Assembly (NCBI RefSeq): GCF_027571385.1
Contig: NZ_CP085636.1
Coordinates: 6,179,001-6,243,000 of the forward strand
Direction of reading: 5' to 3'
DNA from: Shewanella sp. MTB7
GTDB taxonomy: Bacteria > Pseudomonadota > Gammaproteobacteria > Enterobacterales > Shewanellaceae
DNA length: 64,000 nucleotides
The first letter of the stretch is position 1. Each line of letters opens with the position of its first letter. The notes beneath the pieces are model-generated. The model was not told the DNA's origin. It saw only the letters and a list, made by a program, of their open reading frames with translations, and did not search any database. A program made the translations under genes and the position numbers. Shown here one piece after another: positions 1 to 64,000 of this stretch.

Positions 1-934
1 ATCCAATGCCAAGATACTCATCATAATCGATGACATATTCATCGAAACCCTCATTGTCTGTCTTACCAAAAGCCCATGCTGACAATTGATTATATTGCCC
101 ATTTAAACTATTCAGAATTTGACGATACTGACGAGCCATATCACCTGGAGATGCAGCTAACTTACCTTTCACACTCTTACGCGTCTGGTGAGTGGTCATC
201 AAAGGATAGGTAGTGATCTGACGAGGGTCCAACTTAGAAGCCATGTCTAAGTCATACTGAATGATTTCGTCAGTTTGGCCCCGAAAACCAAAGATTAGAT
301 CTACGTTTATGATAGGAAACAGCTCCTTTGCTGCCATGATCTTATCAAACGTTTGTTGACCTGAACCAAACTTATCTAAGCGATCTGTCATTGCTAAGAT
401 ATCATCATTGAAGCTCTGCACTCCAATAGACATGCGATCAACTAAGCCTTCCAGTTGCTTAAACTCAGGGCTATCAAGGTGTTGTGGATCAGACTCACAG
501 GAGACTTCTTTAATATTTGGGAACAGTTTTTTTGCATGCTCAATCGTACGCGCTAGCTCATCTTCTAGCACTGTTGTAGTGCCACCGCCAATATACATAG
601 ACTCGAAGTCGTAACCCAGCGCCTTCACCATATCCATCTCTTTTCTCAACGAGATAAAGTAGGCACGAGCTTTATCTTCCTTAAATAGGAAGCGGTGGAA
701 GGTACAAAAAGAGCAAAGTGTATGACAAAAAGGAACATGGGCATACAGCATGTATTTTTTACCCTCGACAGGGGCTGGCATCATGTCTGCCGACTGAGTA
801 TCTAGTCGTAAATTCTTATCAACATAGAACTGCATCACTCGCTCCATAGAGCTAAGCATCCAGTTTGGAACAGTGATATCAGCCTGATAAGGCTTAATGA
901 TGCCACTGCTAGTTGATTGAATAATTGACGACAT
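1..934 (-). CDS. Radical SAM protein, HemN/HemW-like (partial, runs off the left edge)
   Basis: The reading frame is open from an ATG at 934 down to base 1, so about 311 codons of the N-terminal part are present and the C-terminus lies outside the window. A CxxxCxxC cluster motif (C-H-T-L-C-S-F-C, about residue 70) binds the 4Fe-4S cluster that cleaves S-adenosylmethionine. It is followed by a glycine-rich YIGGGTTT segment and a SIGVQSF segment, both typical of the oxygen-independent coproporphyrinogen oxidase/HemW branch. HemN makes protoporphyrinogen and HemW is a haem chaperone; which applies here, or whether it is another paralogue, cannot be decided from this part. It is not the HutW haem-degradation type as far as I can judge. 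Confidence 0.85.
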   Translation of the reverse strand, partial: MSSIIQSTSSGIIKPYQADITVPNWMLSSMERVMQFYVDKNLRLDTQSADMMPAPVEGKKYMLYAHVPFCHTLCSFCTFHRFLFKEDKARAYFISLRKEMDMVKALGYDFESMYIGGGTTTVLEDELARTIEHAKKLFPNIKEVSCESDPQHLDSPEFKQLEGLVDRMSIGVQSFNDDILAMTDRLDKFGSGQQTFDKIMAAKELFPIINVDLIFGFRGQTDEIIQYDLDMASKLDPRQITTYPLMTTHQTRKSVKGKLAASPGDMARQYRQILNSLNGQYNQLSAWAFGKTDNEGFDEYVIDYDEYLGIG

Positions 935-1368
935 AGAGATCCTTAATGAGCTGTTATAGGGTTTCGCAGCCGTTAATAAATAGTCATAGAGAGTATTGGC
1001 GGCTGAAGTATAGGAGACAAAATACCACTTTAGAGTTAATCAAAATGTGAACTGGTTATAAGTTAACGCCACCTAACAGGGAAAACTGGAGGATTTTGTT
1101 AAGCAAGTCATGGTTTAGCAAATGTGATTACTTGTCAGGCCTATCCAACACCTGATTCAAAATAGGTAAGCCTAAAGATAATAATATGGACAATACTACT
1201 AATCGAGATCGCAAATTTTACGGCAAAACTCTTTTTTATCAACTCTATATAAAAGTGACTCTGTTGTATCAACAGTATCGGCAGAAGCGACTTAATAACT
1301 AATTGAAAATGAGTACTCTAGGCTTAAGGTCATGATATTAAAGATTATTTTAAATAAAGTTTTCTCAG
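935..1368. other. Intergenic stretch, no gene seen
   Basis: About 430 bases without a convincing reading frame on either strand. It separates the radical SAM gene from a decayed GGDEF fragment. No clear terminator, repeat or RNA structure was seen; base composition becomes more AT-rich toward the right. Confidence 0.5.
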
Positions 1369-1575
1369 TTAATTTTTACTTTTATTCACTATAATACGAA
1401 TACACTCATCATCACGATACCCATCCATTAACTCACTCACGACTAACTTAATGTAATTATCACCAACATGATGGCCAAACGGTTCATTAACACTCTTTAA
1501 CTTATAAATCTCGATAAAACAAGCATTGAAACATTCAAATTTATCCCGTAAAACTGTTAATAGGTTATGCAACAC
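1369..1575 (-). pseudogene. Remnant of a GGDEF (diguanylate cyclase) domain
   Basis: A 68-codon frame beginning with GTG. Residues about 18-57 match the first half of a GGDEF domain: a hydrophobic strand in the place of 'lDiDxFK', then KSVNEPFGHHVGDNYIK corresponding to the KxINDxxGHxxGDxxL segment, then a helix and RDDECIRI just before where the GG(D/E)EF signature should start. The frame ends at that point with IVNKSKN, so the catalytic signature is missing, and there is no sensory N-terminus. The purine-rich GGAGG sequence upstream serves a different, immediately stopped ATG. I interpret it as a decayed gene end, not a functional cyclase. Confidence 0.6.
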
Positions 1576-1699
1576 TACTCATCGATAACTCCTCCATTTA
1601 GAATGGATATCTACGTGTCTGTATATTAAAATTACCCCTGTATTCTATATACGAGTATATGATAAAAATTTACAATTATAATTCTTGACGATGATCAGT

Positions 1700-1719
1700 T
1701 TTGTGATACCGATCACAGG
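1700..1719. promoter_or_regulatory. CRP-type binding site
   Basis: TGTGA (1702-1706), six bases, TCACA (1713-1717) is a perfect match to the inverted-repeat core recognised by cAMP receptor protein in gammaproteobacteria. It lies about 125 bases upstream of the GGDEF remnant (minus strand) and about 275 bases upstream of the chemoreceptor (plus strand). It may be a relic promoter element of the decayed gene or a distant activator site for the chemoreceptor; binding is inferred from the motif only. Confidence 0.55.
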
Positions 1720-1991
1720 TGATCAATTACCGATCAACTATGATAAAAACTAGTTCCCTACCTTTATAACTTTATTTGTATACTATTTGTTAGTTATGCG
1801 TATCAAATACTATTAATTCACATTGAATTATTAATGTTTTTTGTTATTATTTTATTATCCTAAATTTACGATATATCGCTCAAATACGTGCATCCAATAC
1901 TATCTATTGCAACCAGAAGTGTTTCAAAATTCCATGTTCCTTTGCACTAATTTAAATTAATCAGACAGTTGATACAACAATAGGTACATAT

Positions 1992-3638
1992 ATGTTTATA
2001 AATAGTATAAAAACTAGACTGAAAATAATTATAGCTCTATCTATACTATCTTTATTAATAGTAGGAATGATCTCTGTATACAGCATGAAAAAATCAGCTG
2101 GTGATGTTGAAAACTTATATTCTGTAAAAATGAAAAATAATAATTACTCTAACAAAATAATTCAACTTGTTGGAATAGCAAGAAGTTCGTTATTACTGTC
2201 GTTTCAACATGACTCTAGGAGTGAGTTTTCATCTTTACATGATCACCCTACATCTAGCCACTTAGATTCTATTTCACAATCGTTATCAGAAGTTAATATT
2301 ATTATTAGTGAGATAGTTTCTTCGGAACTAACCATTAACCAAAGAATTATGATTGAGGAGTTTATAGATAAATTCCATAATATAGAAACTCAAGGTTTTA
2401 AACTTGCTATAGAAAAAGTGAATAAAAATGATTTCTATGGTTCAAACGAATTATTGATTAAAGTCATAAATCCACAATTAGAAGAGATAATTACAATAGC
2501 TGCAGAATTTTCAAACCAGATGTTTATTGATTCAAGCATGGTATATGAAGCTACAAGTGATAATATATTAAAGAGCATTTACTTTATTATCAGCTTTATT
2601 TTTATAACTGTTGTGTTCATATTTGTATTGTCTATATTAATAATGAATCGCATCAGTGATGCTTTAACACAGATACAGACTGCAACAGGCAAGGTAACAA
2701 AAGGAATATTAACTCAACGAGTATTACTCGATGGAAATGACGAGTTTTCTGATATATCGAGGGACTTCAATAAAGTCATTGATAGTTTCCAACACATCAT
2801 TATGGACATTAATGATAACTCAATTAGCTTAGCCAGTACTGCTGAAGAAAACTTATCTATAACTATGCAAACTAAACAAAACGTTATTGTTCAACAAGAT
2901 CAAATTAAGATAGTTGTCACAGCCATGCATGAATTTACAAGTACGGTACAAGAGGTTGCGACCAGTACAAGCCTTGCTGCAGAATCTTCAGCTTTGGCAG
3001 GTATTTCCACAAAAGACGGTAAAAAGGTTGTTCAAGATACTATCAAATTGATCAATGAATTAAGTAACAGAATAGCTGAAACCAGTGAGATCATCATGAG
3101 CCTTTCAACACAAAGCAATAAGATCAGTTCTGTATTAGAGGTCATAGGTAGTATTTCGGAGCAAACCAACTTACTAGCACTTAATGCTGCAATTGAGGCC
3201 GCAAGGGCTGGCGAAGCTGGTAGAGGTTTTGCAGTTGTTGCTGATGAAGTCCGTTCATTGGCTAACCGAACAAAAGAGTCAACCGAGGTAATTAGAGTTA
3301 TGATCACTGAGTTGCAATCATTTAGTGATCGTTCAGTAATCAAGATGGAAACGAGTTCAAACCTTGCGCACAAGACAGTAAAAATGGCTGAGTTAGCAGG
3401 TACTGCATTAGACAAAATCGATGAAAATGTTGAACACATCAATTTAATGAATACTCAGATAGCAACAGCAGCAGAGGAACAAACGGCTGTCACAAATGAG
3501 ATTGATATCAACATTAATAAAATTAATGATATTTCGAGTGAAACAGCCTGCGGTGCAGAACAAAGTAGTGCGACAACACTTGAATTAGCCTGTCTTATTG
3601 AAAATATGAAAACCAATGTAGCGAAATTTAACTATTAA
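1992..3638 (+). CDS. Methyl-accepting chemotaxis protein
   Basis: A 548-residue transmembrane chemoreceptor that would signal to CheA/CheW. TM1 spans about residues 9-30, a mainly helical periplasmic sensor of about 165 residues follows (four-helix-bundle style, ligand unknown), TM2 spans about 196-218, then a HAMP linker and a cytoplasmic coiled-coil signalling domain. The conserved hairpin tip is clear: [19 protein letters not shown] followed by [18 protein letters not shown]. The C-terminus ends without an obvious NWETF-type CheR tether. The gene is more AT-rich than most of the window, as is its upstream region, which may reflect horizontal acquisition. It stands alone, with no che genes nearby. 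Confidence 0.95.
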
Positions 3639-3727
3639 TATGAGATACGAGTACACCACTCCAAACTACTTATTAGTTCTCTAGTTGGTAATAGCATCGG
3701 CAGTCTAATTTTAAGGCATTACATAGT

Positions 3728-4939
3728 ATGAAAAATAGATTAAACCTTGATGTAAACATAGCAGCTCGAAAAAGGATCCAGCTAATTTTAGATTTTTTTC
3801 CTCATTTTTATATCTCTTTTTCGGGTGGAAAAGACTCGGGAGTATTACTCAACTTAGCCATAGAGGAAGCTAGACTCCGTGACAGACTTCCTATCGACGT
3901 CTTAATTATTGACTTAGAAGCTCAATACACACACACGATTGAGTATATCCATAGGATGGTAAAACGCCAAGAGATCACCCCCTATTGGATCTGCCTCCCT
4001 ATTAGTCTACGCAACGCTACATCACAATTCCAACCTAAATGGATTTGTTGGAATCCTAGTGAAAAAGAACGTTGGCTTCGTCCTTTACCTCAACATTATT
4101 CAGTAATTAATGATATTCATTTTTTCCCTTTTTTCCAACATGGAATGGAGTTTGAAGAGTTTGTCATAGAATTTGGCGCTTGGTATCAGCATCAAAAACA
4201 AACGCGCTGTGCCTGTTTAGTTGCAATTCGTTCAGATGAATCCCTAAATCGTTACCGAACGATTAAAAATAAAAGAAAGGAAAAATTTGGTGGATTAGCA
4301 TGGACAACGCTCATTACTAATAACCTGTATAACGCTTACCCTATTTATGATTGGCATGTACAGGATATTTGGACGGCTAATGGTAAATTTGGTTGGGATT
4401 ATAATTCTATTTATGACTTGATGCACTTAGCCGGTGTTAGCTTGGCTCAGCAACGTCTATGTCAGCCATTTGGAGATGATCAGCGCAAAGGTTTATGGTT
4501 ATATCAGATCTTGGAACCCCATACTTGGCAAAAGCTCGTAGAACGCGTTGAAGGATGTAACTTTGGGGCTAGATACAGTAAAGTTCAAGGACATATCTTA
4601 GGCTATTACAGATTTGAACTTCCTGATGGGTACACTTATAAACAATACAGTAAATATTTGCTAAACAGCATGCCCCCTCATTTAGCAGAACACTACCGCA
4701 CCCGAATTTTTAAATTCCTTTTATGGTGGCGGAAAAATGCCAAAAATAATGGAATTTCTGCCATCCCTGATTTTGGTGACAAGAAACTTGAAGCACAGAA
4801 AAAAATCCCCAGCTGGCGTCGTATCTGCAAAGTGTTAATTAAAAATGATTACTGGTGCAGAGGACTCTCATTTGGACAAAACAAAAGCATTACACAGCAT
4901 TATGTTGACCTGTATGGTCAATATATTACTAAGAAGTAA
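3728..4939 (+). CDS. ybdN: YbdN/IbrA-like PAPS-reductase-fold protein (DUF3440 type)
   Basis: A 403-residue protein with a PP-loop motif SGGKDS (residues 32-37), the adenylate-binding loop of the PAPS reductase/ATP-sulfurylase-like fold, followed by an aspartate-rich LIIDLEAQY segment. The remaining about 300 residues, rich in Trp and Tyr, look like the YbdN/DUF3440 family. In E. coli the related IbrA acts with IbrB in activating immunoglobulin-binding protein genes; the biochemical reaction is not known to me. The partner gene starts two bases after the stop codon, so the two are cotranscribed and probably translationally coupled. Its fold is shared with DndC of DNA phosphorothioation, but no dnd genes are present. 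Confidence 0.85.
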   Translation: MKNRLNLDVNIAARKRIQLILDFFPHFYISFSGGKDSGVLLNLAIEEARLRDRLPIDVLIIDLEAQYTHTIEYIHRMVKRQEITPYWICLPISLRNATSQFQPKWICWNPSEKERWLRPLPQHYSVINDIHFFPFFQHGMEFEEFVIEFGAWYQHQKQTRCACLVAIRSDESLNRYRTIKNKRKEKFGGLAWTTLITNNLYNAYPIYDWHVQDIWTANGKFGWDYNSIYDLMHLAGVSLAQQRLCQPFGDDQRKGLWLYQILEPHTWQKLVERVEGCNFGARYSKVQGHILGYYRFELPDGYTYKQYSKYLLNSMPPHLAEHYRTRIFKFLLWWRKNAKNNGISAIPDFGDKKLEAQKKIPSWRRICKVLIKNDYWCRGLSFGQNKSITQHYVDLYGQYITKK

Positions 4940-4941
4940 AT

Positions 4942-5571
4942 ATGAAAAATAAACTCGATATAGACTTATTAATAGAACAACTAAACGAACTGGATCTCAC
5001 TGAACTATCAGTTCGAGACCGAGTAACTGTCTTTAATAAACTGTCAGATTTAGCTGCCAAAATTATTCAATTCAAGCACCCTGTACTCAATGTAAAGTTA
5101 ATCAGTAGCTCCCAAGTTAAGGATAATGATTATAATCCGAATACTGTCGCTCCACCTGAATTCAAACTACTCAGACACTCTATAAAAAAAGATGGAGTCA
5201 CAATGCCTATCATAGTTGGAAAACAGTCAGGATCTGATGACTATGTCATAATCGATGGTTATCATAGGAGTCGGATATTAAAACAAGATTTAAACATAAA
5301 ACAGTCACTCTCAAGTTATATGCCTGTCGTCATCCTCACTAAGGAGATTGATGATCGCATGTCTTCATCAATTCGACACAATGTAGCACGGGGGACCCAT
5401 CAAGTTGAGCTCACCTCACAGCTAGTAATTAAATTACGACAAATGGACTGGACTAATGAGGATATAGGTAGGGAGCTAGGAATGGATAAAGATGAGGTTT
5501 TGCGTATGCAGCAAATTACAGGATTAGCTGATGCTTTTCGTCATAATTCCTTCTCCAACGCCTGGAAATAA
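4942..5571 (+). CDS. ybdM: YbdM/IbrB-like ParB-domain protein
   Basis: A 209-residue protein with a ParB/sulfiredoxin-type N-terminal domain: residues about 50-115 include an NTVAPPEFKLLRHSIKKDG segment, the conserved 'PIIV' strand and DGYHRSRIL. This is followed by a helical region ending in an apparent helix-turn-helix (NEDIGRELGMDKDEVLRMQQ, about 170-190), consistent with DNA binding. It forms a two-gene operon with the YbdN/IbrA-like gene upstream. Families of this type act as regulators (IbrB) or, in other contexts, use the ParB fold as an NTP-dependent switch or nuclease; which applies here is unknown. Confidence 0.8.
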   Translation: MKNKLDIDLLIEQLNELDLTELSVRDRVTVFNKLSDLAAKIIQFKHPVLNVKLISSSQVKDNDYNPNTVAPPEFKLLRHSIKKDGVTMPIIVGKQSGSDDYVIIDGYHRSRILKQDLNIKQSLSSYMPVVILTKEIDDRMSSSIRHNVARGTHQVELTSQLVIKLRQMDWTNEDIGRELGMDKDEVLRMQQITGLADAFRHNSFSNAWK

Positions 5572-5630
5572 ATATTCATGACAATAAACAACGCCTTATA
5601 TCGCATCCATTTGAATTTAAAATCTTATAG

Positions 5631-5666
5631 ATAAAAAAATACCTCGCCAGCATGACCAACGAGGTG
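5631..5666 (-). terminator. Rho-independent terminator of the first formate dehydrogenase operon
   Basis: On the minus strand a 10-bp stem (5656-5665 with 5641-5650, including three G-T wobble pairs) with a five-base loop is followed directly by a T-rich tract (A-run 5634-5639 on the plus strand). It lies just past the fdhC stop codon. Confidence 0.75.
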
Positions 5667-5707
5667 TTTAACTTAAAGCTTAAGCTTTAATACCTAGAAA
5701 CTCGATA

Positions 5708-6694
5708 TTACTCTTTATACTTCAGCGTACCGTCAGCCTTGATTTCGTCAAACCAAAGGTTGTGGTGCTGGGTAGCCCAAGTTTCATCACAGTATCCTGA
5801 TACCATACATTCCATACCACCTTCAGACATAACCGTAGCCATAAAAATATGCACGATTGAGAAAGCAGTGATAATGATGGCACTGACAGAGTGAAGTACT
5901 AAAGCAATTAGACTTAGGCTACGGCTAGGCTCGAACAAGTTCGGGAATAGCAGTAGCATGCCAGAGGCTGAAATCAATAGACCGAACACTGCAAACGCCC
6001 AGAACCATAGCTTTTCACCAGCATTAGCAAAACCAGCATCTGGATGCTTGCCTTTAAATGGACCGAAGTTGATGTAACCACCAACCACCATCATCCATTT
6101 AATGTCATACATCTTAGGCAGCTGATTCTTAGCCCAAAGTGCAACCATCAATGCCCAACCTAACATGAAAGGAATCGCCATAAAATCATGTATCTGTTTG
6201 GAAGCATACACAAAATTAGCCCATACACTTTCAGGTAAATAAGGTTGGAAGAAGAAGCGTCCAGCCAATAGCGTAAGGCCCGTCAGTATCAATAGCAGAC
6301 ATGGAATTGCGCCTAACCAATGGATCGAGACATCAAACTTAGACCAGCGATACACCAACTTACCTGAGAAACCACCGTGAAGTTTAGAGATACCATTCAC
6401 TTTGATAAACACAATAAAGATGATAATCATACCAAATAGCGCAGCCATCAAGGCTGGGGCTAATATATCGCTACGCAGTTCTAAAACGCGAAGGTCATAG
6501 GTATTGATCGGCTGATTATGGAACTCACCGTGAGAGGTCGTCACGCCAGTGACGCCCGCTTTCAACTGAGACCAAATTTGACCATCTGTTACTACAGGTT
6601 GTTCTGCTTCATGTGAAGAGCCAGCTTGAGCCAGACCGATAGCACTAAACATCAGCACTAAAGTTAAGCCTATCTGTTTGAACCAATTGTTCAT
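5708..6694 (-). CDS. fdhC: Formate dehydrogenase cytochrome b subunit (copy 1)
   Basis: A 328-residue membrane subunit of respiratory formate dehydrogenase that takes electrons from the iron-sulfur subunit and reduces the quinone pool. The N-terminus is a cleavable-looking signal sequence ending near AQAGS, followed by a non-conserved region and then at least four transmembrane helices. Candidate haem-ligand histidines sit in the membrane segments (SIHWLGAIPC, QIHDFMAIP, LHSVSA, IVHIFMA). It is the last gene of the operon and is followed by a clear terminator. It is paralogous to the second copy at 10737-11816, with strong similarity through the C-terminal half (YINFGPFKGKHPDAGFANAG). Confidence 0.93.
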   Translation of the reverse strand: MNNWFKQIGLTLVLMFSAIGLAQAGSSHEAEQPVVTDGQIWSQLKAGVTGVTTSHGEFHNQPINTYDLRVLELRSDILAPALMAALFGMIIIFIVFIKVNGISKLHGGFSGKLVYRWSKFDVSIHWLGAIPCLLLILTGLTLLAGRFFFQPYLPESVWANFVYASKQIHDFMAIPFMLGWALMVALWAKNQLPKMYDIKWMMVVGGYINFGPFKGKHPDAGFANAGEKLWFWAFAVFGLLISASGMLLLFPNLFEPSRSLSLIALVLHSVSAIIITAFSIVHIFMATVMSEGGMECMVSGYCDETWATQHHNLWFDEIKADGTLKYKE

Positions 6695-6761
6695 ATTACA
6701 TCCTTAATTTCCACCCCCTGAAAACAGGGGCTGGATTTTTGGGCTAAATACAGACTAGGGA

Positions 6762-7331
6762 TTAACCCCAGATTGCATTTTTAGAGCCACGGTATGCAAC
6801 ACGCTCACGGAAGATTGAAGAGATAATCTCAGCATCACCCGCAAGTAACGACTTAGTCGCACATAGCTCAGCACACATAGGTAGCTTACCTTCAGCGATA
6901 CGGTTAGAACCGTACTTCTGACGCTCTGCTTCGGAGAAGTTCTCTTCTGGGCCACCGGCACAGAAAGTACACTTGTCCATCTTGCCACGACTGCCGAATG
7001 CACCCTTCTTAGGGAACTGAGGCGCGCCGAATGGGCAAGCAAATAAGCAATAGCCACAACCGATACAAGTATCTTTATTGTGCAGAGTTAAGCCATCTTC
7101 AGTCTTATAGAAACAGTTAGCAGGACACACAGCCTGACAAGGTGCATCAGTACAGTGCATACATGCTACTGAGATCGAAGCTTCACCACGCACACCATCA
7201 TTGATAGTCACTACGCGACGACGTTGGATGCCCCACTCTAGAGCAGAATCGTTTTCGTTCTTACATGCAGTGACACAACCATTACATTCGATGCAGCGCT
7301 TGGTATCACATAAAAATTTCATTGTTGCCAT
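6762..7331 (-). CDS. fdhB: Formate dehydrogenase iron-sulfur subunit (copy 1)
   Basis: A 189-residue ferredoxin-type subunit with four cysteine clusters, as in DMSO-reductase-family beta subunits: CDTKRCIECNGCVTAC, CMHCTDAPCQAVCPANC, CIGCGYCLFACPFG and CTFC with a late CAELC. It passes electrons from FdhA to the cytochrome b subunit. The start is taken at the ATG at 7331 (MATMKFLCD), which has AAGGAAAA upstream. A longer frame to 7367 would overlap fdhA and adds residues not typical of the family. The gene lies between fdhA and fdhC. Confidence 0.93.
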   Translation of the reverse strand: MATMKFLCDTKRCIECNGCVTACKNENDSALEWGIQRRRVVTINDGVRGEASISVACMHCTDAPCQAVCPANCFYKTEDGLTLHNKDTCIGCGYCLFACPFGAPQFPKKGAFGSRGKMDKCTFCAGGPEENFSEAERQKYGSNRIAEGKLPMCAELCATKSLLAGDAEIISSIFRERVAYRGSKNAIWG

Positions 7332-7345
7332 AACGGTAATTTTCC

Positions 7346-10201
7346 TTATGCCTTCACAATCTGACACAGTGTTGCTTTTGTTTCCTGCATCTGAGTCACA
7401 GGGTCATAACCATAAGTCATTGCGGTGTTACAAGACTCACCAATTACATAAGGTATAGTGCCTTCAGGATAATTAGGTGCAAGGCTTTCACCGCTCATAA
7501 CACCAGCGAAGTGATACGGCATCCAAGTCACACCAGGTTTAACGCGAGGCGTCACCATAGCCTGAATCTTAATACGACCACCTTCAGCACCCTCTAACCA
7601 CACTGTATCGCCGTTATTGATCCCACGGTCCGCAGCGTCGCTTGGGTTGATCTCAACAAACATCTCTTGTTGAAGCTCAGCCAACCAAGGGTTAGAACGA
7701 GACTCTTCACCACCACCCTCATACTCAACCAGACGACCAGAAGTCAAACCAAGTGGATACTTAGCTGTCATGTCTTTGTCTTGAATAGTCTTGTACAGAG
7801 TCGGTAGACGATGAACTTGCATGTCGTCATAAGTTGGATATTTAGCCACAAGATCACGACGAGGCGTATATAACGGCTCACGGTGAACAGGGGCTTGATC
7901 TGGGAAGTTCCACACGATACAACGCGCTTTAGCGTTACCATATGGAATACAGCCATGCTTAATTGCAACACGAACGATACCGCCCGATAGATCCGTCTTC
8001 CAGTTTTTACCTTCTGCTTGAGCTTTCTCATCAGCCGTTAGTTCATCCCACCAGCCAAGTTGCTTAAGCATGGTTGCTGAGAACTCAGGATAGCCATCTG
8101 TGAGCTCACTGCCTTTAGAGAAGCTGCCTTCCGCTAATAAATTGCTGCCCTTATATTCCACACCGTAACGTGCACGGAAATTACCACCACCATCTTTAAC
8201 GTGTTTACTTGTGTTATACAGAATTTGAGTACCTGGATGCTTCTGCTCTGGAGTACCCCAACATGGCCAAGGTAGACCATAAGTTTCGCCTTTAGCTGGA
8301 CCACCAGCAGCCTCAAGAGTCTTGTTGCTGAATGTGCCCCAGTTTTGAGTATGTAGCTTCAAACGCTCAGGGCTTTGACCTGACATACCAATCGTCCACA
8401 TACCACGGTTTATTTCGCGAGTGATGTCTTCGATAACCAATAAGTCAGTCGCACTCTTGGCGATACGCTTAGTGTATTGCTCAGCAAAACCAAGCTTCTG
8501 AGATAGACGGTACATGATCTCAAGGTCAGTTTTTGATTCAAACAACGGCTCGATAACCTGCTCACGCCATTGTTGACTACGACCAGAGTTAGACACTGAA
8601 CCTTCAGTTTCAAACTGAGTTGCAGCAGGTAACAGGTAAACACCATTTTTACGACGGTGCATAACACCCGCCATTGTTGGGAATGGATCCACAACAACCA
8701 CAGTGTCCATCTTGTCTAGCGCATCACGCACATCATTTTGACGAGTCTCAGTGTTAACTGATTGTCCCCAGAAAAATGCCATTTTAATGTTATCTTGCTG
8801 AGCAAGCTTCTCTTTATCTTCTAGCACACCATCATGCCAACGAGAACAAGGGATGCCTGGGGTAGTCATAGGCTCACGGCCTAAGTAAGTACCTTGATCG
8901 AAGCGGCCTTTCATCCACTCCATGTCTAGATCCCAAACATTAGTCCAATGGTTCCAAGCTGCTGTTGTCAGACCGTAATAACCAGGTAAGTTATCGAACA
9001 GTAGACCTAAGTCAGTTGCGCCCTGTACGTTATCGTGACCACGGAAGATGTTAGTACCGCCACCAGATACACCCATGTTCCCTAGCGCAAGCTGAAGAAT
9101 ACAATAAGCGCGAGTGTTAGCATTACCGACGTGATGCTGAGTTCCACCCATACACCAAATCACAGTACCTGGACGGTTGTCTGCCATAAGCTTAGCCGCT
9201 TGGTAGACTTCCTCTTCGCTACAACCAGTAACGTGAGTAACCTCTTTTGGTGGGAACTTCTTCGCTTCTGCACGAATTGTTTCCATCTCAAATACACGTT
9301 CTTTGATAAAAGTCTTATCTTCCCAACCATTTTCGAAGATGTGCCAAAGCATACCGTAGATAAATGGAATATCAGTACCTGGACGCAGTGCACAGTGAAG
9401 ATCTGAGTGCGCTGCAGTACGAGAGAAACGAGGATCAACAACAATAAGTTTAGCGTTGTTCTTCTCTTTCGCGATCAAAATATGCTGCATAGCAACAGGA
9501 TGCGCTTCAGCCGGATTTGCCCCGATGAAGAAGATTGCATTAGCATTCTGAATATCGTTGAAAGAGTTAGTTTGCGCACCGTAGCCCCAAGTGTTAGCAA
9601 CACCGGCTACCGTGGTAGAGTGACAAATACGTGCAGAGTGATCGACGTTGTTCGTGCCCCACATAGCCGCAAGTTTGCGGTACATGTAGCAGCCTTCGTT
9701 CGAGAACTTAGCACTACCCATAAAGTAAACAGAATCAGGACCTGACTCTTTACGGATATCTAGCATCTTGTCGCCAACTTCGTTGAAAGCTTGCTCCCAA
9801 GATAATTTCTTCCACTTGCCATCAACAAGCTTCATTGGGTATTTTAGACGCTTCTCACCGTGGCCATGTTCACGTAGTGCAGCACCTTTAGCACAGTGAC
9901 CACCAGCGTTGAATGGATGATCGAAAGCTGGCTCTTGACCAGTCCAAACACCATTTTGCACTTCTGCATACAGACCACAACCGACCGCACACGCACTACA
10001 TACAGTACGTTTGATCTCGATTGGTGCATCATGTGGGACATCTTTGGCCTGCGCTTTACGCATCATGCCTGTACCCAAAAATGAAACTGCGGCAATACCA
10101 CCAGATGTGATACCAGCATGCTTCATAAACTGACGACGGCTAATACCTAAAGTTTTCTTCTCGACTTTAGGTGCCTCGTTGGATTTGCGAGTTAATTGCA
10201 T
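7346..10201 (-). CDS. fdhA: Formate dehydrogenase catalytic subunit, cysteine type (copy 1)
   Basis: A 951-residue molybdopterin (Mo- or W-bisMGD) oxidoreductase that oxidises formate to CO2, probably in the periplasm. A twin-arginine signal (SRRQFMKHAG, residues 21-30) directs Tat export. The 4Fe-4S motif is C68-x2-C71-x3-C75 and C103. The metal-ligand position that is selenocysteine in E. coli FdnG is a normal cysteine here (HSARICHSTTV, C193), and the frame contains no internal TGA. GTDIPFIYGMLWHIFENGW, QHHVGNANTR and NPAEAHPVAMQH are typical of the family. It follows the small Tat protein gene and precedes fdhB. It has a close paralogue at 12463-15312. Confidence 0.95.
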   Translation of the reverse strand: MQLTRKSNEAPKVEKKTLGISRRQFMKHAGITSGGIAAVSFLGTGMMRKAQAKDVPHDAPIEIKRTVCSACAVGCGLYAEVQNGVWTGQEPAFDHPFNAGGHCAKGAALREHGHGEKRLKYPMKLVDGKWKKLSWEQAFNEVGDKMLDIRKESGPDSVYFMGSAKFSNEGCYMYRKLAAMWGTNNVDHSARICHSTTVAGVANTWGYGAQTNSFNDIQNANAIFFIGANPAEAHPVAMQHILIAKEKNNAKLIVVDPRFSRTAAHSDLHCALRPGTDIPFIYGMLWHIFENGWEDKTFIKERVFEMETIRAEAKKFPPKEVTHVTGCSEEEVYQAAKLMADNRPGTVIWCMGGTQHHVGNANTRAYCILQLALGNMGVSGGGTNIFRGHDNVQGATDLGLLFDNLPGYYGLTTAAWNHWTNVWDLDMEWMKGRFDQGTYLGREPMTTPGIPCSRWHDGVLEDKEKLAQQDNIKMAFFWGQSVNTETRQNDVRDALDKMDTVVVVDPFPTMAGVMHRRKNGVYLLPAATQFETEGSVSNSGRSQQWREQVIEPLFESKTDLEIMYRLSQKLGFAEQYTKRIAKSATDLLVIEDITREINRGMWTIGMSGQSPERLKLHTQNWGTFSNKTLEAAGGPAKGETYGLPWPCWGTPEQKHPGTQILYNTSKHVKDGGGNFRARYGVEYKGSNLLAEGSFSKGSELTDGYPEFSATMLKQLGWWDELTADEKAQAEGKNWKTDLSGGIVRVAIKHGCIPYGNAKARCIVWNFPDQAPVHREPLYTPRRDLVAKYPTYDDMQVHRLPTLYKTIQDKDMTAKYPLGLTSGRLVEYEGGGEESRSNPWLAELQQEMFVEINPSDAADRGINNGDTVWLEGAEGGRIKIQAMVTPRVKPGVTWMPYHFAGVMSGESLAPNYPEGTIPYVIGESCNTAMTYGYDPVTQMQETKATLCQIVKA

Positions 10202-10219
10202 CGCTCGAACTCTCCTAAT

Positions 10220-10417
10220 TTAGCTGCGCAGGCTATTGTAGTAACTGCGGATATGATTCGTTTCGTGATAGCCATCTGCACTTTTAGCGCTAACATTGCT
10301 CTCGGTTGCTTGCGCGGCACTGATACCTGTAGCGGCAAGGGCGACTGTCGCCGTTCCACCTATGGTAAGTGCTTTCAGCAAAGATCTTCGACTCAGATCA
10401 GGCTGTTTCTTTTTCAT
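10220..10417 (-). CDS. Small Tat-signal protein of formate dehydrogenase operon (copy 1)
   Basis: A 65-residue protein starting at the ATG at 10417, which has AGGAG at good distance; a longer frame to 10447 is less likely. It carries a twin-arginine signal (LSRRSLLK) and a hydrophobic Ala-rich segment, and ends in a short conserved tail with HETNHIRSYYNSL. This matches the 'formate dehydrogenase region Tat target' family in length and layout. It is the first gene of the operon, 18 bases ahead of fdhA. The exact role (assembly, stability or co-export with FdhA) is not known to me. A second copy lies at 15401-15589. Confidence 0.85.
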   Translation of the reverse strand: MKKKQPDLSRRSLLKALTIGGTATVALAATGISAAQATESNVSAKSADGYHETNHIRSYYNSLRS

Positions 10418-10670
10418 TCTTGCTCCTGGTGTGAAAGGATGACTCATTATTGGTAATAGCCATAAATTACACGGCTAATATATGAGAAATTGGGAGAAAA
10501 AAAGTTGATCTGAATCCTGTTCAGTTCTCGAATAAAAACGACAGATCTTCAAAGCGTTAACTAGGTCACGCTTTAAAAATATCATGTGTAGATCGAAGTC
10601 AAAAAAAGCCCCAGCGATTTAAATCAACAGAGGCTTTTATACCGAGTGGTACTCGTGTTAAACGGACATA

Positions 10671-10699
10671 AAAAAAACCTAGCGAATGCTAGGGTTTTT
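10671..10699 (-). terminator. Rho-independent terminator of the second formate dehydrogenase operon
   Basis: CCTAGC (10678-10683) pairs with GCTAGG (10688-10693) around a four-base loop, and on the minus strand the stem is followed by seven T residues (10671-10677). It sits about 40 bases past the fdhC copy 2 stop codon and separates the two tandem formate dehydrogenase operons. Confidence 0.85.
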
Positions 10700-10736
10700 G
10701 TTCTTTCTTTAAGACTTATAGCTCGTAGCTAGCAGC

Positions 10737-11816
10737 TTACTCTTTGTACTCTAACGTGCCATTAGCTTTGATCTCGTCATACCAAAGATTGTGGTGCTGC
10801 ACAGCCCAGTTTTCATCACAATATCCCGATGACATACTCTCTAAACCGCCTTCGCTTAGCACTGTAGCCATCCAAATATGAACGATAGTAAAGCCAATCA
10901 ATATGACTGAACTGCTGCCATGGATCAACAGACTTAACATCGATGTTTCTCGTGATAAATCTAAATCGGGTAATACCAACAAAATACCAGTAATACTGAT
11001 CGACAGCCCAAATAGGACTAAGGTCCAGAACCACATTTTTTCGCCCGCATTGGCAAAACCACTATCTGGATGCTTACCTTTAAATGGTCCAAAATTGATG
11101 TAACCACCGACCAGTAAAAACCATTTCAAATCGTATGACTTAAAGGTTTGTACTGGCATCCACTTCAAGATGCAAATGGCCCAGAACAGGATAAATAATG
11201 GCCCAGTCCAATCATGAATCGTCTTACCGCCGTAGATAAGTGGTGCCCATATATCACTCGAAACCATAGGTTCCAGTACATAGCGTCCCAGCATAATGGT
11301 CAGGCCGGTAAACATCATGGCCAAGCAAGACACTGCCATCGCCCAATGTAACCACATATCGGCTCTTGTCCATCGCCTTACTAACTTACCGGAAAAACCA
11401 TGACTCAACTTGGTAGAGCCATTTATCAAGTAAAATAGTAAAAACAAGCCAAACACACCGACAACAGCTATGGCCAATGCAGGCACAACATACTCATTAC
11501 GCACTAGACGACCATCATTGCCAAAAGCATTGATTAACCGACCAGCCCCCGCATCTTGAGAATGAGTAAAGCCAGTCTCTCCCTCTCGTATTCCCCGCCA
11601 TAAATCTGCAGTTGCTGTTTGTGGGTTAGCTTGCAGCAATTGTATCTGTAGCTGTTCAGCTGCGATAACCTGTTGCTGCTGTTGTAATAAGCTCTGCTCT
11701 ATCTGAGCTTGATCCAATGGTTCTTCAACAGCAAATGCTACCGTTGAAGAGCCAAGCGCCCATATTAATACAGCAAAAAGAGCGAGTACTAATTGCTTAC
11801 ATTTGTGTGTAAACAT
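10737..11816 (-). CDS. fdhC: Formate dehydrogenase cytochrome b subunit (copy 2)
   Basis: A 359-residue paralogue of the subunit at 5708-6694. It has an N-terminal signal sequence ending near AFAVEE, a longer periplasmic Gln/Leu-rich region (residues about 30-95), and then the same membrane core with candidate haem-ligand histidines (MWLHWAMAVSC, IHDWTGPLF, IHGSSS, IVHIWMA). The C-terminus (SSGYCDENWAVQHHNLWYDEIKANGTLEYKE) is almost the same as copy 1. It is the last gene of the second operon. The longer N-terminus suggests that the two enzymes differ on the periplasmic face. Confidence 0.93.
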   Translation of the reverse strand: MFTHKCKQLVLALFAVLIWALGSSTVAFAVEEPLDQAQIEQSLLQQQQQVIAAEQLQIQLLQANPQTATADLWRGIREGETGFTHSQDAGAGRLINAFGNDGRLVRNEYVVPALAIAVVGVFGLFLLFYLINGSTKLSHGFSGKLVRRWTRADMWLHWAMAVSCLAMMFTGLTIMLGRYVLEPMVSSDIWAPLIYGGKTIHDWTGPLFILFWAICILKWMPVQTFKSYDLKWFLLVGGYINFGPFKGKHPDSGFANAGEKMWFWTLVLFGLSISITGILLVLPDLDLSRETSMLSLLIHGSSSVILIGFTIVHIWMATVLSEGGLESMSSGYCDENWAVQHHNLWYDEIKANGTLEYKE

Positions 11817-11836
11817 AGTTATTCCTCCTGCTATGA

Positions 11837-12436
11837 TTAATTAGAATCCGTTGCAGTTTCAGGTATATAACCCCAAATACTGTTTGGATTACTTCGAGCG
11901 GCAACCCTTGCTCGGAAAATATTGGAGATAACCGTGGCATCTCCCGCAAGCAGCGCTTTGGTTGAACACATCTCGGCGCATAAAGGTAACTTACCCTCCG
12001 CAATACGGTTCGCACCATAGAGCCTCTGCTCTTTTTCAGAAAAGTCAGGCTCAGGTCCTCCGGAACAATAAGTACACTTATCCATTTTCCCTCGTGTACC
12101 AAAACTGGTTTTCTGGGGAAACTGTGGGGCACCAAAAGGACATGCATAAAAGCAATAGCCACAACCTATGCAGGTCTCTTTATTGTGTAGCACAATGTCT
12201 TCGTCCGTACGATAGAAACAGTTCGCAGGACAAACTGCCATACAAGGTGCATCGCTACAGTGCATACAAGCTACTGATATGGATGCCTCACCGGGCTCCC
12301 CATCTTTCAGGGTTACAACACGTCGTCGTTGAAGACCCCACACAAGGGCTTCTGAATTAGCATTTGAACATGCAGTGACACAACCGTTACATTCGATGCA
12401 GCGCTTGGTGTCACATAGAAATTTCATGACTGCCAT
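11837..12436 (-). CDS. fdhB: Formate dehydrogenase iron-sulfur subunit (copy 2)
   Basis: A 199-residue paralogue of the copy at 6762-7331 with the same four cysteine clusters (CDTKRCIECNGCVTAC, CMHCSDAPCMAVC, CIGCGYCFYAC, CTYC/CAEMC). It should carry four 4Fe-4S clusters and link FdhA to FdhC. The ATG at 12436 has a GAGGAGAG ribosome-binding site. It is about ten residues longer at the C-terminus than copy 1. Confidence 0.93.
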   Translation of the reverse strand: MAVMKFLCDTKRCIECNGCVTACSNANSEALVWGLQRRRVVTLKDGEPGEASISVACMHCSDAPCMAVCPANCFYRTDEDIVLHNKETCIGCGYCFYACPFGAPQFPQKTSFGTRGKMDKCTYCSGGPEPDFSEKEQRLYGANRIAEGKLPLCAEMCSTKALLAGDATVISNIFRARVAARSNPNSIWGYIPETATDSN

Positions 12437-12462
12437 GATAGCTCTCTCCTCATCTAGTTAGG

Positions 12463-15312
12463 TTATGCCTTGCCAATTTGGCATAAGGTGGCTTTTGTTT
12501 CTTGCATCTGTGTCACCACATCATAGCCATAGGTCATAATAATATTGGCGGACTCACCAATAACATAAGGCTCCGTTCCCGCAGGATAACTATCAGCCAA
12601 ACTCTTCATTTCAAATACACCAGCAAAATGAAACGGCATAAATGTTTCTCCAGGAATAACCCTTGGTGTGATCATCGCCGCGACCTTTATCTTGCTGCCC
12701 TCTGGACTCAATACAATGACCTTATCCCCATGAATGATGCCTCTGTCTGCAGCATCCTTAGGATTCATCTCTATGTACATTTCCAGTTGAAGTTGAGCCA
12801 ACCAAGGATTAGAACGCGTCTCCTCGCCACCACCTTCAAATTCGACTAAACGACCTGACGTCAAAACTAACGGGAAGTTTTTAGCAAAATCCTGATCTTG
12901 AATGGTTTTATATAGGGTCGGTAGTCGAGCAACCATGCGATCATTATAGGTCGGATACTTAGCCACCAGATCTCGTCTTGGCGTGTAGAGAGGCTCACGG
13001 TGTATCGGTATTTCATCAGGGAAATTCCATACGATACAGCGCGCTTTAGCGTTTCCATAAGGGGAACAACCGTGGGCTATCGCCACGCGTTGAATACCAC
13101 CGGATAGATCCGTTTTCCAATTACGTCCTTCAGCAGCAACCTGTTCTTCTGGCGTTAAATCATTCCACCAGCCCAACTGTTTAAGCATGACATCAGTAAA
13201 CTCAGGATAGCCAGCCTTGATGTCACTGTTCTTAGACCAAGAGTTCTCAGCAAGAAGATCATCGCCATTTCGCTCAACACCAAAACGAGCACGGAAAGTT
13301 CCCCCACCATTACTGACTTCACGATCGTTACGGTATAAAATTTGAGTGCCGGGGTGCTTCATCTCTGGCGTCCCCCAACACGGCCAAGGCAAACCATAGG
13401 TTTCGCCTACACAGGGCCCTCCAGCGGCTTCCAAGCTATCAATATTAAAGCTTGACCAGTTTTCTTGATGCAATTTCAAACGCTCAGGACTTTGACCCGT
13501 ATAACCAATCGTCCACATACCACGATTAAATTCACGCGTAATATCTTCAATTAAAGGTTCAGTACCATTAATTTTGATATTTTTGAACATCTGCTCTTCA
13601 ATACCCCAACGTTTGGCTATCAAATACATGATCTCGTGATCTGGCTTACATTCGAACAGAGGCTCAATCACTTTTGAGCGCCACTGTATTGAACGGTTAG
13701 TCGCTGACACTGAGCCATAGGTTTCAAACTGTGTTGCTGCAGGGAGTAAATATACCCCGTCGGCACGTTCCGGCATTACCCCAGCCATTGTTGGATAGGG
13801 ATCAACCACCACCACCATATCCATCTTATCTAAGGCATCACGTACCACAGCCCCTCGCGTTTCTGTGTTGACGGCTTGTCCCCAGAAAAAGGCCATGCGG
13901 ATATTATCTCGTTGGGCAATGAGATCTTTATTTTCTAGTACACCATCTTGCCAACGTGAACATGGAATACCAGTAGAGTTCATCGGCACTTGTCCCAAGT
14001 AGGTCCCTTGATCAAAGCGGCTCTTCATCCACTCATAATCCAGTTCCCACACCCGGCACCAATGCTGCCATGCACCACTCGTCAGGCCGTAATAACCCGG
14101 CAGATTATCGAACAACAAGCCAAAATCAGTGGCCCCTTGCACATTGTCATGGCCACGGAAGATATTGGTACCACCGCCAGAAACCCCCATATTGCCCAAT
14201 ACCAACTGCAATATGCAGTAAGATCGAGTATTGGAATTACCAATATGGTGCTGAGTCCCTCCCATACACCAAACCACAGTACCAGGACGATGATCCGCCA
14301 TCATTTTCGCCACTTTAAACATTTGTGCAGCGGGTACACCAGCAACATTTTCAACAACATCGGGTGGAAACTTTTTCGCCTCCTCCCTGATGCTTTCTAC
14401 GCCATAGACACGCTCGTCTATAAAGGAATCATCTTGCCATCCATTCTCAAAAATATGCCACAACAGGCCATAGATAAAAGGGATGTCAGTGCCTGGACGA
14501 ATATGCACATATTCATCACTTTTGGCTGCAGTATGGGTAAATCGAGGATCAACAACAATGACTTTGGCTCCCCGCTCCTTGCCCACTAGAATATGCTGCA
14601 TAGCAACAGGATGAGCTTCACAAGGGTTAGAACCAATAAACATCATCAACTTAGCATTACGCATATCATTGATTGAGTTGGTTTGCGCACCATAGCCCCA
14701 GGTATTTGCAACCCCGGCTACCGTGGTAGAGTGACAAATTCGTGCAGAGTGGTCGACGTTATTAGTGCCCCACATAGCGGCCATTTTGCGGTATAGATAG
14801 GCTTGCTCGTTTGAAAATTTAGCACTACCCATAAAAAATACGGAGTCAGGACCTGATTCCTTTCGGATTTTAAGTGCTTGATCGCCCACTTCTTGAATCG
14901 CTTGCTCCCAGCTAATTCGCTTCCACTTACCTCCCTCTTTTTTCATTGGGTATTTCAGTCGCTTTTCACCCTGACCAACTTCACGCACTGCCGCGCCCTT
15001 AGCACAGTGACCTCCCGCATTAAACGGATGATCAAATGCAGGTTCTTGATCTGTCCAGACACCATTTTGCACATGGGCGTATATGCCGCAACCGACTGCA
15101 CAATGGGAGCAAATGGTTTTCTTAATTTCGGTAGGGGTATCATGGGGTATAAATTTAGCTGAAGCTTTTCGCATAAATCCTGTGCCAAGCACAGTAACTG
15201 CTGCGATCCCGCCGCTGGTCAAACCCGCGTTTTTTAAAAACTGACGACGGTTAATACCCAGACTCGGTTTTTTAGGCGTGTCTACCTGATTTGATGTACG
15301 TTTTAGATGCAT
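12463..15312 (-). CDS. fdhA: Formate dehydrogenase catalytic subunit, cysteine type (copy 2)
   Basis: A 949-residue molybdopterin oxidoreductase, strongly similar along its length to copy 1. It has a twin-arginine signal (INRRQFLKNAG), a 4Fe-4S motif (CSHCAVGCG plus GHCAKGA) and cysteine at the catalytic position (HSARICHSTTV). The start is placed at the ATG at 15312, which has GGAGG seven bases upstream; a longer frame to 15336 would include that ribosome-binding site in coding sequence. One cluster-region residue differs between copies: CSAC in copy 1, CSHC in copy 2. The copies probably differ in expression or affinity rather than in reaction. Confidence 0.95.
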   Translation of the reverse strand: MHLKRTSNQVDTPKKPSLGINRRQFLKNAGLTSGGIAAVTVLGTGFMRKASAKFIPHDTPTEIKKTICSHCAVGCGIYAHVQNGVWTDQEPAFDHPFNAGGHCAKGAAVREVGQGEKRLKYPMKKEGGKWKRISWEQAIQEVGDQALKIRKESGPDSVFFMGSAKFSNEQAYLYRKMAAMWGTNNVDHSARICHSTTVAGVANTWGYGAQTNSINDMRNAKLMMFIGSNPCEAHPVAMQHILVGKERGAKVIVVDPRFTHTAAKSDEYVHIRPGTDIPFIYGLLWHIFENGWQDDSFIDERVYGVESIREEAKKFPPDVVENVAGVPAAQMFKVAKMMADHRPGTVVWCMGGTQHHIGNSNTRSYCILQLVLGNMGVSGGGTNIFRGHDNVQGATDFGLLFDNLPGYYGLTSGAWQHWCRVWELDYEWMKSRFDQGTYLGQVPMNSTGIPCSRWQDGVLENKDLIAQRDNIRMAFFWGQAVNTETRGAVVRDALDKMDMVVVVDPYPTMAGVMPERADGVYLLPAATQFETYGSVSATNRSIQWRSKVIEPLFECKPDHEIMYLIAKRWGIEEQMFKNIKINGTEPLIEDITREFNRGMWTIGYTGQSPERLKLHQENWSSFNIDSLEAAGGPCVGETYGLPWPCWGTPEMKHPGTQILYRNDREVSNGGGTFRARFGVERNGDDLLAENSWSKNSDIKAGYPEFTDVMLKQLGWWNDLTPEEQVAAEGRNWKTDLSGGIQRVAIAHGCSPYGNAKARCIVWNFPDEIPIHREPLYTPRRDLVAKYPTYNDRMVARLPTLYKTIQDQDFAKNFPLVLTSGRLVEFEGGGEETRSNPWLAQLQLEMYIEMNPKDAADRGIIHGDKVIVLSPEGSKIKVAAMITPRVIPGETFMPFHFAGVFEMKSLADSYPAGTEPYVIGESANIIMTYGYDVVTQMQETKATLCQIGKA

Positions 15313-15400
15313 AATACATCCTCCATTTTGGAACATCTATTCCTTACGATAAGGAGATGTCTTCACTAACCCACTTTTCAAAACTATAAAAAGTTAACTT

Positions 15401-15589
15401 CTATAACGAAGCGTAATAGGCGCGAATATGTTCAGTTTCTCGGTAACCTTCACCTTTAACTACTTGGGTGACGTCTTCTGATTGGGCAAGTACCGGGCCG
15501 GTTAAGGTCGCCGCTACACTTGCTACACTACCCATCGCCAGTGTTTTTAACACTTCACGACGACTGATGTTGGAAGCTTGCTTCTTCAT
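15401..15589 (-). CDS. Small Tat-signal protein of formate dehydrogenase operon (copy 2)
   Basis: A 62-residue paralogue of the protein at 10220-10417. It has a twin-arginine signal (ISRREVLK), a hydrophobic segment ending at VLAQ, and a conserved short tail (GYRETEHIRAYYASL). It lies directly before fdhA copy 2, mirroring the order of the first operon. The shared tail 'HIR-x-YY-x-SL' is the only conserved mature part, so the mature peptide is only about 25 residues long. Confidence 0.85.
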   Translation of the reverse strand: MKKQASNISRREVLKTLAMGSVASVAATLTGPVLAQSEDVTQVVKGEGYRETEHIRAYYASL

Positions 15590-15725
15590 ACTGTCTCCTA
15601 ATTTATATAAGACCCTAAGGTCTGATTTATCGAGGGGAAATCCTTCCCCCTCAGTTTGCTATCGACGATCCTGATACCGCATCGGCGGCCGATAACCCCT
15701 ATAATCGTGGGAATAATGCCACGTA

Positions 15726-16391
15726 TTAATTCACTTTTACGACCTCTTCCGTCACAGGTTCTATATCACTGTTACCAGGGCAATTTACTGGAATATTGAG
15801 ACTTAACTGCTCAAATTCATTGGCCTCAATAACAAAAAATGCTTTCGCGAGTTCAGCAAGAGTTGCGTAAAAAGCTGCGCTTGGCGCTTTAGCCAACTCA
15901 CTGCAAAAGCGAGCAATCCAACTACTAAGGTGACGCTGATAAAATGCCAACTGACGATAACTTGGAGCTTCTAGAATCAAAGTCCCCATCACTTCACATA
16001 ATGCAGCAACATGATCCTCTGGCTCCTTTACATTCTCTTCGCGCTCAAAGCCAAGTTGCATCAGATCTTGACGCAACAATGCCAGTGGCTTGTCCATCAA
16101 TGACCCCGTCATAAACCAGCTACCATAAGGCAGTATTTCACCACGACCTACGCCGAGGAAAACGTTAAAGTATTCATCTTCTAGCTGCTCAACGCTAAAC
16201 TGCTCGGCGGCTAACTTGATGGATACCCACGCTTTAGTCATCTCACTGTCATCGTTAGTATCGATCTCTAGGTTCGCTAAAAACTGCAATAATTCGATGC
16301 TTGGTGGACGACGCAATAGTGCAGCTAATAACTGATAAATATCGGCTCTTAGCTGGTCATTTTCTGATATTTCTCTTACTAATTCGGTCAT
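15726..16391 (-). CDS. TorD/DmsD-family chaperone
   Basis: A 221-residue all-helical protein of the TorD family (start at MTELVREISENDQ, ATG at 16391; a longer frame to 16442 would overlap the upstream gene). Family members bind the Tat signal and apo-form of molybdopterin enzymes until cofactor insertion. The typical segment 'LEDEYFNVFLGVGRGEILPYGSWFMTG' is present at about residues 80-105, and an 'EPEDHVAALCEVMGTL' segment follows. Its position between the ferredoxin gene and the formate dehydrogenase genes makes FdhA its likely client. Confidence 0.88.
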   Translation of the reverse strand: MTELVREISENDQLRADIYQLLAALLRRPPSIELLQFLANLEIDTNDDSEMTKAWVSIKLAAEQFSVEQLEDEYFNVFLGVGRGEILPYGSWFMTGSLMDKPLALLRQDLMQLGFEREENVKEPEDHVAALCEVMGTLILEAPSYRQLAFYQRHLSSWIARFCSELAKAPSAAFYATLAELAKAFFVIEANEFEQLSLNIPVNCPGNSDIEPVTEEVVKVN

Positions 16392-16401
16392 AGCTAAACT
16401 C

Positions 16402-18099
16402 TTATCGAAGTTGCTTTTCAGGATCTTGAAGGATGTCTTCAAACATATCTTTTACGCGGCAGTCGCCACACATTTTTAATCGTTCGATGTTTGCACTAAA
16501 GGCACTATGACCTCCGACAACTTCCAACATCCGATCCACCATAGATTGAGTGGCAAAAGGTGTTCCACAACTAATACAATTAAATGGCGCTTCCTCTTTT
16601 AGAGTCTGATGCTGCTGACGTTCGAACTTATCAAAATTTATTTGTGAAGTGAGGCTAATTGCATTCTCAGGACAAGCTGACTCACATAAGCCACACTGTA
16701 CACAGTCTTGCTCTACGAAATGCAAGGCGGGCTTATCACCACCATCGGTCAAAGCTTGAGTGGGGCAGGTAGACACACAGGAGAGACAAAGCGTGCAGCT
16801 TTCGGTATTAACACTGACTTCGCCGTAGGGAAGATTACTTTGACTCAGGCAAGTGTCAACCGACGCGGCTTGTTCGTTCAGATGATCGATAGCCGCGTAC
16901 AAGGTATTACGCTTAGTCGTTGCTGCAAACTCGCCGGGGACAATCACTGGCCAGTTAGCACTGATCTCCAGCAATTCAGTCAGATCGCCAATACTAGTTT
17001 CATCGATAAGAGCAATACGTTGGGGTTGACCCATCTCATCGAGAATGTCGTTAGCCAGCTTATACTCACCTTGCAACATCTGCGTTAAAGTGGGTGCAGT
17101 AGCTTCAGTGTTTAGCACTAAAATCTGACGAGCACCCCAAGCTAAGGCCGACATCCAGTGATCCATACTCGCCACGGTGACCTCTTCCAAGACGACGGGA
17201 ATAACACTACCGGGTAAGTCTTTACCTACCAAGGCAGCACCATTAGCCGCATCATGAAACAGAATAACTGGAGCCAATTGTGCTTGGTCGCGAAAACGAG
17301 TCACTAGTTTATGCAGGTAGGAATGCAGTGCTTGTGGTGTCGGCAAATCGTAACTGATCGCGCCCGTAGGACAAGCATTAGTACAGCTACCTGCACCGTG
17401 ACAAAGATAGGGGTCGATCTCAATTAGCTTGTTAATGCTTTTTATGGCATCGGCAGGGCAAAAATTAAGGCAACGATTACAACCATCAATACCATTACGA
17501 TTATGCGCACATATGGCGCTATTCACTTTAACGTAACGTGGCTTATCAAACTCACCAATCATATCTGGAAGTTGGGCAATGGCCTCTTCAAGTTTAGTTT
17601 CATCTTGGCCGACATAAAAATAGCCAGGCGGTAGCATTTCAAGATTAATACAGGGAGATTGACTCAAATCTAAGATTAGATCGAAATGAGCTTTACGTAT
17701 CGCCACCGTACTTAAGTCAACAGAACGTGTGTCTGAAGCAGAAGGAGCGTCGGACTCATGCTCAACTTTTACTTGAAACTGCCCTAAGAAGCCCTTGATC
17801 TCAATAAGCTTGTTATAGAAAGTTTCAACATCTTCGGCGCTGGCCATCACTTTTTCCAGATGAGCTTCATCTTGGTTAGTAACTGACTCATTAGCTAATA
17901 TGGCCAACTTGCCCATATTTGATAACTTGCCCGCTGTTAGACGAGCCAGATCTTCCGGCCCAATAATGAGCACGTTTCCTTCAGTGGTATAACTTACGGT
18001 TGGCGGGATCAGATTTTGAAGGATCTGAGTATTGACCAACACCTGTTGTCGAACCTCTTTGAGTTCAACTTGGCTATTATTATTCAAATGTTTGCTCAC
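16402..18099 (-). CDS. Multi-cluster 4Fe-4S ferredoxin, formate dehydrogenase accessory
   Basis: A 565-residue protein beginning with GTG at 18099 (the nearby ATG is followed at once by a stop). There are several ferredoxin motifs: CNRCLNFCPADA and CHGAGSCTNACPTGA near residues 205-245, then CTLCLSCVSTCPTQA and CVQCGLCESACPENA near 430-480, and a C-terminal CISCGTPF / CGDCRV pair that could bind zinc or another cluster. No signal peptide is seen, so it is probably cytoplasmic. It is found upstream of TorD-type and formate dehydrogenase genes, suggesting a role in cofactor delivery or electron supply during maturation. Confidence 0.85.
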   Translation of the reverse strand: MSKHLNNNSQVELKEVRQQVLVNTQILQNLIPPTVSYTTEGNVLIIGPEDLARLTAGKLSNMGKLAILANESVTNQDEAHLEKVMASAEDVETFYNKLIEIKGFLGQFQVKVEHESDAPSASDTRSVDLSTVAIRKAHFDLILDLSQSPCINLEMLPPGYFYVGQDETKLEEAIAQLPDMIGEFDKPRYVKVNSAICAHNRNGIDGCNRCLNFCPADAIKSINKLIEIDPYLCHGAGSCTNACPTGAISYDLPTPQALHSYLHKLVTRFRDQAQLAPVILFHDAANGAALVGKDLPGSVIPVVLEEVTVASMDHWMSALAWGARQILVLNTEATAPTLTQMLQGEYKLANDILDEMGQPQRIALIDETSIGDLTELLEISANWPVIVPGEFAATTKRNTLYAAIDHLNEQAASVDTCLSQSNLPYGEVSVNTESCTLCLSCVSTCPTQALTDGGDKPALHFVEQDCVQCGLCESACPENAISLTSQINFDKFERQQHQTLKEEAPFNCISCGTPFATQSMVDRMLEVVGGHSAFSANIERLKMCGDCRVKDMFEDILQDPEKQLR

Positions 18100-18221
18100 A
18101 TTTTATTCCCGAACACTTTTGGCTGTTACTGTCAGCTCTTCTGAATCATTCTTTTTAGACGCTCAGAAAGACAGCAATTCACATACCAAAATTACGGTCA
18201 TTAAACTTCTCTTAAGTGACG

Positions 18222-18812
18222 TTAAGAAACACTACTCTTTGGTTCGTCACCGGACTCTGGTTCATTTTGGGGCACTTCATCAATAGTACCGTCCAAAATG
18301 TCCTCTGTTGTATCACTTAATAAACGTGTATCTTTAGGCTCGGTTTGAGCCAGCTCCAGCGCTTCATTCTCAGCCGTTTCGTCATCACTTTTAGTCACAT
18401 GGCGGAAAATTTTCTTGGCAAGTTCAGCTGAGTGTTCCGCGGTTAGTTTAGGTTGATTACTATAATCTAGGGCATATTCAAGCAAACCATCAATCTCACT
18501 GTATTGAGGTTGTTTCCATAGCGCCTTAAGCGCAGCAGCTTTAGCTAGCGGATCGACATTCGCCCCCATAAAGCTAGCGAAACTCCCCCCTATCTCAATT
18601 TTCTCTGGATCAGGCAGATCTTCAGCCGTGAGTATCTGTTTTTCAGTTTCCGGCACAGATTGTTGCTCAGCAGCCTGGTCAGAAAGAGGAGCTGTAACCG
18701 ACGGCTCTTGAACTATCTCTGCTTGCTCAGCAACCAGCTCAGCATCTTCAGCCAATTTCTCCTCTTCAACCTTTTGGCGACGAAGATTCCAACGTGACAG
18801 CAATCCACTCAT
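18222..18812 (-). CDS. DUF3306 protein
   Basis: A 196-residue acidic protein with an N-terminal SGLLSRWNLRRQKV motif, a low-complexity Glu/Ala/Gln-rich middle, a conserved core (LPDPEKIEIGGSFASFMG ... ALKALWKQPQYSEIDGLLEYALDY), and a Glu-rich tail. This matches the DUF3306 family, which accompanies DUF3305 and molybdopterin oxidoreductase operons. Its start overlaps the stop of the preceding DUF3305 gene by four bases, indicating translational coupling. The function is unknown to me. Confidence 0.85.
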   Translation of the reverse strand: MSGLLSRWNLRRQKVEEEKLAEDAELVAEQAEIVQEPSVTAPLSDQAAEQQSVPETEKQILTAEDLPDPEKIEIGGSFASFMGANVDPLAKAAALKALWKQPQYSEIDGLLEYALDYSNQPKLTAEHSAELAKKIFRHVTKSDDETAENEALELAQTEPKDTRLLSDTTEDILDGTIDEVPQNEPESGDEPKSSVS

Positions 18813-19282
18813 GAGCCAATCTTCCCAAAATCACTATTATTACTCGGCCCTTCATTCTTACGCCGGTTAACATGTTTACGACGATGGGCACTAATTTCCA
18901 CTTCGCCATGACGAGTAATGAAAGCTTCGATCCAGCAAGCAATGGCTTCTGGCATCGGTAAATTCAATACAGGGGTATCACCTTCGAGACAACCGGCTGC
19001 GACATTTTGATCAGCAGATATCATAGCGGGTACCCAGTCACCATTCTCGAGTTCATCACAGACGATGAACAACATAGCGTTGTCCATATCGAGATTAATA
19101 CGGTAGCTTCCACGCTCATCTTTATGCAGCTCGAGCATAATGAGTTCGGAGCCTTCTGGGGCTGCATGAGTTGCTGGTAGAAATTGATCGAGCTCCCAGC
19201 TGACAGAGATCCAGCGTCCAACTTGTTTCTCGATTCGATTTAAAGAAACGTGCATAGGCCATTGGCTTTCAGTATGTAGCAT
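18809..19282 (-). CDS. DUF3305 protein, first gene of the second formate dehydrogenase operon
   Basis: A 157-residue protein with the conserved VSLNRIEKQVGRWISVSWEL opening and an LELHKDERGSYRINL segment, matching DUF3305. No signal peptide is seen. It overlaps the next gene (DUF3306) by four bases. The pair is typically found with formate dehydrogenase, TorD and ferredoxin genes, pointing to enzyme maturation, but no activity can be assigned. Confidence 0.85.
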   Translation of the reverse strand: MLHTESQWPMHVSLNRIEKQVGRWISVSWELDQFLPATHAAPEGSELIMLELHKDERGSYRINLDMDNAMLFIVCDELENGDWVPAMISADQNVAAGCLEGDTPVLNLPMPEAIACWIEAFITRHGEVEISAHRRKHVNRRKNEGPSNNSDFGKIGS

Positions 19283-19820
19283 TCATCTCACCTTAACGTG
19301 TAGCTAGCAGATAATCACATAAGACTAGCCAGCTAAATAACGAGTATTTACGCACCTTGATTCACATATACCAAACCACTTCAAAATGCTCGTTTCAGAG
19401 TCCCTGTAGAATAGCTGAACAAGGCAGTGATTGAGAGAATGTTATTCCCTTGTTGATGTCACTAACACGATGCAGATATTTTACAGGAACTCCCGAAGGG
19501 CAAGGCGATAAGCAACATATTTCAGCATTATGAAATATTGAATTAGAATAACTAGTCCAGCAATTTCATCTATTGAACTCTGCCACTTCTCAACATGCTG
19601 AATCCTACATGTCGAGGTTGCTTGGGTAACTAGCAATATATGTGCCAGCCTTAATGTTGCAGTTATTTGAGCTGGATCATTCTTTTCACGCTATAAATAG
19701 GACATTTTGTCCAGCATATATTTCAGATTAGGACAGAAAAGGACGTTTCTCCCTCGATAAAAAACAGAAAATGAGAAAGATCACGCATTCAACTAAGGAA
19801 TCGAAACCTAGGAACAAAAA
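19283..19820. other. Divergent regulatory region between formate dehydrogenase operon and fdhD
   Basis: About 540 bases with no gene. It must hold the promoters for the leftward DUF3305-fdh operon and the rightward fdhD. The section from about 19375 begins 'TATACCAAACCACTTCAAAATGC', close to degenerate TATACCCAAGC starts seen at 36390, 40627 and 46160, so part of it may be a dispersed intergenic repeat. No perfect operator or terminator was recognised. Confidence 0.4.
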
Positions 19821-20726
19821 TTGCTATGCTATTATCGTCCATTGTCTAATCATGAGTCTCTAGCCTTGAGCCAGCATAAACCTAGCTTAATTAAAACTGA
19901 TGCAGAAGTTCCTTTAACTATCGCTGTTAACGCCATTGATGAACATGGCGAACAAGTTGAAAAACACATTGCGTGTGAACGACCCCTAACGATTTATTTA
20001 AACTGGCGTCCTATTGTGACCCTAATGACCCTAGGGGCAAGAGCCGAAATGCTTGCTTTAGGCTACTTAAAAAATCAAGGATTTATCTCAGATCTTGAGC
20101 AGTTAGAATCTGTGATTATCGATTGGGATGTCAGCTCTGCGGCCGTCATTACCAAAGAAATTACGGCAGATTTAGAAGCCAAGCTTTCAGAAAAAACCGT
20201 CACAACAGGTTGCGGACAAGGTACTGTTTACGGTGGGTTTATGGATGGGCTTGATGAGATAAATCTCCCCCAGCCCCAACTAAAACAAAGTATGATCTAC
20301 AGCTTACTCAACAATATTAATGCCTACAATGAAACCTACAAGAATGCCGGAGCCGTTCATGGTTGTGGTCTCTGCCAAGGTGACAATATTGTCGGTTTTG
20401 TCGAAGATGTAGGCCGTCATAATGCGGTCGATACCCTCGCAGGTGAAATGTGGTTAAAGCAAGATATTGGACACAACAAAATATTCTACACCACGGGACG
20501 TTTGACCTCTGAAATGGTGATAAAAATCGCCAAAATGGGCATCCCAGTGGTGCTGTCGAGAAGTGGTGCTACCCAGATGGGACTTGAGCTTGCTCAAAAA
20601 CTTGGCATTACTATGATAGCTCGAGCGAAAGGCAAACACTTTCTCATCTACAACGGCGCCGAAAATATCGAATTCGATGCAATTCCTCCCAAACGTCCTA
20701 AAAACCAACAGAAAACGTTTAAATGA
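19821..20726 (+). CDS. fdhD: Formate dehydrogenase sulfurtransferase FdhD
   Basis: A 301-residue protein of the FdhD family, which passes sulfur from a cysteine desulfurase to the molybdenum cofactor before insertion into formate dehydrogenase. The conserved VEDVGRHNAVDTLAGEMW segment and the STSG-like TTGRLTSEMVIK and SRSGAT segments are present. The start is TTG at 19821 with AGGAA six bases upstream; no in-frame ATG lies nearby. At the position of the E. coli CxxC loop I see only one cysteine (TTGCGQGT); a CxxC occurs instead later, as HGCGLCQGD. It is divergent from the second formate dehydrogenase operon. Confidence 0.93.
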   Translation: MLCYYRPLSNHESLALSQHKPSLIKTDAEVPLTIAVNAIDEHGEQVEKHIACERPLTIYLNWRPIVTLMTLGARAEMLALGYLKNQGFISDLEQLESVIIDWDVSSAAVITKEITADLEAKLSEKTVTTGCGQGTVYGGFMDGLDEINLPQPQLKQSMIYSLLNNINAYNETYKNAGAVHGCGLCQGDNIVGFVEDVGRHNAVDTLAGEMWLKQDIGHNKIFYTTGRLTSEMVIKIAKMGIPVVLSRSGATQMGLELAQKLGITMIARAKGKHFLIYNGAENIEFDAIPPKRPKNQQKTFK

Positions 20727-20766
20727 AACCAAAACTAAATCAGCGTGACCTTGCTAGGAAACAGAG

Positions 20767-21672
20767 ATGATAGAGCCAAGCGAACTCATTTATATGAGCG
20801 CCAAACAGGTCGCCGAGTACCTAGACCTTAATGAAAAGAAGGTCTACTCCATGGCGAACGATCGAGTATTACCTGCGACAAAAATAACAGGTAAATGGTT
20901 GTTTCCTAAAATATTAATAGATCGTTGGATTATGGATTCCTGCCACAGTGGCATGTTATCAGATCGCATGCACATTACTGGCAGTGACGACCCCTTACTC
21001 TCCATGCTAGTGTCGCGCCTCATGACCCAAATCGGCAAAAGCGATCTGGTTAGTTACAGCTCCACAGGCTCGCGAATGGGGTTGGACTTATTGTCCAGAG
21101 GCTATGCCGATGTCTGCACTCTGCACTGGGGCAGTGTCGATGAACGTAATATACGTCACCCTGCACTACTGAAGAGCTACCCCAATCATCAGCAGTGGGT
21201 CATGGTCCACGGTTACACCAGAAAACAAGGCCTGATGGTACGTAGCGACATGCTACAACAGTGCCAAGAAGAGGATAAAATAGTCTCTCTCCCTTGGCGC
21301 TGGGTCGCCAGACAAGCTGGCGCAGGCAGCCAACAGCATCTAGAGCATTGGCTAATGAAGCAAGGCGCGGCTATGTCCCACTTGAATACTAACGTCATAG
21401 CTTACAGCGAGCGTGAACTGGCCGCCTATGTGGCTCGAGGCGATGCTGATATCGGTTTTGGTTGCCAATCAGTCGCTATGGAAAGTGGGCTTGCCTTTAT
21501 TCCGTTAGTCACAGAATCATTTGACTTCGTGATGCCACAGGGAATCTACTTCCGTCGCCAATTACAGCACCTGTTTGATATGTTAGCCAGTACTCAAACA
21601 AGGCAGTTAGCAGCCACTTTGGGTGGCTATGATTTAACGGATTGTGGACAGTTACTCTGGAACCCTTCTTAG
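20767..21672 (+). CDS. HTH regulator with substrate-binding-protein domain
   Basis: A 301-residue one-component regulator. Residues about 10-55 form an excisionase/MerR-type helix-turn-helix (SAKQVAEYLDLNEKKVYSMANDRVLPATKITGKWLF, in parts). Residues about 75-300 look like a type 2 periplasmic-binding-protein domain of the kind found with molybdate- or tungstate-responsive regulators (SYSSTGSRMGLDLL, GDADIGFGCQSVAMESGLAFIPL). No signal peptide is present, so the binding domain is cytoplasmic. It lies 40 bases after fdhD and probably in one operon with it. A role in sensing molybdate, tungstate or another ligand to control formate dehydrogenase genes is an inference. Confidence 0.8.
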   Translation: MIEPSELIYMSAKQVAEYLDLNEKKVYSMANDRVLPATKITGKWLFPKILIDRWIMDSCHSGMLSDRMHITGSDDPLLSMLVSRLMTQIGKSDLVSYSSTGSRMGLDLLSRGYADVCTLHWGSVDERNIRHPALLKSYPNHQQWVMVHGYTRKQGLMVRSDMLQQCQEEDKIVSLPWRWVARQAGAGSQQHLEHWLMKQGAAMSHLNTNVIAYSERELAAYVARGDADIGFGCQSVAMESGLAFIPLVTESFDFVMPQGIYFRRQLQHLFDMLASTQTRQLAATLGGYDLTDCGQLLWNPS

Positions 21673-21699
21673 AGGTATTAGTTGAGGATTGTCGGTTAA

Positions 21700-22020
21700 C
21701 AATCTGGCTAAATAACATTTATTGTTGAGTCTGGGTTTATTGGTACTTAGCAAGTTTGATTGATAACCATGGCCTTATGGTTATCAATTGCTTGAAGCAG
21801 TCTTATGCACAGATACTTTTACGAGACGCCGTAAATACGTTCCCTGTAGGCTCTACGGTTTCATCCCTGAAACCGAAGCTCGCAGCCGCACTTACACCCG
21901 GTTAGAAAAGCATTATCAATTCACCCATAGAGTTTTAAGTAAAACGTTGACTCAACAGGTATTTATTTTCAAATTAGATAATTGAATTTAAATAATTTTA
22001 GACTCAATATACTTCATCCC
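21700..22020. repeat. Mosaic palindromic intergenic repeat, locus A left arm
   Basis: This gene-free stretch contains a 12-bp-arm inverted repeat (ATTGATAACCAT at 21759-21770 and its complement at 21777-21788, six-base spacer). The same inverted repeat with a different spacer occurs at 47509-47538. It continues with a segment (about 21808-21895) resembling 47675-47840 of the second locus, including GATACTTnT, TnCCTnTAGnCTCTAC and an AGCCGCA end. A small palindrome, GTTTCA-tccc-TGAAAC, lies near 21857-21872. A 65-codon frame at 21788-21985 falls on this repeat and is probably not a gene. Confidence 0.6.
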
Positions 22021-22040
22021 TCTCACCAAGAGCCATTTAA

Positions 22041-23678
22041 ATGTCATCAGAAGTTAAGATTGATTGGTCAAACCCATTAGCATTAGAAAACAGTACCGAT
22101 GGCTTTCCAGCCGATCAACTAGACCGAGAAAAGTATGCCAAGTTTCTTACGCATTTTTTAGCGTCTAAGGGGGTTAGTAGCTCAAGTGAAAAACATAACT
22201 ATGTACTAAACCTCAATGCCGAATGGGGCTCAGGAAAGTCTTACTTTTTACGGCGCTGGGCAGAAGATTTAAAAGGTACTTATCCAGTTGTCTATGTCGA
22301 CGCTTGGAAGCAAGATTATTCAGACGATCCCTTAATGACTGTTATCTCATCCATGATTAAGCAGTTAAGAGAGCAAGCAGACAAAGGTGCTGAAGATCCT
22401 CTATTCAAAACTCCACGCAAATTAATCGGCTTACTAAAAGCAGCCGCCCCCAGCATAGCTCGCGGGCTTGCAACAAAATACTTGGGTGTCGATCCAGTAA
22501 AAATTATCCAGCAAGCCGATGATGAAGATATTGGTGAAACCGTCAAAGACAGTGATGGCAAAGAAATGGATATGGGCTTGGCTGCATCCAAGATGGTTGA
22601 ACATTTACTAAGTGAACACGATGCAAAATCATCGGCAATTAGCAGCTTAAAGGTTAATGTCGAGCAATGGGTAGAAGCTGTTGTCGGCCTAAAAGAAAAG
22701 CACCACCCTGCATTTATTTTTATTGATGAACTAGACCGTTGCAGACCAAGCTATGCAGTTGAGATGCTTGAAACGATTAAGCACATTTTTGACATTCCAG
22801 GAGTGGTATTTGTTGTCGCTACGGATACAGAGCAATTACAGCATACTGTTAAGGCTATTTATGGCGAAGGATTCGATGCTCGTACATATCTAGGTAGATT
22901 CTTTAACAGCCGATACACCCTAAAAGTGCCATCGTTTGAAAAGCTACTACCAGTGCACTGTGATATGGAAAAGCTTTCTCTGTCATACCTCCAAAGTAGA
23001 AAAATCAATAACTGGCCAGAGCTAGATGTAACTACTGATGAACCTTCAAGTTCTGAGCTTAAAAATCTAACAGCGATATATAACTCTTTTTCACTACCAG
23101 CTAGGCAAATTATTCAGATAACTGAACGATTAATTTCAATTGTTGAAAACTTAAAAGAAAATTCAAACATTAATCTACTTTACTTAGCTTTCCTTCTCTG
23201 CCTAAGAGAGAAAAATCAGGCCTTATATGACTTAGTATTAACAAAAGATATGGAGCATCAACTGGACAATAAAGAACAACTAGGCTACGAAGTAAGTGGA
23301 ATAGTTTCAGGCAGTGACTCAAAAAAAATTAGCATAGGCTTAAGGCCTAGTAGTTTATTTACCGAAGGGGATGCCAGTTATTTAAATCCTATTGCTACTG
23401 CCAACAACATTATTGAGGACAGTCAATATGAGTTAGGTGTTTACTCATTTATTGTGGTTTCACACACCCTCATAAAATCAGGTCACCCAAGAAGCTCAAA
23501 CCTCCGAGGGGAAGCTATTCGTTCTTTATCAAATCGGAACAACTGTTCAGATACTAAGAGTTGGTTTATCCTTTTAGCTGAAACAGAAAATAAAAAAAGT
23601 AACTATGGCATGACAGCATACAAAGATTTGGTCGAACTAGCTTCTGCGCTAGATATGCCTAAGCCGGAAGAAGCGTGA
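22041..23678 (+). CDS. KAP-family P-loop NTPase
   Basis: A 545-residue STAND/KAP-type NTPase. Walker A is WGSGKS (GSGKS 63-67), Walker B is FIFIDELDRC (about 225-234), and it is followed by the family-typical PSYAVEMLETIKHIF and VVFVVATDTEQL segments and an arginine-containing ARTYLGRFFNSRY region. No transmembrane segment is obvious, unlike many KAP proteins. PifA of plasmid F, which blocks phage T7, belongs to this family, and KAP NTPases are common in defence islands; a defence role here is an inference. It is a single gene with repeats on both sides and no operon partner. Confidence 0.88.
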   Translation: MSSEVKIDWSNPLALENSTDGFPADQLDREKYAKFLTHFLASKGVSSSSEKHNYVLNLNAEWGSGKSYFLRRWAEDLKGTYPVVYVDAWKQDYSDDPLMTVISSMIKQLREQADKGAEDPLFKTPRKLIGLLKAAAPSIARGLATKYLGVDPVKIIQQADDEDIGETVKDSDGKEMDMGLAASKMVEHLLSEHDAKSSAISSLKVNVEQWVEAVVGLKEKHHPAFIFIDELDRCRPSYAVEMLETIKHIFDIPGVVFVVATDTEQLQHTVKAIYGEGFDARTYLGRFFNSRYTLKVPSFEKLLPVHCDMEKLSLSYLQSRKINNWPELDVTTDEPSSSELKNLTAIYNSFSLPARQIIQITERLISIVENLKENSNINLLYLAFLLCLREKNQALYDLVLTKDMEHQLDNKEQLGYEVSGIVSGSDSKKISIGLRPSSLFTEGDASYLNPIATANNIIEDSQYELGVYSFIVVSHTLIKSGHPRSSNLRGEAIRSLSNRNNCSDTKSWFILLAETENKKSNYGMTAYKDLVELASALDMPKPEEA

Positions 23679-23689
23679 AACTACTAGGC

Positions 23690-24160
23690 CAATAACAACA
23701 CTTCATTCAAAGGAAACACCGATTTCCCCATCGAAGTTGCCAAAATGCGTTGGAATAAATCGCGTGAATCCGACATGGATGTCGGCGTAGCTTTCGCGGG
23801 GCAGGATGCCCCATCGGAAGCGTTAGTGATTTATCCAAAAGCATGAGGATCGACAACTTCGCCGGGGCGTCATGTTACTTTGGTTTACAAAGAATCAAGG
23901 GCGAAGGTCATGACGATGACATCTCTGAGCGAGAGGTATTGGATATTAGACAGGGACGTCGTTGATAAGGCCGCTCTTTAACATCCATGTTATCGCGGCA
24001 TTTGTGAATCCATTCACAGCAGACAGCAGTCCTCCTTGCCCGGGTGTGGGTTGGAGACCCACGACGTTTATCAAGTGAAGCTTGATTTCCTAACCCGAAC
24101 CTTTAACAGAGAGTTAGCCAACCATTAGACCAGTTAACTATGAGAGTTCACGACATTAGT
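23690..24160. repeat. Mosaic palindromic intergenic repeat, locus A right arm
   Basis: This roughly 470-base gene-free stretch is filled with short palindromes of differing sequence: CCGACAT-gg-ATGTCGG (23770-23785), GGGGCA-gga-TGCCCC (23798-23812), AACAT-cc-ATGTT and GTGAAT-cc-ATTCAC (about 23980-24016). It also contains GCGAGAGGTATTGGATA, similar to GCGAGAGACATGGATA at the second locus, and GGGTTGGAGACCCACGAC (24048-24065), which matches 17 of 18 bases at 48137-48154. The arms vary while complementarity is kept. Confidence 0.6.
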
Positions 24161-24189
24161 TGTTAGACCAAGTCTGACTTACATACCAA

Positions 24190-24873
24190 CTAGCTATCTA
24201 ACAGACTTATGACTATCACCTGCGATGTCTGCTCTGCAATTAACTGAGCTTCCAATTCACTTTCGTCAGTGCGAACTAACGTACCAGCAGCTATAACTTC
24301 ATTCGCCAAAATGACGCTACCGTTACTGACGTAGACGAGAGCTGGTGTCGGCAGTGTGATCTCATCCCCAGGATTGAGGTTGGCAACACTTATCTGGGTG
24401 CGGCTATCGAAGGTTTGCCCAGCGCCGCCATAAACGGGAGTGAGCTCGCCATTGATTGGTGAGTACAACTGATAAGCTGCAGGCTCGCCTAGACGTTCCG
24501 GCATCACCCAAAGTTGAATCATCTGATTCTCAACACTATCAGGGTTTATCTCGTTATGGGAAAAACCTTCACCACCAGCGCGTTGTACCTGTACCTGCTT
24601 AGCACTTATAGACTGGCCATGCTCTAGAGAACCCTCGTGATTTATACGTCCTTTGACCATTACAGAGATCACATCGACCTCTTTGTGTCCATGCATCATG
24701 GTTTCGCCTTTAGGCATAAACCTTGCGTCTGCCAGATAGACAAAATGACCTACGCCATCCCAGGTATTCAGCTCTTTCCCGCGGCCAAAGACACGACTGT
24801 CCATCACAAATCTATGCTCTTTTAAGCCAGCAAAGCCACCCTCTCTAAGATCAAAGCTTGATAATTTTTTCAT
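24190..24873 (-). CDS. Pirin-family protein
   Basis: A 227-residue bicupin of the pirin family. The metal-site segment MHGHKEVDVISVMVKG (about residues 61-76) and the RAGGEGFSHNEIN segment (about 98-110) are typical. The first cupin is complete; the second, C-terminal half is more divergent, as in bacterial YhaK/YhhW-type members, some of which have quercetin 2,3-dioxygenase activity. The natural substrate is unknown. Monocistronic by its surroundings. Confidence 0.88.
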   Translation of the reverse strand: MKKLSSFDLREGGFAGLKEHRFVMDSRVFGRGKELNTWDGVGHFVYLADARFMPKGETMMHGHKEVDVISVMVKGRINHEGSLEHGQSISAKQVQVQRAGGEGFSHNEINPDSVENQMIQLWVMPERLGEPAAYQLYSPINGELTPVYGGAGQTFDSRTQISVANLNPGDEITLPTPALVYVSNGSVILANEVIAAGTLVRTDESELEAQLIAEQTSQVIVISLLDS

Positions 24874-25190
24874 GACTTAACCCTCAATTTTCAATACAAA
24901 ATATATCCAATAAAGCTAGATTAACTTGCTATGAAAGAGAGATAAACAGACTAAATTGCAAGATACAGTTGCTATAAAGAGAACAATAAACAAGGATCGC
25001 TACTCGAGCTGCTAATATTAAAAACTAAGTTGCGTTTGAGCCTTAATAGAAGACCAATACCAAATAGATAGAGGAGATTTAAAATCAAGTGTGCGACTGT
25101 GACCATCCATGACAGGGATCTCACGGCCAAACTTACAGGACTGAGCAGTATGTCATTAGAAATACCTGCACATAAGATCGTTCCTAAGCG
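24874..25190. other. Intergenic stretch, no gene seen
   Basis: About 315 bases between the pirin and acetyltransferase genes. The part near 25095-25130 (ACCATCCATGACAGGGAT) resembles pieces of the mosaic palindromic repeats at 23.7-24.1 kb and could be a remnant of one. No RNA gene or terminator was recognised. Confidence 0.35.
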
Positions 25191-25625
25191 TTATTCACTA
25201 ACATTGTAGACATCTGGTTGCCACACCTGCATAAACACTTCGGGGTTCGGTACAGGTTTGAAACCAAACTTGGCATATAATCCATGAGCATCTCGAGTCG
25301 ACAAAACCATACGTCGCAAACCTTGTAGATCTGGGTGTGAAACAATGTTTGTCATTAATGCCTTGCCCAGACCCAATCCTCGGTATTCATCGATAATAAA
25401 CACATCCGCAAGATAGGCATAAGTTGCTCTATCAGTGATCAAACGACCGAACCCGATTTGCTGTTTGTCGTTAGTAAACACACCAAAACAAAGTGAATGC
25501 ACCAGTGCTTTTTGCAGTACTGATTTAGGAATATCTTTAGCCCAGTAACTTTTTGAGATAAATGCATGAATAACATCAATATCCATCTCGTTTAACTCAT
25601 TACTAATCCTATACCTCTGCATCAA
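25191..25625 (-). CDS. GNAT-family N-acetyltransferase
   Basis: A 144-residue acetyltransferase. The acetyl-CoA-binding segment VFIIDEYRGLGLGKALM (about residues 83-99; the R-x-x-G-x-G/A motif) and the following LRRMVLSTRDAHGLYAKFGF match the small GNAT fold. The substrate cannot be told from sequence. It is flanked by unrelated genes on the same strand with long gaps, so it is probably transcribed alone. Confidence 0.9.
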   Translation of the reverse strand: MMQRYRISNELNEMDIDVIHAFISKSYWAKDIPKSVLQKALVHSLCFGVFTNDKQQIGFGRLITDRATYAYLADVFIIDEYRGLGLGKALMTNIVSHPDLQGLRRMVLSTRDAHGLYAKFGFKPVPNPEVFMQVWQPDVYNVSE

Positions 25626-25813
25626 TCACTCCCAAAAATCACCAACACTCAAATTAAAACACAGCATAACCTGTTACACATTCATAACAATAGAAAGTTA
25701 CAGAGATTAATTCAAAAGGTGAGACTTTCACTCTTCACAAGTGATTAAACAAGGTTAAATAATGAAGGAGTAACGTTAAGAGTCAACTTAATCCAGGCTC
25801 TTAACGCCAATGC

Positions 25814-26977
25814 TTAACTCCGATATTTAGCCCACAGATCTCTTTGTGAAGGCGTTAAAAAGCTCCAAGCCAACACACGAGTGAGCTTATTACCTTGGGC
25901 CATATCGATGGTCTTAACGGTAGCAGCCCCCACTTTTTGAAGGCTGGAATAAGCGGGTTGTAGATTCTCTTTCTTCGACACTAAACTGGTGAACCACAAA
26001 CACTGAGTCGCAAAACCTTTGCTCTCACGGATCATGTTATCGAGAAACTGTTTCTCACCTCCGTCACACCAGAGCTCTGCTTTCTGGCCACCGAAATTAA
26101 GTTCAGCTACTTGAGCTGCCCCACTATTAACTGATTGTGTCCCAGGGGGTTTATGTCCTTTCGCTGCTCTGTTTGCCGCTAAGTTCTTCACCTTACGCTG
26201 AGTCCCTTCACTCGCCTCAGCCAGCGATGAATGAAAAGGTGGATTGCACAAGGTGATATCGAACCTGTCGTTGGCTTGAATAATTCCATTAAATACTTTT
26301 TGATGATCGGTTTGCAATCGGGTCTGTAACTTTCCTTGCAAACAGACATTGGCCGCTACGATCATATTGACGTTAGATAACGACAGAGGATCCACATCAC
26401 TGGCCACAAAACGCCAACCATAAGCCTGAATGCCTAAGATAGGATAGATACCATTCGCCCCAGTACCAATATCTAATGCGTTAATTTTCATTTTATTAAG
26501 CTTAGACTGTAGGGTGTTTACAGGTGCGACATATTGTCCTTCACGCTTACTATCTTCTTTACTTTCAACGGTATCAGCCTCAACCAACAGGTCGGCAATA
26601 TAGTGAAGATAATCGACTCTACCGGGTATTGGTGGACAGAGAAAACCTTGGGGTATATCCCAAGTACCTATCTGATAATGCAGTTTCAATAAGGCTGAAT
26701 TAAGGGCTTTCACCGCTAGAGGATCCGCAAAGTCGATAGAGAGATTACCGTAGGGATTTGGTTTTACATAAGGAGTTAGTGCGGGACTTGCCTCGGTGAG
26801 CTTATCGAAGTCATAGCCGTCACGGTGTAAATTGCGCGGATGCAGACCGGGCTTTTGAAGATTAACCTGAGCCTTTCCTTTATTCCCGCCAGAGTTGGCT
26901 CTGTTAGTTCTCTTCTTAGGGTTTTTGTCTTGCTTAGCGTTTGGCTTTCGGCTTGATGTAGAATTTGGCTTTATCAT
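25814..26977 (-). CDS. rlmF: 23S rRNA (adenine1618-N6)-methyltransferase
   Basis: A 387-residue SAM-dependent methyltransferase that modifies A1618 of 23S rRNA. The SAM-binding loop is DIGTGANGIYP (169-179), and the N6-adenine motif is NPPFHSS (245-251). A lysine/asparagine-rich basic N-terminus (1-45) precedes the conserved LHPRNLHRDGYDF. The C-terminal half (LWFTSLVSKKENL) is typical of RlmF. It is a single gene. Confidence 0.95.
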   Translation of the reverse strand: MIKPNSTSSRKPNAKQDKNPKKRTNRANSGGNKGKAQVNLQKPGLHPRNLHRDGYDFDKLTEASPALTPYVKPNPYGNLSIDFADPLAVKALNSALLKLHYQIGTWDIPQGFLCPPIPGRVDYLHYIADLLVEADTVESKEDSKREGQYVAPVNTLQSKLNKMKINALDIGTGANGIYPILGIQAYGWRFVASDVDPLSLSNVNMIVAANVCLQGKLQTRLQTDHQKVFNGIIQANDRFDITLCNPPFHSSLAEASEGTQRKVKNLAANRAAKGHKPPGTQSVNSGAAQVAELNFGGQKAELWCDGGEKQFLDNMIRESKGFATQCLWFTSLVSKKENLQPAYSSLQKVGAATVKTIDMAQGNKLTRVLAWSFLTPSQRDLWAKYRS

Positions 26978-27068
26978 GATGTCTAATGTAACTGGTATTA
27001 TGCCGTTAGCCTAATGGTTAACGGCTGTAGTAGAGAGGAATTAACTGTGCTTATAAATTAGCTAGCGG

Positions 27069-27497
27069 CTAATCATAGAGGTACTTAGTAAATAGCATAT
27101 TAACAATCAATTGCTGACCAGTTTCCTGTTCGATAAGGCGATTTAAGGCCTCATAACACTCTCGACGGATCTCTTCTCGTCCAGTGAGTGATTTTACTTT
27201 ATCGGAGGTTTGGCTACCTAATATTTCGATAATGGCGGCACGTAACAGGGGATCGTGATGTTCAATAGCCACAAGATCTTCTGGTGATTTGACCATCAGT
27301 TCAACACTGATCCGAACAAAACCTAGCTTTCTGCCACTCGAAAGATAATTCGTCACGATTTCTGGCTCGAAACCATAGTAAGCATACTCAGCTAGGGTCT
27401 GATCCTCTTGCTCCTGAGGTTCCTCCTCTTCAGCGTTAGCACTCAAGCTAAAAATACTGATTGAAACAATGAACATTAATGAGACGAGCTTTTTCAT
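27069..27497 (-). CDS. FliL-like exported protein
   Basis: The start is placed at the ATG at 27497, which gives 142 residues beginning with a signal peptide (MKKLVSLMFIVSISIFSLSANA); a longer frame to 27575 adds a non-signal N-terminus. The mature part, after an acidic EEEEPQEQED stretch, contains RKLGFVRISVELMVKSPED and HDPLLRAAIIEILG, like the periplasmic domain of flagellar basal-body-associated FliL. No flagellar genes are in the window. It is divergent from ubiC; I regard it as a FliL-family protein of unassigned role. Confidence 0.75.
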   Translation of the reverse strand: MKKLVSLMFIVSISIFSLSANAEEEEPQEQEDQTLAEYAYYGFEPEIVTNYLSSGRKLGFVRISVELMVKSPEDLVAIEHHDPLLRAAIIEILGSQTSDKVKSLTGREEIRRECYEALNRLIEQETGQQLIVNMLFTKYLYD

Positions 27498-27670
27498 AAG
27501 TAGTGCGTAGTTGTCACATTTTTTCATATCGAAATTTTCCATTTCAAGCGCTTTTATATTGAGCATTGAGTGCAATTTTTCAAATACCTGTGCTCGCGGA
27601 TCTTTCAGAATTATACTAATAACATGTTAGACTGTACCAGTTTGCAAGTCAGTATTGTACCGAGAATCAA

Positions 27671-28234
27671 ATGAGTGTAACTAAGCTAAGCTTCCCGTAT
27701 GGTGAATCAATTCAATGGCTTTCGCCAGATAATATTGACCAACTTCCTAAGTCCCCCTTAACAGACTGGTTAATGTCTTATGAAAGTTTAACTCAAAAGT
27801 TACGTTCACACTGCGTTGAATTTGAGGTTGTAGTACTTGGTGAGGGTACTTTAACTCCTTTTAGCGGTGAGTTTCCTTCTCAAAATCAGGCCTGGGTACG
27901 CGAAGTTTTACTTTGTCTCGATGGGATCCCTTGGGTTTTTGCCCGCACACTCATCCCTGGCAACTTACTCCAGCAAAAAGAATCTGATTTTTTAACCTTA
28001 GGCACCAGACCATTAGGTGAGCTATTGTTTTCCAGTGATGAATTCTCACCCGGTAAGATAGAAATAGCTCATTTTACCCCTTGTCATAAATTAGCCAACT
28101 TAATGACATCACTTAAGCAAAATGCCGAACAAGAGTTATGGGGACGACGTCGCTACTTCTCCTATAACGGCGAGCAGCTTATCGTCAGTGAAACCTTTCT
28201 TCCCGCTGCCCGCAAATTAATAGAAGAGATGTGA
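27671..28234 (+). CDS. ubiC: Chorismate lyase
   Basis: A 187-residue UbiC family protein that converts chorismate to 4-hydroxybenzoate and pyruvate, the first committed step of ubiquinone synthesis. The conserved features include [12 protein letters not shown] near residue 33, REVLL (active-site arginine) near 77, and [11 protein letters not shown] near 113-123. The C-terminal [20 protein letters not shown] is typical. No ubiA follows; the gene is closed by a terminator. Confidence 0.93.
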
Positions 28235-28256
28235 CCAGATCTAATCACCGCTAATT

Positions 28257-28282
28257 AAAAAACGCCCATTTAGGGCGTTTTT
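28257..28282. terminator. Bidirectional terminator between ubiC and the metalloprotease
   Basis: AAAAAACGCCC (28257-28267) and GGGCGTTTTT (28273-28282) form a short GC stem with A- and T-runs outside, so it can serve both convergent genes. Confidence 0.85.
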
Positions 28283-28303
28283 AATATTCAAGCCCAATCA
28301 AGT

Positions 28304-31216
28304 TTACGTTACTTCCCCCCTTCTAAACCCTAGTAATCCCAGCAGACATAGAGTCAACCAACCAAGACTACCACCTCCTGAGTCATTCGCTGCAGGAGTC
28401 TCCGGCGATGTTACAACCGCTGCAATCACAGTAAGGGAGTTACTCCTGCTATTCACCACATTCAAACTATCAGTGACGGTTAAAGTCACCGTGTAGGTTC
28501 CGGCTGCAGCGTAAGTATGACTTGGAGACGGTTCAGTGCTTGTTAACCCGTCACCAAAACGCCATAGGTAGGTCATCACACCTTCACCACCAGTGGTGGT
28601 ATCAGTAAACGTCACACTGAGATCACTCGTGGTAAACGTAAAGCCAGCAATGGGAGCTACAGGTAGAGAAACCGTTACAGAGCCTGTTGTCTCAACACTT
28701 GCCCCTAAACCATCGGTCACCGTAAGGATTACAGGGTAAGTTCCTGACGCTTGATAGACATAGGTAGGCATTTTTTCAGCACTCGTTGCACCATTATCAC
28801 CAAAGTCCCACAAGTATGCATAGTTACCATCACCTCCCGTCACTGTTGCAGTAAAGCTCACCGTTCCAGCCTCTTGCTGAGTAATACTGACACTGGATGT
28901 GAGATCTGATTGCGGAGGCGGTGTTGTCGGGCCGCCATAGTTAAACCTCAGCGTTGCAGTAGATGAATCATCACTCTGGGCCACCACTTCCATAGTCAAA
29001 CCCAGTTCAGGCAAGATAATGCCTGATTGAGGCTGAGTCGGTGCACGGTAATCTTGGCTGTCATCAAACATTGAGATAGATGACAGGTGGCTGTCTCCGT
29101 TGTAGCTAGCTTGGTTAAACATGCTAAAGGCCGCATCACGAACTTGATGAGCTGTTTCACTTTCAAGACCACCTTCCTCACCGATAAAGTTTTGATCAGC
29201 ATCAATGACACCTATCAAACCTGCACCAGCGTGAGTACTGGAATTATTATCAGCGTAGCCGAAGTTTTCAAGCCACATCAACACTCCAGGCTCATATGTA
29301 TGACTATCTAGTCCTGCATCAACACCGTTATGACTTCTCAGTTGGATAATATAACGGCGATCAGCCCCTGGTCGCTCATCATTGATGCGTGAGAAACCAT
29401 TAAGCATCATGGTATTTGGCGTTTCTGCATCATCACTATGAACGACGGTGTTATCACTGGTGATCTGCAGATTGTCGAGGACAAATCCATAGTTTCCTAC
29501 GGCTTCATCCGTTTTATAAATAATGCTAATCTGAGCATTATCTCTTCCGGCATAAGCACTCAAGTTATATTCAAGATCAACCCAATTATTCGTGCCTTCA
29601 GAACCCGAAATAGTGCCCGAATTTCCAGTGATAATATCTCGAGCAGAGTTAGCGGTATTGCTAGCTTTGGTGTGATCCCCCGAGATCACCACACCATCAA
29701 CCATAACTTGAGCATAATCGTAATCAATTTCGATATTCCAATGAGCCTTCATTATTAACGTTAACGGCGTCGTGCTTGGCAGATCAATTTCAAATGACAA
29801 GGCATTATTGAGCAGATTCCCTTGACCAGAATAGTATTGATACTCTCCGGCATAGGGCTGCTTAAAAGGAATGGTCGCCGAAGGTAATGGAATAGATACC
29901 TGATTAACCAGAGAATGATTAACCGCCTCATTAATAATCACATCCAAACCTGATGTGCCGATGCTTGTCAGTAACACCTCTTGCTCATTAATCCAACGCC
30001 CTTTGAATTTATCCTGCAGATAAGAGCGAGCATAGGGACTAAAGCCTGATGGCACAGTACCAGGTATCGCGCCTGTCCAACTACCTCCGGCCATGACAGA
30101 CCAAGATGCCACAGGGGATCCCTCACCAGTATTGCTCGTATCATACTCATCAGGTAAACCTAAATCATGGCCAAACTCATGCACCACTACGCCTGCTGCA
30201 GCATCGATAGGCTGAACGGTATAACCAAAGACCTTCATTCCTGTTCCCGGAATGGTATATCCAGGATTATTACCTGTGTAGACGAAGAATCGATGTGACC
30301 AGATAGCATCTTTACCTTCGTTACCGAGTACTCCACCGCCAGCTTCTTCACCGATGCTGGAATGAAACAGCATCACATGGTCTATATCGCCATCAGGTTC
30401 ATCAACATTGCCATCACCATCGACGTCGAAAGGATCTTCCACATCATAACTCGCCAATTCAGAGGCTGACATACCTGCCACCGCTTGAGTCACAGCTTCT
30501 TTCACTAGCTCAGGTACCGCTTTGTCATCGTTATTATTGCCAGCATCATTGCCACCGTAATAAGCAGCATTATTGGATGCGGTAAACCAGCCTTTTACAT
30601 TACCAGTAAAGAAAAAACTTTCACCTGATACCGCTTGGTAATATTGATACCCGGTTAATAAGTTCTGCTGTTGAGGCCCGGTAAATCCAGAAGTTGAAAA
30701 CATCATATTCTGGTAATGAGAAGTCGGATAATTTGGGTAGTACATAGGTGTATCGCTGGCTGAAAGGCGGTTGTTATTGTAGGGGAGATCAGGAAAGTCG
30801 ATCAATACAGCTAACACTTTTACCGTTTTAGTCACTTCGCTATTGGCCTGAGCTTCAGCTTTAAGCGCTAAAAAACTCAAACTCGATGCATTCTTTTTAC
30901 TCTGACGCTGACGAGTTGCTTTTAATCTTTTCTGCTCAAACTTAGCGCTAAGTAAGTCCCCTTTGCTCTGAACCCCGCTAACCCGATGCGAGAAGGCATT
31001 CACAGCCGCCAGCTTTTCTTCGGCGGTGGCGGAATCTGAAACCTCACCTCGTTTAATCAACCAATATAAAATCTGATCCTTGTTGATCACCCCGGCATCT
31101 GCCAATGTCGCTATTGATGCCTCTATCGGTTTAGCCACTAGAGCTGGACTCATAAAAGAGAGGATGATCGAGAGGCAGAGACTTGAAAGCACTCCTCTAT
31201 TTTTATTTCGAGCCAT
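28304..31216 (-). CDS. M6-family metalloprotease with PKD repeats and GlyGly-CTERM
   Basis: A roughly 970-residue secreted protease (start at MARNKNRG, ATG 31216, with a signal peptide ending at LVAKP; a longer frame to 31255 lacks a good ribosome-binding site). The catalytic zinc motif is HEFGHDLGLPDEYD (HEFGH at 346-350), as in immune inhibitor A. There is a Ca-binding-like DVDGDGNVDEPDGD stretch near 264-277. Two PKD domains sit near the C-terminus (WDFGDNGATS, WRFGDGLTS). The last residues, GGGSLGWLTLCLLGLLGFRR, form a GlyGly-CTERM sorting signal for rhombosortase processing and type II secretion. Confidence 0.92.
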   Translation of the reverse strand: MARNKNRGVLSSLCLSIILSFMSPALVAKPIEASIATLADAGVINKDQILYWLIKRGEVSDSATAEEKLAAVNAFSHRVSGVQSKGDLLSAKFEQKRLKATRQRQSKKNASSLSFLALKAEAQANSEVTKTVKVLAVLIDFPDLPYNNNRLSASDTPMYYPNYPTSHYQNMMFSTSGFTGPQQQNLLTGYQYYQAVSGESFFFTGNVKGWFTASNNAAYYGGNDAGNNNDDKAVPELVKEAVTQAVAGMSASELASYDVEDPFDVDGDGNVDEPDGDIDHVMLFHSSIGEEAGGGVLGNEGKDAIWSHRFFVYTGNNPGYTIPGTGMKVFGYTVQPIDAAAGVVVHEFGHDLGLPDEYDTSNTGEGSPVASWSVMAGGSWTGAIPGTVPSGFSPYARSYLQDKFKGRWINEQEVLLTSIGTSGLDVIINEAVNHSLVNQVSIPLPSATIPFKQPYAGEYQYYSGQGNLLNNALSFEIDLPSTTPLTLIMKAHWNIEIDYDYAQVMVDGVVISGDHTKASNTANSARDIITGNSGTISGSEGTNNWVDLEYNLSAYAGRDNAQISIIYKTDEAVGNYGFVLDNLQITSDNTVVHSDDAETPNTMMLNGFSRINDERPGADRRYIIQLRSHNGVDAGLDSHTYEPGVLMWLENFGYADNNSSTHAGAGLIGVIDADQNFIGEEGGLESETAHQVRDAAFSMFNQASYNGDSHLSSISMFDDSQDYRAPTQPQSGIILPELGLTMEVVAQSDDSSTATLRFNYGGPTTPPPQSDLTSSVSITQQEAGTVSFTATVTGGDGNYAYLWDFGDNGATSAEKMPTYVYQASGTYPVILTVTDGLGASVETTGSVTVSLPVAPIAGFTFTTSDLSVTFTDTTTGGEGVMTYLWRFGDGLTSTEPSPSHTYAAAGTYTVTLTVTDSLNVVNSRSNSLTVIAAVVTSPETPAANDSGGGSLGWLTLCLLGLLGFRRGEVT

Positions 31217-31255
31217 AGCCACTATTTCCTTCCGATTGATCAGACTAAATGTCAT

Positions 31256-31624
31256 TCAAAGTGAGGGGATGAACCCGACTCTCAGCCAATTGAGCTAGCC
31301 TCAAGGATATTAATGTTAAGTTTAGACCTAATTAACTTATCGATAGATTACCAAAATCGATACCAAATAAATTCAGCTGATAATGTAAGCAGTAATACTG
31401 AAAGTGATGAGCATAAAAAGTGACTTTAAGAAACGGAAAAATATCCTTCTAGCTACAATTTCACACCAAAACAATAGCAGTGTTTAAGGCTGAACCACAG
31501 CAGTAAATATCACTTTAAAACAACATTTACACTTAAGATACTAACAAATGAAAGATTAACCATGCATACCGTATGCACGGCTAATTGGAGAAAGGAACAA
31601 CACAAATATCTTGGTTAGAAGGGG
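31256..31624. other. Intergenic stretch, no gene seen
   Basis: About 370 bases, AT-rich, between the metalloprotease and the glycoside hydrolase. On the minus strand, 31310 to 31262 reads like a tRNA D-arm followed directly by a T-arm, with no anticodon arm; this is discussed under rejected items. Nothing else was recognised. Confidence 0.4.
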
Positions 31625-33790
<2,166 letters not shown>

Positions 33791-33905
33791 TTATTGAATA
33801 CAATATCCAGAGTATGTCGGTAAGTCAGTTTTGATGCAAGAGTAGTAACTGCACTTAAATGCTGTTCCTAAGCTCTGGCACTGAAACCTAGAAACTCGAG
33901 CCTCT

Positions 33906-34511
33906 CTACGGAGTAGGCTGACTCATATGCGCCATGTAATTTGCAATACCATCGAGGAACATCTGCACAGAGATCATAACCAGTACCATCCCCATCAAAC
34001 GCTCTACCGCTGTCAGGCCTTTTTCTCCCAACACCTTAGTAAAGACTTTATAGAAAAGCAGAATAACCGCGCTCACACCCCATGCAGCCAATAAAGCGAT
34101 AGTCCAATCTAACATGCGTGAGCTGTCTGTATGGGCCAACAAGATAAGCGCCGCCAATACTGAAGGGCCAGCCATCAATGGAATAGCCATAGGGACAATA
34201 AAAGGCTCTTCACCCGCCGCAAGCCCAACAACGCCGCCAGGCTGAGGAAAGATCATTCTGATCGCGATTAAAAACAGAATGATACCACCAGCAATACTGA
34301 CAGACTCTGTTCTCAGATTGAGAAAACTAAGAATGGCTTCACCAGCAAACAGAAATGACACCATAATGATCAAAGCAAACAACAACTCTCTGATCAACAC
34401 TCTGCGTCTTTTCTTAGGTTCAATATGACGCAAGATAGATGAAAAAATCGGCAAATTACCAAGCGGATCCATAATAAGAAACAACATTACAGCGGCAGAG
34501 AAGGTATCCAT
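33906..34511 (-). CDS. MarC-family (YhgN-like) membrane protein
   Basis: A 201-residue integral membrane protein with six predicted helices. The N-terminal FLIMDPLGNLPIFSSIL segment and the internal PLMAGPSVLAALILLA repeat of the same pattern are hallmarks of the MarC family. Transport substrate and role are not established for this family. Confidence 0.9.
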   Translation of the reverse strand: MDTFSAAVMLFLIMDPLGNLPIFSSILRHIEPKKRRRVLIRELLFALIIMVSFLFAGEAILSFLNLRTESVSIAGGIILFLIAIRMIFPQPGGVVGLAAGEEPFIVPMAIPLMAGPSVLAALILLAHTDSSRMLDWTIALLAAWGVSAVILLFYKVFTKVLGEKGLTAVERLMGMVLVMISVQMFLDGIANYMAHMSQPTP

Positions 34512-34791
34512 AGCAAATTAAGCCTGTTTTTTGTGAATAAGAAATGCAACACATTCTATAACCATTTTGAAACAATTTGATAGAAAAAACATACAGTAGA
34601 AATAACTAAAAATCCAATTCCCCTCCTAAGCATTACTCAACTTAATCAATAAATGGCGCTTAATACGGTGTATAAAAACGGCTTAACAAGTAAATGTGGT
34701 CACACTTGGTGTAAATAATGCGACCTTAACTGCTAATTTTTCAGAAACTGCTATACTAGCTCGTCTTTTTTAAGCCCCAGCTAAGCAAATC

Positions 34792-36333
34792 ATGCTCTAT
34801 CTATTAGCCAGTTGTATTGCTCTATTATTAGGCCCTATTTTCTATCGATACCTTTCGACTGAAAACGGTCTACAAAAAGGTCTAGACGGATTTATATTCG
34901 TATCACTAGGCGGCTTAGTGCTGGTGCATATTTTGCCAGAGTTACTGGAGCACGGCGGATTTCTAGCCATCATTTTCGTGATCATTGGCCTTTGGGGACC
35001 CACAGCCAGTGAAAAACTGTTCCATCGCTACTCAGAAGTCACCCATAATCTGACTCTGACCTTAGGCATAGGCGGACTGCTACTCCATACCATTACTGAT
35101 GGCAGTGCCATGGTATTAGCACAACAAAATGACAACTCTATCCTACTGGCTTTGGGGGTGATTCTGCATCGACTACCGGTTGGATTAGCTATCTGGTGGC
35201 TACTAAAACCTCAGCTAGGTGCACGTTGGGCCATGGTGGTATTAGTCGCAATGATGCTGTTGACTGGCTTTGGTTATTTCGCTGGTGAGCAACTGTTAAC
35301 TCATTTAAGTTTAGATAACACTGTCTACTTACAGGCTTTTGTCACAGGTTCAATTCTGCACGTGGTGCTGCATCAACCCCATGGCCAAAGCCATGAAGAT
35401 AAACAGGGTAAATATGAGTATCAAGCAGGTATCGGCAGCCTACTTGGCATAGGGTTACTCTGTCTACTGCTGATGATGGACTCAGGTGGACACGAAAGTC
35501 ATAATCACAGTCACAGTACTGAACAACTCGCAGACTGGTTGCTGACTCTTGCTCCCGTTTTACTGCTTAGTTATGTCGCGGCCAGTCTGAGATATTGCTT
35601 GGGTTTATCGCCTAAAACCCCTTCGTTAGCACTGCGGTGGTTACAGCGTTTGGCTGGACCCGAAGCCTTGATTATCACATTCTTACTGCTCGGTCCTATG
35701 TTCGCTATGCTGCAACTAGTGGGACTATTGACGATAGGAGCCCTGTTGACATGGGCTAAAGTTGAACCAACAGATCCTCACGTTCACTTGCCTCAATCTG
35801 CTGTGCGTTTCGGATTTTCTTATTTAGTCGACCGTAGTGCTCCCTGGGTGGTGCTTAGCCTGATCTTAGCCAATTTGATTGGCCATCCTTCAGTACCTCT
35901 AGCTAGCCCAGTTACTCAGGTTGCGGTGCTATTATTAGTCTTCTTACCTATGCGGTTCTGTAACTTAGGTGGCGCTGTGTTAGCGTTATCTCTCGCCTAT
36001 AGTGGCTGGAGTAATGAAGCCGTCTTACTTGCTTTACTGGCTGCGCCTATCTTTAACCTCGCTCAGCTAAAGCTGATGAACTGGACTCAACGTGGTCTGC
36101 TGTTTACCTTGATATTGGCAAGCCTAGTGGTGATCAATATGATCCAGCCACAATGGCACTCGATAATGACGATACCTAATAGCATAAATACCCTGTCTTT
36201 AACGGCGCTGGCCTGCCTATTTGCAGCCAGCCTGTTACGCTTAGGACCGAGAAAGTTTATGGCCAGAATCATGTATCCTAAACCTAAGACCCATGATCAC
36301 AATCATAGCCATGAGCATGGCCATAAACATTAG
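34792..36333 (+). CDS. Large membrane protein: ZIP-like half joined to a permease-like half
   Basis: A 513-residue polytopic membrane protein. The N-terminal half carries ZIP-transporter-like metal motifs: HILPELLEHGG (about 46-56), LHTITDGSAM (H99 and D103, like the ZIP HNxxDG helix) and ILHRLPVGLAI (H126 to about 133, like HExPxxxA). A His-rich loop (HESHNHSHS, about 234-242) follows. The C-terminal half has about eight further helices (LGPMFAMLQLVGLLTIGALL, VDRSAPWVVLSLILANLIG, VFLPMRFCNLGGAVLAL), resembling YraQ/DUF318-type permeases. The tail is again His-rich (HDHNHSHEHGHKH). Heavy-metal transport is inferred from motifs and histidines only. Confidence 0.7.
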   Translation: MLYLLASCIALLLGPIFYRYLSTENGLQKGLDGFIFVSLGGLVLVHILPELLEHGGFLAIIFVIIGLWGPTASEKLFHRYSEVTHNLTLTLGIGGLLLHTITDGSAMVLAQQNDNSILLALGVILHRLPVGLAIWWLLKPQLGARWAMVVLVAMMLLTGFGYFAGEQLLTHLSLDNTVYLQAFVTGSILHVVLHQPHGQSHEDKQGKYEYQAGIGSLLGIGLLCLLLMMDSGGHESHNHSHSTEQLADWLLTLAPVLLLSYVAASLRYCLGLSPKTPSLALRWLQRLAGPEALIITFLLLGPMFAMLQLVGLLTIGALLTWAKVEPTDPHVHLPQSAVRFGFSYLVDRSAPWVVLSLILANLIGHPSVPLASPVTQVAVLLLVFLPMRFCNLGGAVLALSLAYSGWSNEAVLLALLAAPIFNLAQLKLMNWTQRGLLFTLILASLVVINMIQPQWHSIMTIPNSINTLSLTALACLFAASLLRLGPRKFMARIMYPKPKTHDHNHSHEHGHKH

Positions 36334-36357
36334 TACTCTTTATGAGTACACTGTCTA

Positions 36358-36407
36358 GATCAAAAGCTAGATTCTGAAACCAGTTCAGTATACCCAAGCT
36401 TTTGATC
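36358..36407. repeat. Nested inverted repeat after the ZIP-like gene
   Basis: GATCAAAAGCT (36358-36368) pairs with AGCTTTTGATC (36397-36407), and a smaller CTGAA/TTCAG hairpin sits inside. It follows a small GTACTC/GAGTAC hairpin just after the stop codon. It may act as a transcript end, but there is no long T-run. Confidence 0.5.
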
Positions 36408-36507
36408 TTACTTACTGCTAGCGCCTTTACCTTTGCTTGAACTCGTTACTCGTTACTAGAGACTCGCAACTTTTTACATTTCACTGATCCAAACTGAAAA
36501 GAAATAG

Positions 36508-36538
36508 CTTTGAATTTAAATCCAGTTTAAATTCAAAG
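36508..36538. repeat. AT-rich perfect hairpin upstream of the NRDE gene
   Basis: CTTTGAATTTAAA (36508-36520) and its perfect complement (36526-36538) flank a five-base loop, ending 25 bases before the start codon of the NRDE protein. It could be an upstream gene's transcript end or a 5'-leader structure affecting translation. Confidence 0.6.
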
Positions 36539-36563
36539 TATCATTCTTTAATTTAAGCTGCCT

Positions 36564-37316
36564 ATGTGCATCTTGTTTATCGCGTTGGAACAACATCCCA
36601 AATACCCGCTTATCATCTGCGCTAATCGTGATGAGTTTCATCACCGACCCACAGAGCAGGCTCATTTCTGGATGCCGGACAATCAAATACTCGCAGGTAA
36701 AGATCTTCAGGCTGGGGGAAGTTGGCTCGGCATAAATCGACGAGGTGACTTCGCCGCACTGACCAACTTTCGAGATCCTCAAGCCCAGCAAGATGGAATG
36801 AAAAGTCGCGGCGAGTTAGTCCTCAACGCCCTAAAATCTCAAGCACCACTCACCTCATCTTGGTTAAAGGAACACAGCCAAAACTACAACCCTTTCAATC
36901 TGGTATTTGGCAATAGAGATGAGATCTACTGTTATAAAAGTACAGACAAAACCCTCACCTCACTGACTCCAGGCTTTCACTCCATTAGTAATGGCAATTT
37001 AGATGACATATGGCCAAAAATGGCGCGAGGTACACAAGCTTTAGAAAAGGTGATATCAGAATCTGACGAACCTGATATCGATGCTTTACTGTCTATCATG
37101 AAAGATGAGACTCGAGCCGAAGAGAGTGAGCTTCCTCAAACAGGAATAGCACTAGAGTGGGAGCGTCTGCTCTCCTCCATCTATATACGCCATCTAGAAT
37201 ACGGCACCCGTTCCACCAGCATCATACTTGATGATCACCAAGGTCATACCCGCTTCATTGAGGTTAGATATGATGGCAAAGGACGCACTTTAGGACGTCA
37301 GGAATATAAACTATAA
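36564..37316 (+). CDS. NRDE (TANGO2-like) family protein
   Basis: A 250-residue protein whose N-terminus MCILFIALE... and ICANRDEFHHRPT (NRDE motif, about residues 19-23) place it in the NRDE/TANGO2 family of Ntn-hydrolase-like fold, with Cys2 as a possible N-terminal nucleophile after methionine removal. GSWLGINRRGDFAALTNFRD is also characteristic. TANGO2 homologues have been linked to haem handling, but the bacterial role is unclear. Confidence 0.88.
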   Translation: MCILFIALEQHPKYPLIICANRDEFHHRPTEQAHFWMPDNQILAGKDLQAGGSWLGINRRGDFAALTNFRDPQAQQDGMKSRGELVLNALKSQAPLTSSWLKEHSQNYNPFNLVFGNRDEIYCYKSTDKTLTSLTPGFHSISNGNLDDIWPKMARGTQALEKVISESDEPDIDALLSIMKDETRAEESELPQTGIALEWERLLSSIYIRHLEYGTRSTSIILDDHQGHTRFIEVRYDGKGRTLGRQEYKL

Positions 37317-37349
37317 AGTGATGTGGCAAGTTGCGAGGTGGAACATGAT

Positions 37350-37772
37350 TCAATCAGAAGTGTGATCGTGTGTTATAACCCAACGATCATCAATTTTTTC
37401 GACCAAAAGGGTAAATACACCGCCGGGCTGATCTTTGGCTCGAGTTAATTGCCAACGGCCAACCACCATTGCCGCATAATTACTTAGCATTTTGATCTCC
37501 TTGATGGTGAATTTCAAGGTGCCTAAGGTGGCCTTATCCGGATAGTTTTTTTTATAAGCCGCTAAGGTATCTTCCCAACCATAGCGAAACTTGTCTCCGG
37601 ACACAAAACGCATCTTATCGTTATTCCAGTAACCTTGCATATACCCATCAAGATCACCACGATTCCAAGCAGATTCCTGCTCCTGTATCACTTGAGCAAT
37701 ATCATCACTGGGCACTGCCAATGCGCTAAAAGCCGTCAACATCAATAGAGCAACAAGTCCTTTTCTAATCAT
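37350..37772 (-). CDS. Exported NTF2-like (SnoaL/DUF4440) protein
   Basis: A 140-residue protein with a signal peptide (ending at SALAVP) and an NTF2-like alpha+beta domain: IAQVIQEQESAWNRGDLDGYMQGYWNND, then a WEDTLAAYKKNYPDKAT segment and GRWQLTRAKDQPGGVFTLLVEK. This is the DUF4440-type ketosteroid-isomerase-like fold; no enzymatic activity can be assigned. It is convergent with the NRDE gene, whose stop codon is 33 bases away. Confidence 0.85.
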   Translation of the reverse strand: MIRKGLVALLMLTAFSALAVPSDDIAQVIQEQESAWNRGDLDGYMQGYWNNDKMRFVSGDKFRYGWEDTLAAYKKNYPDKATLGTLKFTIKEIKMLSNYAAMVVGRWQLTRAKDQPGGVFTLLVEKIDDRWVITHDHTSD

Positions 37773-37885
37773 GATATATCCAGATATGAGTGAATGCCTA
37801 TAGTGAGGTATACTACACTATTCCACGTCTAGTAATTATCATTTCTAGACCGATTTTTAATTTTCAAGACTTAGAGTTTTCTTAT

Positions 37886-38443
37886 ATGTTTCAACAGTTT
37901 TGCAAATTCGCGTTAAAATTAACCGGCTGGAAGATTTCGGGCCTACTGCCTAGGGATCATCAGTATGTGGCTATAGTTGGTCCCCATACCAGTAATTGGG
38001 ATTTTATTATCGGTGTACTCGCCCGTGGTGCTTTAGGATCCAAAGTTAACTTTCTCGGTAAACATCAACTATTTATCCCGCCTTGGGGTTGGTTCTTCAA
38101 AGCAATCGGTGGCACGCCTGTCGATAGACGCAAGAGTAACAACTTAGTCGATGCAGTAGTGCTATTATTCAAGGAAAACCCTAAGTTTTCTCTCGCATTA
38201 GCTCCTGAAGGAACCCGAAGCCCAGTTAAGCGTTGGAAAACAGGTTTCTATCATATCGCCAGTAAGGCTAACGTTCCGATTGTCACAATAGGATTAGACT
38301 TTGACAATAAGAAAGTGCTTATCCCCGACGGGTTCGATACAACAGAGGATATGCAGCAGGACATGGATAGGATCACCAGCTTCTATCGTTCAATAAATGG
38401 ACGCCACCCTAAGGCGATCCCAGATTTTACACCCCATGAGTAA
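37886..38443 (+). CDS. Lysophospholipid acyltransferase family protein
   Basis: A 185-residue acyltransferase starting at the ATG at 37886 (MFQQFCKFAL); the frame extends upstream to 37790, but that part lacks conserved features and overlaps the divergent gene's promoter. The catalytic HTSNWD motif (H34, D39), APEGTRSP (acceptor binding) and an NVPIVTIGLDF segment match the PlsC-like fold. This short type without a membrane helix is annotated in many proteobacteria as a glycerol acyltransferase; the actual acceptor is unknown. Confidence 0.85.
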   Translation: MFQQFCKFALKLTGWKISGLLPRDHQYVAIVGPHTSNWDFIIGVLARGALGSKVNFLGKHQLFIPPWGWFFKAIGGTPVDRRKSNNLVDAVVLLFKENPKFSLALAPEGTRSPVKRWKTGFYHIASKANVPIVTIGLDFDNKKVLIPDGFDTTEDMQQDMDRITSFYRSINGRHPKAIPDFTPHE

Positions 38444-38520
38444 AAGTAGATGCATTAGCTAGTCAATAGTCTAGCTGCTCGCTATAGTAGCTACACCCAC
38501 TAGTGAATAAGATACAACCT

Positions 38521-39147
38521 ATGCTCTTTGATACTTGGCTACTCTACTTCTTCGCTGTACTCCTAATCGCTGTTTCTCCAGGAACAATGGCTGTTCTCTC
38601 CATGAGCCACGGCATTCATTACGGTAAGAGTCGCTGTTTAGCAACAGCTTTGGGCAGTGTCGCCTCGGCGATGATTTTGATGGCGGCATCGGCTGCTGGA
38701 CTCGGCGCCCTATTAAGCGCAACGGAGTATGGCTTTACTATTCTAAAATATTGTGGCGCGGCTTACCTGCTGTTTTTGGGGATTAAACTCTTGCTCACTA
38801 AGCCCAGTGCCAAGGGCTTAGATCTGCAACATATAAAAGGAAAAGGCAGCCCGAAACAGATGTTCAAACAGGCTTTTTTAGTCGGAATAAGCAACCCGAA
38901 AGATCTACTTTTCTTTGGTGCGCTATTCCCACAGTTCATCGACATCACAGCCCCACAAGGCCCGCAACTTGCGATTCTAGCTGTCACTTGGGCTATTGTA
39001 GATTTCAGCTTTGTAATGATCTACGCCAGTATGGCTAATGTATTAGCACCAACCTTAAAAACCAGCAATAAGCTGCATTGGTTCGACCGAACCAGCGGTG
39101 GTGTGTTTCTCACCCTCGCAGCGATCTTAGTTTCCAGAGAAGCATGA
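38521..39147 (+). CDS. LysE/RhtB-family exporter
   Basis: A 208-residue, six-helix membrane protein of the amino-acid exporter (LysE/RhtB) family. The N-terminal VSPGTMAVLSMSHGIHYGK segment is the family signature, and GISNPKDLLFFGALFPQFID is the second conserved block. The start is taken as the ATG at 38521; a GTG at 38503 would add six residues. The exported compound is unknown. Confidence 0.88.
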   Translation: MLFDTWLLYFFAVLLIAVSPGTMAVLSMSHGIHYGKSRCLATALGSVASAMILMAASAAGLGALLSATEYGFTILKYCGAAYLLFLGIKLLLTKPSAKGLDLQHIKGKGSPKQMFKQAFLVGISNPKDLLFFGALFPQFIDITAPQGPQLAILAVTWAIVDFSFVMIYASMANVLAPTLKTSNKLHWFDRTSGGVFLTLAAILVSREA

Positions 39148-39303
39148 TAAAACAAGATGGAGATCTGCTTCTCTTCGCCACACTATTCCACCAATAAATC
39201 ATCGACATCACAGCCCAGACACAAAAAAGCCTCGGCGAACTAATTTTGCATAGGCTTCAATTTTATTGATTACTTATCGCTAATAACTTGCGACTCATAA
39301 TGC

Positions 39304-40569
39304 TTAGCTTACCGCTTTCAAACTTCGAATATCTGAACCTGTGGGGGCTTGGAAAGCCCTCAATCCGAATGTAGGTAATATTGCAAAAACATGGTCAAAT
39401 ATGTCCCCTTGAATATCCTCATAATAATTCCAGCGAATGTCGGTGCTGAACACATAAACTTGAATTGGAATACCCTCTGAGGTGGACTCTAACTGGCGTA
39501 CCAACAAGGTCATATCATTATGAATTAAGGGATGCCTAGTCACAAACTCAAACAGATAAGCTCTAAAGGTTCCTATATTAGTCAGATGACGACTATTCAC
39601 GGGCATATCGGCATCTTCAATACTGGTATTAAACTCAGAAATCTCCTTATCCTTCTTAGCAAAATACTCTTTCAAATAGTTAATTTTACTTAACTTGGCA
39701 TGCTCCTCTTCCGATAGAAAGTGTACACTCTCTATATCGATAGAAACCGCACGCATAATACGCCGCCCTCCCGATTCAGACATACCGCGCCAGTTCTTGA
39801 ACGCATCAGAAACTAAGGCATAAGCTGGGATCATAGAGAGAGTATTATCCCAGTTCTGTACCTTAACAGTGGTTAGAGACACCTCAATGACAGAGCCATT
39901 GGCACCATATTTATCCATCTCGATCCAGTCACCCGTACTCACCATACGGTTAGCCGCTAACTGAATTCCAGCAACAAAACCTAGAATAGTATCCCTGAAC
40001 ACCAACATCACCAAACCGGTCATAACACCTAAACCGCTTAAGAAGTAGACAGGAGATTGATTAGCAAGAACAGAAATCGAAATAATGATGGCAACAAAAA
40101 AGAGAAAGAGTTTGAAAAGCTGGACAAAACTTTTAATAGGCAGACGTCGACTCACATGGTTAAAGTCAGCAATATCATTAGCAGCATCCAGTGCACTATA
40201 GATGGCGCGCACTAGCATCACGACAATAAAAACACTTAAGAGACGATCAATCAAAGAGCTTATTAGCACATGATCTTTCAGAACTACTGGGATCAACAGA
40301 TTCATAACCAGCGCGGGCACAACGTAAGAGAACTTCTCCAGTACCTTACGCCTCATAAAAATGTCATCCCAACTCGCTTTTGAACGATGGATAACGATAT
40401 TCATCGCGCGAACGACACCGCGCCTGACAAATAGATAAGAAACCATAGACAAAATGAGGCTAGCAAACACCAGAATTGCAGTTGAAATATCATCTGATGG
40501 CAGGCTGTTAATCCCCCAATCCGTAAATAACTGAGAGATCTTCAATCTTAGTTCTTGATCCACTATCAA
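39304..40569 (-). CDS. MscS-family mechanosensitive channel, YbdG-like
   Basis: A 421-residue membrane protein with about five N-terminal helices followed by the pore helix and MscS beta domain (VMTGLVMLVFRDTILGFVAGIQLAANRMVSTGDWIEM, in parts). Length and arrangement are like E. coli YbdG, a miniconductance channel giving protection from osmotic downshock. The C-terminal domain carries IDIESVHFLSEEEHAKL and QVYVFSTDIRWNYYEDIQ. Confidence 0.9.
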   Translation of the reverse strand: MIVDQELRLKISQLFTDWGINSLPSDDISTAILVFASLILSMVSYLFVRRGVVRAMNIVIHRSKASWDDIFMRRKVLEKFSYVVPALVMNLLIPVVLKDHVLISSLIDRLLSVFIVVMLVRAIYSALDAANDIADFNHVSRRLPIKSFVQLFKLFLFFVAIIISISVLANQSPVYFLSGLGVMTGLVMLVFRDTILGFVAGIQLAANRMVSTGDWIEMDKYGANGSVIEVSLTTVKVQNWDNTLSMIPAYALVSDAFKNWRGMSESGGRRIMRAVSIDIESVHFLSEEEHAKLSKINYLKEYFAKKDKEISEFNTSIEDADMPVNSRHLTNIGTFRAYLFEFVTRHPLIHNDMTLLVRQLESTSEGIPIQVYVFSTDIRWNYYEDIQGDIFDHVFAILPTFGLRAFQAPTGSDIRSLKAVS

Positions 40570-40846
40570 GCCTCCTTAAAACATCAGCCCTATGGCATGA
40601 GTGTCTATTTCATGAAATCGGTATTATATACCCAAGCTACTTGGAAATGCAGGGGGCTGTGGGAATTTAATGACCTTGCCCCAGAAGCGCTACACTCAAG
40701 CAGAGCCATCACATCGTTATACTGATTGGTATAAGCACTATTCACGCAGAATCTGAAAAAATCTTACTACTGGCAATCTCCTAAGATTGTCGATGAAACT
40801 CTTTACGTTTATGCTAAGGCCAACTTATCTCATTTGGTTCAAACCT

Positions 40847-41473
40847 ATGCGTAAAACATTCAAGACCCTAACCGGCCTCGCACTTCTCATGTTGGTGCTC
40901 CCAGCCATGGCAGCTGAACTCACTACAATCACATTAGACAACGGCGCTAAAGTTAGGCTCAGCGATGACTTTACTTGGGAGTATGTGATCTTAGAGACCG
41001 AACCTTCGGCTCCTGAAGCTGTTATCGCTGCAAGCCCAATCGTCAGCTCATCACAAGCAGCTCAAATAACCGCTCCCGCCACTGCGAGCACGAGCACGCC
41101 AACCTTAACCGCCAACGCCATGGCACAAGCAGCGCTACTTAAAGTGACAGCAAAAGATGGCGTAAAAGTCAGTTTTCTTAAGAGTCAGTGGGATGAAGAT
41201 GGTCGCTTAGGCCTAACCTTTGATCTGGCCAGTACTAGCCCTGAGCATTACGTATTAATCGAACTCGACGTCACCTTATTCGACGACACTGGCAAGCTAT
41301 TAAAGACTGAGACTATCAAGGTTTGGAAAGCTATTTTCAGAATGCCTGATACCTACCTGCGTAAAGGTCAGCAACGTGAAAGTAGAGTCTTCTGGATTGA
41401 GGGCATTGACCCTAACATCTGGACTAAAGAGTTGATGAGCCTGAAGATCGGCGAAATGGATTCGAGGATGTAG
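40847..41473 (+). CDS. DUF3157 exported protein
   Basis: The start is set at the ATG at 40847, which gives a clear signal peptide (MRKTFKTLTGLALLMLVLPAMAAEL); longer starts at 40787-40811 are possible because none has a strong ribosome-binding site. The mature 185 residues include a Ser/Thr/Ala-rich linker and a beta-rich domain (KDGVKVSFLKSQWDEDGRLGLTFDL). It resembles DUF3157, of unknown function. A strong bidirectional terminator follows about 110 bases downstream. Confidence 0.75.
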   Translation: MRKTFKTLTGLALLMLVLPAMAAELTTITLDNGAKVRLSDDFTWEYVILETEPSAPEAVIAASPIVSSSQAAQITAPATASTSTPTLTANAMAQAALLKVTAKDGVKVSFLKSQWDEDGRLGLTFDLASTSPEHYVLIELDVTLFDDTGKLLKTETIKVWKAIFRMPDTYLRKGQQRESRVFWIEGIDPNIWTKELMSLKIGEMDSRM

Positions 41474-41580
41474 GCTTGCTTTAGGCCCGAGAGTCGAGGA
41501 CGTTCGTAAACTCACTGCGAGAGCGCAGCAAGCTGCTTCTAGGCTTGAGTATTAGCTGGTTCTAGGTTCTACATATTATT

Positions 41581-41627
41581 AAACGAAAAAAGCCAGCAGA
41601 GTTAACCCTCTTCTGGCTTTTTCGTTT
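41581..41627. terminator. Strong bidirectional terminator after the DUF3157 gene
   Basis: AAACGAAAAAAGCCAG (41581-41596) pairs with CTGGCTTTTTCGTTT (41613-41627) with an inner AGAG/CTCT extension, giving a long stem with A- and T-runs on the two sides. Confidence 0.9.
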
Positions 41628-41648
41628 GAAGCCCCTAAAAACAGGCAA

Positions 41649-41671
41649 CAAAAAGGGCCCTGAGGCCCTTC
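41649..41671 (-). terminator. Terminator of the hutUH operon
   Basis: AAGGGCC (41653-41659) and GGCCCTT (41664-41670) form a stem with a four-base loop; on the minus strand it runs into T residues (A 41650-41654 on plus). It lies about 90 bases past the hutH stop codon. Confidence 0.85.
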
Positions 41672-41760
41672 ATATAATCATGGGTTAATCGATACCATTC
41701 ACCCAACCAACTAAGCAACGAACTAACCAATTAATCCAAAAAAATTTCCAGCTAGTTTAA

Positions 41761-43293
41761 TTAGAAACTAGCCAGCATTCCTTTTGGCAGATAAGCATTA
41801 AAGCTCGCAGTCAGCAGTAGATCATTTGACGCTTCGATATCCGGACCGAAGAATCTGTCCTTATCGTAATAAGCCACCACTTCACGTAACTCCGCTTTTG
41901 CTTTAGCAATTGCGACACTTGGCTGTAATGGCATACGGAAATCAAGTCCTTGCGCCGCAGCCAATAACTCTATCGCTAACACACCGCGAGTGTTTTCTGA
42001 CATATCTCGCAAACGACGCGCCGCAAACGTGGCCATAGACACATGATCTTCTTGGTTAGCCGAAGTAGGCAAACTGTCTACCGATGCTGGATGAGCGTAA
42101 GTTTTGTTCTCTGAAGCCAATGCCGCAGCAGTAACCTGAGCAATCATAAAGCCAGAGTTCACACCGCCATTTTCAACAAGGAAAGGAGGCAACTTAGACA
42201 AGCTAGAGTCGATCAAGAGTGCGATTCGACGTTCAGCAATTGAGCCTAATTCAGCAAGAGCAATCGCTAAGTTGTCAGCTGCCATAGCCACCGGCTCAGC
42301 ATGAAAATTACCCCCTGAGATGATATCGCCGGTATCTTGGAAAACCAGCGGGTTATCGGTCACACCGTTAGCTTCTGTTCCTAATACATCTGCCGCATGA
42401 CGAATTTGAGTTAAACACGCCCCTAGTACTTGTGGCTGGCAACGCAGTGAATAGGGATCTTGTACCTTCTCACAGTTAACATGATCTAAGCTGATCTCAG
42501 ACTCATCACCTAATAGATGACGGAAAATAGCCGCCGAATCGATCTGACCTTTCTGACCACGTGCAGCATGAATACGTGCATCGAACGGGCTACGACTGCC
42601 CATCGCAGCTTCAACACTCATGGCGCCGATAACGGAGCTCGCCGCAAACAGGTCTTCTGCGTTAAACAGGCCTTCGAGTGCAAGTGCTGTCGAAGCTTGC
42701 GTACCATTAAGCAGGGCTAAGCCCTCTTTAGCTGCAAGTTCAATAGGCTGTAAACCCGCAATTTCAAGTCCTTCAGCAGCCGTTAGGATCTGTCCCTTAT
42801 AGCTCATCTCACCTTCGCCAAGTAACGGCAGGCACATATGCGCTAGTGGCGCTAAGTCACCAGACGCCCCCACTGAACCTTTTTCAGGTACACAGGGATA
42901 CACTTCAGCATTGACGAGAGCGATAAGGAAATTGATCACTTCTAAACGAATACCAGAGAAACCACGACTCAACGAGTTGATTTTAAGCACCATCATCAAG
43001 CGCACAGTGGCATCTTGCATATATTGGCCGATACCAGCAGCGTGGGACAACACGATTGAGCGCTGTAACAGTTGCAGATCTTCAGCGACAATCTTGGTGT
43101 TTGCCAACAGGCCAAAACCGGTATTGATACCATAAACAGTGCGGTCTTCATCCAATACTCGCTGAACTAAACCAGCACTGGTATGGATATCCGCTATCGC
43201 ACTTTGTGCAAGCTCTAAGCTTACTTTGCCACGGCTAATTTCGCGGATTTGAGATAGAGTAAGGGTACCTGGGTTTAATACTAAATGGCTCAT
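41761..43293 (-). CDS. hutH: Histidine ammonia-lyase
   Basis: A 510-residue enzyme that removes ammonia from L-histidine to give urocanate, the first step of histidine degradation. The Ala-Ser-Gly triad that cyclises to the MIO cofactor is at 143-145 in [12 protein letters not shown]. Tyr54 of YGINTGFG and the [11 protein letters not shown] and RCQPQVLGA segments are also conserved. It starts three bases after the hutU stop codon and forms an operon with it. Confidence 0.97.
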
Positions 43294-43296
43294 TTT

Positions 43297-44985
43297 CTAC
43301 TTGCCCTCTTTATTTTCAGTATTTAGCATCGGCAGGTCTAGACCCTGCTCTTTTGCACAATTTTTAGCGATATCATATCCAGCATCGGCGTGACGCATCA
43401 CGCCCGTTGCTGGATCATTCCACAATACCCGGCCAAGACGCGCCGCAGCATCGTCACTGCCATCAGCCACAATCACCACACCAGAGTGTTGACTAAAGCC
43501 CATGCCCACACCACCACCGTGATGCAAAGACACCCAAGTCGCGCCACTGGCAGTATTGAGTAGCGCATTCATTAATGGCCAATCAGATACTGCATCAGAA
43601 CCATCGAGCATAGACTCAGTTTCACGGTTAGGACTGGCAACAGAGCCTGAATCCAGGTGGTCACGCCCGATAACGATAGGGGCAGAAAGCTCACCATTTT
43701 TAACCATCTCGTTAAAGGCCAACGCCAAACGAGCACGGTCTTTTAAGCCGACCCAACAGATACGTGCAGGTAGACCTTGGAAGGCAATACGCTCACGAGC
43801 CATATCTAACCAGTTGTGCAGATGTGGATTATCAGGAATAAGCTCTTTCACTTTCGCGTCTGTTTTATAGATATCTTCTGGATCGCCTGAAAGCGCTACC
43901 CAACGAAATGGACCAATACCTTCACAGAAAAGAGGACGCACATAGGCAGGCACGAAACCAGGGAAGTCGAATGCATTCTCAACGCCCTCTTCCAGTGCCA
44001 TTTGGCGAATATTATTGCCGTAATCGGTTGTTGCAGCGCCGGCAGCTTGAAGTGCTAGCATCGCCCTAACCTGAACCGCCATAGATTGTTTAGCCGCCTT
44101 TACAACTGCCGCTTCATCGGTTTTACGCATCTCGATAGCTTGCTCAAGCGTCCAACCCTGAGGCAGATAACCATTTAATGGGTCATGAGCCGAGGTTTGA
44201 TCTGTCACTACATCCGGCGTGATACCACGCTCGACTAACTCAGCGAATACATCAGCTGCGTTACCGAGTAGGCCAACAGAAACAGGCTTACCACTCTTGT
44301 TAGCTTCATCAATCATCGCTAACGCTTCATCAAGAGATGTAGCTTTTTTATCGACATATTTAGTGCGCATGCGGAAATCGATACGAGTTTCATCTACTTC
44401 ACAGGTCAGTACTGAGTAACCCGCCATCGTACCAGCTAGAGGCTGAGCGCCGCCCATGCCACCAAGGCCACCGGTTAAAATCCACTTACCAGCAGATGAA
44501 CCACCAAAGTGTTGATTCGCCATGGCAACAAACGTCTCATAAGTGCCTTGGACAATACCTTGAGAGCCGATGTAAATCCAAGAACCTGCTGTCATCTGGC
44601 CGTACATGGCCAAACCTTTCTTGTCTAACTCGTTAAAGTGCTCCCAGTTAGCCCAATGTGGCACTAAGTTCGAGTTAGCAATAATCACCCTTGGTGCATT
44701 GTTGTGAGTCTTGAATACACCAACGGGCTTGCCCGATTGCACCATTAAGGTTTCATCCTCTTCAAGACGCTGCAGTACTTCAATAATCTTGTCGTAGCAC
44801 TCCCAATCTCGGGCTGCTCGGCCAATGCCACCATAAACAACCAAGTCTTCAGGGCGCTCGGCGACATCAGGATGCAGGTTGTTCATCAACATACGCATCG
44901 GTGCTTCTGTCATCCAGCTCTTACAACTGAGTTGTGTGCCATGTGGTGCGATAATACGGCGACTAGGATCGTGTCTCTTATCCAT
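43297..44985 (-). CDS. hutU: Urocanate hydratase
   Basis: A 562-residue NAD-dependent enzyme that converts urocanate to imidazolonepropionate. The glycine-rich block [20 protein letters not shown] and the catalytic-site region with [19 protein letters not shown] are typical; [13 protein letters not shown] lies near the C-terminus. It is the first gene of the hutUH operon and has a HutC-like palindrome about 100 bases upstream. Confidence 0.97.
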
Positions 44986-45086
44986 CTTGCATACCTCATT
45001 TCAATTTGTTTGTTTCTGATATCGCTCTTTTAAAGAGCTTTAGTTATATTTGCTGTGCTTTATCTTTGTCTTTTACTTTAAATCTA

Positions 45087-45100
45087 CTTGTATATACAAC
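45087..45100. promoter_or_regulatory. HutC operator upstream of hutU
   Basis: CTTGTATATACAAC is a near-perfect palindrome and matches 13 of 14 bases of the perfect palindrome before hutI. HutC regulators of the GntR family bind such TTGTATATACAA sites and release them on urocanate binding. Its position, about 100 bases upstream of hutU, fits an operator. Confidence 0.8.
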
Positions 45101-45237
45101 ACTTAATCCTGCTTCTCGGCTCGCTAATTCTGTTGCTTTCACCACAGATTTAACGCTCTGACTCATGCTCTTCTCCACGACCACGCAGTGGTATTCATCG
45201 AAATGCGCAGCCGATCGATTTTTAGAACATCAAATGG

Positions 45238-45939
45238 CTAGAACGTCAGATGACCACCCAATCTAAAACGGCTTCCAGGGTGTATTAACTTGGCAAAACT
45301 CACCACACCTTGGCGAGACCAGGTACGGCGCAAGATCTGCAAGCAAGGTTCGGTCGCTTGGATATTCAGAGCTTGTTGATTATGTTTGTTGGCAATTACG
45401 GCCTCTAAGGTGTGGCGCGCTTCCGTCAGCGGCGCAACTTGTGACAGATACTCATGGGGGGTTTGTGAGGTAAAATCTTGCACTAAATATTCAGGGACTA
45501 GCTTAGGGTTAACAAAGCGTTCCTCCAGTTGTAAAGGCACGCCATCCTCGCTATGAACCAATACAGAATAGTAAACCCGACTGCCAGCCTCCAATCCAAG
45601 TGCTATCGCGATAGGAGCAATAGCCTCAATGCTAGTCAACTCAAGCTGCTTAACACTATAACCGTGGCCCCTATCTTTAATTTCATCGGCAATATTGCGG
45701 ATAGCCATCATAGAAGATTGAGACTTAAGCTCAGCAACAAAAGTGCCCAAACCTTGAGTTCGCTCAAGGACCCCACTATCCACCAGTTCAGTTAAAGCAC
45801 GTCGCGCCGTCATTCGGCTGCAATCAAACTGTTCTGCCAACTGATTCTCAGAAGGGACACGGGTATGCTCCTCCCACTCACCAGATTCAATACGGGCTAA
45901 TATAGACTGCTTGATCTTAGCAAATTTGGGCGTGGCCAC
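45238..45939 (-). CDS. hutC: Histidine utilisation repressor HutC
   Basis: A 233-residue GntR/HutC regulator starting at GTG 45939, with AAGGAG seven bases upstream. The N-terminal winged helix includes ENQLAEQFDCSRMTARRAL; the C-terminal UTRA domain (residues about 90-233) binds the inducer, expected to be urocanate. The gene lies between hutU and the divergent hutI, both of which have matching operators nearby. Confidence 0.93.
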   Translation of the reverse strand: MATPKFAKIKQSILARIESGEWEEHTRVPSENQLAEQFDCSRMTARRALTELVDSGVLERTQGLGTFVAELKSQSSMMAIRNIADEIKDRGHGYSVKQLELTSIEAIAPIAIALGLEAGSRVYYSVLVHSEDGVPLQLEERFVNPKLVPEYLVQDFTSQTPHEYLSQVAPLTEARHTLEAVIANKHNQQALNIQATEPCLQILRRTWSRQGVVSFAKLIHPGSRFRLGGHLTF

Positions 45940-46100
45940 AGGCGCTCCTTAAACGTGAATATTGCACTAAGCTAATAAAAGCAGCTATCTCGCACTTAAC
46001 CACTCAATCTAGGTTAACGATTTTGGTGGTTCTAGCTGGTTATGTCTCTCTGGTAGAGATAGCACTTTTCAAATGATTAACATTATCGCTATAATCCTAG

Positions 46101-46114
46101 CTTGTATATACAAG
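46101..46114. promoter_or_regulatory. HutC operator between hutC and hutI
   Basis: CTTGTATATACAAG is a perfect 14-base palindrome, placed about 90 bases before the hutI start and about 160 bases before hutC, followed by a partial second copy (AAATACAAG). It can serve repression of hutI and autoregulation of hutC. Confidence 0.85.
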
Positions 46115-46204
46115 TAAATACAAGTTGGATCACACTTTTATTTTCTTTAGAATGAATTTATACCCAAGCCGTTTGGGTGTACCACATAAATAAGAGAGCA
46201 CATC

Positions 46205-47431
46205 ATGTCTTGGGATCAGGTCTGGATCGACGTCAACGTAGCAAGTATGGACCCTGCTGTATCAGCACCTTACGGCGCAATAGTCGATGCAGCAATGGCT
46301 GTAAAAGATGGCAAAATTGCTTGGGTCGGGCCAAGAGCTGAACTGCCAGAATTCGATGTAATGTCAACGCCACTTTACCGAGGTAAAGGTGGTTGGATCA
46401 CCCCTGGCCTTATCGACGCTCATACCCATCTTATCTTTGCCGGTAATCGCGCTAACGAATTTGAGCAACGTCTGCAGGGCGCCACTTACGAAGAGATATC
46501 CCGTAGTGGTGGTGGTATTATTTCAACGGTTAACGCCTGTCGTGAAGCCAGTGAAGCCGATCTGTTCGAGCTGGGGCGCAAACGCCTTAACGCCTTAGCT
46601 AAAGAGGGCGTAACCACTGTCGAAATTAAATCTGGCTATGGTTTAGACACTGAAACAGAATTAAAAATACTGAGAGTCGCTCGCGAACTCGGAAAACATC
46701 ACCACGTTGATGTAAAAACCACCTTCTTAGGTGCCCATGCCATTCCGCCAGAATACAAAGATGACACAGAGGGCTATGTAGATCTGGTGGTCAACGAGAT
46801 GCTACCTGCTGTTATAGCCGAAGGGCTAGCCGATGCTGTCGATGTGTTCTGCGAAAATATCGCCTTTAACATTGAACAGACTGAACGAGTATTGACAGCA
46901 GCAAAAGATGCAGGACTCGATATCAAACTTCATGCTGAGCAACTGTCAAACTTAGGTGGCTCAGCCATGGCAGCCAAACTCGGCGCTAAGTCTGTGGATC
47001 ATATCGAATACTTAGATGAAGCCGGCGTTATCGCACTGAGCAAAAGTGGTACCTGCGCCACCTTATTACCCGGTGCTTTCTACTTCCTACGTGAAACCCA
47101 GATGCCACCAATAGAGCTATTGCGTAAGTACAAGGTACCTATAGTACTAGCCAGCGACTACAACCCCGGTTCATCACCATTATGTTCTAGCCTACTGATG
47201 CTCAACTTGGGTTGTACCCTGTTTCGCTTAACACCAGAGGAAGCACTTGCTGGCATGACTCGCAATGCTGCTAAAGCGCTAGGCATTGAAGACAAGGTCG
47301 GCGTGTTAGCCGCCGGCATGCAAGCGGATTTTTGCTTATGGGATATCACTACACCAGCAGAACTTTCCTACTCCTATGGCGTTGGCACTTGCCTTGAAGT
47401 GGTGAAGAATGGACATCTAGTTCACCAATAA
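46205..47431 (+). CDS. hutI: Imidazolonepropionase
   Basis: A 408-residue amidohydrolase that opens the imidazolone ring to give N-formimino-L-glutamate. The metal motif is [12 protein letters not shown] (HxH) in the first strand; later metal or substrate residues lie in [18 protein letters not shown] and [11 protein letters not shown]. It is transcribed divergently from hutC. No hutG or formiminoglutamate deiminase gene is in the window, so the rest of the pathway must be elsewhere. Confidence 0.97.
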
Positions 47432-47469
47432 TTTGGCAACCAGAGCGATGAGGCAGATTCATCGTTATT

Positions 47470-48180
47470 TATCGTAACCCTCAAGGGTGTTGATATTTAG
47501 CAGGCTTAATTGATAACCATAGCGTTATGGTTATCAATTGCTTGCAGCAATTAAATCTGTCCAGAATGATCAGGCTATTTATCATTTGATATAGTTTTAT
47601 TTGGCGTTCTGGGTACTTGGTAGTTTTATGGTATCCATAATCTTGCTGTAATTTATAACCTGCGGTTAGCTGAATGTGCAGATACTTCTGTGACACGGCA
47701 CGAGTATATCCCTATAGCCTCTACTACAGCCAATAACCTCCATGTTAAACAGCCAGTTCGATATCCCTATCTCCCGCTCGAAGAGTTTCACCTTGTGAAA
47801 CCTCGCCTTGCTGTCGAAGGTCACAGCCGCATCTGCACTGGCTGATTTACAAGAAAGTAGTCTCTTCGATTTAAACACCATATAGTTACAGCTAATAAGT
47901 TGTGCAGCCTTCCAGCTATTGAGCCATCGTTTTTAAACCAGATGATCTGAGCAAACATGATTTAATCACCCCTCCCAAAATTTTCGAGTAGATCCGATAA
48001 GTCCCCGTTGGAAGGCGAATAATCACCGTAGGTGGTTGTACTTATAAGCGAGAGACATGGATACCGAGCTGGCCGTTACACAGGGATGTTATTGGTGAGA
48101 ATATTCTCTCCTTGGTCGACTCTTTGCACCTTAGAGGGGTTGAAGACCCACGACTTTAATCCAAACAAATACCAGAGATT
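47470..48180. repeat. Mosaic palindromic intergenic repeat, locus B
   Basis: This roughly 700-base stretch holds no convincing gene. It begins with a 12-13-bp-arm inverted repeat (ATTGATAACCAT, 47509-47520, with complement 47527-47538) shared with locus A at 21759-21788. It continues with a GATACTTCTGTGACACGG segment near 47680 and an AGCCGCA end near 47825, similar to locus A left, and then with GCGAGAGACATGGATA near 48049 and GGGTTGAAGACCCACGAC (48137-48154), similar to locus A right. The order of blocks is the same as in locus A, but no NTPase gene lies between them. Confidence 0.55.
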
Positions 48181-48224
48181 GCCCCCACAAGCCTACTATT
48201 AGCGAGTCAGCAAGCTTGATTTAT

Positions 48225-48488
48225 TTAGACCCCTCGTTGCCTTATTAGCCTACTAAGGGCGTAAATTAACAATACTGATATTGATGCGATAACTGATGAT
48301 ATCGTAGATGCACTACTCGCAAGCGAGCTGAAATCAAATGAGGGCCGTAAGAGATAGAGGCATAGATAGGCTATGGGTAGCTGCATCAAGATTGCAGAAA
48401 ACAGATCAACTGGCAGTGTTGATAGAATATTTCGATAGCCGAAATAAACGGAGCCTGAGAGGATAAATACCAAACTGACGTCATGCAA
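48225..48488 (-). CDS. Small hypothetical membrane protein
   Basis: An 87-residue frame with two or three hydrophobic segments (about 5-22, 30-48 and 62-80), a Ser-rich loop between the last two and a basic C-terminus (RLIRQRG). No family was recognised. It follows a 49-codon hydrophobic frame on the same strand by 15 bases. It may be a real small membrane protein or part of a broken larger gene. Confidence 0.35.
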   Translation of the reverse strand: MHDVSLVFILSGSVYFGYRNILSTLPVDLFSAILMQLPIAYLCLYLLRPSFDFSSLASSASTISSVIASISVLLIYALSRLIRQRGV

Positions 48489-48503
48489 TATTAGCCATAG
48501 ATA

Positions 48504-48653
48504 CTAGATGCTATTGGCATTGAGATCTACAACCGAGATTAAGTACTTCAACATATAGGTAGCCGTATAACTCAACATGATTAGACTTATTTCGGCTAAT
48601 AAAATACCAACAGCAAGCGCTGGCAGATATCTAATTAATGCCCCTACTCTCAT
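48504..48653 (-). CDS. Possible 49-residue membrane protein
   Basis: A short frame beginning at ATG 48653 with GGAAG seven bases upstream. It encodes one long hydrophobic stretch (YLPALAVGILLAEISLIMLSY). It lies next to the 87-residue membrane ORF on the same strand. There is no family match known to me. Confidence 0.3.
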   Translation of the reverse strand: MRVGALIRYLPALAVGILLAEISLIMLSYTATYMLKYLISVVDLNANSI

Positions 48654-48725
48654 TCCTATGCTTCCCCAAAAACCATTGTCTGTAGATGGCTATTCTAAGC
48701 TTAAATCTCTAACAATAGAAAATCA

Positions 48726-48851
48726 TCAGACTTTTTGTCCTCCTTCAACAGTGGTTAGATTCATGAATGCTACTGGAGCGTTTACGTTTGCGAGTCCCAC
48801 CGATTGAGCATTGTTGTTTCCACTGAGCAATAAAAACAGAACAAAATACAT
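48726..48851 (-). CDS. Possible 41-residue exported peptide
   Basis: A short frame at ATG 48851 with a signal-like hydrophobic start (MYFVLFLLLSGNNNAQ) and a 25-residue polar tail. It is upstream of two other small membrane ORFs on the same strand. It could be a gene fragment; the evidence is weak. Confidence 0.25.
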   Translation of the reverse strand: MYFVLFLLLSGNNNAQSVGLANVNAPVAFMNLTTVEGGQKV

Positions 48852-48929
48852 CTACTAAAATATCCATATACCCTCTGCGAAATTGATTAATTTTGGTAGA
48901 AAAGCCTGATCACAAAGAGGACGATTAAC

Positions 48930-49436
48930 TCAATTTTTTTCTTGAGCTAACAAATGAGGGGCAGTGAACTCAACCAATAAATACCCCTTTTTATTTATTC
49001 CACGGATCATTACCGTTACCATATTGCCTTGTTTTGATTTGGCATGTAAAACATTGCCATAACAGTCACCGTGCAAAATACACTGATATGTTGAGAAACT
49101 TCCTAATTGTAAGCTAACGTACTCATAATCATTAGAAGTCAAATACTCTTTGATCTCCTTCTCAATATCCTTAAGTTCTGTACTTTCTAATTTATATGTT
49201 TCTGAAGATATTCTAATTAAACTGAGTCCTGATTCAACACTTCCTTTGAGGAAGCATTTTAGGGCTTTAGTGTTATTTCCTGGTAAATTATTAGTTAATA
49301 CAGTGACAGTGTTTCCATTTATATTGATATCCCCATACGCAGACAAATCCGCTCCCCATGTCAAACCAAATGGAGCTTTTGCTAAAGATATCGATGAATA
49401 AAAAATAAGTATTAAGATAATTATTCTCATTCTCAC
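48930..49436 (-). CDS. Hypothetical exported protein
   Basis: A 168-residue protein with a signal peptide (MRMRIIILILIFYSSISLAKA) followed by PFGLTWGADLSAYG, a motif often seen at the start of small periplasmic proteins. Two cysteines lie close together (CILHGDC, about residues 119-125) and a further one near 61. No family was recognised. The gene is AT-rich and lies 30 bases after the EAL-domain gene, on the same strand. Confidence 0.65.
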   Translation of the reverse strand: MRMRIIILILIFYSSISLAKAPFGLTWGADLSAYGDININGNTVTVLTNNLPGNNTKALKCFLKGSVESGLSLIRISSETYKLESTELKDIEKEIKEYLTSNDYEYVSLQLGSFSTYQCILHGDCYGNVLHAKSKQGNMVTVMIRGINKKGYLLVEFTAPHLLAQEKN

Positions 49437-49467
49437 CCCCTGTTAAACATCTTATTTCAGTCTTAGT

Positions 49468-50262
49468 TTATTTATCAAAATAATATCCCTGAAAAAAATC
49501 AAAAGGTAAAAGTCTTACTAATAGATATTCATTTTCTGTCTCAATTTTTTCTGCGATAAGCTTCGCCCCATCTTGTTTGAGAGAGTACAAGCCATCTAAG
49601 AATTTATTATAATTTCTATCTAACCCAAGGAGTATCTCAGTCATATCAACCTTTACATACGTGTAGTCTTTGATATATTGATGGGTAACTTTTGAAAAAC
49701 AATAATCGTCAGCAGCAAATATAATATCTTCAAGCAAAAGTCGAGTAAAAGTTTTCCTAATTAACTTATCTGAATACTCAAACCGCTCTGTTATTTCGAA
49801 TACGACTTCAACCCCTAAAGACAACAGTTTGTTACGACATAATAGCAATTTCTCAACCATGTAGTTGTTAGTGAGTATGTAGCGCTCAACATTTACAAAT
49901 ATAGTATCAACAAACATACAGCTTGTGAGTGATTTGTTAATCAAGTTGGTTATCTGCTTTTCCAGTATTTTACTACCTTCAGTAAAGTTTAGTCTCAAAA
50001 AATACTCTTCAACAGTAAGTCCATTCAATCTGGTTGGTCGAGTTAGTAACTCATACGCAAATACAACTCCATCTCTATTCACAATACTCTGGACGACAAA
50101 ATAATGTGAGCAAGAGTCAGAGTTATTACACTCACCTTGAAAAAAACAATCCTCTTTATATTTACAGCTCTTACGGTTCGAAATACCAAACATTGAATTG
50201 CCTTCTAACCCTAACATTACTCTAGCATCCATATTAATACCTGTGCACGCAAATAAATTCAA
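49468..50262 (-). CDS. EAL-domain protein with N-terminal cysteine cluster
   Basis: A 264-residue protein. Residues about 70-264 form an EAL (c-di-GMP phosphodiesterase) domain: the signature is YELL in place of EAL, and most metal and substrate residues appear kept (FVNVE, VFEITER, DDY, KVD, AEKIE, QGYYF). The loop-6 motif DDFGxG is degenerate (DDYCFS), so activity is uncertain. Before it, residues about 32-52 hold a C-x5-C-x5-C-x4-C pattern that could bind a metal or an iron-sulfur cluster. It may be a regulatory or sensory phosphodiesterase. It is AT-rich, like its neighbours. Confidence 0.82.
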   Translation of the reverse strand: MNLFACTGINMDARVMLGLEGNSMFGISNRKSCKYKEDCFFQGECNNSDSCSHYFVVQSIVNRDGVVFAYELLTRPTRLNGLTVEEYFLRLNFTEGSKILEKQITNLINKSLTSCMFVDTIFVNVERYILTNNYMVEKLLLCRNKLLSLGVEVVFEITERFEYSDKLIRKTFTRLLLEDIIFAADDYCFSKVTHQYIKDYTYVKVDMTEILLGLDRNYNKFLDGLYSLKQDGAKLIAEKIETENEYLLVRLLPFDFFQGYYFDK

Positions 50263-50380
50263 CTACAATATATTTTCGTGACAATTGACAATTACAATAA
50301 AACAACTTTCAAATACAATTAATGAAAACCATAAAATAAACAAATATAAATGAGAGCAATCATCAAACTCTTACTATTAT

Positions 50381-51226
50381 TTATTCACATGAATCCAACT
50401 GATACATTATATTCTCGATAAATGAACTTACATCAGGAGGAACATCATTATTCATATAGTTAAGATAAATAGATTGTTCCCATATCCCTGCTGCCAAAGA
50501 TTGAACCAGCTGACCAGATGAAATTAGATTCTGTACACTTTTCAAGGGTAAATATGCTCCCCCTCTATTCTTTATCATATAATTTAGTGCAATATTACTT
50601 GAAGATGTTCTTAAACATGGTATCACCGGTCCCCCCAACAAACTTGATTGAGCGACAGCAAATTGTGGTCCCCAGTCTACATAAATGTATCGACATAAAG
50701 AATCCTCTTTCCAATTAACTGTATGTACTAATCCAATATTTATTTTTGATACTTTAGTACTCGAAACACCTGCCGCGATTACCGGTTCTAAAGTAAATGC
50801 CAAGTCCAAAGTATTATTTAACAAATTTTCTCTAATTTGGTCTCTACTCTGAAAATCAGCGATAAAGCTATGCTTCTCAAAATTTTTAGTTGCATAACTT
50901 AAAAAATCATTCAAGTAAGCATCCCAGACGTTTGGTGTTCCAGCTAACTTTATCTGAAGATCTACTCCGCTTGTAAGTGATAGTTCTAATTTAGATCTTA
51001 TTGAAGTATTGGTTATTAATTCAGCATACCCAACCAATCGTTCCCCTGTGGATGTTAGACTTATGTTGTTCCTGTCGCGTGTCAATAATTTAGTGTCGTA
51101 ATAACTCTCCAGTATTTTAATACGTGAACTCACCGTAGATTGACTTATATAGAGTTTCTCTCCAGCCCTTCCAAAGTGACGAGTTTTCACAACTTCAAGG
51201 AACGTTTGAAAAAATTTAATATCCAT
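50381..51226 (-). CDS. LysR-family regulator (HdfR-like)
   Basis: A 281-residue LysR regulator. The winged helix (FFQTFLEVVKTRHFGRAGEKLYISQSTVSSRIKILE, in parts) resembles HdfR-type regulators; the effector domain is shorter and divergent. It lies upstream of the EAL-domain and exported protein genes on the same strand, with a 118-base gap, and could regulate them. The target is unknown. Confidence 0.85.
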   Translation of the reverse strand: MDIKFFQTFLEVVKTRHFGRAGEKLYISQSTVSSRIKILESYYDTKLLTRDRNNISLTSTGERLVGYAELITNTSIRSKLELSLTSGVDLQIKLAGTPNVWDAYLNDFLSYATKNFEKHSFIADFQSRDQIRENLLNNTLDLAFTLEPVIAAGVSSTKVSKINIGLVHTVNWKEDSLCRYIYVDWGPQFAVAQSSLLGGPVIPCLRTSSSNIALNYMIKNRGGAYLPLKSVQNLISSGQLVQSLAAGIWEQSIYLNYMNNDVPPDVSSFIENIMYQLDSCE

Positions 51227-51945
51227 AAATAGCCCTTTCCCCTAATGATACTAATACAAGTACATACGCATAATATTTTCAATCATTAGAAAATGTCAGA
51301 ACCTTGGCGAGATACAATTACACCAAACTCACTTTTTTGTTCAAAAACACCCCATGCAAATGTTATATGGTGACCTTATATAATACCTCTGCTTAATTGT
51401 AACCATTGTGTATTACTTTTATATAAACAAAAAACTATTGTAAAAACCAGTCACAACTCATTCTAAACTCAAATCATCAAAACTCAAAACATACATTGAT
51501 GAGATTTTTCGTTCATTATCATTAGAGTTTTGCATTAAAGTACAGCTATCAGCACGGATACTAATTTTATTCAGTATGTTTAATAACTGACTATTAATTA
51601 TTTCTCTTTCATAACGACAATAATATATCTGTCTGAAACCTCTCTTAAACATCACTCGATGAATGCCTCTGATTGTTATATCAAGAAGTACATTAGCAAT
51701 AATTAGCCAACATATTCCACGGATGCATTTACAATGTTTAATGCATCTCAAGTTAATTATCATACACATGTTATTTCTATAAAATCTTAATTACTCTACA
51801 TATATACATGAATAATTATACTGGACAATAATATTAATGAAATTCATCGATTGTATTACCATTCATTGCAGTCAATAGATTTTCTACTTGTACGAGTATG
51901 CCTATCATTCCTCTTAAATGAGACAAAGCTCTGAAGGAATATCAG
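51227..51945. other. AT-rich accessory stretch with a doubtful ORF
   Basis: A roughly 700-base region between the LysR gene and the DUF2846 remnant. It includes a 103-codon minus-strand frame at 51458-51769, Cys- and Ile-rich at its N-terminus and without a recognised domain or a strong ribosome-binding site; I do not call it a gene. No RNA or repeat structure was recognised. Confidence 0.35.
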
Positions 51946-52148
51946 AAACCCGCAGAGGATAAATCTGGACTTTACATATACAGAAGTAGCTTCGCTGGTC
52001 AGGCTTTGAAAACAATGTAGATATTCAAATTGAAGCTGGCGAAGGGTATTTTGTTGAACAGTATATAAAGCTGGGCGTATTTGTAGATGGAGTAGCACTA
52101 GAAAAAGTTGCTAGCCAAAAAAGGGATGAAGAACGTTTTGGCATCTAA
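51946..52148 (+). pseudogene. Broken DUF2846-family gene
   Basis: Two pieces of one protein family lie in different frames. Frame 1 (51946-52020) reads KPAEDKSGLYIYRSSFAGQ, the start of a DUF2846 domain. Frame 2 (52008-52148) reads VDIQIEAGEGYFVEQYIKLGV, then FVDGVALEKVASQKRDEERF and a stop, the end of the same domain. The roughly 35-40 residues normally between them are missing and the frame shifts at about 52008, so an internal deletion removed the middle. No start codon or lipoprotein signal remains. Confidence 0.7.
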
Positions 52149-52274
52149 ATTAACCAAAGAGACAGATAAGGACATTTACCTTAAAAAAACTGAAACAAAC
52201 TAGCCGACATTTGGAAGCAACGGCTTAAAAGTATCTCTTTTTCTTAATTTTCCGGATTATGCCGGCATTTTTAG

Positions 52275-53159
52275 TTAGTTTTGTGCCAACTGCCCTTGCA
52301 GCCAGCTGCGCACTTTGACGATGCCGGGCTCGGCTAATCGCTGGCGATGGCAACTAAAGAGGAATTCAAAGCCAGTGTGGATATCTGGCCAGGGTAAGGC
52401 TACGAGTCGCCCCTGTTCGATATCTTGTTCCACCATAAAGTCTGAGGCCAAGGTAATACCTAAACCAGCAATTGCCGCTTCAATCGCCAACAGCACATGG
52501 CTGACCACCTGGTGAGTAGCACCTTGATCAAAATCGATTTGATTGCGCTCACACCAGCGTGGCCAATCAAGCCCCAACGGCCCCTCATCGACAATAAGCA
52601 ACATATATTGCTGAAAATTTGCCAGCTCCATTGGCGAGTGTTGTTCGGCATAACTTGGGCTACAAACAGGGATAAGACGCTCCTGTAGCAAACACTCCTG
52701 ATGAAATCCTCGGGGTACCTTTTGGCCAGTAATTAAGATATCGCAATCGAGTCCTACGAGCTCCGGATCTTGGCTGACCATCTCTAAACGCAGTTTCACC
52801 TCTGGGTGGTGTCGTTTAAAGTCCCCAAGTCGTGGGATCAACCATTTAACGGCGAACGAACTATAAACCACTAAGGTCAAGTCCTGACTAGGTACACCTT
52901 GTGCCTGTTGACAGAGATTAGAAAGTTCATTGAACTCCAGCTCAAGGCCTTTGGCCAATTGCGCCCCCTTGGCAGTTAGCGTCAATTGACGACGACTACG
53001 ATCAAACAGGTGAGTGCCAAAATATTGTTCAAGTAAGCGAACTTGATGGGATACCGCACTCTGGCTAATACATAGTTCAGCACCAGCTTGGGAGAAGTGT
53101 TGTAATCTAGCCGCGGCTTCAAATACTTGTAGCGCTCTAAGGGGAGGTAGCTTTCTCAT
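52275..53159 (-). CDS. LysR-family regulator (GcvA-like)
   Basis: A 294-residue LysR regulator. The N-terminus MRKLPPLRALQVFEAAARL and the helix-turn-helix AELCISQSAVSHQVRLLEQYFG are typical of the GcvA/AmpR subgroup. It is divergent from the DMT-family transporter gene, with a 142-base gap that probably contains both promoters, so control of the transporter is likely. Confidence 0.9.
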   Translation of the reverse strand: MRKLPPLRALQVFEAAARLQHFSQAGAELCISQSAVSHQVRLLEQYFGTHLFDRSRRQLTLTAKGAQLAKGLELEFNELSNLCQQAQGVPSQDLTLVVYSSFAVKWLIPRLGDFKRHHPEVKLRLEMVSQDPELVGLDCDILITGQKVPRGFHQECLLQERLIPVCSPSYAEQHSPMELANFQQYMLLIVDEGPLGLDWPRWCERNQIDFDQGATHQVVSHVLLAIEAAIAGLGITLASDFMVEQDIEQGRLVALPWPDIHTGFEFLFSCHRQRLAEPGIVKVRSWLQGQLAQN

Positions 53160-53301
53160 CTAAACGTCATCTCATTATCAACTTAACCTCATCTAAGAGA
53201 TACCTTATATGAATTTAACTCATGAGTTGACAAAAAACATCATTTTTAGCCTTAAGCTGTGCTCGGTATCATAGTGACCTAATCTTTGATGAGCGTTAAC
53301 C

Positions 53302-54201
53302 ATGAAAAACAAGGTACAGCTGGGTTTACTATTACTGATCGCAGGGAATCTATTCAGCGCTTTGTATGATGTCAGTATTAAGTGGCTACCAAGTGATACT
53401 AATGCCACCACATTTCTATTAGTGAGACAAATTACTTCGATCTTTATCCTCGCCCCTCTATGGTTCTGGGTAGGAAAGCCTCAGCCTGAGCGTTGGGGGA
53501 TTCACTTTTGGCGAGCGAATATTGGAGCTGTAGGTGCACTAGGTCTAATCATAGGTTTAATGGCATTGCCACTGGCCAGTGTTAGCGCGCTATTTTATAC
53601 CGCGCCTTTAATGATCATGGTGCTAGGTTATCTCTTTTTAAAAGAGCGAGTCACACCAGGACAATGGTTATGTGCAGTATTGGGAATGATGGGGGTACTA
53701 TTAATTTTAAAACCAGGTTCCATGGCATTGGCAGGGGGAGCCGTGCTATTTAGCGCGTTAACCTTTGCGATCTGTCAGTTGAGCTTGCGTAAACTGTCTT
53801 TCAACGACCACCCGATTCTGCCTTTAATGCTCTATAACCTATTAGCTTTACCTCTAGCGATGATAATGGCTGGGATTCAAGGCGTAGTAGGATTAAGTTG
53901 GCAGCTATTGATCGTCGCCTTGATCAGCAATGTCTGTTTATTGGTGTATCACTGGTTTTGTGTTCTAGCTTATCGTCAAGCTCAAGCAGGAGAGATTGCC
54001 ATTGCTGAATATTCAGGCTTACTGTTTATTGTCTTTATGGGCTGGTTACTCTTCGATGAGTGGTTAGATAACTTAGCCTGGATTGGCGCAGCCTTAGTCG
54101 TGTTACCTTCACTACTATTACCCCAAGTTAAAAAGCTACGACAGCACTTGAAAGGTAAGACAGTAAATGATGTGTGTAACGATATAAAAATTGCTGACTA
54201 A
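53302..54201 (+). CDS. DMT/EamA-family transporter
   Basis: A 299-residue, ten-helix membrane protein with two EamA repeats: first with ALYDVSIKWL and ALPLASVSALFYTAPLMIMVLGYLFLKERV, second with AQAGEIAIAEYSGLLFIVFMGWLLFDEW. It is a drug/metabolite exporter by family; the substrate is unknown. It is paired divergently with a LysR gene. Confidence 0.9.
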   Translation: MKNKVQLGLLLLIAGNLFSALYDVSIKWLPSDTNATTFLLVRQITSIFILAPLWFWVGKPQPERWGIHFWRANIGAVGALGLIIGLMALPLASVSALFYTAPLMIMVLGYLFLKERVTPGQWLCAVLGMMGVLLILKPGSMALAGGAVLFSALTFAICQLSLRKLSFNDHPILPLMLYNLLALPLAMIMAGIQGVVGLSWQLLIVALISNVCLLVYHWFCVLAYRQAQAGEIAIAEYSGLLFIVFMGWLLFDEWLDNLAWIGAALVVLPSLLLPQVKKLRQHLKGKTVNDVCNDIKIAD

Positions 54202-54224
54202 AATTTAGGACTCTGAGATACGAC

Positions 54225-54256
54225 AAGTCACAGGCATTTTAAAATGCCTGTGACTT
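54225..54256. terminator. 32-base perfect palindrome between convergent genes
   Basis: AAGTCACAGGCATTTT (54225-54240) is followed immediately by its exact reverse complement (54241-54256), with no spacer. It lies between the convergent DMT transporter and TM2 genes, where a bidirectional terminator is expected, and the central TTTT/AAAA would form the loop. Confidence 0.75.
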
Positions 54257-54287
54257 CAGATACATATTGTAAACGTGAAATATGGGG

Positions 54288-54650
54288 TTAAAGCCAGTGA
54301 CGAGCTACTCTGCGACAGTAACGCTGCTCGAAACTAAATGGGCTCATCTTAAGGGTACGAACGGCATCAATCCAGCCAACAATCATGGGTACTAGCGTCC
54401 AGCTAAAGACTAAATATAAACAGCCCTTTACGTATTGACCTAAATAGAACTTATGCAAGCCTAAGCCACCAAATAAAAAGCCAAACCAAACCGTAAGGTT
54501 CTGATTTTTAATATGAACGTGTGGATCTACGCCAGCAAGTGCCTCTAAGCCTTGGGCCGCATGACATTGGGGGCAAGTGACGACATTAAGATCAATCGTA
54601 TGGCTGCATTGTGGGCAATCTATGTTTTTCACTGTTAACTCCAAAGTCAT
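54288..54650 (-). CDS. TM2-domain protein with zinc ribbon
   Basis: A 120-residue membrane protein. An N-terminal zinc ribbon (CPQC ... CPQC, residues about 12-33) precedes a TM2 domain of two helices: NLTVWFGFLFGGLGLHKFYLGQYVKG and LVFSWTLVPMIVGWIDAVR (in parts). The function of bacterial TM2 proteins is unknown. It stands alone and is convergent with the DMT transporter. Confidence 0.88.
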   Translation of the reverse strand: MTLELTVKNIDCPQCSHTIDLNVVTCPQCHAAQGLEALAGVDPHVHIKNQNLTVWFGFLFGGLGLHKFYLGQYVKGCLYLVFSWTLVPMIVGWIDAVRTLKMSPFSFEQRYCRRVARHWL

Positions 54651-54787
54651 TATTACTGATGACTTATTATGCGTACAAGTGTGCGCTGAAATATAGAGTT
54701 ATAGTTCACATAATTAAAATAAACAGCAAAAGCATATCTCTTATCTTTGCTGGCACTAGCACCAAATTTAATCCACAAATAGTCCCA

Positions 54788-55528
54788 TTAGAAATGGTCT
54801 ATGCTAAATACCTTACGTAACAGTTGGACCTGTCTACGACTCACATCAATCTCTTGTCCATTACACATATGCACTTGTAGACTCCCAGATGCCATCCCCT
54901 CCTCAATTTTTTTGATTTGATCAACACGCACAATATCGCTACGACTGGCTTTAAAAAAAAGAGTCGGATCGAGTCTTTTCTCAACTTTAGACAAGGAGAT
55001 ATGAAGATAGGACTTTCCAGAGTCAGAATAAACAGCAACATGATTCCCCAAAGATTCAAAACGAAAAATCTCATTAATTCTGACAATTTTATAATCAGAG
55101 CCAAATTTAAGCAGCAGACCATGATTATCCGGTAAAAACTGAGAATGGTCAGACTCAGTTTCATCATGGGTCTCTTGTATAAGACGCACTTTATTCAGAA
55201 CCGCTTCGAGTCGATCAGGCATTATAGGTTTAACAATGTAATCAAAAGCATTCAACTCAAAGGCATCAACTGCATGCTCACTAAAGGCAGTACAAAATAC
55301 TAGTTGAAACTGCTGAGATTGGGCCTGTTTCGCAAACCCAAGTCCATCCATCTCTGGCATCTGTATATCAACAAAGACTAAATCAACCGCTGTTTTTTTT
55401 AATATTTCAAGCGCCTGATAACCCTCTTCAGCCTCACCAACAATCTCAATGTCAGCATGCTTACTTAGCAGTCGGGTGAGCTCAATGCGAGCTAAATATT
55501 CATCATCAACGATTAACACTTTTAGCAT
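54788..55528 (-). CDS. LytTR-family response regulator
   Basis: A 246-residue regulator with a receiver domain (acidic pair D8/D9, phosphoacceptor D54 in VFVDIQMPEMDG) and a C-terminal LytTR DNA-binding domain (KIVRINEIFRFESLGNHVAVY ... LFFKASRSDIVRVDQIKKIEEG, in parts). It resembles BtsR (YehT). It overlaps the histidine kinase gene by 23 bases and is the last gene of the peptide export unit. LytTR proteins bind direct repeats; three matching tandem repeats lie in this cluster, making it the likely activator. Confidence 0.93.
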   Translation of the reverse strand: MLKVLIVDDEYLARIELTRLLSKHADIEIVGEAEEGYQALEILKKTAVDLVFVDIQMPEMDGLGFAKQAQSQQFQLVFCTAFSEHAVDAFELNAFDYIVKPIMPDRLEAVLNKVRLIQETHDETESDHSQFLPDNHGLLLKFGSDYKIVRINEIFRFESLGNHVAVYSDSGKSYLHISLSKVEKRLDPTLFFKASRSDIVRVDQIKKIEEGMASGSLQVHMCNGQEIDVSRRQVQLLRKVFSIDHF

Positions 55529-56642
55529 AGGGAAGCTCCATTGAAACCGTAAAAAGCTTATTATCTAACGCACTTGAAAACGTATATTGCCTAGCAAACA
55601 TCAATTCAAGTCGCTTTTTGATGTTATGTAATCCAACTCGAGTACCTGGCTGGTTTTTGGGGGAGTGAACAGTATTCGTCACGGATAATCGCCACATATT
55701 GGCTGTCACAACCTGACTTTCTATACAGATAAAGCCAGGCTTACTACTGGTTGCAATACCATGTTTAATAGCATTCTCAGCTAACGTCAACAAGGTCAAT
55801 GTCGGAATTGATTCTCGTAAAGTACTCTCATCAAGATCGACGATTAACTCTAATCTTTTATCAAAACGAACTTTTTCAATAGATAGATATTTAGAGGTCA
55901 GTAACCAGTCTTGTTCTAGCGTTGACTGAATTTTAATTTGTGATTGCATCTGACTTCGTAATAAATCAGATAAAAGAGTAAGTACTTCAGCAGCTTTTTC
56001 TTGATCTGCAAAAATTAATGCTCTAATACTATTTAACGTGTTAAACAGAAAATGTGGGCTTAATTGATTGGTCAACTGTTGAATTTGACTCTCATTAACC
56101 TGTACCTGCAACTCTTTCTTATTTTTATGGAAATGCCAGACTAGATAAGCAACACTCCATAAAAACAGAGTCGCAAATGATTCTAAAGTGCCAATAATAG
56201 CAATGGCTAACAAGGTCACTTCTCCACCTATCTTGCCCTTTTGGGTAACGACTTGGATCTGACTGATGTCAGTACCTTTTAAGAAGCTCATCTGTCCCAT
56301 ACTGTAAGAGAGTAGAAAATAGATAAAAGAGATAAAGGCGACATACAACAAGCCTTTCAATGTACTGCGTATATCTACACTTGAACCAATCAAGTTCATT
56401 CTTAGATAGGGTCGAATCAAACAGTGACATACCCCAACTAATAACGCTGCTTCTAAAAACGAGCGAAGAATAATATCATTATAATGACGCTCTGGAACCT
56501 CTATTAATGAGAGCATCACAGACCAAGTCAAAATAAAATGCAGCCAAAACATAATAAGCATGGCTGCACGGTAGCTTTTACTTGTATTACGGCTATTTAA
56601 ATAGAAATTGAAGAGCCACGTCGACTCAACAGCACTACTCAT
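55506..56642 (-). CDS. LytS/YehU-type sensor histidine kinase
   Basis: A 378-residue kinase starting at ATG 56642, which overlaps the permease stop codon by eight bases (ATGAGTAG), indicating translational coupling; a longer frame runs into the permease gene. Four or five transmembrane helices occupy residues about 25-170. The His_kinase domain follows, with phosphoacceptor H197 in QLSPHFLFNTLNS, and a GHKL ATPase with NAIKHG and GTRVGLHNIKKRL. No extracellular sensor domain is seen, so the signal is probably sensed within or through the membrane, or via the transporter. Confidence 0.92.
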   Translation of the reverse strand: MSSAVESTWLFNFYLNSRNTSKSYRAAMLIMFWLHFILTWSVMLSLIEVPERHYNDIILRSFLEAALLVGVCHCLIRPYLRMNLIGSSVDIRSTLKGLLYVAFISFIYFLLSYSMGQMSFLKGTDISQIQVVTQKGKIGGEVTLLAIAIIGTLESFATLFLWSVAYLVWHFHKNKKELQVQVNESQIQQLTNQLSPHFLFNTLNSIRALIFADQEKAAEVLTLLSDLLRSQMQSQIKIQSTLEQDWLLTSKYLSIEKVRFDKRLELIVDLDESTLRESIPTLTLLTLAENAIKHGIATSSKPGFICIESQVVTANMWRLSVTNTVHSPKNQPGTRVGLHNIKKRLELMFARQYTFSSALDNKLFTVSMELPYAKSVNR

Positions 56643-57888
56643 AGCGTAAGGCATCAATAGGATCCAGTTTTGACGCTTTAATTGCAGGAGCAATACCAAA
56701 AACAACACCGATGGTTGCACTAAAACCAAGCGCAAGCCAAATCGCCCATGTCGGCACTGCTACAGAACCGATAACAGGCATAAACATAAAAACAACTCCC
56801 GCTAAAAGGTAACCTAATAAAATACCAATCACTCCACCGAAAAGCGCTAAGATACTGGCCTCAATTAAAAATTGAGTCAGAATAGTTCTGGAAGTAGCCC
56901 CTAAGGCCTTTGCTATCCCAATTTCTTTTGTTCTCTCTGTTACAGAGACAAGCATGATGTTCATAATCCCTATGCCACCAACAATTAAACTAATACCAAC
57001 AACTCCAGCTGCAACATAGGTAATAGAGTCAGTAATATCACTAAACTGTTTACGTGTTTTTGCTGCAGTTTCAAATTCAAAAAAATCTTGTTCAGATTCG
57101 GTTAATCGATATTTCTTTCTTAATATGTTACGAATTCTGTCATTTAATAGCGTTAAGTCGACACCAGATTCTGGGCGAAAAATAATATCAATGTTATTGG
57201 TGCGATCGGTTCCATTTAATGAACGTATTGTACTGAAAGGCGCGATAATATAGTTATCTTGATCGAATCCGAATAAACTTCCTCGGGTCTCAGCAACACC
57301 GATAACTTTAAACCACTCTTCCCCCAATAATATAAACTCACCCACGGGGTGAAGTGGAAGGTTTAACTTTTTTAACACAGAACTACCTACAAATACAACA
57401 CGCCGACGTTTTGCATCATCAATATTGGAAAGGAAACGACCTTCAACAGGAAATATATTAACCACATTTTGATAATCACTTTCAGTGCCTATCACTTGAG
57501 TATGAGTGCTATATTGACCAAAGCGAGCTTCAGAACCAAAACTAAATGCGCGCATTTTTGCCACAATATCTTTAATTCCCAATATCTTACTTTTAATTAA
57601 TAGGTAATCATCATAAGTAAGTTGGTTAGTCACACCTAACATCTCCAACTCTGTATTGGTATGAGCTTTTATCGTAACCATGTCACTGCCTAAGTCTTTA
57701 AGCTGATTATCGACTCCTTGACTCAATCCCTCCATGATGGAAACCACGGTAATGACAGATGCAACACCAATAATAATACCTAGGGTCGTCAGGGCACTTC
57801 TAAAACTATGAGCAAAAATAGACTCTACCGCGGCAACAGAACCTTCATAGGCGCTATGGAATATTCGATTTAACATGCTAGCCCCCAA
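56635..57888 (-). CDS. MacB-like ABC transporter permease
   Basis: A 417-residue FtsX/MacB-type permease: one N-terminal helix (HSFRSALTTLGIIIGVASVITVVSIMEG, in parts), a periplasmic domain of about 220 residues, and three C-terminal helices, with EIGIAKALGATSRTILTQFLIEA between TM2 and TM3. MacB-type pumps export peptides or virulence factors using an adaptor and TolC. Unlike E. coli MacB, the ATPase is a separate gene. It starts inside the end of the ATPase gene (19-base overlap). Confidence 0.93.
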   Translation of the reverse strand: MGASMLNRIFHSAYEGSVAAVESIFAHSFRSALTTLGIIIGVASVITVVSIMEGLSQGVDNQLKDLGSDMVTIKAHTNTELEMLGVTNQLTYDDYLLIKSKILGIKDIVAKMRAFSFGSEARFGQYSTHTQVIGTESDYQNVVNIFPVEGRFLSNIDDAKRRRVVFVGSSVLKKLNLPLHPVGEFILLGEEWFKVIGVAETRGSLFGFDQDNYIIAPFSTIRSLNGTDRTNNIDIIFRPESGVDLTLLNDRIRNILRKKYRLTESEQDFFEFETAAKTRKQFSDITDSITYVAAGVVGISLIVGGIGIMNIMLVSVTERTKEIGIAKALGATSRTILTQFLIEASILALFGGVIGILLGYLLAGVVFMFMPVIGSVAVPTWAIWLALGFSATIGVVFGIAPAIKASKLDPIDALRYE

Positions 57889-58589
57889 TTGACTCTTTCC
57901 TTGGAAACATCGGACGCCAGCAACCCATCGACTAACCTAATCTCTCGTTGACAATGATCTGCAATATCTTGTTCATGTGTAACTAATACAACCGTCTGTC
58001 CCTGCTCATGCAGTTGGTCAAAAAGAGCCATGATCTCATGAGTTGTCTTACTATCTAAATTTCCAGTCGGTTCATCGCCTAATAATATCTCAGGCTCGGT
58101 GACCAATGCCCTGGCGATAGCAACTCTCTGTCTCTGACCTCCTGACAACTGACTAGGAAGAGAGTCGATTTTATCACCAAGCCCCACCTTTTCTAGCGAA
58201 TTCAATGCCCGACGCTTTCGCTCAGCTGATGACATAGAGCGATATTTTAATGGGTGAATAACATTTTGTAGAACACTCTGGCGAGGTAACAAATTAAAAC
58301 TTTGGAAAATGAACCCTATTGAATAATTTCTAACATGAGCCAATTGATCCTCATCATAATTAGCCACATCTTGGTTATTCAACTGATATGCGCCAGCTGT
58401 AGGGGTAGATAAGCAACCAAGAATATTCATCAAGGTTGACTTTCCCGACCCCGAAGGGCCTGTAATAGCAACAAACTCATTATTCGTGATGGTAAGATCA
58501 ATCTCTTGCAATGCCATATATCCTTCATCACCGATTTGATAGGTTTTGCTTACGCCTCTTAGTTCTATTATGGGGTTAGATTGATGCAT
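57870..58589 (-). CDS. MacB/LolD-like ABC transporter ATPase
   Basis: A 239-residue ATPase starting at ATG 58589, with GGAGAG upstream (a longer frame to 58622 runs into the adaptor gene). Walker A is GPSGSGKST (44-52), the signature is LSGGQRQRVAIARAL, and Walker B is ILLGDEPTGNLD. It has no C39 peptidase domain, so the transporter does not itself cleave double-glycine leaders. It forms one unit with the adaptor and permease. Confidence 0.94.
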   Translation of the reverse strand: MHQSNPIIELRGVSKTYQIGDEGYMALQEIDLTITNNEFVAITGPSGSGKSTLMNILGCLSTPTAGAYQLNNQDVANYDEDQLAHVRNYSIGFIFQSFNLLPRQSVLQNVIHPLKYRSMSSAERKRRALNSLEKVGLGDKIDSLPSQLSGGQRQRVAIARALVTEPEILLGDEPTGNLDSKTTHEIMALFDQLHEQGQTVVLVTHEQDIADHCQREIRLVDGLLASDVSKERVNWGLAC

Positions 58590-59733
58590 GATAGCTCTCC
58601 TTATGCTCCACCTCAGTACCATTCTTCAATGCTTTCACTTGACGACTAGGCCCAACAATGACCAACTCCTTATGAGCCAGACCAGACAAAACTATCTGCT
58701 CAGTGTCCGTAGACAAACCAAGCTGTATATCACGTTTGACAGCTTTATTGTCTTCAACAACCCAAACAAAATTGACCCCATCAAGCTGTTTTACTGCCGC
58801 TATTGGTATGATTAATTCAATACCGGAGCGAGCCAAAACAATCTCAGCACGACAGCTCATTCCGGGGTACACAAGTTGTCCCTTCTGAAGAGTCACCTCA
58901 ACCTTGTAGTAGAGTCCTTTGTTGACGCTATCCTTTTTTGCCGAAGTGCTGATAGAGGATATTTGGCCCAAGGACGCTATTTGTGGTGTTGCAGCAGCAA
59001 AAATTTCAACTTCCTGACCAATCTCAATGTTGGAAACATCGGCTTCATCAACTCGGATCTGAGCAACATAAGAGTCGACATCTGCCAAGGTCATTAAAGG
59101 GCTACCAACAATGTTGGTTGTACCAACTATCACCGTTTCCCCCTCTTTTATATCAACCGTGGAAATCAACCCATCTATTGCAGCAAGAAAACGAGATTGA
59201 TCTAAACGGTTCTGGCTTTGAGCTAAGATAGCTTTATATTGTTCTAGTCCCTGTATTGCGGCTTTCACATTAATCCTCGCCACTTTTAATTGACTCTGTA
59301 ACTGTGCAGCAGTGTCCTGATCAGTTAGCCCTTGACCCAGCAACTTCAGGTACTGTCCTGCTCGACGAGCGGCTTCATTGGCTATTTCCTCTAATCGTTG
59401 AATCTCAATTAACTGAATTTCAACAGCGGCGTGAGATCTACGAACTTCAGCAATAAAGATCTTTGGATCCAGCTCCATAAGCAGTTCGCCTTTCTTTACA
59501 AGCTGCCCTTCCTTTACATAAACACGGTTAACAATCCCTGTAACTTCAGATCGTATTTGGATTTCACTAGCAAACCTTAAATTACCTGATGCCAAAATTG
59601 TTTCATTAATTTGATCTTCTGAAACAACATGGGTATCAACAGTAACGCCATCGGATATCGATTTCTCTTTACTAATAAAAATCAAAAGAGAGACGCTCAG
59701 TAAAACAAAAGTAAATGACAATATTTTTTTCAT
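58576..59733 (-). CDS. MacA-like periplasmic adaptor (HlyD/RND family)
   Basis: A 385-residue adaptor starting at ATG 59733 (MKKILSF, with GGAG upstream). There is one N-terminal helix, then a lipoyl/barrel-sandwich domain (SEVTGIVNRVYVKEGQLVKKGELLMELD, in parts), a coiled-coil hairpin (about 100-185) and beta-barrel and membrane-proximal domains. It would link the MacB-like pump to an outer-membrane TolC channel, which is not encoded here. It is cotranscribed with the pump. Confidence 0.92.
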   Translation of the reverse strand: MKKILSFTFVLLSVSLLIFISKEKSISDGVTVDTHVVSEDQINETILASGNLRFASEIQIRSEVTGIVNRVYVKEGQLVKKGELLMELDPKIFIAEVRRSHAAVEIQLIEIQRLEEIANEAARRAGQYLKLLGQGLTDQDTAAQLQSQLKVARINVKAAIQGLEQYKAILAQSQNRLDQSRFLAAIDGLISTVDIKEGETVIVGTTNIVGSPLMTLADVDSYVAQIRVDEADVSNIEIGQEVEIFAAATPQIASLGQISSISTSAKKDSVNKGLYYKVEVTLQKGQLVYPGMSCRAEIVLARSGIELIIPIAAVKQLDGVNFVWVVEDNKAVKRDIQLGLSTDTEQIVLSGLAHKELVIVGPSRQVKALKNGTEVEHKESYHASI

Positions 59734-59764
59734 CTTAAACTCCAAGCTCCCATTAAGAAGCACA

Positions 59765-60472
59765 CTATATAAACAACAGCCAAGTACCAAAAAAAACCAC
59801 ATATGGAAAAATAGAGATAAATGTCGCCATTGCCAATTTCATGTTAAAACACTTTCTAAGACCTAGAATCGAAATGACTATCGACCAAACCAAGAACAAG
59901 TTCAAAGATGTATACAATCCGTATGCAGTATCTGTCACACTCTGATTGGAAAATAACTGCTCAAAAGAGGCATAGTGAATTAACGAAAGAGGTAGATCCG
60001 ATGCTGAAGAGCTCAAAAAAAGAAAGGAGAACCCGGCATAGTTGACGATCCAAGGTAATTGGCACCACGAGATAAAATAAAACCAATCTCTAAAGGTAAA
60101 CCTGCTCATGCCAATACTGGAAATCTTACCTAAAAGAGTAAATAAAAGACTTAAGCCGATAACAGTGAAAAGGTGACCAACAATAGTCACACCGCCCATG
60201 AAGACCCAAGTATACGGTAACGTTTTCGCCATCATCTCAAGTGCAATCTCTCGTTCCTGAATACTCAAATCACCAACTTGAGCCAGCTGTTGTGCTAACA
60301 ACCATTCATCTGACATACCACCAAAAAATAGATAGTAACTAGCCAAAATCAATGCAAACAGAATCACTAGAACAATACTGCTTTGCCGCTGGTTATATTC
60401 AAATCTTTCAAATAAAGCACTCGGAGCAACAAATGCGTCCAGTACTGTGTTCACTGCTGTAACGGTTGTCAT
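59765..60472 (-). CDS. YIP1-family membrane protein
   Basis: A 235-residue protein with about five transmembrane helices and a short cytoplasmic N-terminus (NTVLDAFVAPSALFERF), as in bacterial YIP1-family proteins. It is the first gene of the export-regulator unit (YIP1, MacA-like, ATPase, permease, kinase, regulator), with a tandem-repeat box 69 bases upstream. Its role is unknown; producer self-protection or help in export are possibilities given the context. Confidence 0.8.
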   Translation of the reverse strand: MTTVTAVNTVLDAFVAPSALFERFEYNQRQSSIVLVILFALILASYYLFFGGMSDEWLLAQQLAQVGDLSIQEREIALEMMAKTLPYTWVFMGGVTIVGHLFTVIGLSLLFTLLGKISSIGMSRFTFRDWFYFISWCQLPWIVNYAGFSFLFLSSSASDLPLSLIHYASFEQLFSNQSVTDTAYGLYTSLNLFLVWSIVISILGLRKCFNMKLAMATFISIFPYVVFFGTWLLFI

Positions 60473-60540
60473 AACAATTCTCTCTCAACTAAAAGGACAT
60501 AAAGGCAAAATAACAACAATTAACTCACACTATCCCTGAA

Positions 60541-60574
60541 AAGTGATAAGCGGTGACTTAAAGTGATTTTCGGT
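60541..60574. promoter_or_regulatory. Tandem direct repeat (LytTR-type box) before the YIP1-export unit
   Basis: AAGTGATAAGCGGT (60541-60554) and AAGTGATTTTCGGT (60561-60574) are direct repeats with a 20-base period. Read on the coding strand they contain ACCGCTTA, close to the ACC(G/A)CT(C/T)A half-site I recall for E. coli BtsR. A possible -10 (TTATTT, complement of 60508-60513) lies about 28 bases downstream. Confidence 0.75.
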
Positions 60575-60749
60575 AAATTTTTACTTGGCGGGGGATTCGA
60601 AGATAAACAAACAGAAGAGGAGTAATTTCAATGCGCATTAACTACATGCACTAATGATAAGAAAATGGATGACATGACTGGTGATGCAGGAAGTTAATAA
60701 GCGCCTAAATGGTATAAAATAAACTTAAACGCTTACTAAGAATATATAA

Positions 60750-60962
60750 TCAAAATTTCACCTTATCTCGGCCTGAAATAGCCCACACTAAAATACCAAA
60801 CCAAACAATCCAAGAGATGCCAGCTGGAATGTTGGCAGCCATAATCTTGCCTTTATGTTGACGGTTAAGCAGTACAGCTATAATTGATGGCAAAAAGTAG
60901 ATAGCGAAAAGTAGTGGTAACAATAAAACCATTTTCCCTGAACCTAAATTTGAAATAAACAT
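60750..60962 (-). CDS. Superinfection-immunity family membrane protein
   Basis: A 70-residue protein with two hydrophobic segments: VLLLPLLFAIYFLPSIIAVL (about 12-31) and IPAGISWIVWFGILVWAISG (about 45-64). The pattern LPSIIAVLLNRQHKGKIMAANIPAG (in parts) matches the Imm_superinfect family, named for phage T4 Imm, which stops DNA entry of related phages. Here it lies 30 bases after the cupin-like gene in a peptide gene cluster, so it may instead protect the producer. AGAGGAT supports the start. Confidence 0.82.
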   Translation of the reverse strand: MFISNLGSGKMVLLLPLLFAIYFLPSIIAVLLNRQHKGKIMAANIPAGISWIVWFGILVWAISGRDKVKF

Positions 60963-60992
60963 AATAGTATCCTCTTATAGTAATGATATTAA

Positions 60993-61913
60993 TTAAACTA
61001 AACCTAACCTTGATTGATGTTGGCGACTAAGTTCAGAGACAAGTTTAGAGTTTGATTTAATGCCTAAAGACTCTAACAACTCTGACTTTTTATCTGCATA
61101 TTGTTCAACGGACACTAATGCTTTTATAGCTCTAAACCTATCCTCTTCAATGCAAGTGCTTCTTGCATAACGTTCCATAAACTCACGGCTTCTATCATTC
61201 CTCATCTCAGCGATAAGGTGCAGAATAGGCTCAACAGACGAATTAGATGTAACTGTACTACTTGCTATTTTTGTACAGCTCTCATTAAACACATATTGCG
61301 GGCGCAAATGGGAGAACATTGTTGATGGCATAATATTTAAAGAAACAGACAACTCATCTGCTGGTAGTTGATTATGTACATCGGTATAAGCTCGATATAG
61401 CATCACCTCACCTTCCGTTAAATTCTTTCGTTCAATAAAACGTAAGTCTACTGGTTCACCAGGATAGCCAACGACATCATAAAAATCATATTCGTAATAA
61501 TCACTGGCATAACCTGGTCCTGTGTAACCCGAAGTCAAAAAACTGAAATTATGATCATGTGGCACATTGTAGAAGAAGGACTTTTCACCCGATGTTGTGA
61601 GTAGCGGATCATGTTTTGCCAACCAGATGTTCGCTCTCATAAAGAAATTAACACCTTTACTCGCAGGCTTTAGCATAATGACCTGTGGAGTATATTTATT
61701 AGTTTGCTTCTGAACATCACAATGCTTCTCAAGCTCTGATATTAAAATTTCCGGTAAAAAGTTTTTGTTATTGTTCAATTTTTTTAAAAGTGGAGCCACT
61801 GTTTGAAAACTTTCGTTATCTGCAGAGTCAAACTTACTTTCAACGAGCTGTTCATAGCAGTCTTCTAACTCAATTGACTCTGTAATATCATTCAAATCAA
61901 ATTTTAACGGCAT
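60993..61913 (-). CDS. Unknown protein with cupin-like metal-site pattern
   Basis: The start is placed at ATG 61913 (MPLKFDLNDI), with AAGGA eight bases upstream, giving 306 residues; the frame reaches 61979. No family was recognised with certainty. The middle of the protein resembles a cupin: VPHDHNF (H119, H121), then E141, then a second strand pair with GEVMLYRAYTDVHNQ (H180), i.e. an HxH...E...H set that could hold Fe(II). The C-terminal third is helical and similar in style to that of the 322-residue neighbour. I infer a possible oxygenase acting on the cluster's peptides; this is untested. Confidence 0.6.
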   Translation of the reverse strand: MPLKFDLNDITESIELEDCYEQLVESKFDSADNESFQTVAPLLKKLNNNKNFLPEILISELEKHCDVQKQTNKYTPQVIMLKPASKGVNFFMRANIWLAKHDPLLTTSGEKSFFYNVPHDHNFSFLTSGYTGPGYASDYYEYDFYDVVGYPGEPVDLRFIERKNLTEGEVMLYRAYTDVHNQLPADELSVSLNIMPSTMFSHLRPQYVFNESCTKIASSTVTSNSSVEPILHLIAEMRNDRSREFMERYARSTCIEEDRFRAIKALVSVEQYADKKSELLESLGIKSNSKLVSELSRQHQSRLGLV

Positions 61914-62027
61914 GACAATATTCCTTATGTTTGTTGGTGTAGAGTAGAGAAACACGCTAATAAAATGTTTATCTGTCAAATTGGATTAACTAAAGACTAT
62001 CAATCATTTCTGACATCGATTGTTGAA

Positions 62028-62061
62028 AAGTGAAAATCGGTCTATTTAAAGGATTTCCGGC
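62028..62061. promoter_or_regulatory. Tandem direct repeat (LytTR-type box) before the cupin-like gene
   Basis: AAGTGAAAATCGGT (62028-62041) and AAAGGATTTCCGGC (62048-62061) are imperfect direct repeats with a 20-base period, the same layout as at 60541 and 63637. They lie between the 322-residue gene and the cupin-like gene, about 115 bases upstream of the latter's start. Confidence 0.65.
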
Positions 62062-62082
62062 AAACAATTTGATTAAAAATGA

Positions 62083-63051
62083 TTATGATGCCTTTTTTAA
62101 CAGTTGAGCCTGTACCAGCTCCCAGGTTTGTTCTGCTGCATAGCGAACTTCTTCATGAGCATCAAAATTAGCCATATACTCTAATTCATCTAAAACCATC
62201 AATGCATCAAGTCCGAGTAATTGCTGCATTGCATACCAACGAATGTAATGTTGCTCATGCGATAGGAACTTTTTAATTGTAGGAATCGCTTTAATACAGT
62301 TCATTGCTTTTAAAAGTGAAATATGTAATTGCACTCTTGAATCAACTTCATCTGAAGGGTTTTGAAATTTCAGTTGATAATCATAAGCTGAAAACATTAA
62401 ACTTAATGGAGACTTGTTTTCCTTCAATTCCAAAGATATAGCAATTGCATTATCACTTGAAGATTCGAACATATAAGTTTCATTCCACTTCTTATAGATA
62501 AGGTCGCCATCATTAACTTTGGTTTCACCGGTAGATTTACACTTAGCCTCTTGCAAGTTTTCAATTGGAACTTCATGAGTCCAGTTTGATATACTCATAT
62601 TGCCGGACTTTATAAAATAAGTTATTGTTTCTCTTCCATAGAACGAAATCCCTCTTTCTTTAAGATTTATTTTACTTTGAGATTTATATTTATTAAGCAA
62701 GCTACTGTTTATTATATCAATACTCAAATCAAAACAATCATTACTATCTAGGATTATTCTTTGAGCAAAAAAGGTGGAGTGACCAACTATTGGATATACA
62801 TAAAAGTCATCAGCCTTCATGTTACTCATCCCTTCCAACAATATACTATTTATAACATCTTGAGCATTACCTTCTATAATACTTGATATCCTACCAATAT
62901 CGATTACATCAACATCAAACATAGTTTCTTTTAACTTTTGTACAAGCTCAAATTTCAGGTTGGTTTTCCGACTCTCCTCCATACGACTAACCGTATTACT
63001 CCAGCTTGAAGGGTTACTTATAAAGCTCTCTATTTTCTGGTTAAACTTCAT
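62083..63051 (-). CDS. Unknown protein with HEAT-like C-terminus
   Basis: A 322-residue protein with AAGGAAGAG upstream of its ATG. Residues about 80-225 are beta-rich and end in a segment like a small-molecule or metal cupin strand pair (GDLIYKKWNETYMFESSSDNAIAISLEL, in parts). Residues about 240-315 form two or three HEAT-like helical repeats (AIPTIKKFLSHEQHYIRWYAM, LDELEYMANFDAHEEVRYAA). I do not recognise a described family. It follows the three peptide genes by 86 bases and is probably cotranscribed, suggesting peptide binding, modification or protection. Confidence 0.65.
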   Translation of the reverse strand: MKFNQKIESFISNPSSWSNTVSRMEESRKTNLKFELVQKLKETMFDVDVIDIGRISSIIEGNAQDVINSILLEGMSNMKADDFYVYPIVGHSTFFAQRIILDSNDCFDLSIDIINSSLLNKYKSQSKINLKERGISFYGRETITYFIKSGNMSISNWTHEVPIENLQEAKCKSTGETKVNDGDLIYKKWNETYMFESSSDNAIAISLELKENKSPLSLMFSAYDYQLKFQNPSDEVDSRVQLHISLLKAMNCIKAIPTIKKFLSHEQHYIRWYAMQQLLGLDALMVLDELEYMANFDAHEEVRYAAEQTWELVQAQLLKKAS

Positions 63052-63137
63052 CTTATCTCTTCCTTGTAAGTAATATTAGGGAGGGGGGAGCCAACTTGCC
63101 TACACCGAATAAAGCAAGTCAGCGACCCATTTCGCCA

Positions 63138-63257
63138 TTAATGTACGATCAATACAACCATAATACCGATACAAATTGGACCACCAACGACTTGTAGTTG
63201 AGATGTTCCAGCCACACCAAATTGTGATTTCAATTCTACTGTTTTTTCAATTTTCAT
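63138..63257 (-). CDS. Double-glycine peptide, tandem copy 1
   Basis: A 39-codon gene with an AGAGGTG ribosome-binding site. The product begins MKIEKTVELKSQFGVAGTSQ, continues LQVVGG and ends PICIGIMVVLIVH. The first 31 residues are identical in all three copies, although the DNA differs at synonymous sites. Charged and polar residues fill the first half; the part after Gly-Gly is hydrophobic with one cysteine. This looks like a leader plus core of a secreted peptide. It is too short for most gene finders. Confidence 0.85.
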   Translation of the reverse strand: MKIEKTVELKSQFGVAGTSQLQVVGGPICIGIMVVLIVH

Positions 63258-63279
63258 TTTACACCTCTTAATTATTCTA

Positions 63280-63399
63280 TTAGTGCATTATCAATACAAC
63301 CATAATACCGATACAAATTGGACCACCGACTACTTGTAATTGAGATGTTCCCGCCACACCAAACTGTGATTTTAATTCTACTGTTTTTTCAATTTTCAT
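63280..63399 (-). CDS. Double-glycine peptide, tandem copy 2
   Basis: A 39-codon gene, 142 bases upstream of copy 1, with the same AGAGGTG ribosome-binding site. The product differs from copy 1 by a single residue near the end (tail PICIGIMVVLIMH), while eight other codons differ silently. This pattern shows selection on the protein sequence. Confidence 0.85.
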   Translation of the reverse strand: MKIEKTVELKSQFGVAGTSQLQVVGGPICIGIMVVLIMH

Positions 63400-63418
63400 T
63401 TTACACCTCTTAATTAAT

Positions 63419-63538
63419 CTACGCTTGAATTAATATAACCATTACACCGATACAGATTGGGCCACCGACCACTTGCAGTTGAGATGTTCCAGCCACACCA
63501 AATTGTGATTTCAACTCTACTGTTTTTTCAATTTTCAT
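63419..63538 (-). CDS. Double-glycine peptide, tandem copy 3 (first of the operon)
   Basis: A 39-codon gene, 139 bases upstream of copy 2, with an AAGGAG ribosome-binding site. The first 31 residues equal those of the other copies; the tail is PICIGVMVILIQA, with four amino-acid changes and eight silent codon changes relative to copy 1. It is the promoter-proximal copy, with a LytTR-type tandem box about 100 bases upstream. Confidence 0.85.
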   Translation of the reverse strand: MKIEKTVELKSQFGVAGTSQLQVVGGPICIGVMVILIQA

Positions 63539-63602
63539 TTTATAACTCCTTATATTAAAAAATTATTTATTTTCTATTATATTAAGCTTTCGCTTGAGTT
63601 AC

Positions 63603-63608
63603 ATAATA
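63603..63608 (-). promoter_or_regulatory. Possible -10 element of the peptide operon
   Basis: TATTAT on the minus strand lies about 28 bases downstream of the tandem repeat box and 65 bases before the first peptide start codon. Similar spacing to a weak -10-like hexamer is seen at the other two boxes. No good -35 is present, as expected for an activator-dependent promoter. Confidence 0.45.
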
Positions 63609-63636
63609 TGAACTAACTAACTTTATTTAATTAAAA

Positions 63637-63670
63637 TATGATAAACGGTAAAAAAAAGTGATTAACGGTT
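63637..63670. promoter_or_regulatory. Tandem direct repeat (LytTR-type box) before the peptide genes
   Basis: TGATAAACGGTA (63639-63650) and TGATTAACGGTT (63659-63670) are direct repeats with a 20-base period, matching the boxes at 60541 and 62028. On the coding strand the half-site reads ACCGnnnATCA. The LytTR regulator encoded at 54788-55528 is the likely binding protein. Confidence 0.75.
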
Positions 63671-63806
63671 AAAGTAGCTTTTCAAAGAGCTTAACGTTGT
63701 CAGATATAGACATAATTCACTAGCAATGGCGGAGGTTTCAGCTTAGGATCTTAACAGTGCAAATGTGAGCACTTAACAGAAACAGATTGTGGAGTAAGCA
63801 AACATC

Positions 63807-64000
63807 ATGGGTATCCGAGCCATAGTTGTAGACACAGCAGGTACAACAACCGACCTTAACTTTATTAAGGACACGCTTTTTGCTTATTCAGTTAAGGCTT
63901 TACCCGACTTTTTAAAAGAAAACCAGTCTAATGTTTTAGTCGACAACTGCATCTGTGATGTTAGAGATATCGCTCTGGAGCCTGACGCTGATTTGGATCG
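63807..64000 (+). CDS. mtnC: Acireductone synthase (enolase-phosphatase E1), partial
   Basis: The first 64 codons of a gene that runs off the right edge. [20 protein letters not shown] holds the HAD nucleophile motif (DxxGT) in which the first aspartate is D9, followed by SVKALPDFL and [16 protein letters not shown], as in MtnC of the methionine salvage pathway. The enzyme turns 2,3-diketo-5-methylthiopentyl-1-phosphate into the acireductone. It is divergent from the peptide operon. Confidence 0.9.

Follow-up and report, generated by a model that had tools for sequence, protein, structure and literature searches.

Within the window, i.e., the whole 64,000-nucleotide stretch of Shewanella sp. 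MTB7 DNA analyzed here, three tandem 39-codon genes head a gene cluster on the minus strand. They are located at 63419..63538, 63280..63399, and 63138..63257, are preceded, as originally predicted, by ribosome-binding sites (AAGGAG, GAGGTG, and GAGGTG, respectively), and encode precursor-like peptides of 39 amino acids with the tails VVGGPICIGVMVILIQA, VVGGPICIGIMVVLIMH, and VVGGPICIGIMVVLIVH. They are followed by genes encoding a 322-amino-acid protein, called here the partner (62083..63051), a predicted cupin of 306 amino acids (60993..61913; start set at the ATG at 61913, the longest open reading frame, with a TTG start, giving 328 amino acids), and a 70-amino-acid membrane protein (60750..60962) belonging to the Imm_superinfect family (PF14373; 42.4 bits, cut-off 27.9). 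The rest of the cluster encodes a Yip1/YknW-like membrane protein of 235 amino acids (59765..60472; PF04893, 47.2 bits, cut-off 28.6), a HlyD-type periplasmic adaptor of 385 amino acids (58576..59733; TIGR01730, 143 bits; PF13437), an ABC ATPase of the MacB/LolD class (57870..58589; 239 amino acids; PF00005), a MacB/FtsX-type permease of 413 amino acids (56635..57876; PF12704 (MacB_PCD) and PF02687), a LytS-type sensor histidine kinase of 382 amino acids (55506..56654; PF06580 (His_kinase)), and a LytTR response regulator of 246 amino acids (54788..55528; PF00072 (Response_reg) and PF04397 (LytTR)). Starts of the adaptor, ATPase, permease, and kinase genes were set as in relatives; the longest open reading frames reach 59802 (408 amino acids), 58622, 57888, and 56735, respectively. 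The open reading frame listing of the window placed every gene named in the original prediction where it had been reported, all on the minus strand, and the genes from that of the 70-amino-acid protein onward have Pfam or NCBIfam support.

The three 39-codon genes behave as coding genes. Across 20 copies drawn from four Shewanella genomes, synonymous changes strongly prevail (pN/pS 0.18, all pairs), with pN of 0.073 and pS of 0.390 for between-genome pairs, and the same between-genome pairs read in shifted frames gave ratios of 0.68 and 1.48. A match to the peptide was found in 3 of 99 genomes, its own genome counted, and in each of the two further genomes of the genus it recurs as six tandem copies. 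Related peptides hold the same position in other genera, and tandem copies number three in the window, five in L016, L018, and L019, and six in L017 and L097. One profile search retrieved 155 peptides, and the peptide HMM recovered peptides in 12 of the 15 loci left out of its building, with no match at E<0.1 in L100, L116, and L117. The peptides combine a conserved N-terminal half, resembling a common leader, with a variable and very hydrophobic C-terminal half, the putative core, which is chiefly of the VGGxxC or DD type; VGG-like sequences accounted for 110 of 120 peptides among the matches listed, a score-ranked list rich in this type. In the VGGxxC type, found in the window, GG precedes the hydrophobic tail and the core carries a single cysteine. 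DD-type peptides have no GG at the corresponding place and no cysteine in the core.

Of 80 related loci, 78 have the gene order short peptide, partner, cupin, and the remaining two are truncated by contig ends. Distant Proteobacteria share the cluster, the window carrying the version of a marine bacterium. The genes co-occur in relatives, and none of the testable outcomes originally named as refuting came about, which supports a conserved peptide system. The Yip1, adaptor, permease, and kinase genes go with the gammaproteobacterial versions, and homologs of these four are absent from all 75 other loci, in which the peptide, partner, and cupin persist; among the same 75 loci, a regulator homolog is present in one and an ABC ATPase homolog in nine. 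LytS and LytTR were both found in 10/10 gammaproteobacterial loci of the main set, and neither gene lies within 9 kb of the A. stellipolaris plasmid cluster L121. The core of the system is the peptide, partner, and cupin, and the pump and LytS/LytTR genes are outside it. Two plasmid records and no phage records matched the cluster.

The partner and the cupin had been listed originally as two unknown proteins; both are predicted to adopt a thiol-dioxygenase fold and form the heart of the system, which shifts the interpretation from an exported and sensed hydrophobic peptide toward an enzymatically modified one. The 306-amino-acid protein has the predicted CDO-type cupin fold of thiol dioxygenases, its best Foldseek matches reaching TM-scores of about 0.41 by query length and 0.6 by target length. 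Histidines 119, 121, and 180 are kept in 23/23 cupin members, no other histidine column being so conserved, and the protein is probably an iron enzyme with a thiol-dioxygenase fold. Alignment by hhalign with a Shewanella CDO_I protein was insignificant (probability 0.5%, E 0.12), and this insignificant alignment placed HDH opposite HDH and DVH opposite DIH. Pfam CDO_I (PF05995) matched none of the 23 cupin family members, and a CDO_I match was absent from the MTB7 genome itself. Matches to PDEase_II, DUF693, and HEAT_2, as well as single-member cupin matches, were rejected, being below the cut-off where one is given and otherwise singletons or with E near 0.1. Comparison of 16 cupins from GG loci with 21 from DD loci revealed one type-specific column (235), located outside the metal triad. 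The cupin has 2241 homologs, and some public records name the family 'transposase'.

The 322-amino-acid partner is predicted to share this cysteine-dioxygenase-like cupin fold, with a HEAT-like helical C-terminus and without the conserved histidine triad, and thus looks like an inactive twin. The two proteins are called twins because their predicted folds agree, not their sequences, hhalign of the two profiles giving a probability of 11% and E of 0.0028 over the C-terminal half only. A HEAT_2 match to the partner C-terminus was weak and below the cut-off, and one partner homolog has a precomputed HEAT domain. Some records of partner homologs are named 'HEAT repeat domain-containing protein'.

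The cluster contains the Yip1, adaptor, ATPase, and permease gene set of a YknWXYZ/MacAB pump. The Yip1 protein scored 28.8 bits against NF052650 (YknW_fam, cut-off 110), and the NCBIfam MacA model gave 98.4 bits (cut-off 342); against NCBIfam MacB (cut-off 966), the ATPase scored 244.9 and the permease 204.8 bits, which is low because this one-protein model spans the ATPase and permease, encoded here by split genes. In its make-up, the pump is no less similar to Bacillus YknWXYZ than to a MacAB exporter. YknWXYZ is reported to be a self-protection pump against the SDP peptide, a toxin of 42 residues (PMC4887032); the likeness lies in the four genes (Yip1 protein, adaptor, ATPase, and permease), and the difference in that the pump analyzed here adjoins LytS/LytTR genes and a peptide-cupin module. 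The ABC domain occupies residues 38-186 of the ATPase's 250, so that a C39 domain would not fit, and Pfam lists none on this protein. No dedicated leader protease was found within the cluster, and the three matches to PF03412 (C39 peptidase) in the genome all lie outside it. The 70-amino-acid PF14373 protein, with homologs in six other scanned loci, two of them on one S. hanedai contig, may be an immunity protein.

ACCG direct repeats, with the repeat unit ACCGnnTaTCAC and a 20-bp period, stand ahead of all three transcription units in four Shewanella genomes, including that of the window. On the minus strand of the window, LytTR-type box 1 (ACCGTTAATCACTTTTTTTTACCGTTTATCA, 63639..63669), upstream of the peptide genes, and box 3 (60544..60574), upstream of the Yip1/ABC/LytTR unit, show 0 mismatches to ACCGNNNATCN10ACCGNNTNTCA, and box 2 (62031..62061), upstream of the 306-amino-acid cupin gene, shows one. 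Three other Shewanella genomes carry the same boxes 1 and 3 at equivalent places, and the ACCG pair of box 2 is exact in three further Shewanella loci outside the window. The bare CGGT-N16-CGGT pattern means little alone, given 84 genome matches and 318 in the reversed control. The longer pattern gave 12 genome matches with up to two mismatches (reversed control, 14) and two with none, both at the cluster of the window; since it was derived from these very sites, its uniqueness is no independent test, and among the candidate-box data the weight is carried by the 0-mismatch level and by conservation in relatives. In loci of other genera, 5 to 14 matches per locus arise when one mismatch is allowed, so that the single boxes found in Rheinheimera (L018), Ferrimonas (L019), and A. 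indica (L020) before the first peptide gene are no more than suggestive; in L020 the sole exact ACCG pair falls within the partner gene. A regulator with a LytTR domain is accompanied by candidate direct-repeat sites ahead of its putative target units. The regulatory role proposed originally for LytTR gains from the matching boxes before three units in four Shewanella genomes, although the pair itself is outside the core.

We favor, with a probability of roughly 0.6, modification of the peptide core by the cupin pair as part of a RiPP-like system, and we infer the modification, export, and activity described below. As in RiPP pathways, a short gene-encoded precursor, its leader conserved and its core variable, lies beside a putative modifying enzyme, whose role is suggested by its predicted fold. 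The partner and cupin would act jointly: the partner, the leader, or both would position the peptide, and the cupin, with iron bound at its three histidines, would oxidize the core. In the VGGxxC type, the obvious target would be the single cysteine or the adjacent peptide bond; since DD cores have no cysteine, its oxidation cannot be the sole reaction of the family. The processed tail of about 11-13 hydrophobic residues may be membrane-active, and in Gammaproteobacteria the YknWXYZ/MacAB-type Yip1/adaptor/ABC pump might export it or clear the membrane of it, possibly assisted in some genera by the 70-amino-acid PF14373 protein. Sphingomonads have no evident dedicated exporter, hence export of a toxin is not an obvious reading for them. 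The LytS/LytTR pair would turn on all three units via the ACCG direct repeats, probably in positive feedback.

In the VGGxxC type, the GG ahead of the hydrophobic tail would also suit an unmodified double-glycine microcin or bacteriocin, cut after GG and exported as a 13-residue tail by the MacAB-like pump, with the 322/306 pair in an immunity or accessory role. The pump, PF14373 protein, and LytTR pair adjoining the peptides, together with the C39-peptidase matches elsewhere in the genome, speak for such a toxin, which we nevertheless regard as unlikely, since the ATPase of the cluster neither carries nor could accommodate a C39 domain, the trio is kept in the 75 loci from which Yip1, adaptor, and permease are missing, GG is missing at that position from DD-type peptides, and the three conserved metal-type histidines point to an enzyme. 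Alternatively, the cupin pair could act on a small molecule, for example in a thiol or O2-sensing role, with the peptide serving as its membrane anchor, inhibitor, or sensor subunit. The nearly universal presence of the peptide next to the cupin pair, a fold shared with small-thiol dioxygenases, and sphingomonads without an evident exporter are all consistent with a non-substrate peptide, but tandem copies, and a C-terminal half that varies where the N-terminal half is conserved, are precursor-like, and we consider this role doubtful as well.

A peptide pheromone, sensed by the adjacent LytS and inducing its own genes through LytTR, would be compatible with modification by the cupin pair. It draws on the constant presence of both regulatory genes in the gammaproteobacterial main set and on the boxes before every unit in four Shewanella genomes; however, the kinase (0/75) and regulator (1/75) are lacking in the other loci, both are missing around L121, and no finding links the kinase to the peptide as opposed to envelope stress, which makes a pheromone quite improbable. 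Short open reading frames are easily over-called, but the in-frame pN/pS ratio, the gene order interrupted only by contig ends, and the recovery of peptides in most loci outside the HMM set leave almost no place for chance reading frames beside unrelated genes.

We further hypothesize, at somewhat better than even odds, that the cluster represents an undescribed class of RiPPs from Pseudomonadota. Its enzyme would be an obligate heteromer of a thiol-dioxygenase-fold three-histidine iron cupin and a catalytically dead cupin twin, acting oxidatively on short hydrophobic precursors and either modifying or cleaving them. VGGxxC and DD cores would undergo different chemistry, and Gammaproteobacteria would have added the YknWXYZ-like pump and LytS/LytTR feedback. 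If the cupin pair does modify the peptides, thiol-dioxygenase-fold three-histidine cupins with a dead twin would join the enzymes acting on ribosomal peptides, the enzyme would come naturally paired with substrates encoded next door, and a family labeled as a transposase in some public records would be explained. With a core as small as the peptide, partner, and cupin, this chemistry is directly testable.

No model in Pfam, NCBIfam, or PADLOC describes the peptides, partner, or cupin, in agreement with the original view of an undescribed family, and RiPP models in Pfam and NCBIfam matched none of the scanned peptides, partners, and cupins. The RRE is missing from many RiPPs. PADLOC returned two weak matches only, both in the regulator's receiver domain. 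A description of the trio was not found in titles and abstract beginnings among the literature matches listed, in which subscription journals are thinly covered. Compared with thiol dioxygenases (CDO, 3-mercaptopropionate dioxygenase, ADO/PCO; Pfam CDO_I / PCO_ADO), the cupin has no significant sequence match, adds a C-terminal helical domain, and is accompanied by a triad-less twin and a peptide gene. Darobactin is a RiPP of Gram-negative bacteria with an adaptor/ATPase/permease exporter; the ATPase of the window matches the Dar exporter model NF038007 (DarD) at 216.3 bits (cut-off 375), whereas the cluster has no radical SAM gene and its precursor is different. RiPP pathways with oxidative metalloenzymes, such as those of MNIO (DUF692) proteins and of PbsQ (PMC12257519), likewise combine a leader/core precursor, a metal oxygenase, and a separate partner encoded next to the precursor, PbsQ being a cupin-like Orn hydroxylase that performs one tailoring step within a larger cluster; in contrast, the catalytic protein here is a predicted thiol-dioxygenase-type three-histidine cupin, and its partner is a cupin twin. 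LytTR-controlled peptide systems (e.g., PMC6193735) also have a kinase/LytTR pair and direct-repeat boxes upstream of peptide genes, from which the cluster is set apart by its Gram-negative host, its cupin module, and its own repeat with a 20-bp period.

The cluster occupies the minus strand of the window from 63538 down to 54788 and comprises three 39-codon peptide genes, the 322-aa gene (partner; predicted cupin fold without the His triad), the 306-aa gene (cupin; predicted thiol-dioxygenase fold with three conserved histidines), and a gene encoding a 70-aa PF14373 protein, followed by genes encoding a Yip1 protein, an adaptor, an ABC ATPase, a MacB/FtsX permease, a LytS-type kinase, and a LytTR regulator. 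The tandem 39-codon genes and the neighbors listed in the original prediction are thus all present in the order given there. The longest ORF of the 306-aa gene encodes 328 aa, and the start used in relatives is the ATG at 61913. The three peptides differ only in their last eight residues. The copy ending in ...IQA is the first in the window (63419-63538) and the last in S. nanhaiensis (L016:7517-7636) and in the related locus L097 (reverse complement 4457-4576), which hints at rearrangement among the tandem copies.

The proposal that the 39-codon ORFs are genes is supported by selection and by copies in other genomes. Four genomes supplied 20 Shewanella copies, for which pN/pS over all pairs was 0.18 in frame; between-genome pairs had pN 0.073 and pS 0.390, with ratios of 0.68 and 1.48 when read in the two shifted frames. 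Peptide matches in the genome itself were found at three places, all in this cluster, and 3 of the 99 genomes searched, including this one, carry the peptide, with 3, 6, and 6 tandem copies.

As judged from conserved gene order, the trio of peptide, partner, and cupin forms the core of the system. In a one-genome-per-species collection, 160 relatives of the 306-aa protein were confirmed, of which the best 80 loci were retained for comparison. A 322-aa homolog was called within 500 bases of the cupin ORF in 79 of them; in the remaining one (L082), the cupin lies behind the partner, reaches the contig end, and was detected by tblastn only. In 73 of the 80 loci, the partner is preceded by a peptide that matches the family profile, and reading frames from stop to stop added six more; the single locus without a peptide (L035) is cut by the contig start. 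ORF calls gave the full order of peptide, partner, and cupin in 78 of 80 loci, the remaining two being cut by contig ends. The commonest layout, with the cupin start 12 bases ahead of the last base of the partner, occurred in 39 cases in the 87-locus set; the corresponding distance in the window is +170. In some sphingomonad loci (L025, L028, L037), two partner-cupin pairs lie approximately 3 kb apart. Shorter, more diverged cupins (233-249 aa) from other members of the order (L101, L102, L103) also follow a hydrophobic peptide ORF of 36-40 aa, and the family is therefore broader than the 306-aa group.

The peptide profile was run against every short frame (11,430) of the 87 loci, which served as its training set and include some duplicates (L017/L096 and L020/L099 are identical sequences), and gave 119 matches at E<=1. 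Of these, 114 lie upstream of a called partner and three upstream of a pair whose partner start was mis-called or whose partner was unrecognized (L033, L102, L103), while two weak matches lie elsewhere (E 0.57 and 0.64). Sixteen further loci (L100, L105-L119) were also searched; L118 repeats L102, leaving 15 without any sequence in common with the training loci. In 12 of these 15, a peptide was found at E<0.1, always ahead of the cupin and no further downstream than the start of the partner. The profile search gave none at E<0.1 in L100, L116, and L117, although short hydrophobic ORFs are nonetheless at the expected place in L116 and L117; a peptide-like ORF in L101 likewise escaped the profile.

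In an alignment of 35 diverse peptides, the N-terminal half is shared (LPxLxTxxGxxGS in most, ELKSQFGVAGTSQ in Shewanella), and the C-terminal half is hydrophobic and divergent, with two dominant core types, GG (VGGxxC) and DD. Among the best 120 of 155 peptides from a large protein search, a list ranked by score and skewed toward one core type, 110 carry [V/T]xGx(1-2)C, nine are DD-like, and one is neither; the 53 typed loci comprise 28 DD-only, 17 GG-only, six other, and two mixed. Since cysteine is present in all 110 VGG-like peptides of that list, the single cysteine of the GG type is constrained, which fits an enzyme with the predicted thiol-dioxygenase fold. The DD type lacks cysteine, and hence the reaction cannot be identical across the whole family.

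Co-occurrence of the peptides with LytTR and pump genes, a check proposed in the original prediction, was largely seen in the gammaproteobacterial loci but not in the others scanned. In ten distinct gammaproteobacterial loci (the window, L016-L021, L026, L034, L097), homologs of the kinase, LytTR regulator, and Yip1 protein were found in all ten, the ATPase plus permease in nine (exception L020), and an in-cluster adaptor in eight, the match in L020 and L021 being a distant neighbor. In 75 other loci (72 of the best-80 set and L101-L103, some on short contigs), the six queries gave no Yip1, adaptor, permease, or kinase homolog, one regulator homolog, and an ABC ATPase in nine loci. The 70-aa PF14373 protein was found only in Shewanella, Rheinheimera, and Ferrimonas clusters. 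An A. stellipolaris plasmid locus (L121) encodes two peptides, partner, cupin, adaptor, ATPase, and permease, with no match to the Yip1, kinase, and regulator queries at the cut-off used. This locus and L026, both distant Alteromonas variants, carry two unlike peptides ahead of the partner, one of EPV and one of VGG-like type, and a second ABC pair behind the cupin (L026:9963-11925, L121:9875-11899; ABC_tran in both, ABC2_membrane_3 tested in L026 only). In some sphingomonad loci (L022:6323-6907 and similar), the peptide comes after a sigma-70-type factor (PF04542/PF08281) and a second gene (six loci each by clustering), which perhaps substitute for LytS/LytTR.

The pattern ACCGNNNATC-N10-ACCGNNTNTCA, drawn from the cluster sites themselves, has two matches without mismatch in the genome, both within the cluster: one precedes the peptides (63639-63669) and the other the Yip1 unit (60544-60574). 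A third box, with one mismatch, precedes the 306-aa gene (62031-62061); two further places at this level lie outside the cluster. S. nanhaiensis (L016), L097, and L096 (the S. hanedai L017 contig) have all three boxes in matching positions. Boxes ahead of each delimit three units: peptides and partner; cupin and 70-aa protein; and Yip1, adaptor, ATPase, permease, kinase, and regulator. LytTR sites typically take a direct-repeat form, which the ACCG repeats of the boxes fit.

Beyond the results on gene order, selection, motifs, and predicted folds, we infer a mechanism in which the trio would produce a modified peptide: the leader would be recognized by the partner/cupin pair, the three-His cupin would oxidize the core, and membranes would be the site of action of the hydrophobic product. 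In the LytTR version, the circuit would raise production and pump together. The SDP efflux pump, described as shielding Bacillus from its own toxin, has the same make-up (PMC4887032); by analogy with this protective role, the window-type pump may serve to protect its producer no less than to export the product. The view that the system is undescribed was supported: no Pfam, NCBIfam, or PADLOC model describes the trio, and the literature searched yielded no description. The nearest printed case found is PbsQ, a cupin-like hydroxylase that modifies ornithine in an MNIO pathway (PMC12257519). The trio system is RiPP-like and possibly represents a new class.

Among 398 sampled genomes of the phylum, 15 carry the cupin, representing 10 of 212 genera, as do 6 of 394 sampled genomes of the order. 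There were two plasmid matches and no match in the phage records searched. On a plasmid of Vibrio sp. ED002 (L122:4066-5622), the cupin has diverged strongly (225 aa, 25% identity) and follows a 243-aa ORF in the place of the partner, with Tn3 transposase and recombinase genes nearby; instead of a clear peptide ahead of the cupin, there is a 59-aa ORF (no Pfam match) behind it. Homologs of the window cupin (60993-61913) are labeled 'transposase' in several public records (Salinimonas, Allosphingosinicella, Sphingomonas), which looks like a propagated mis-annotation.
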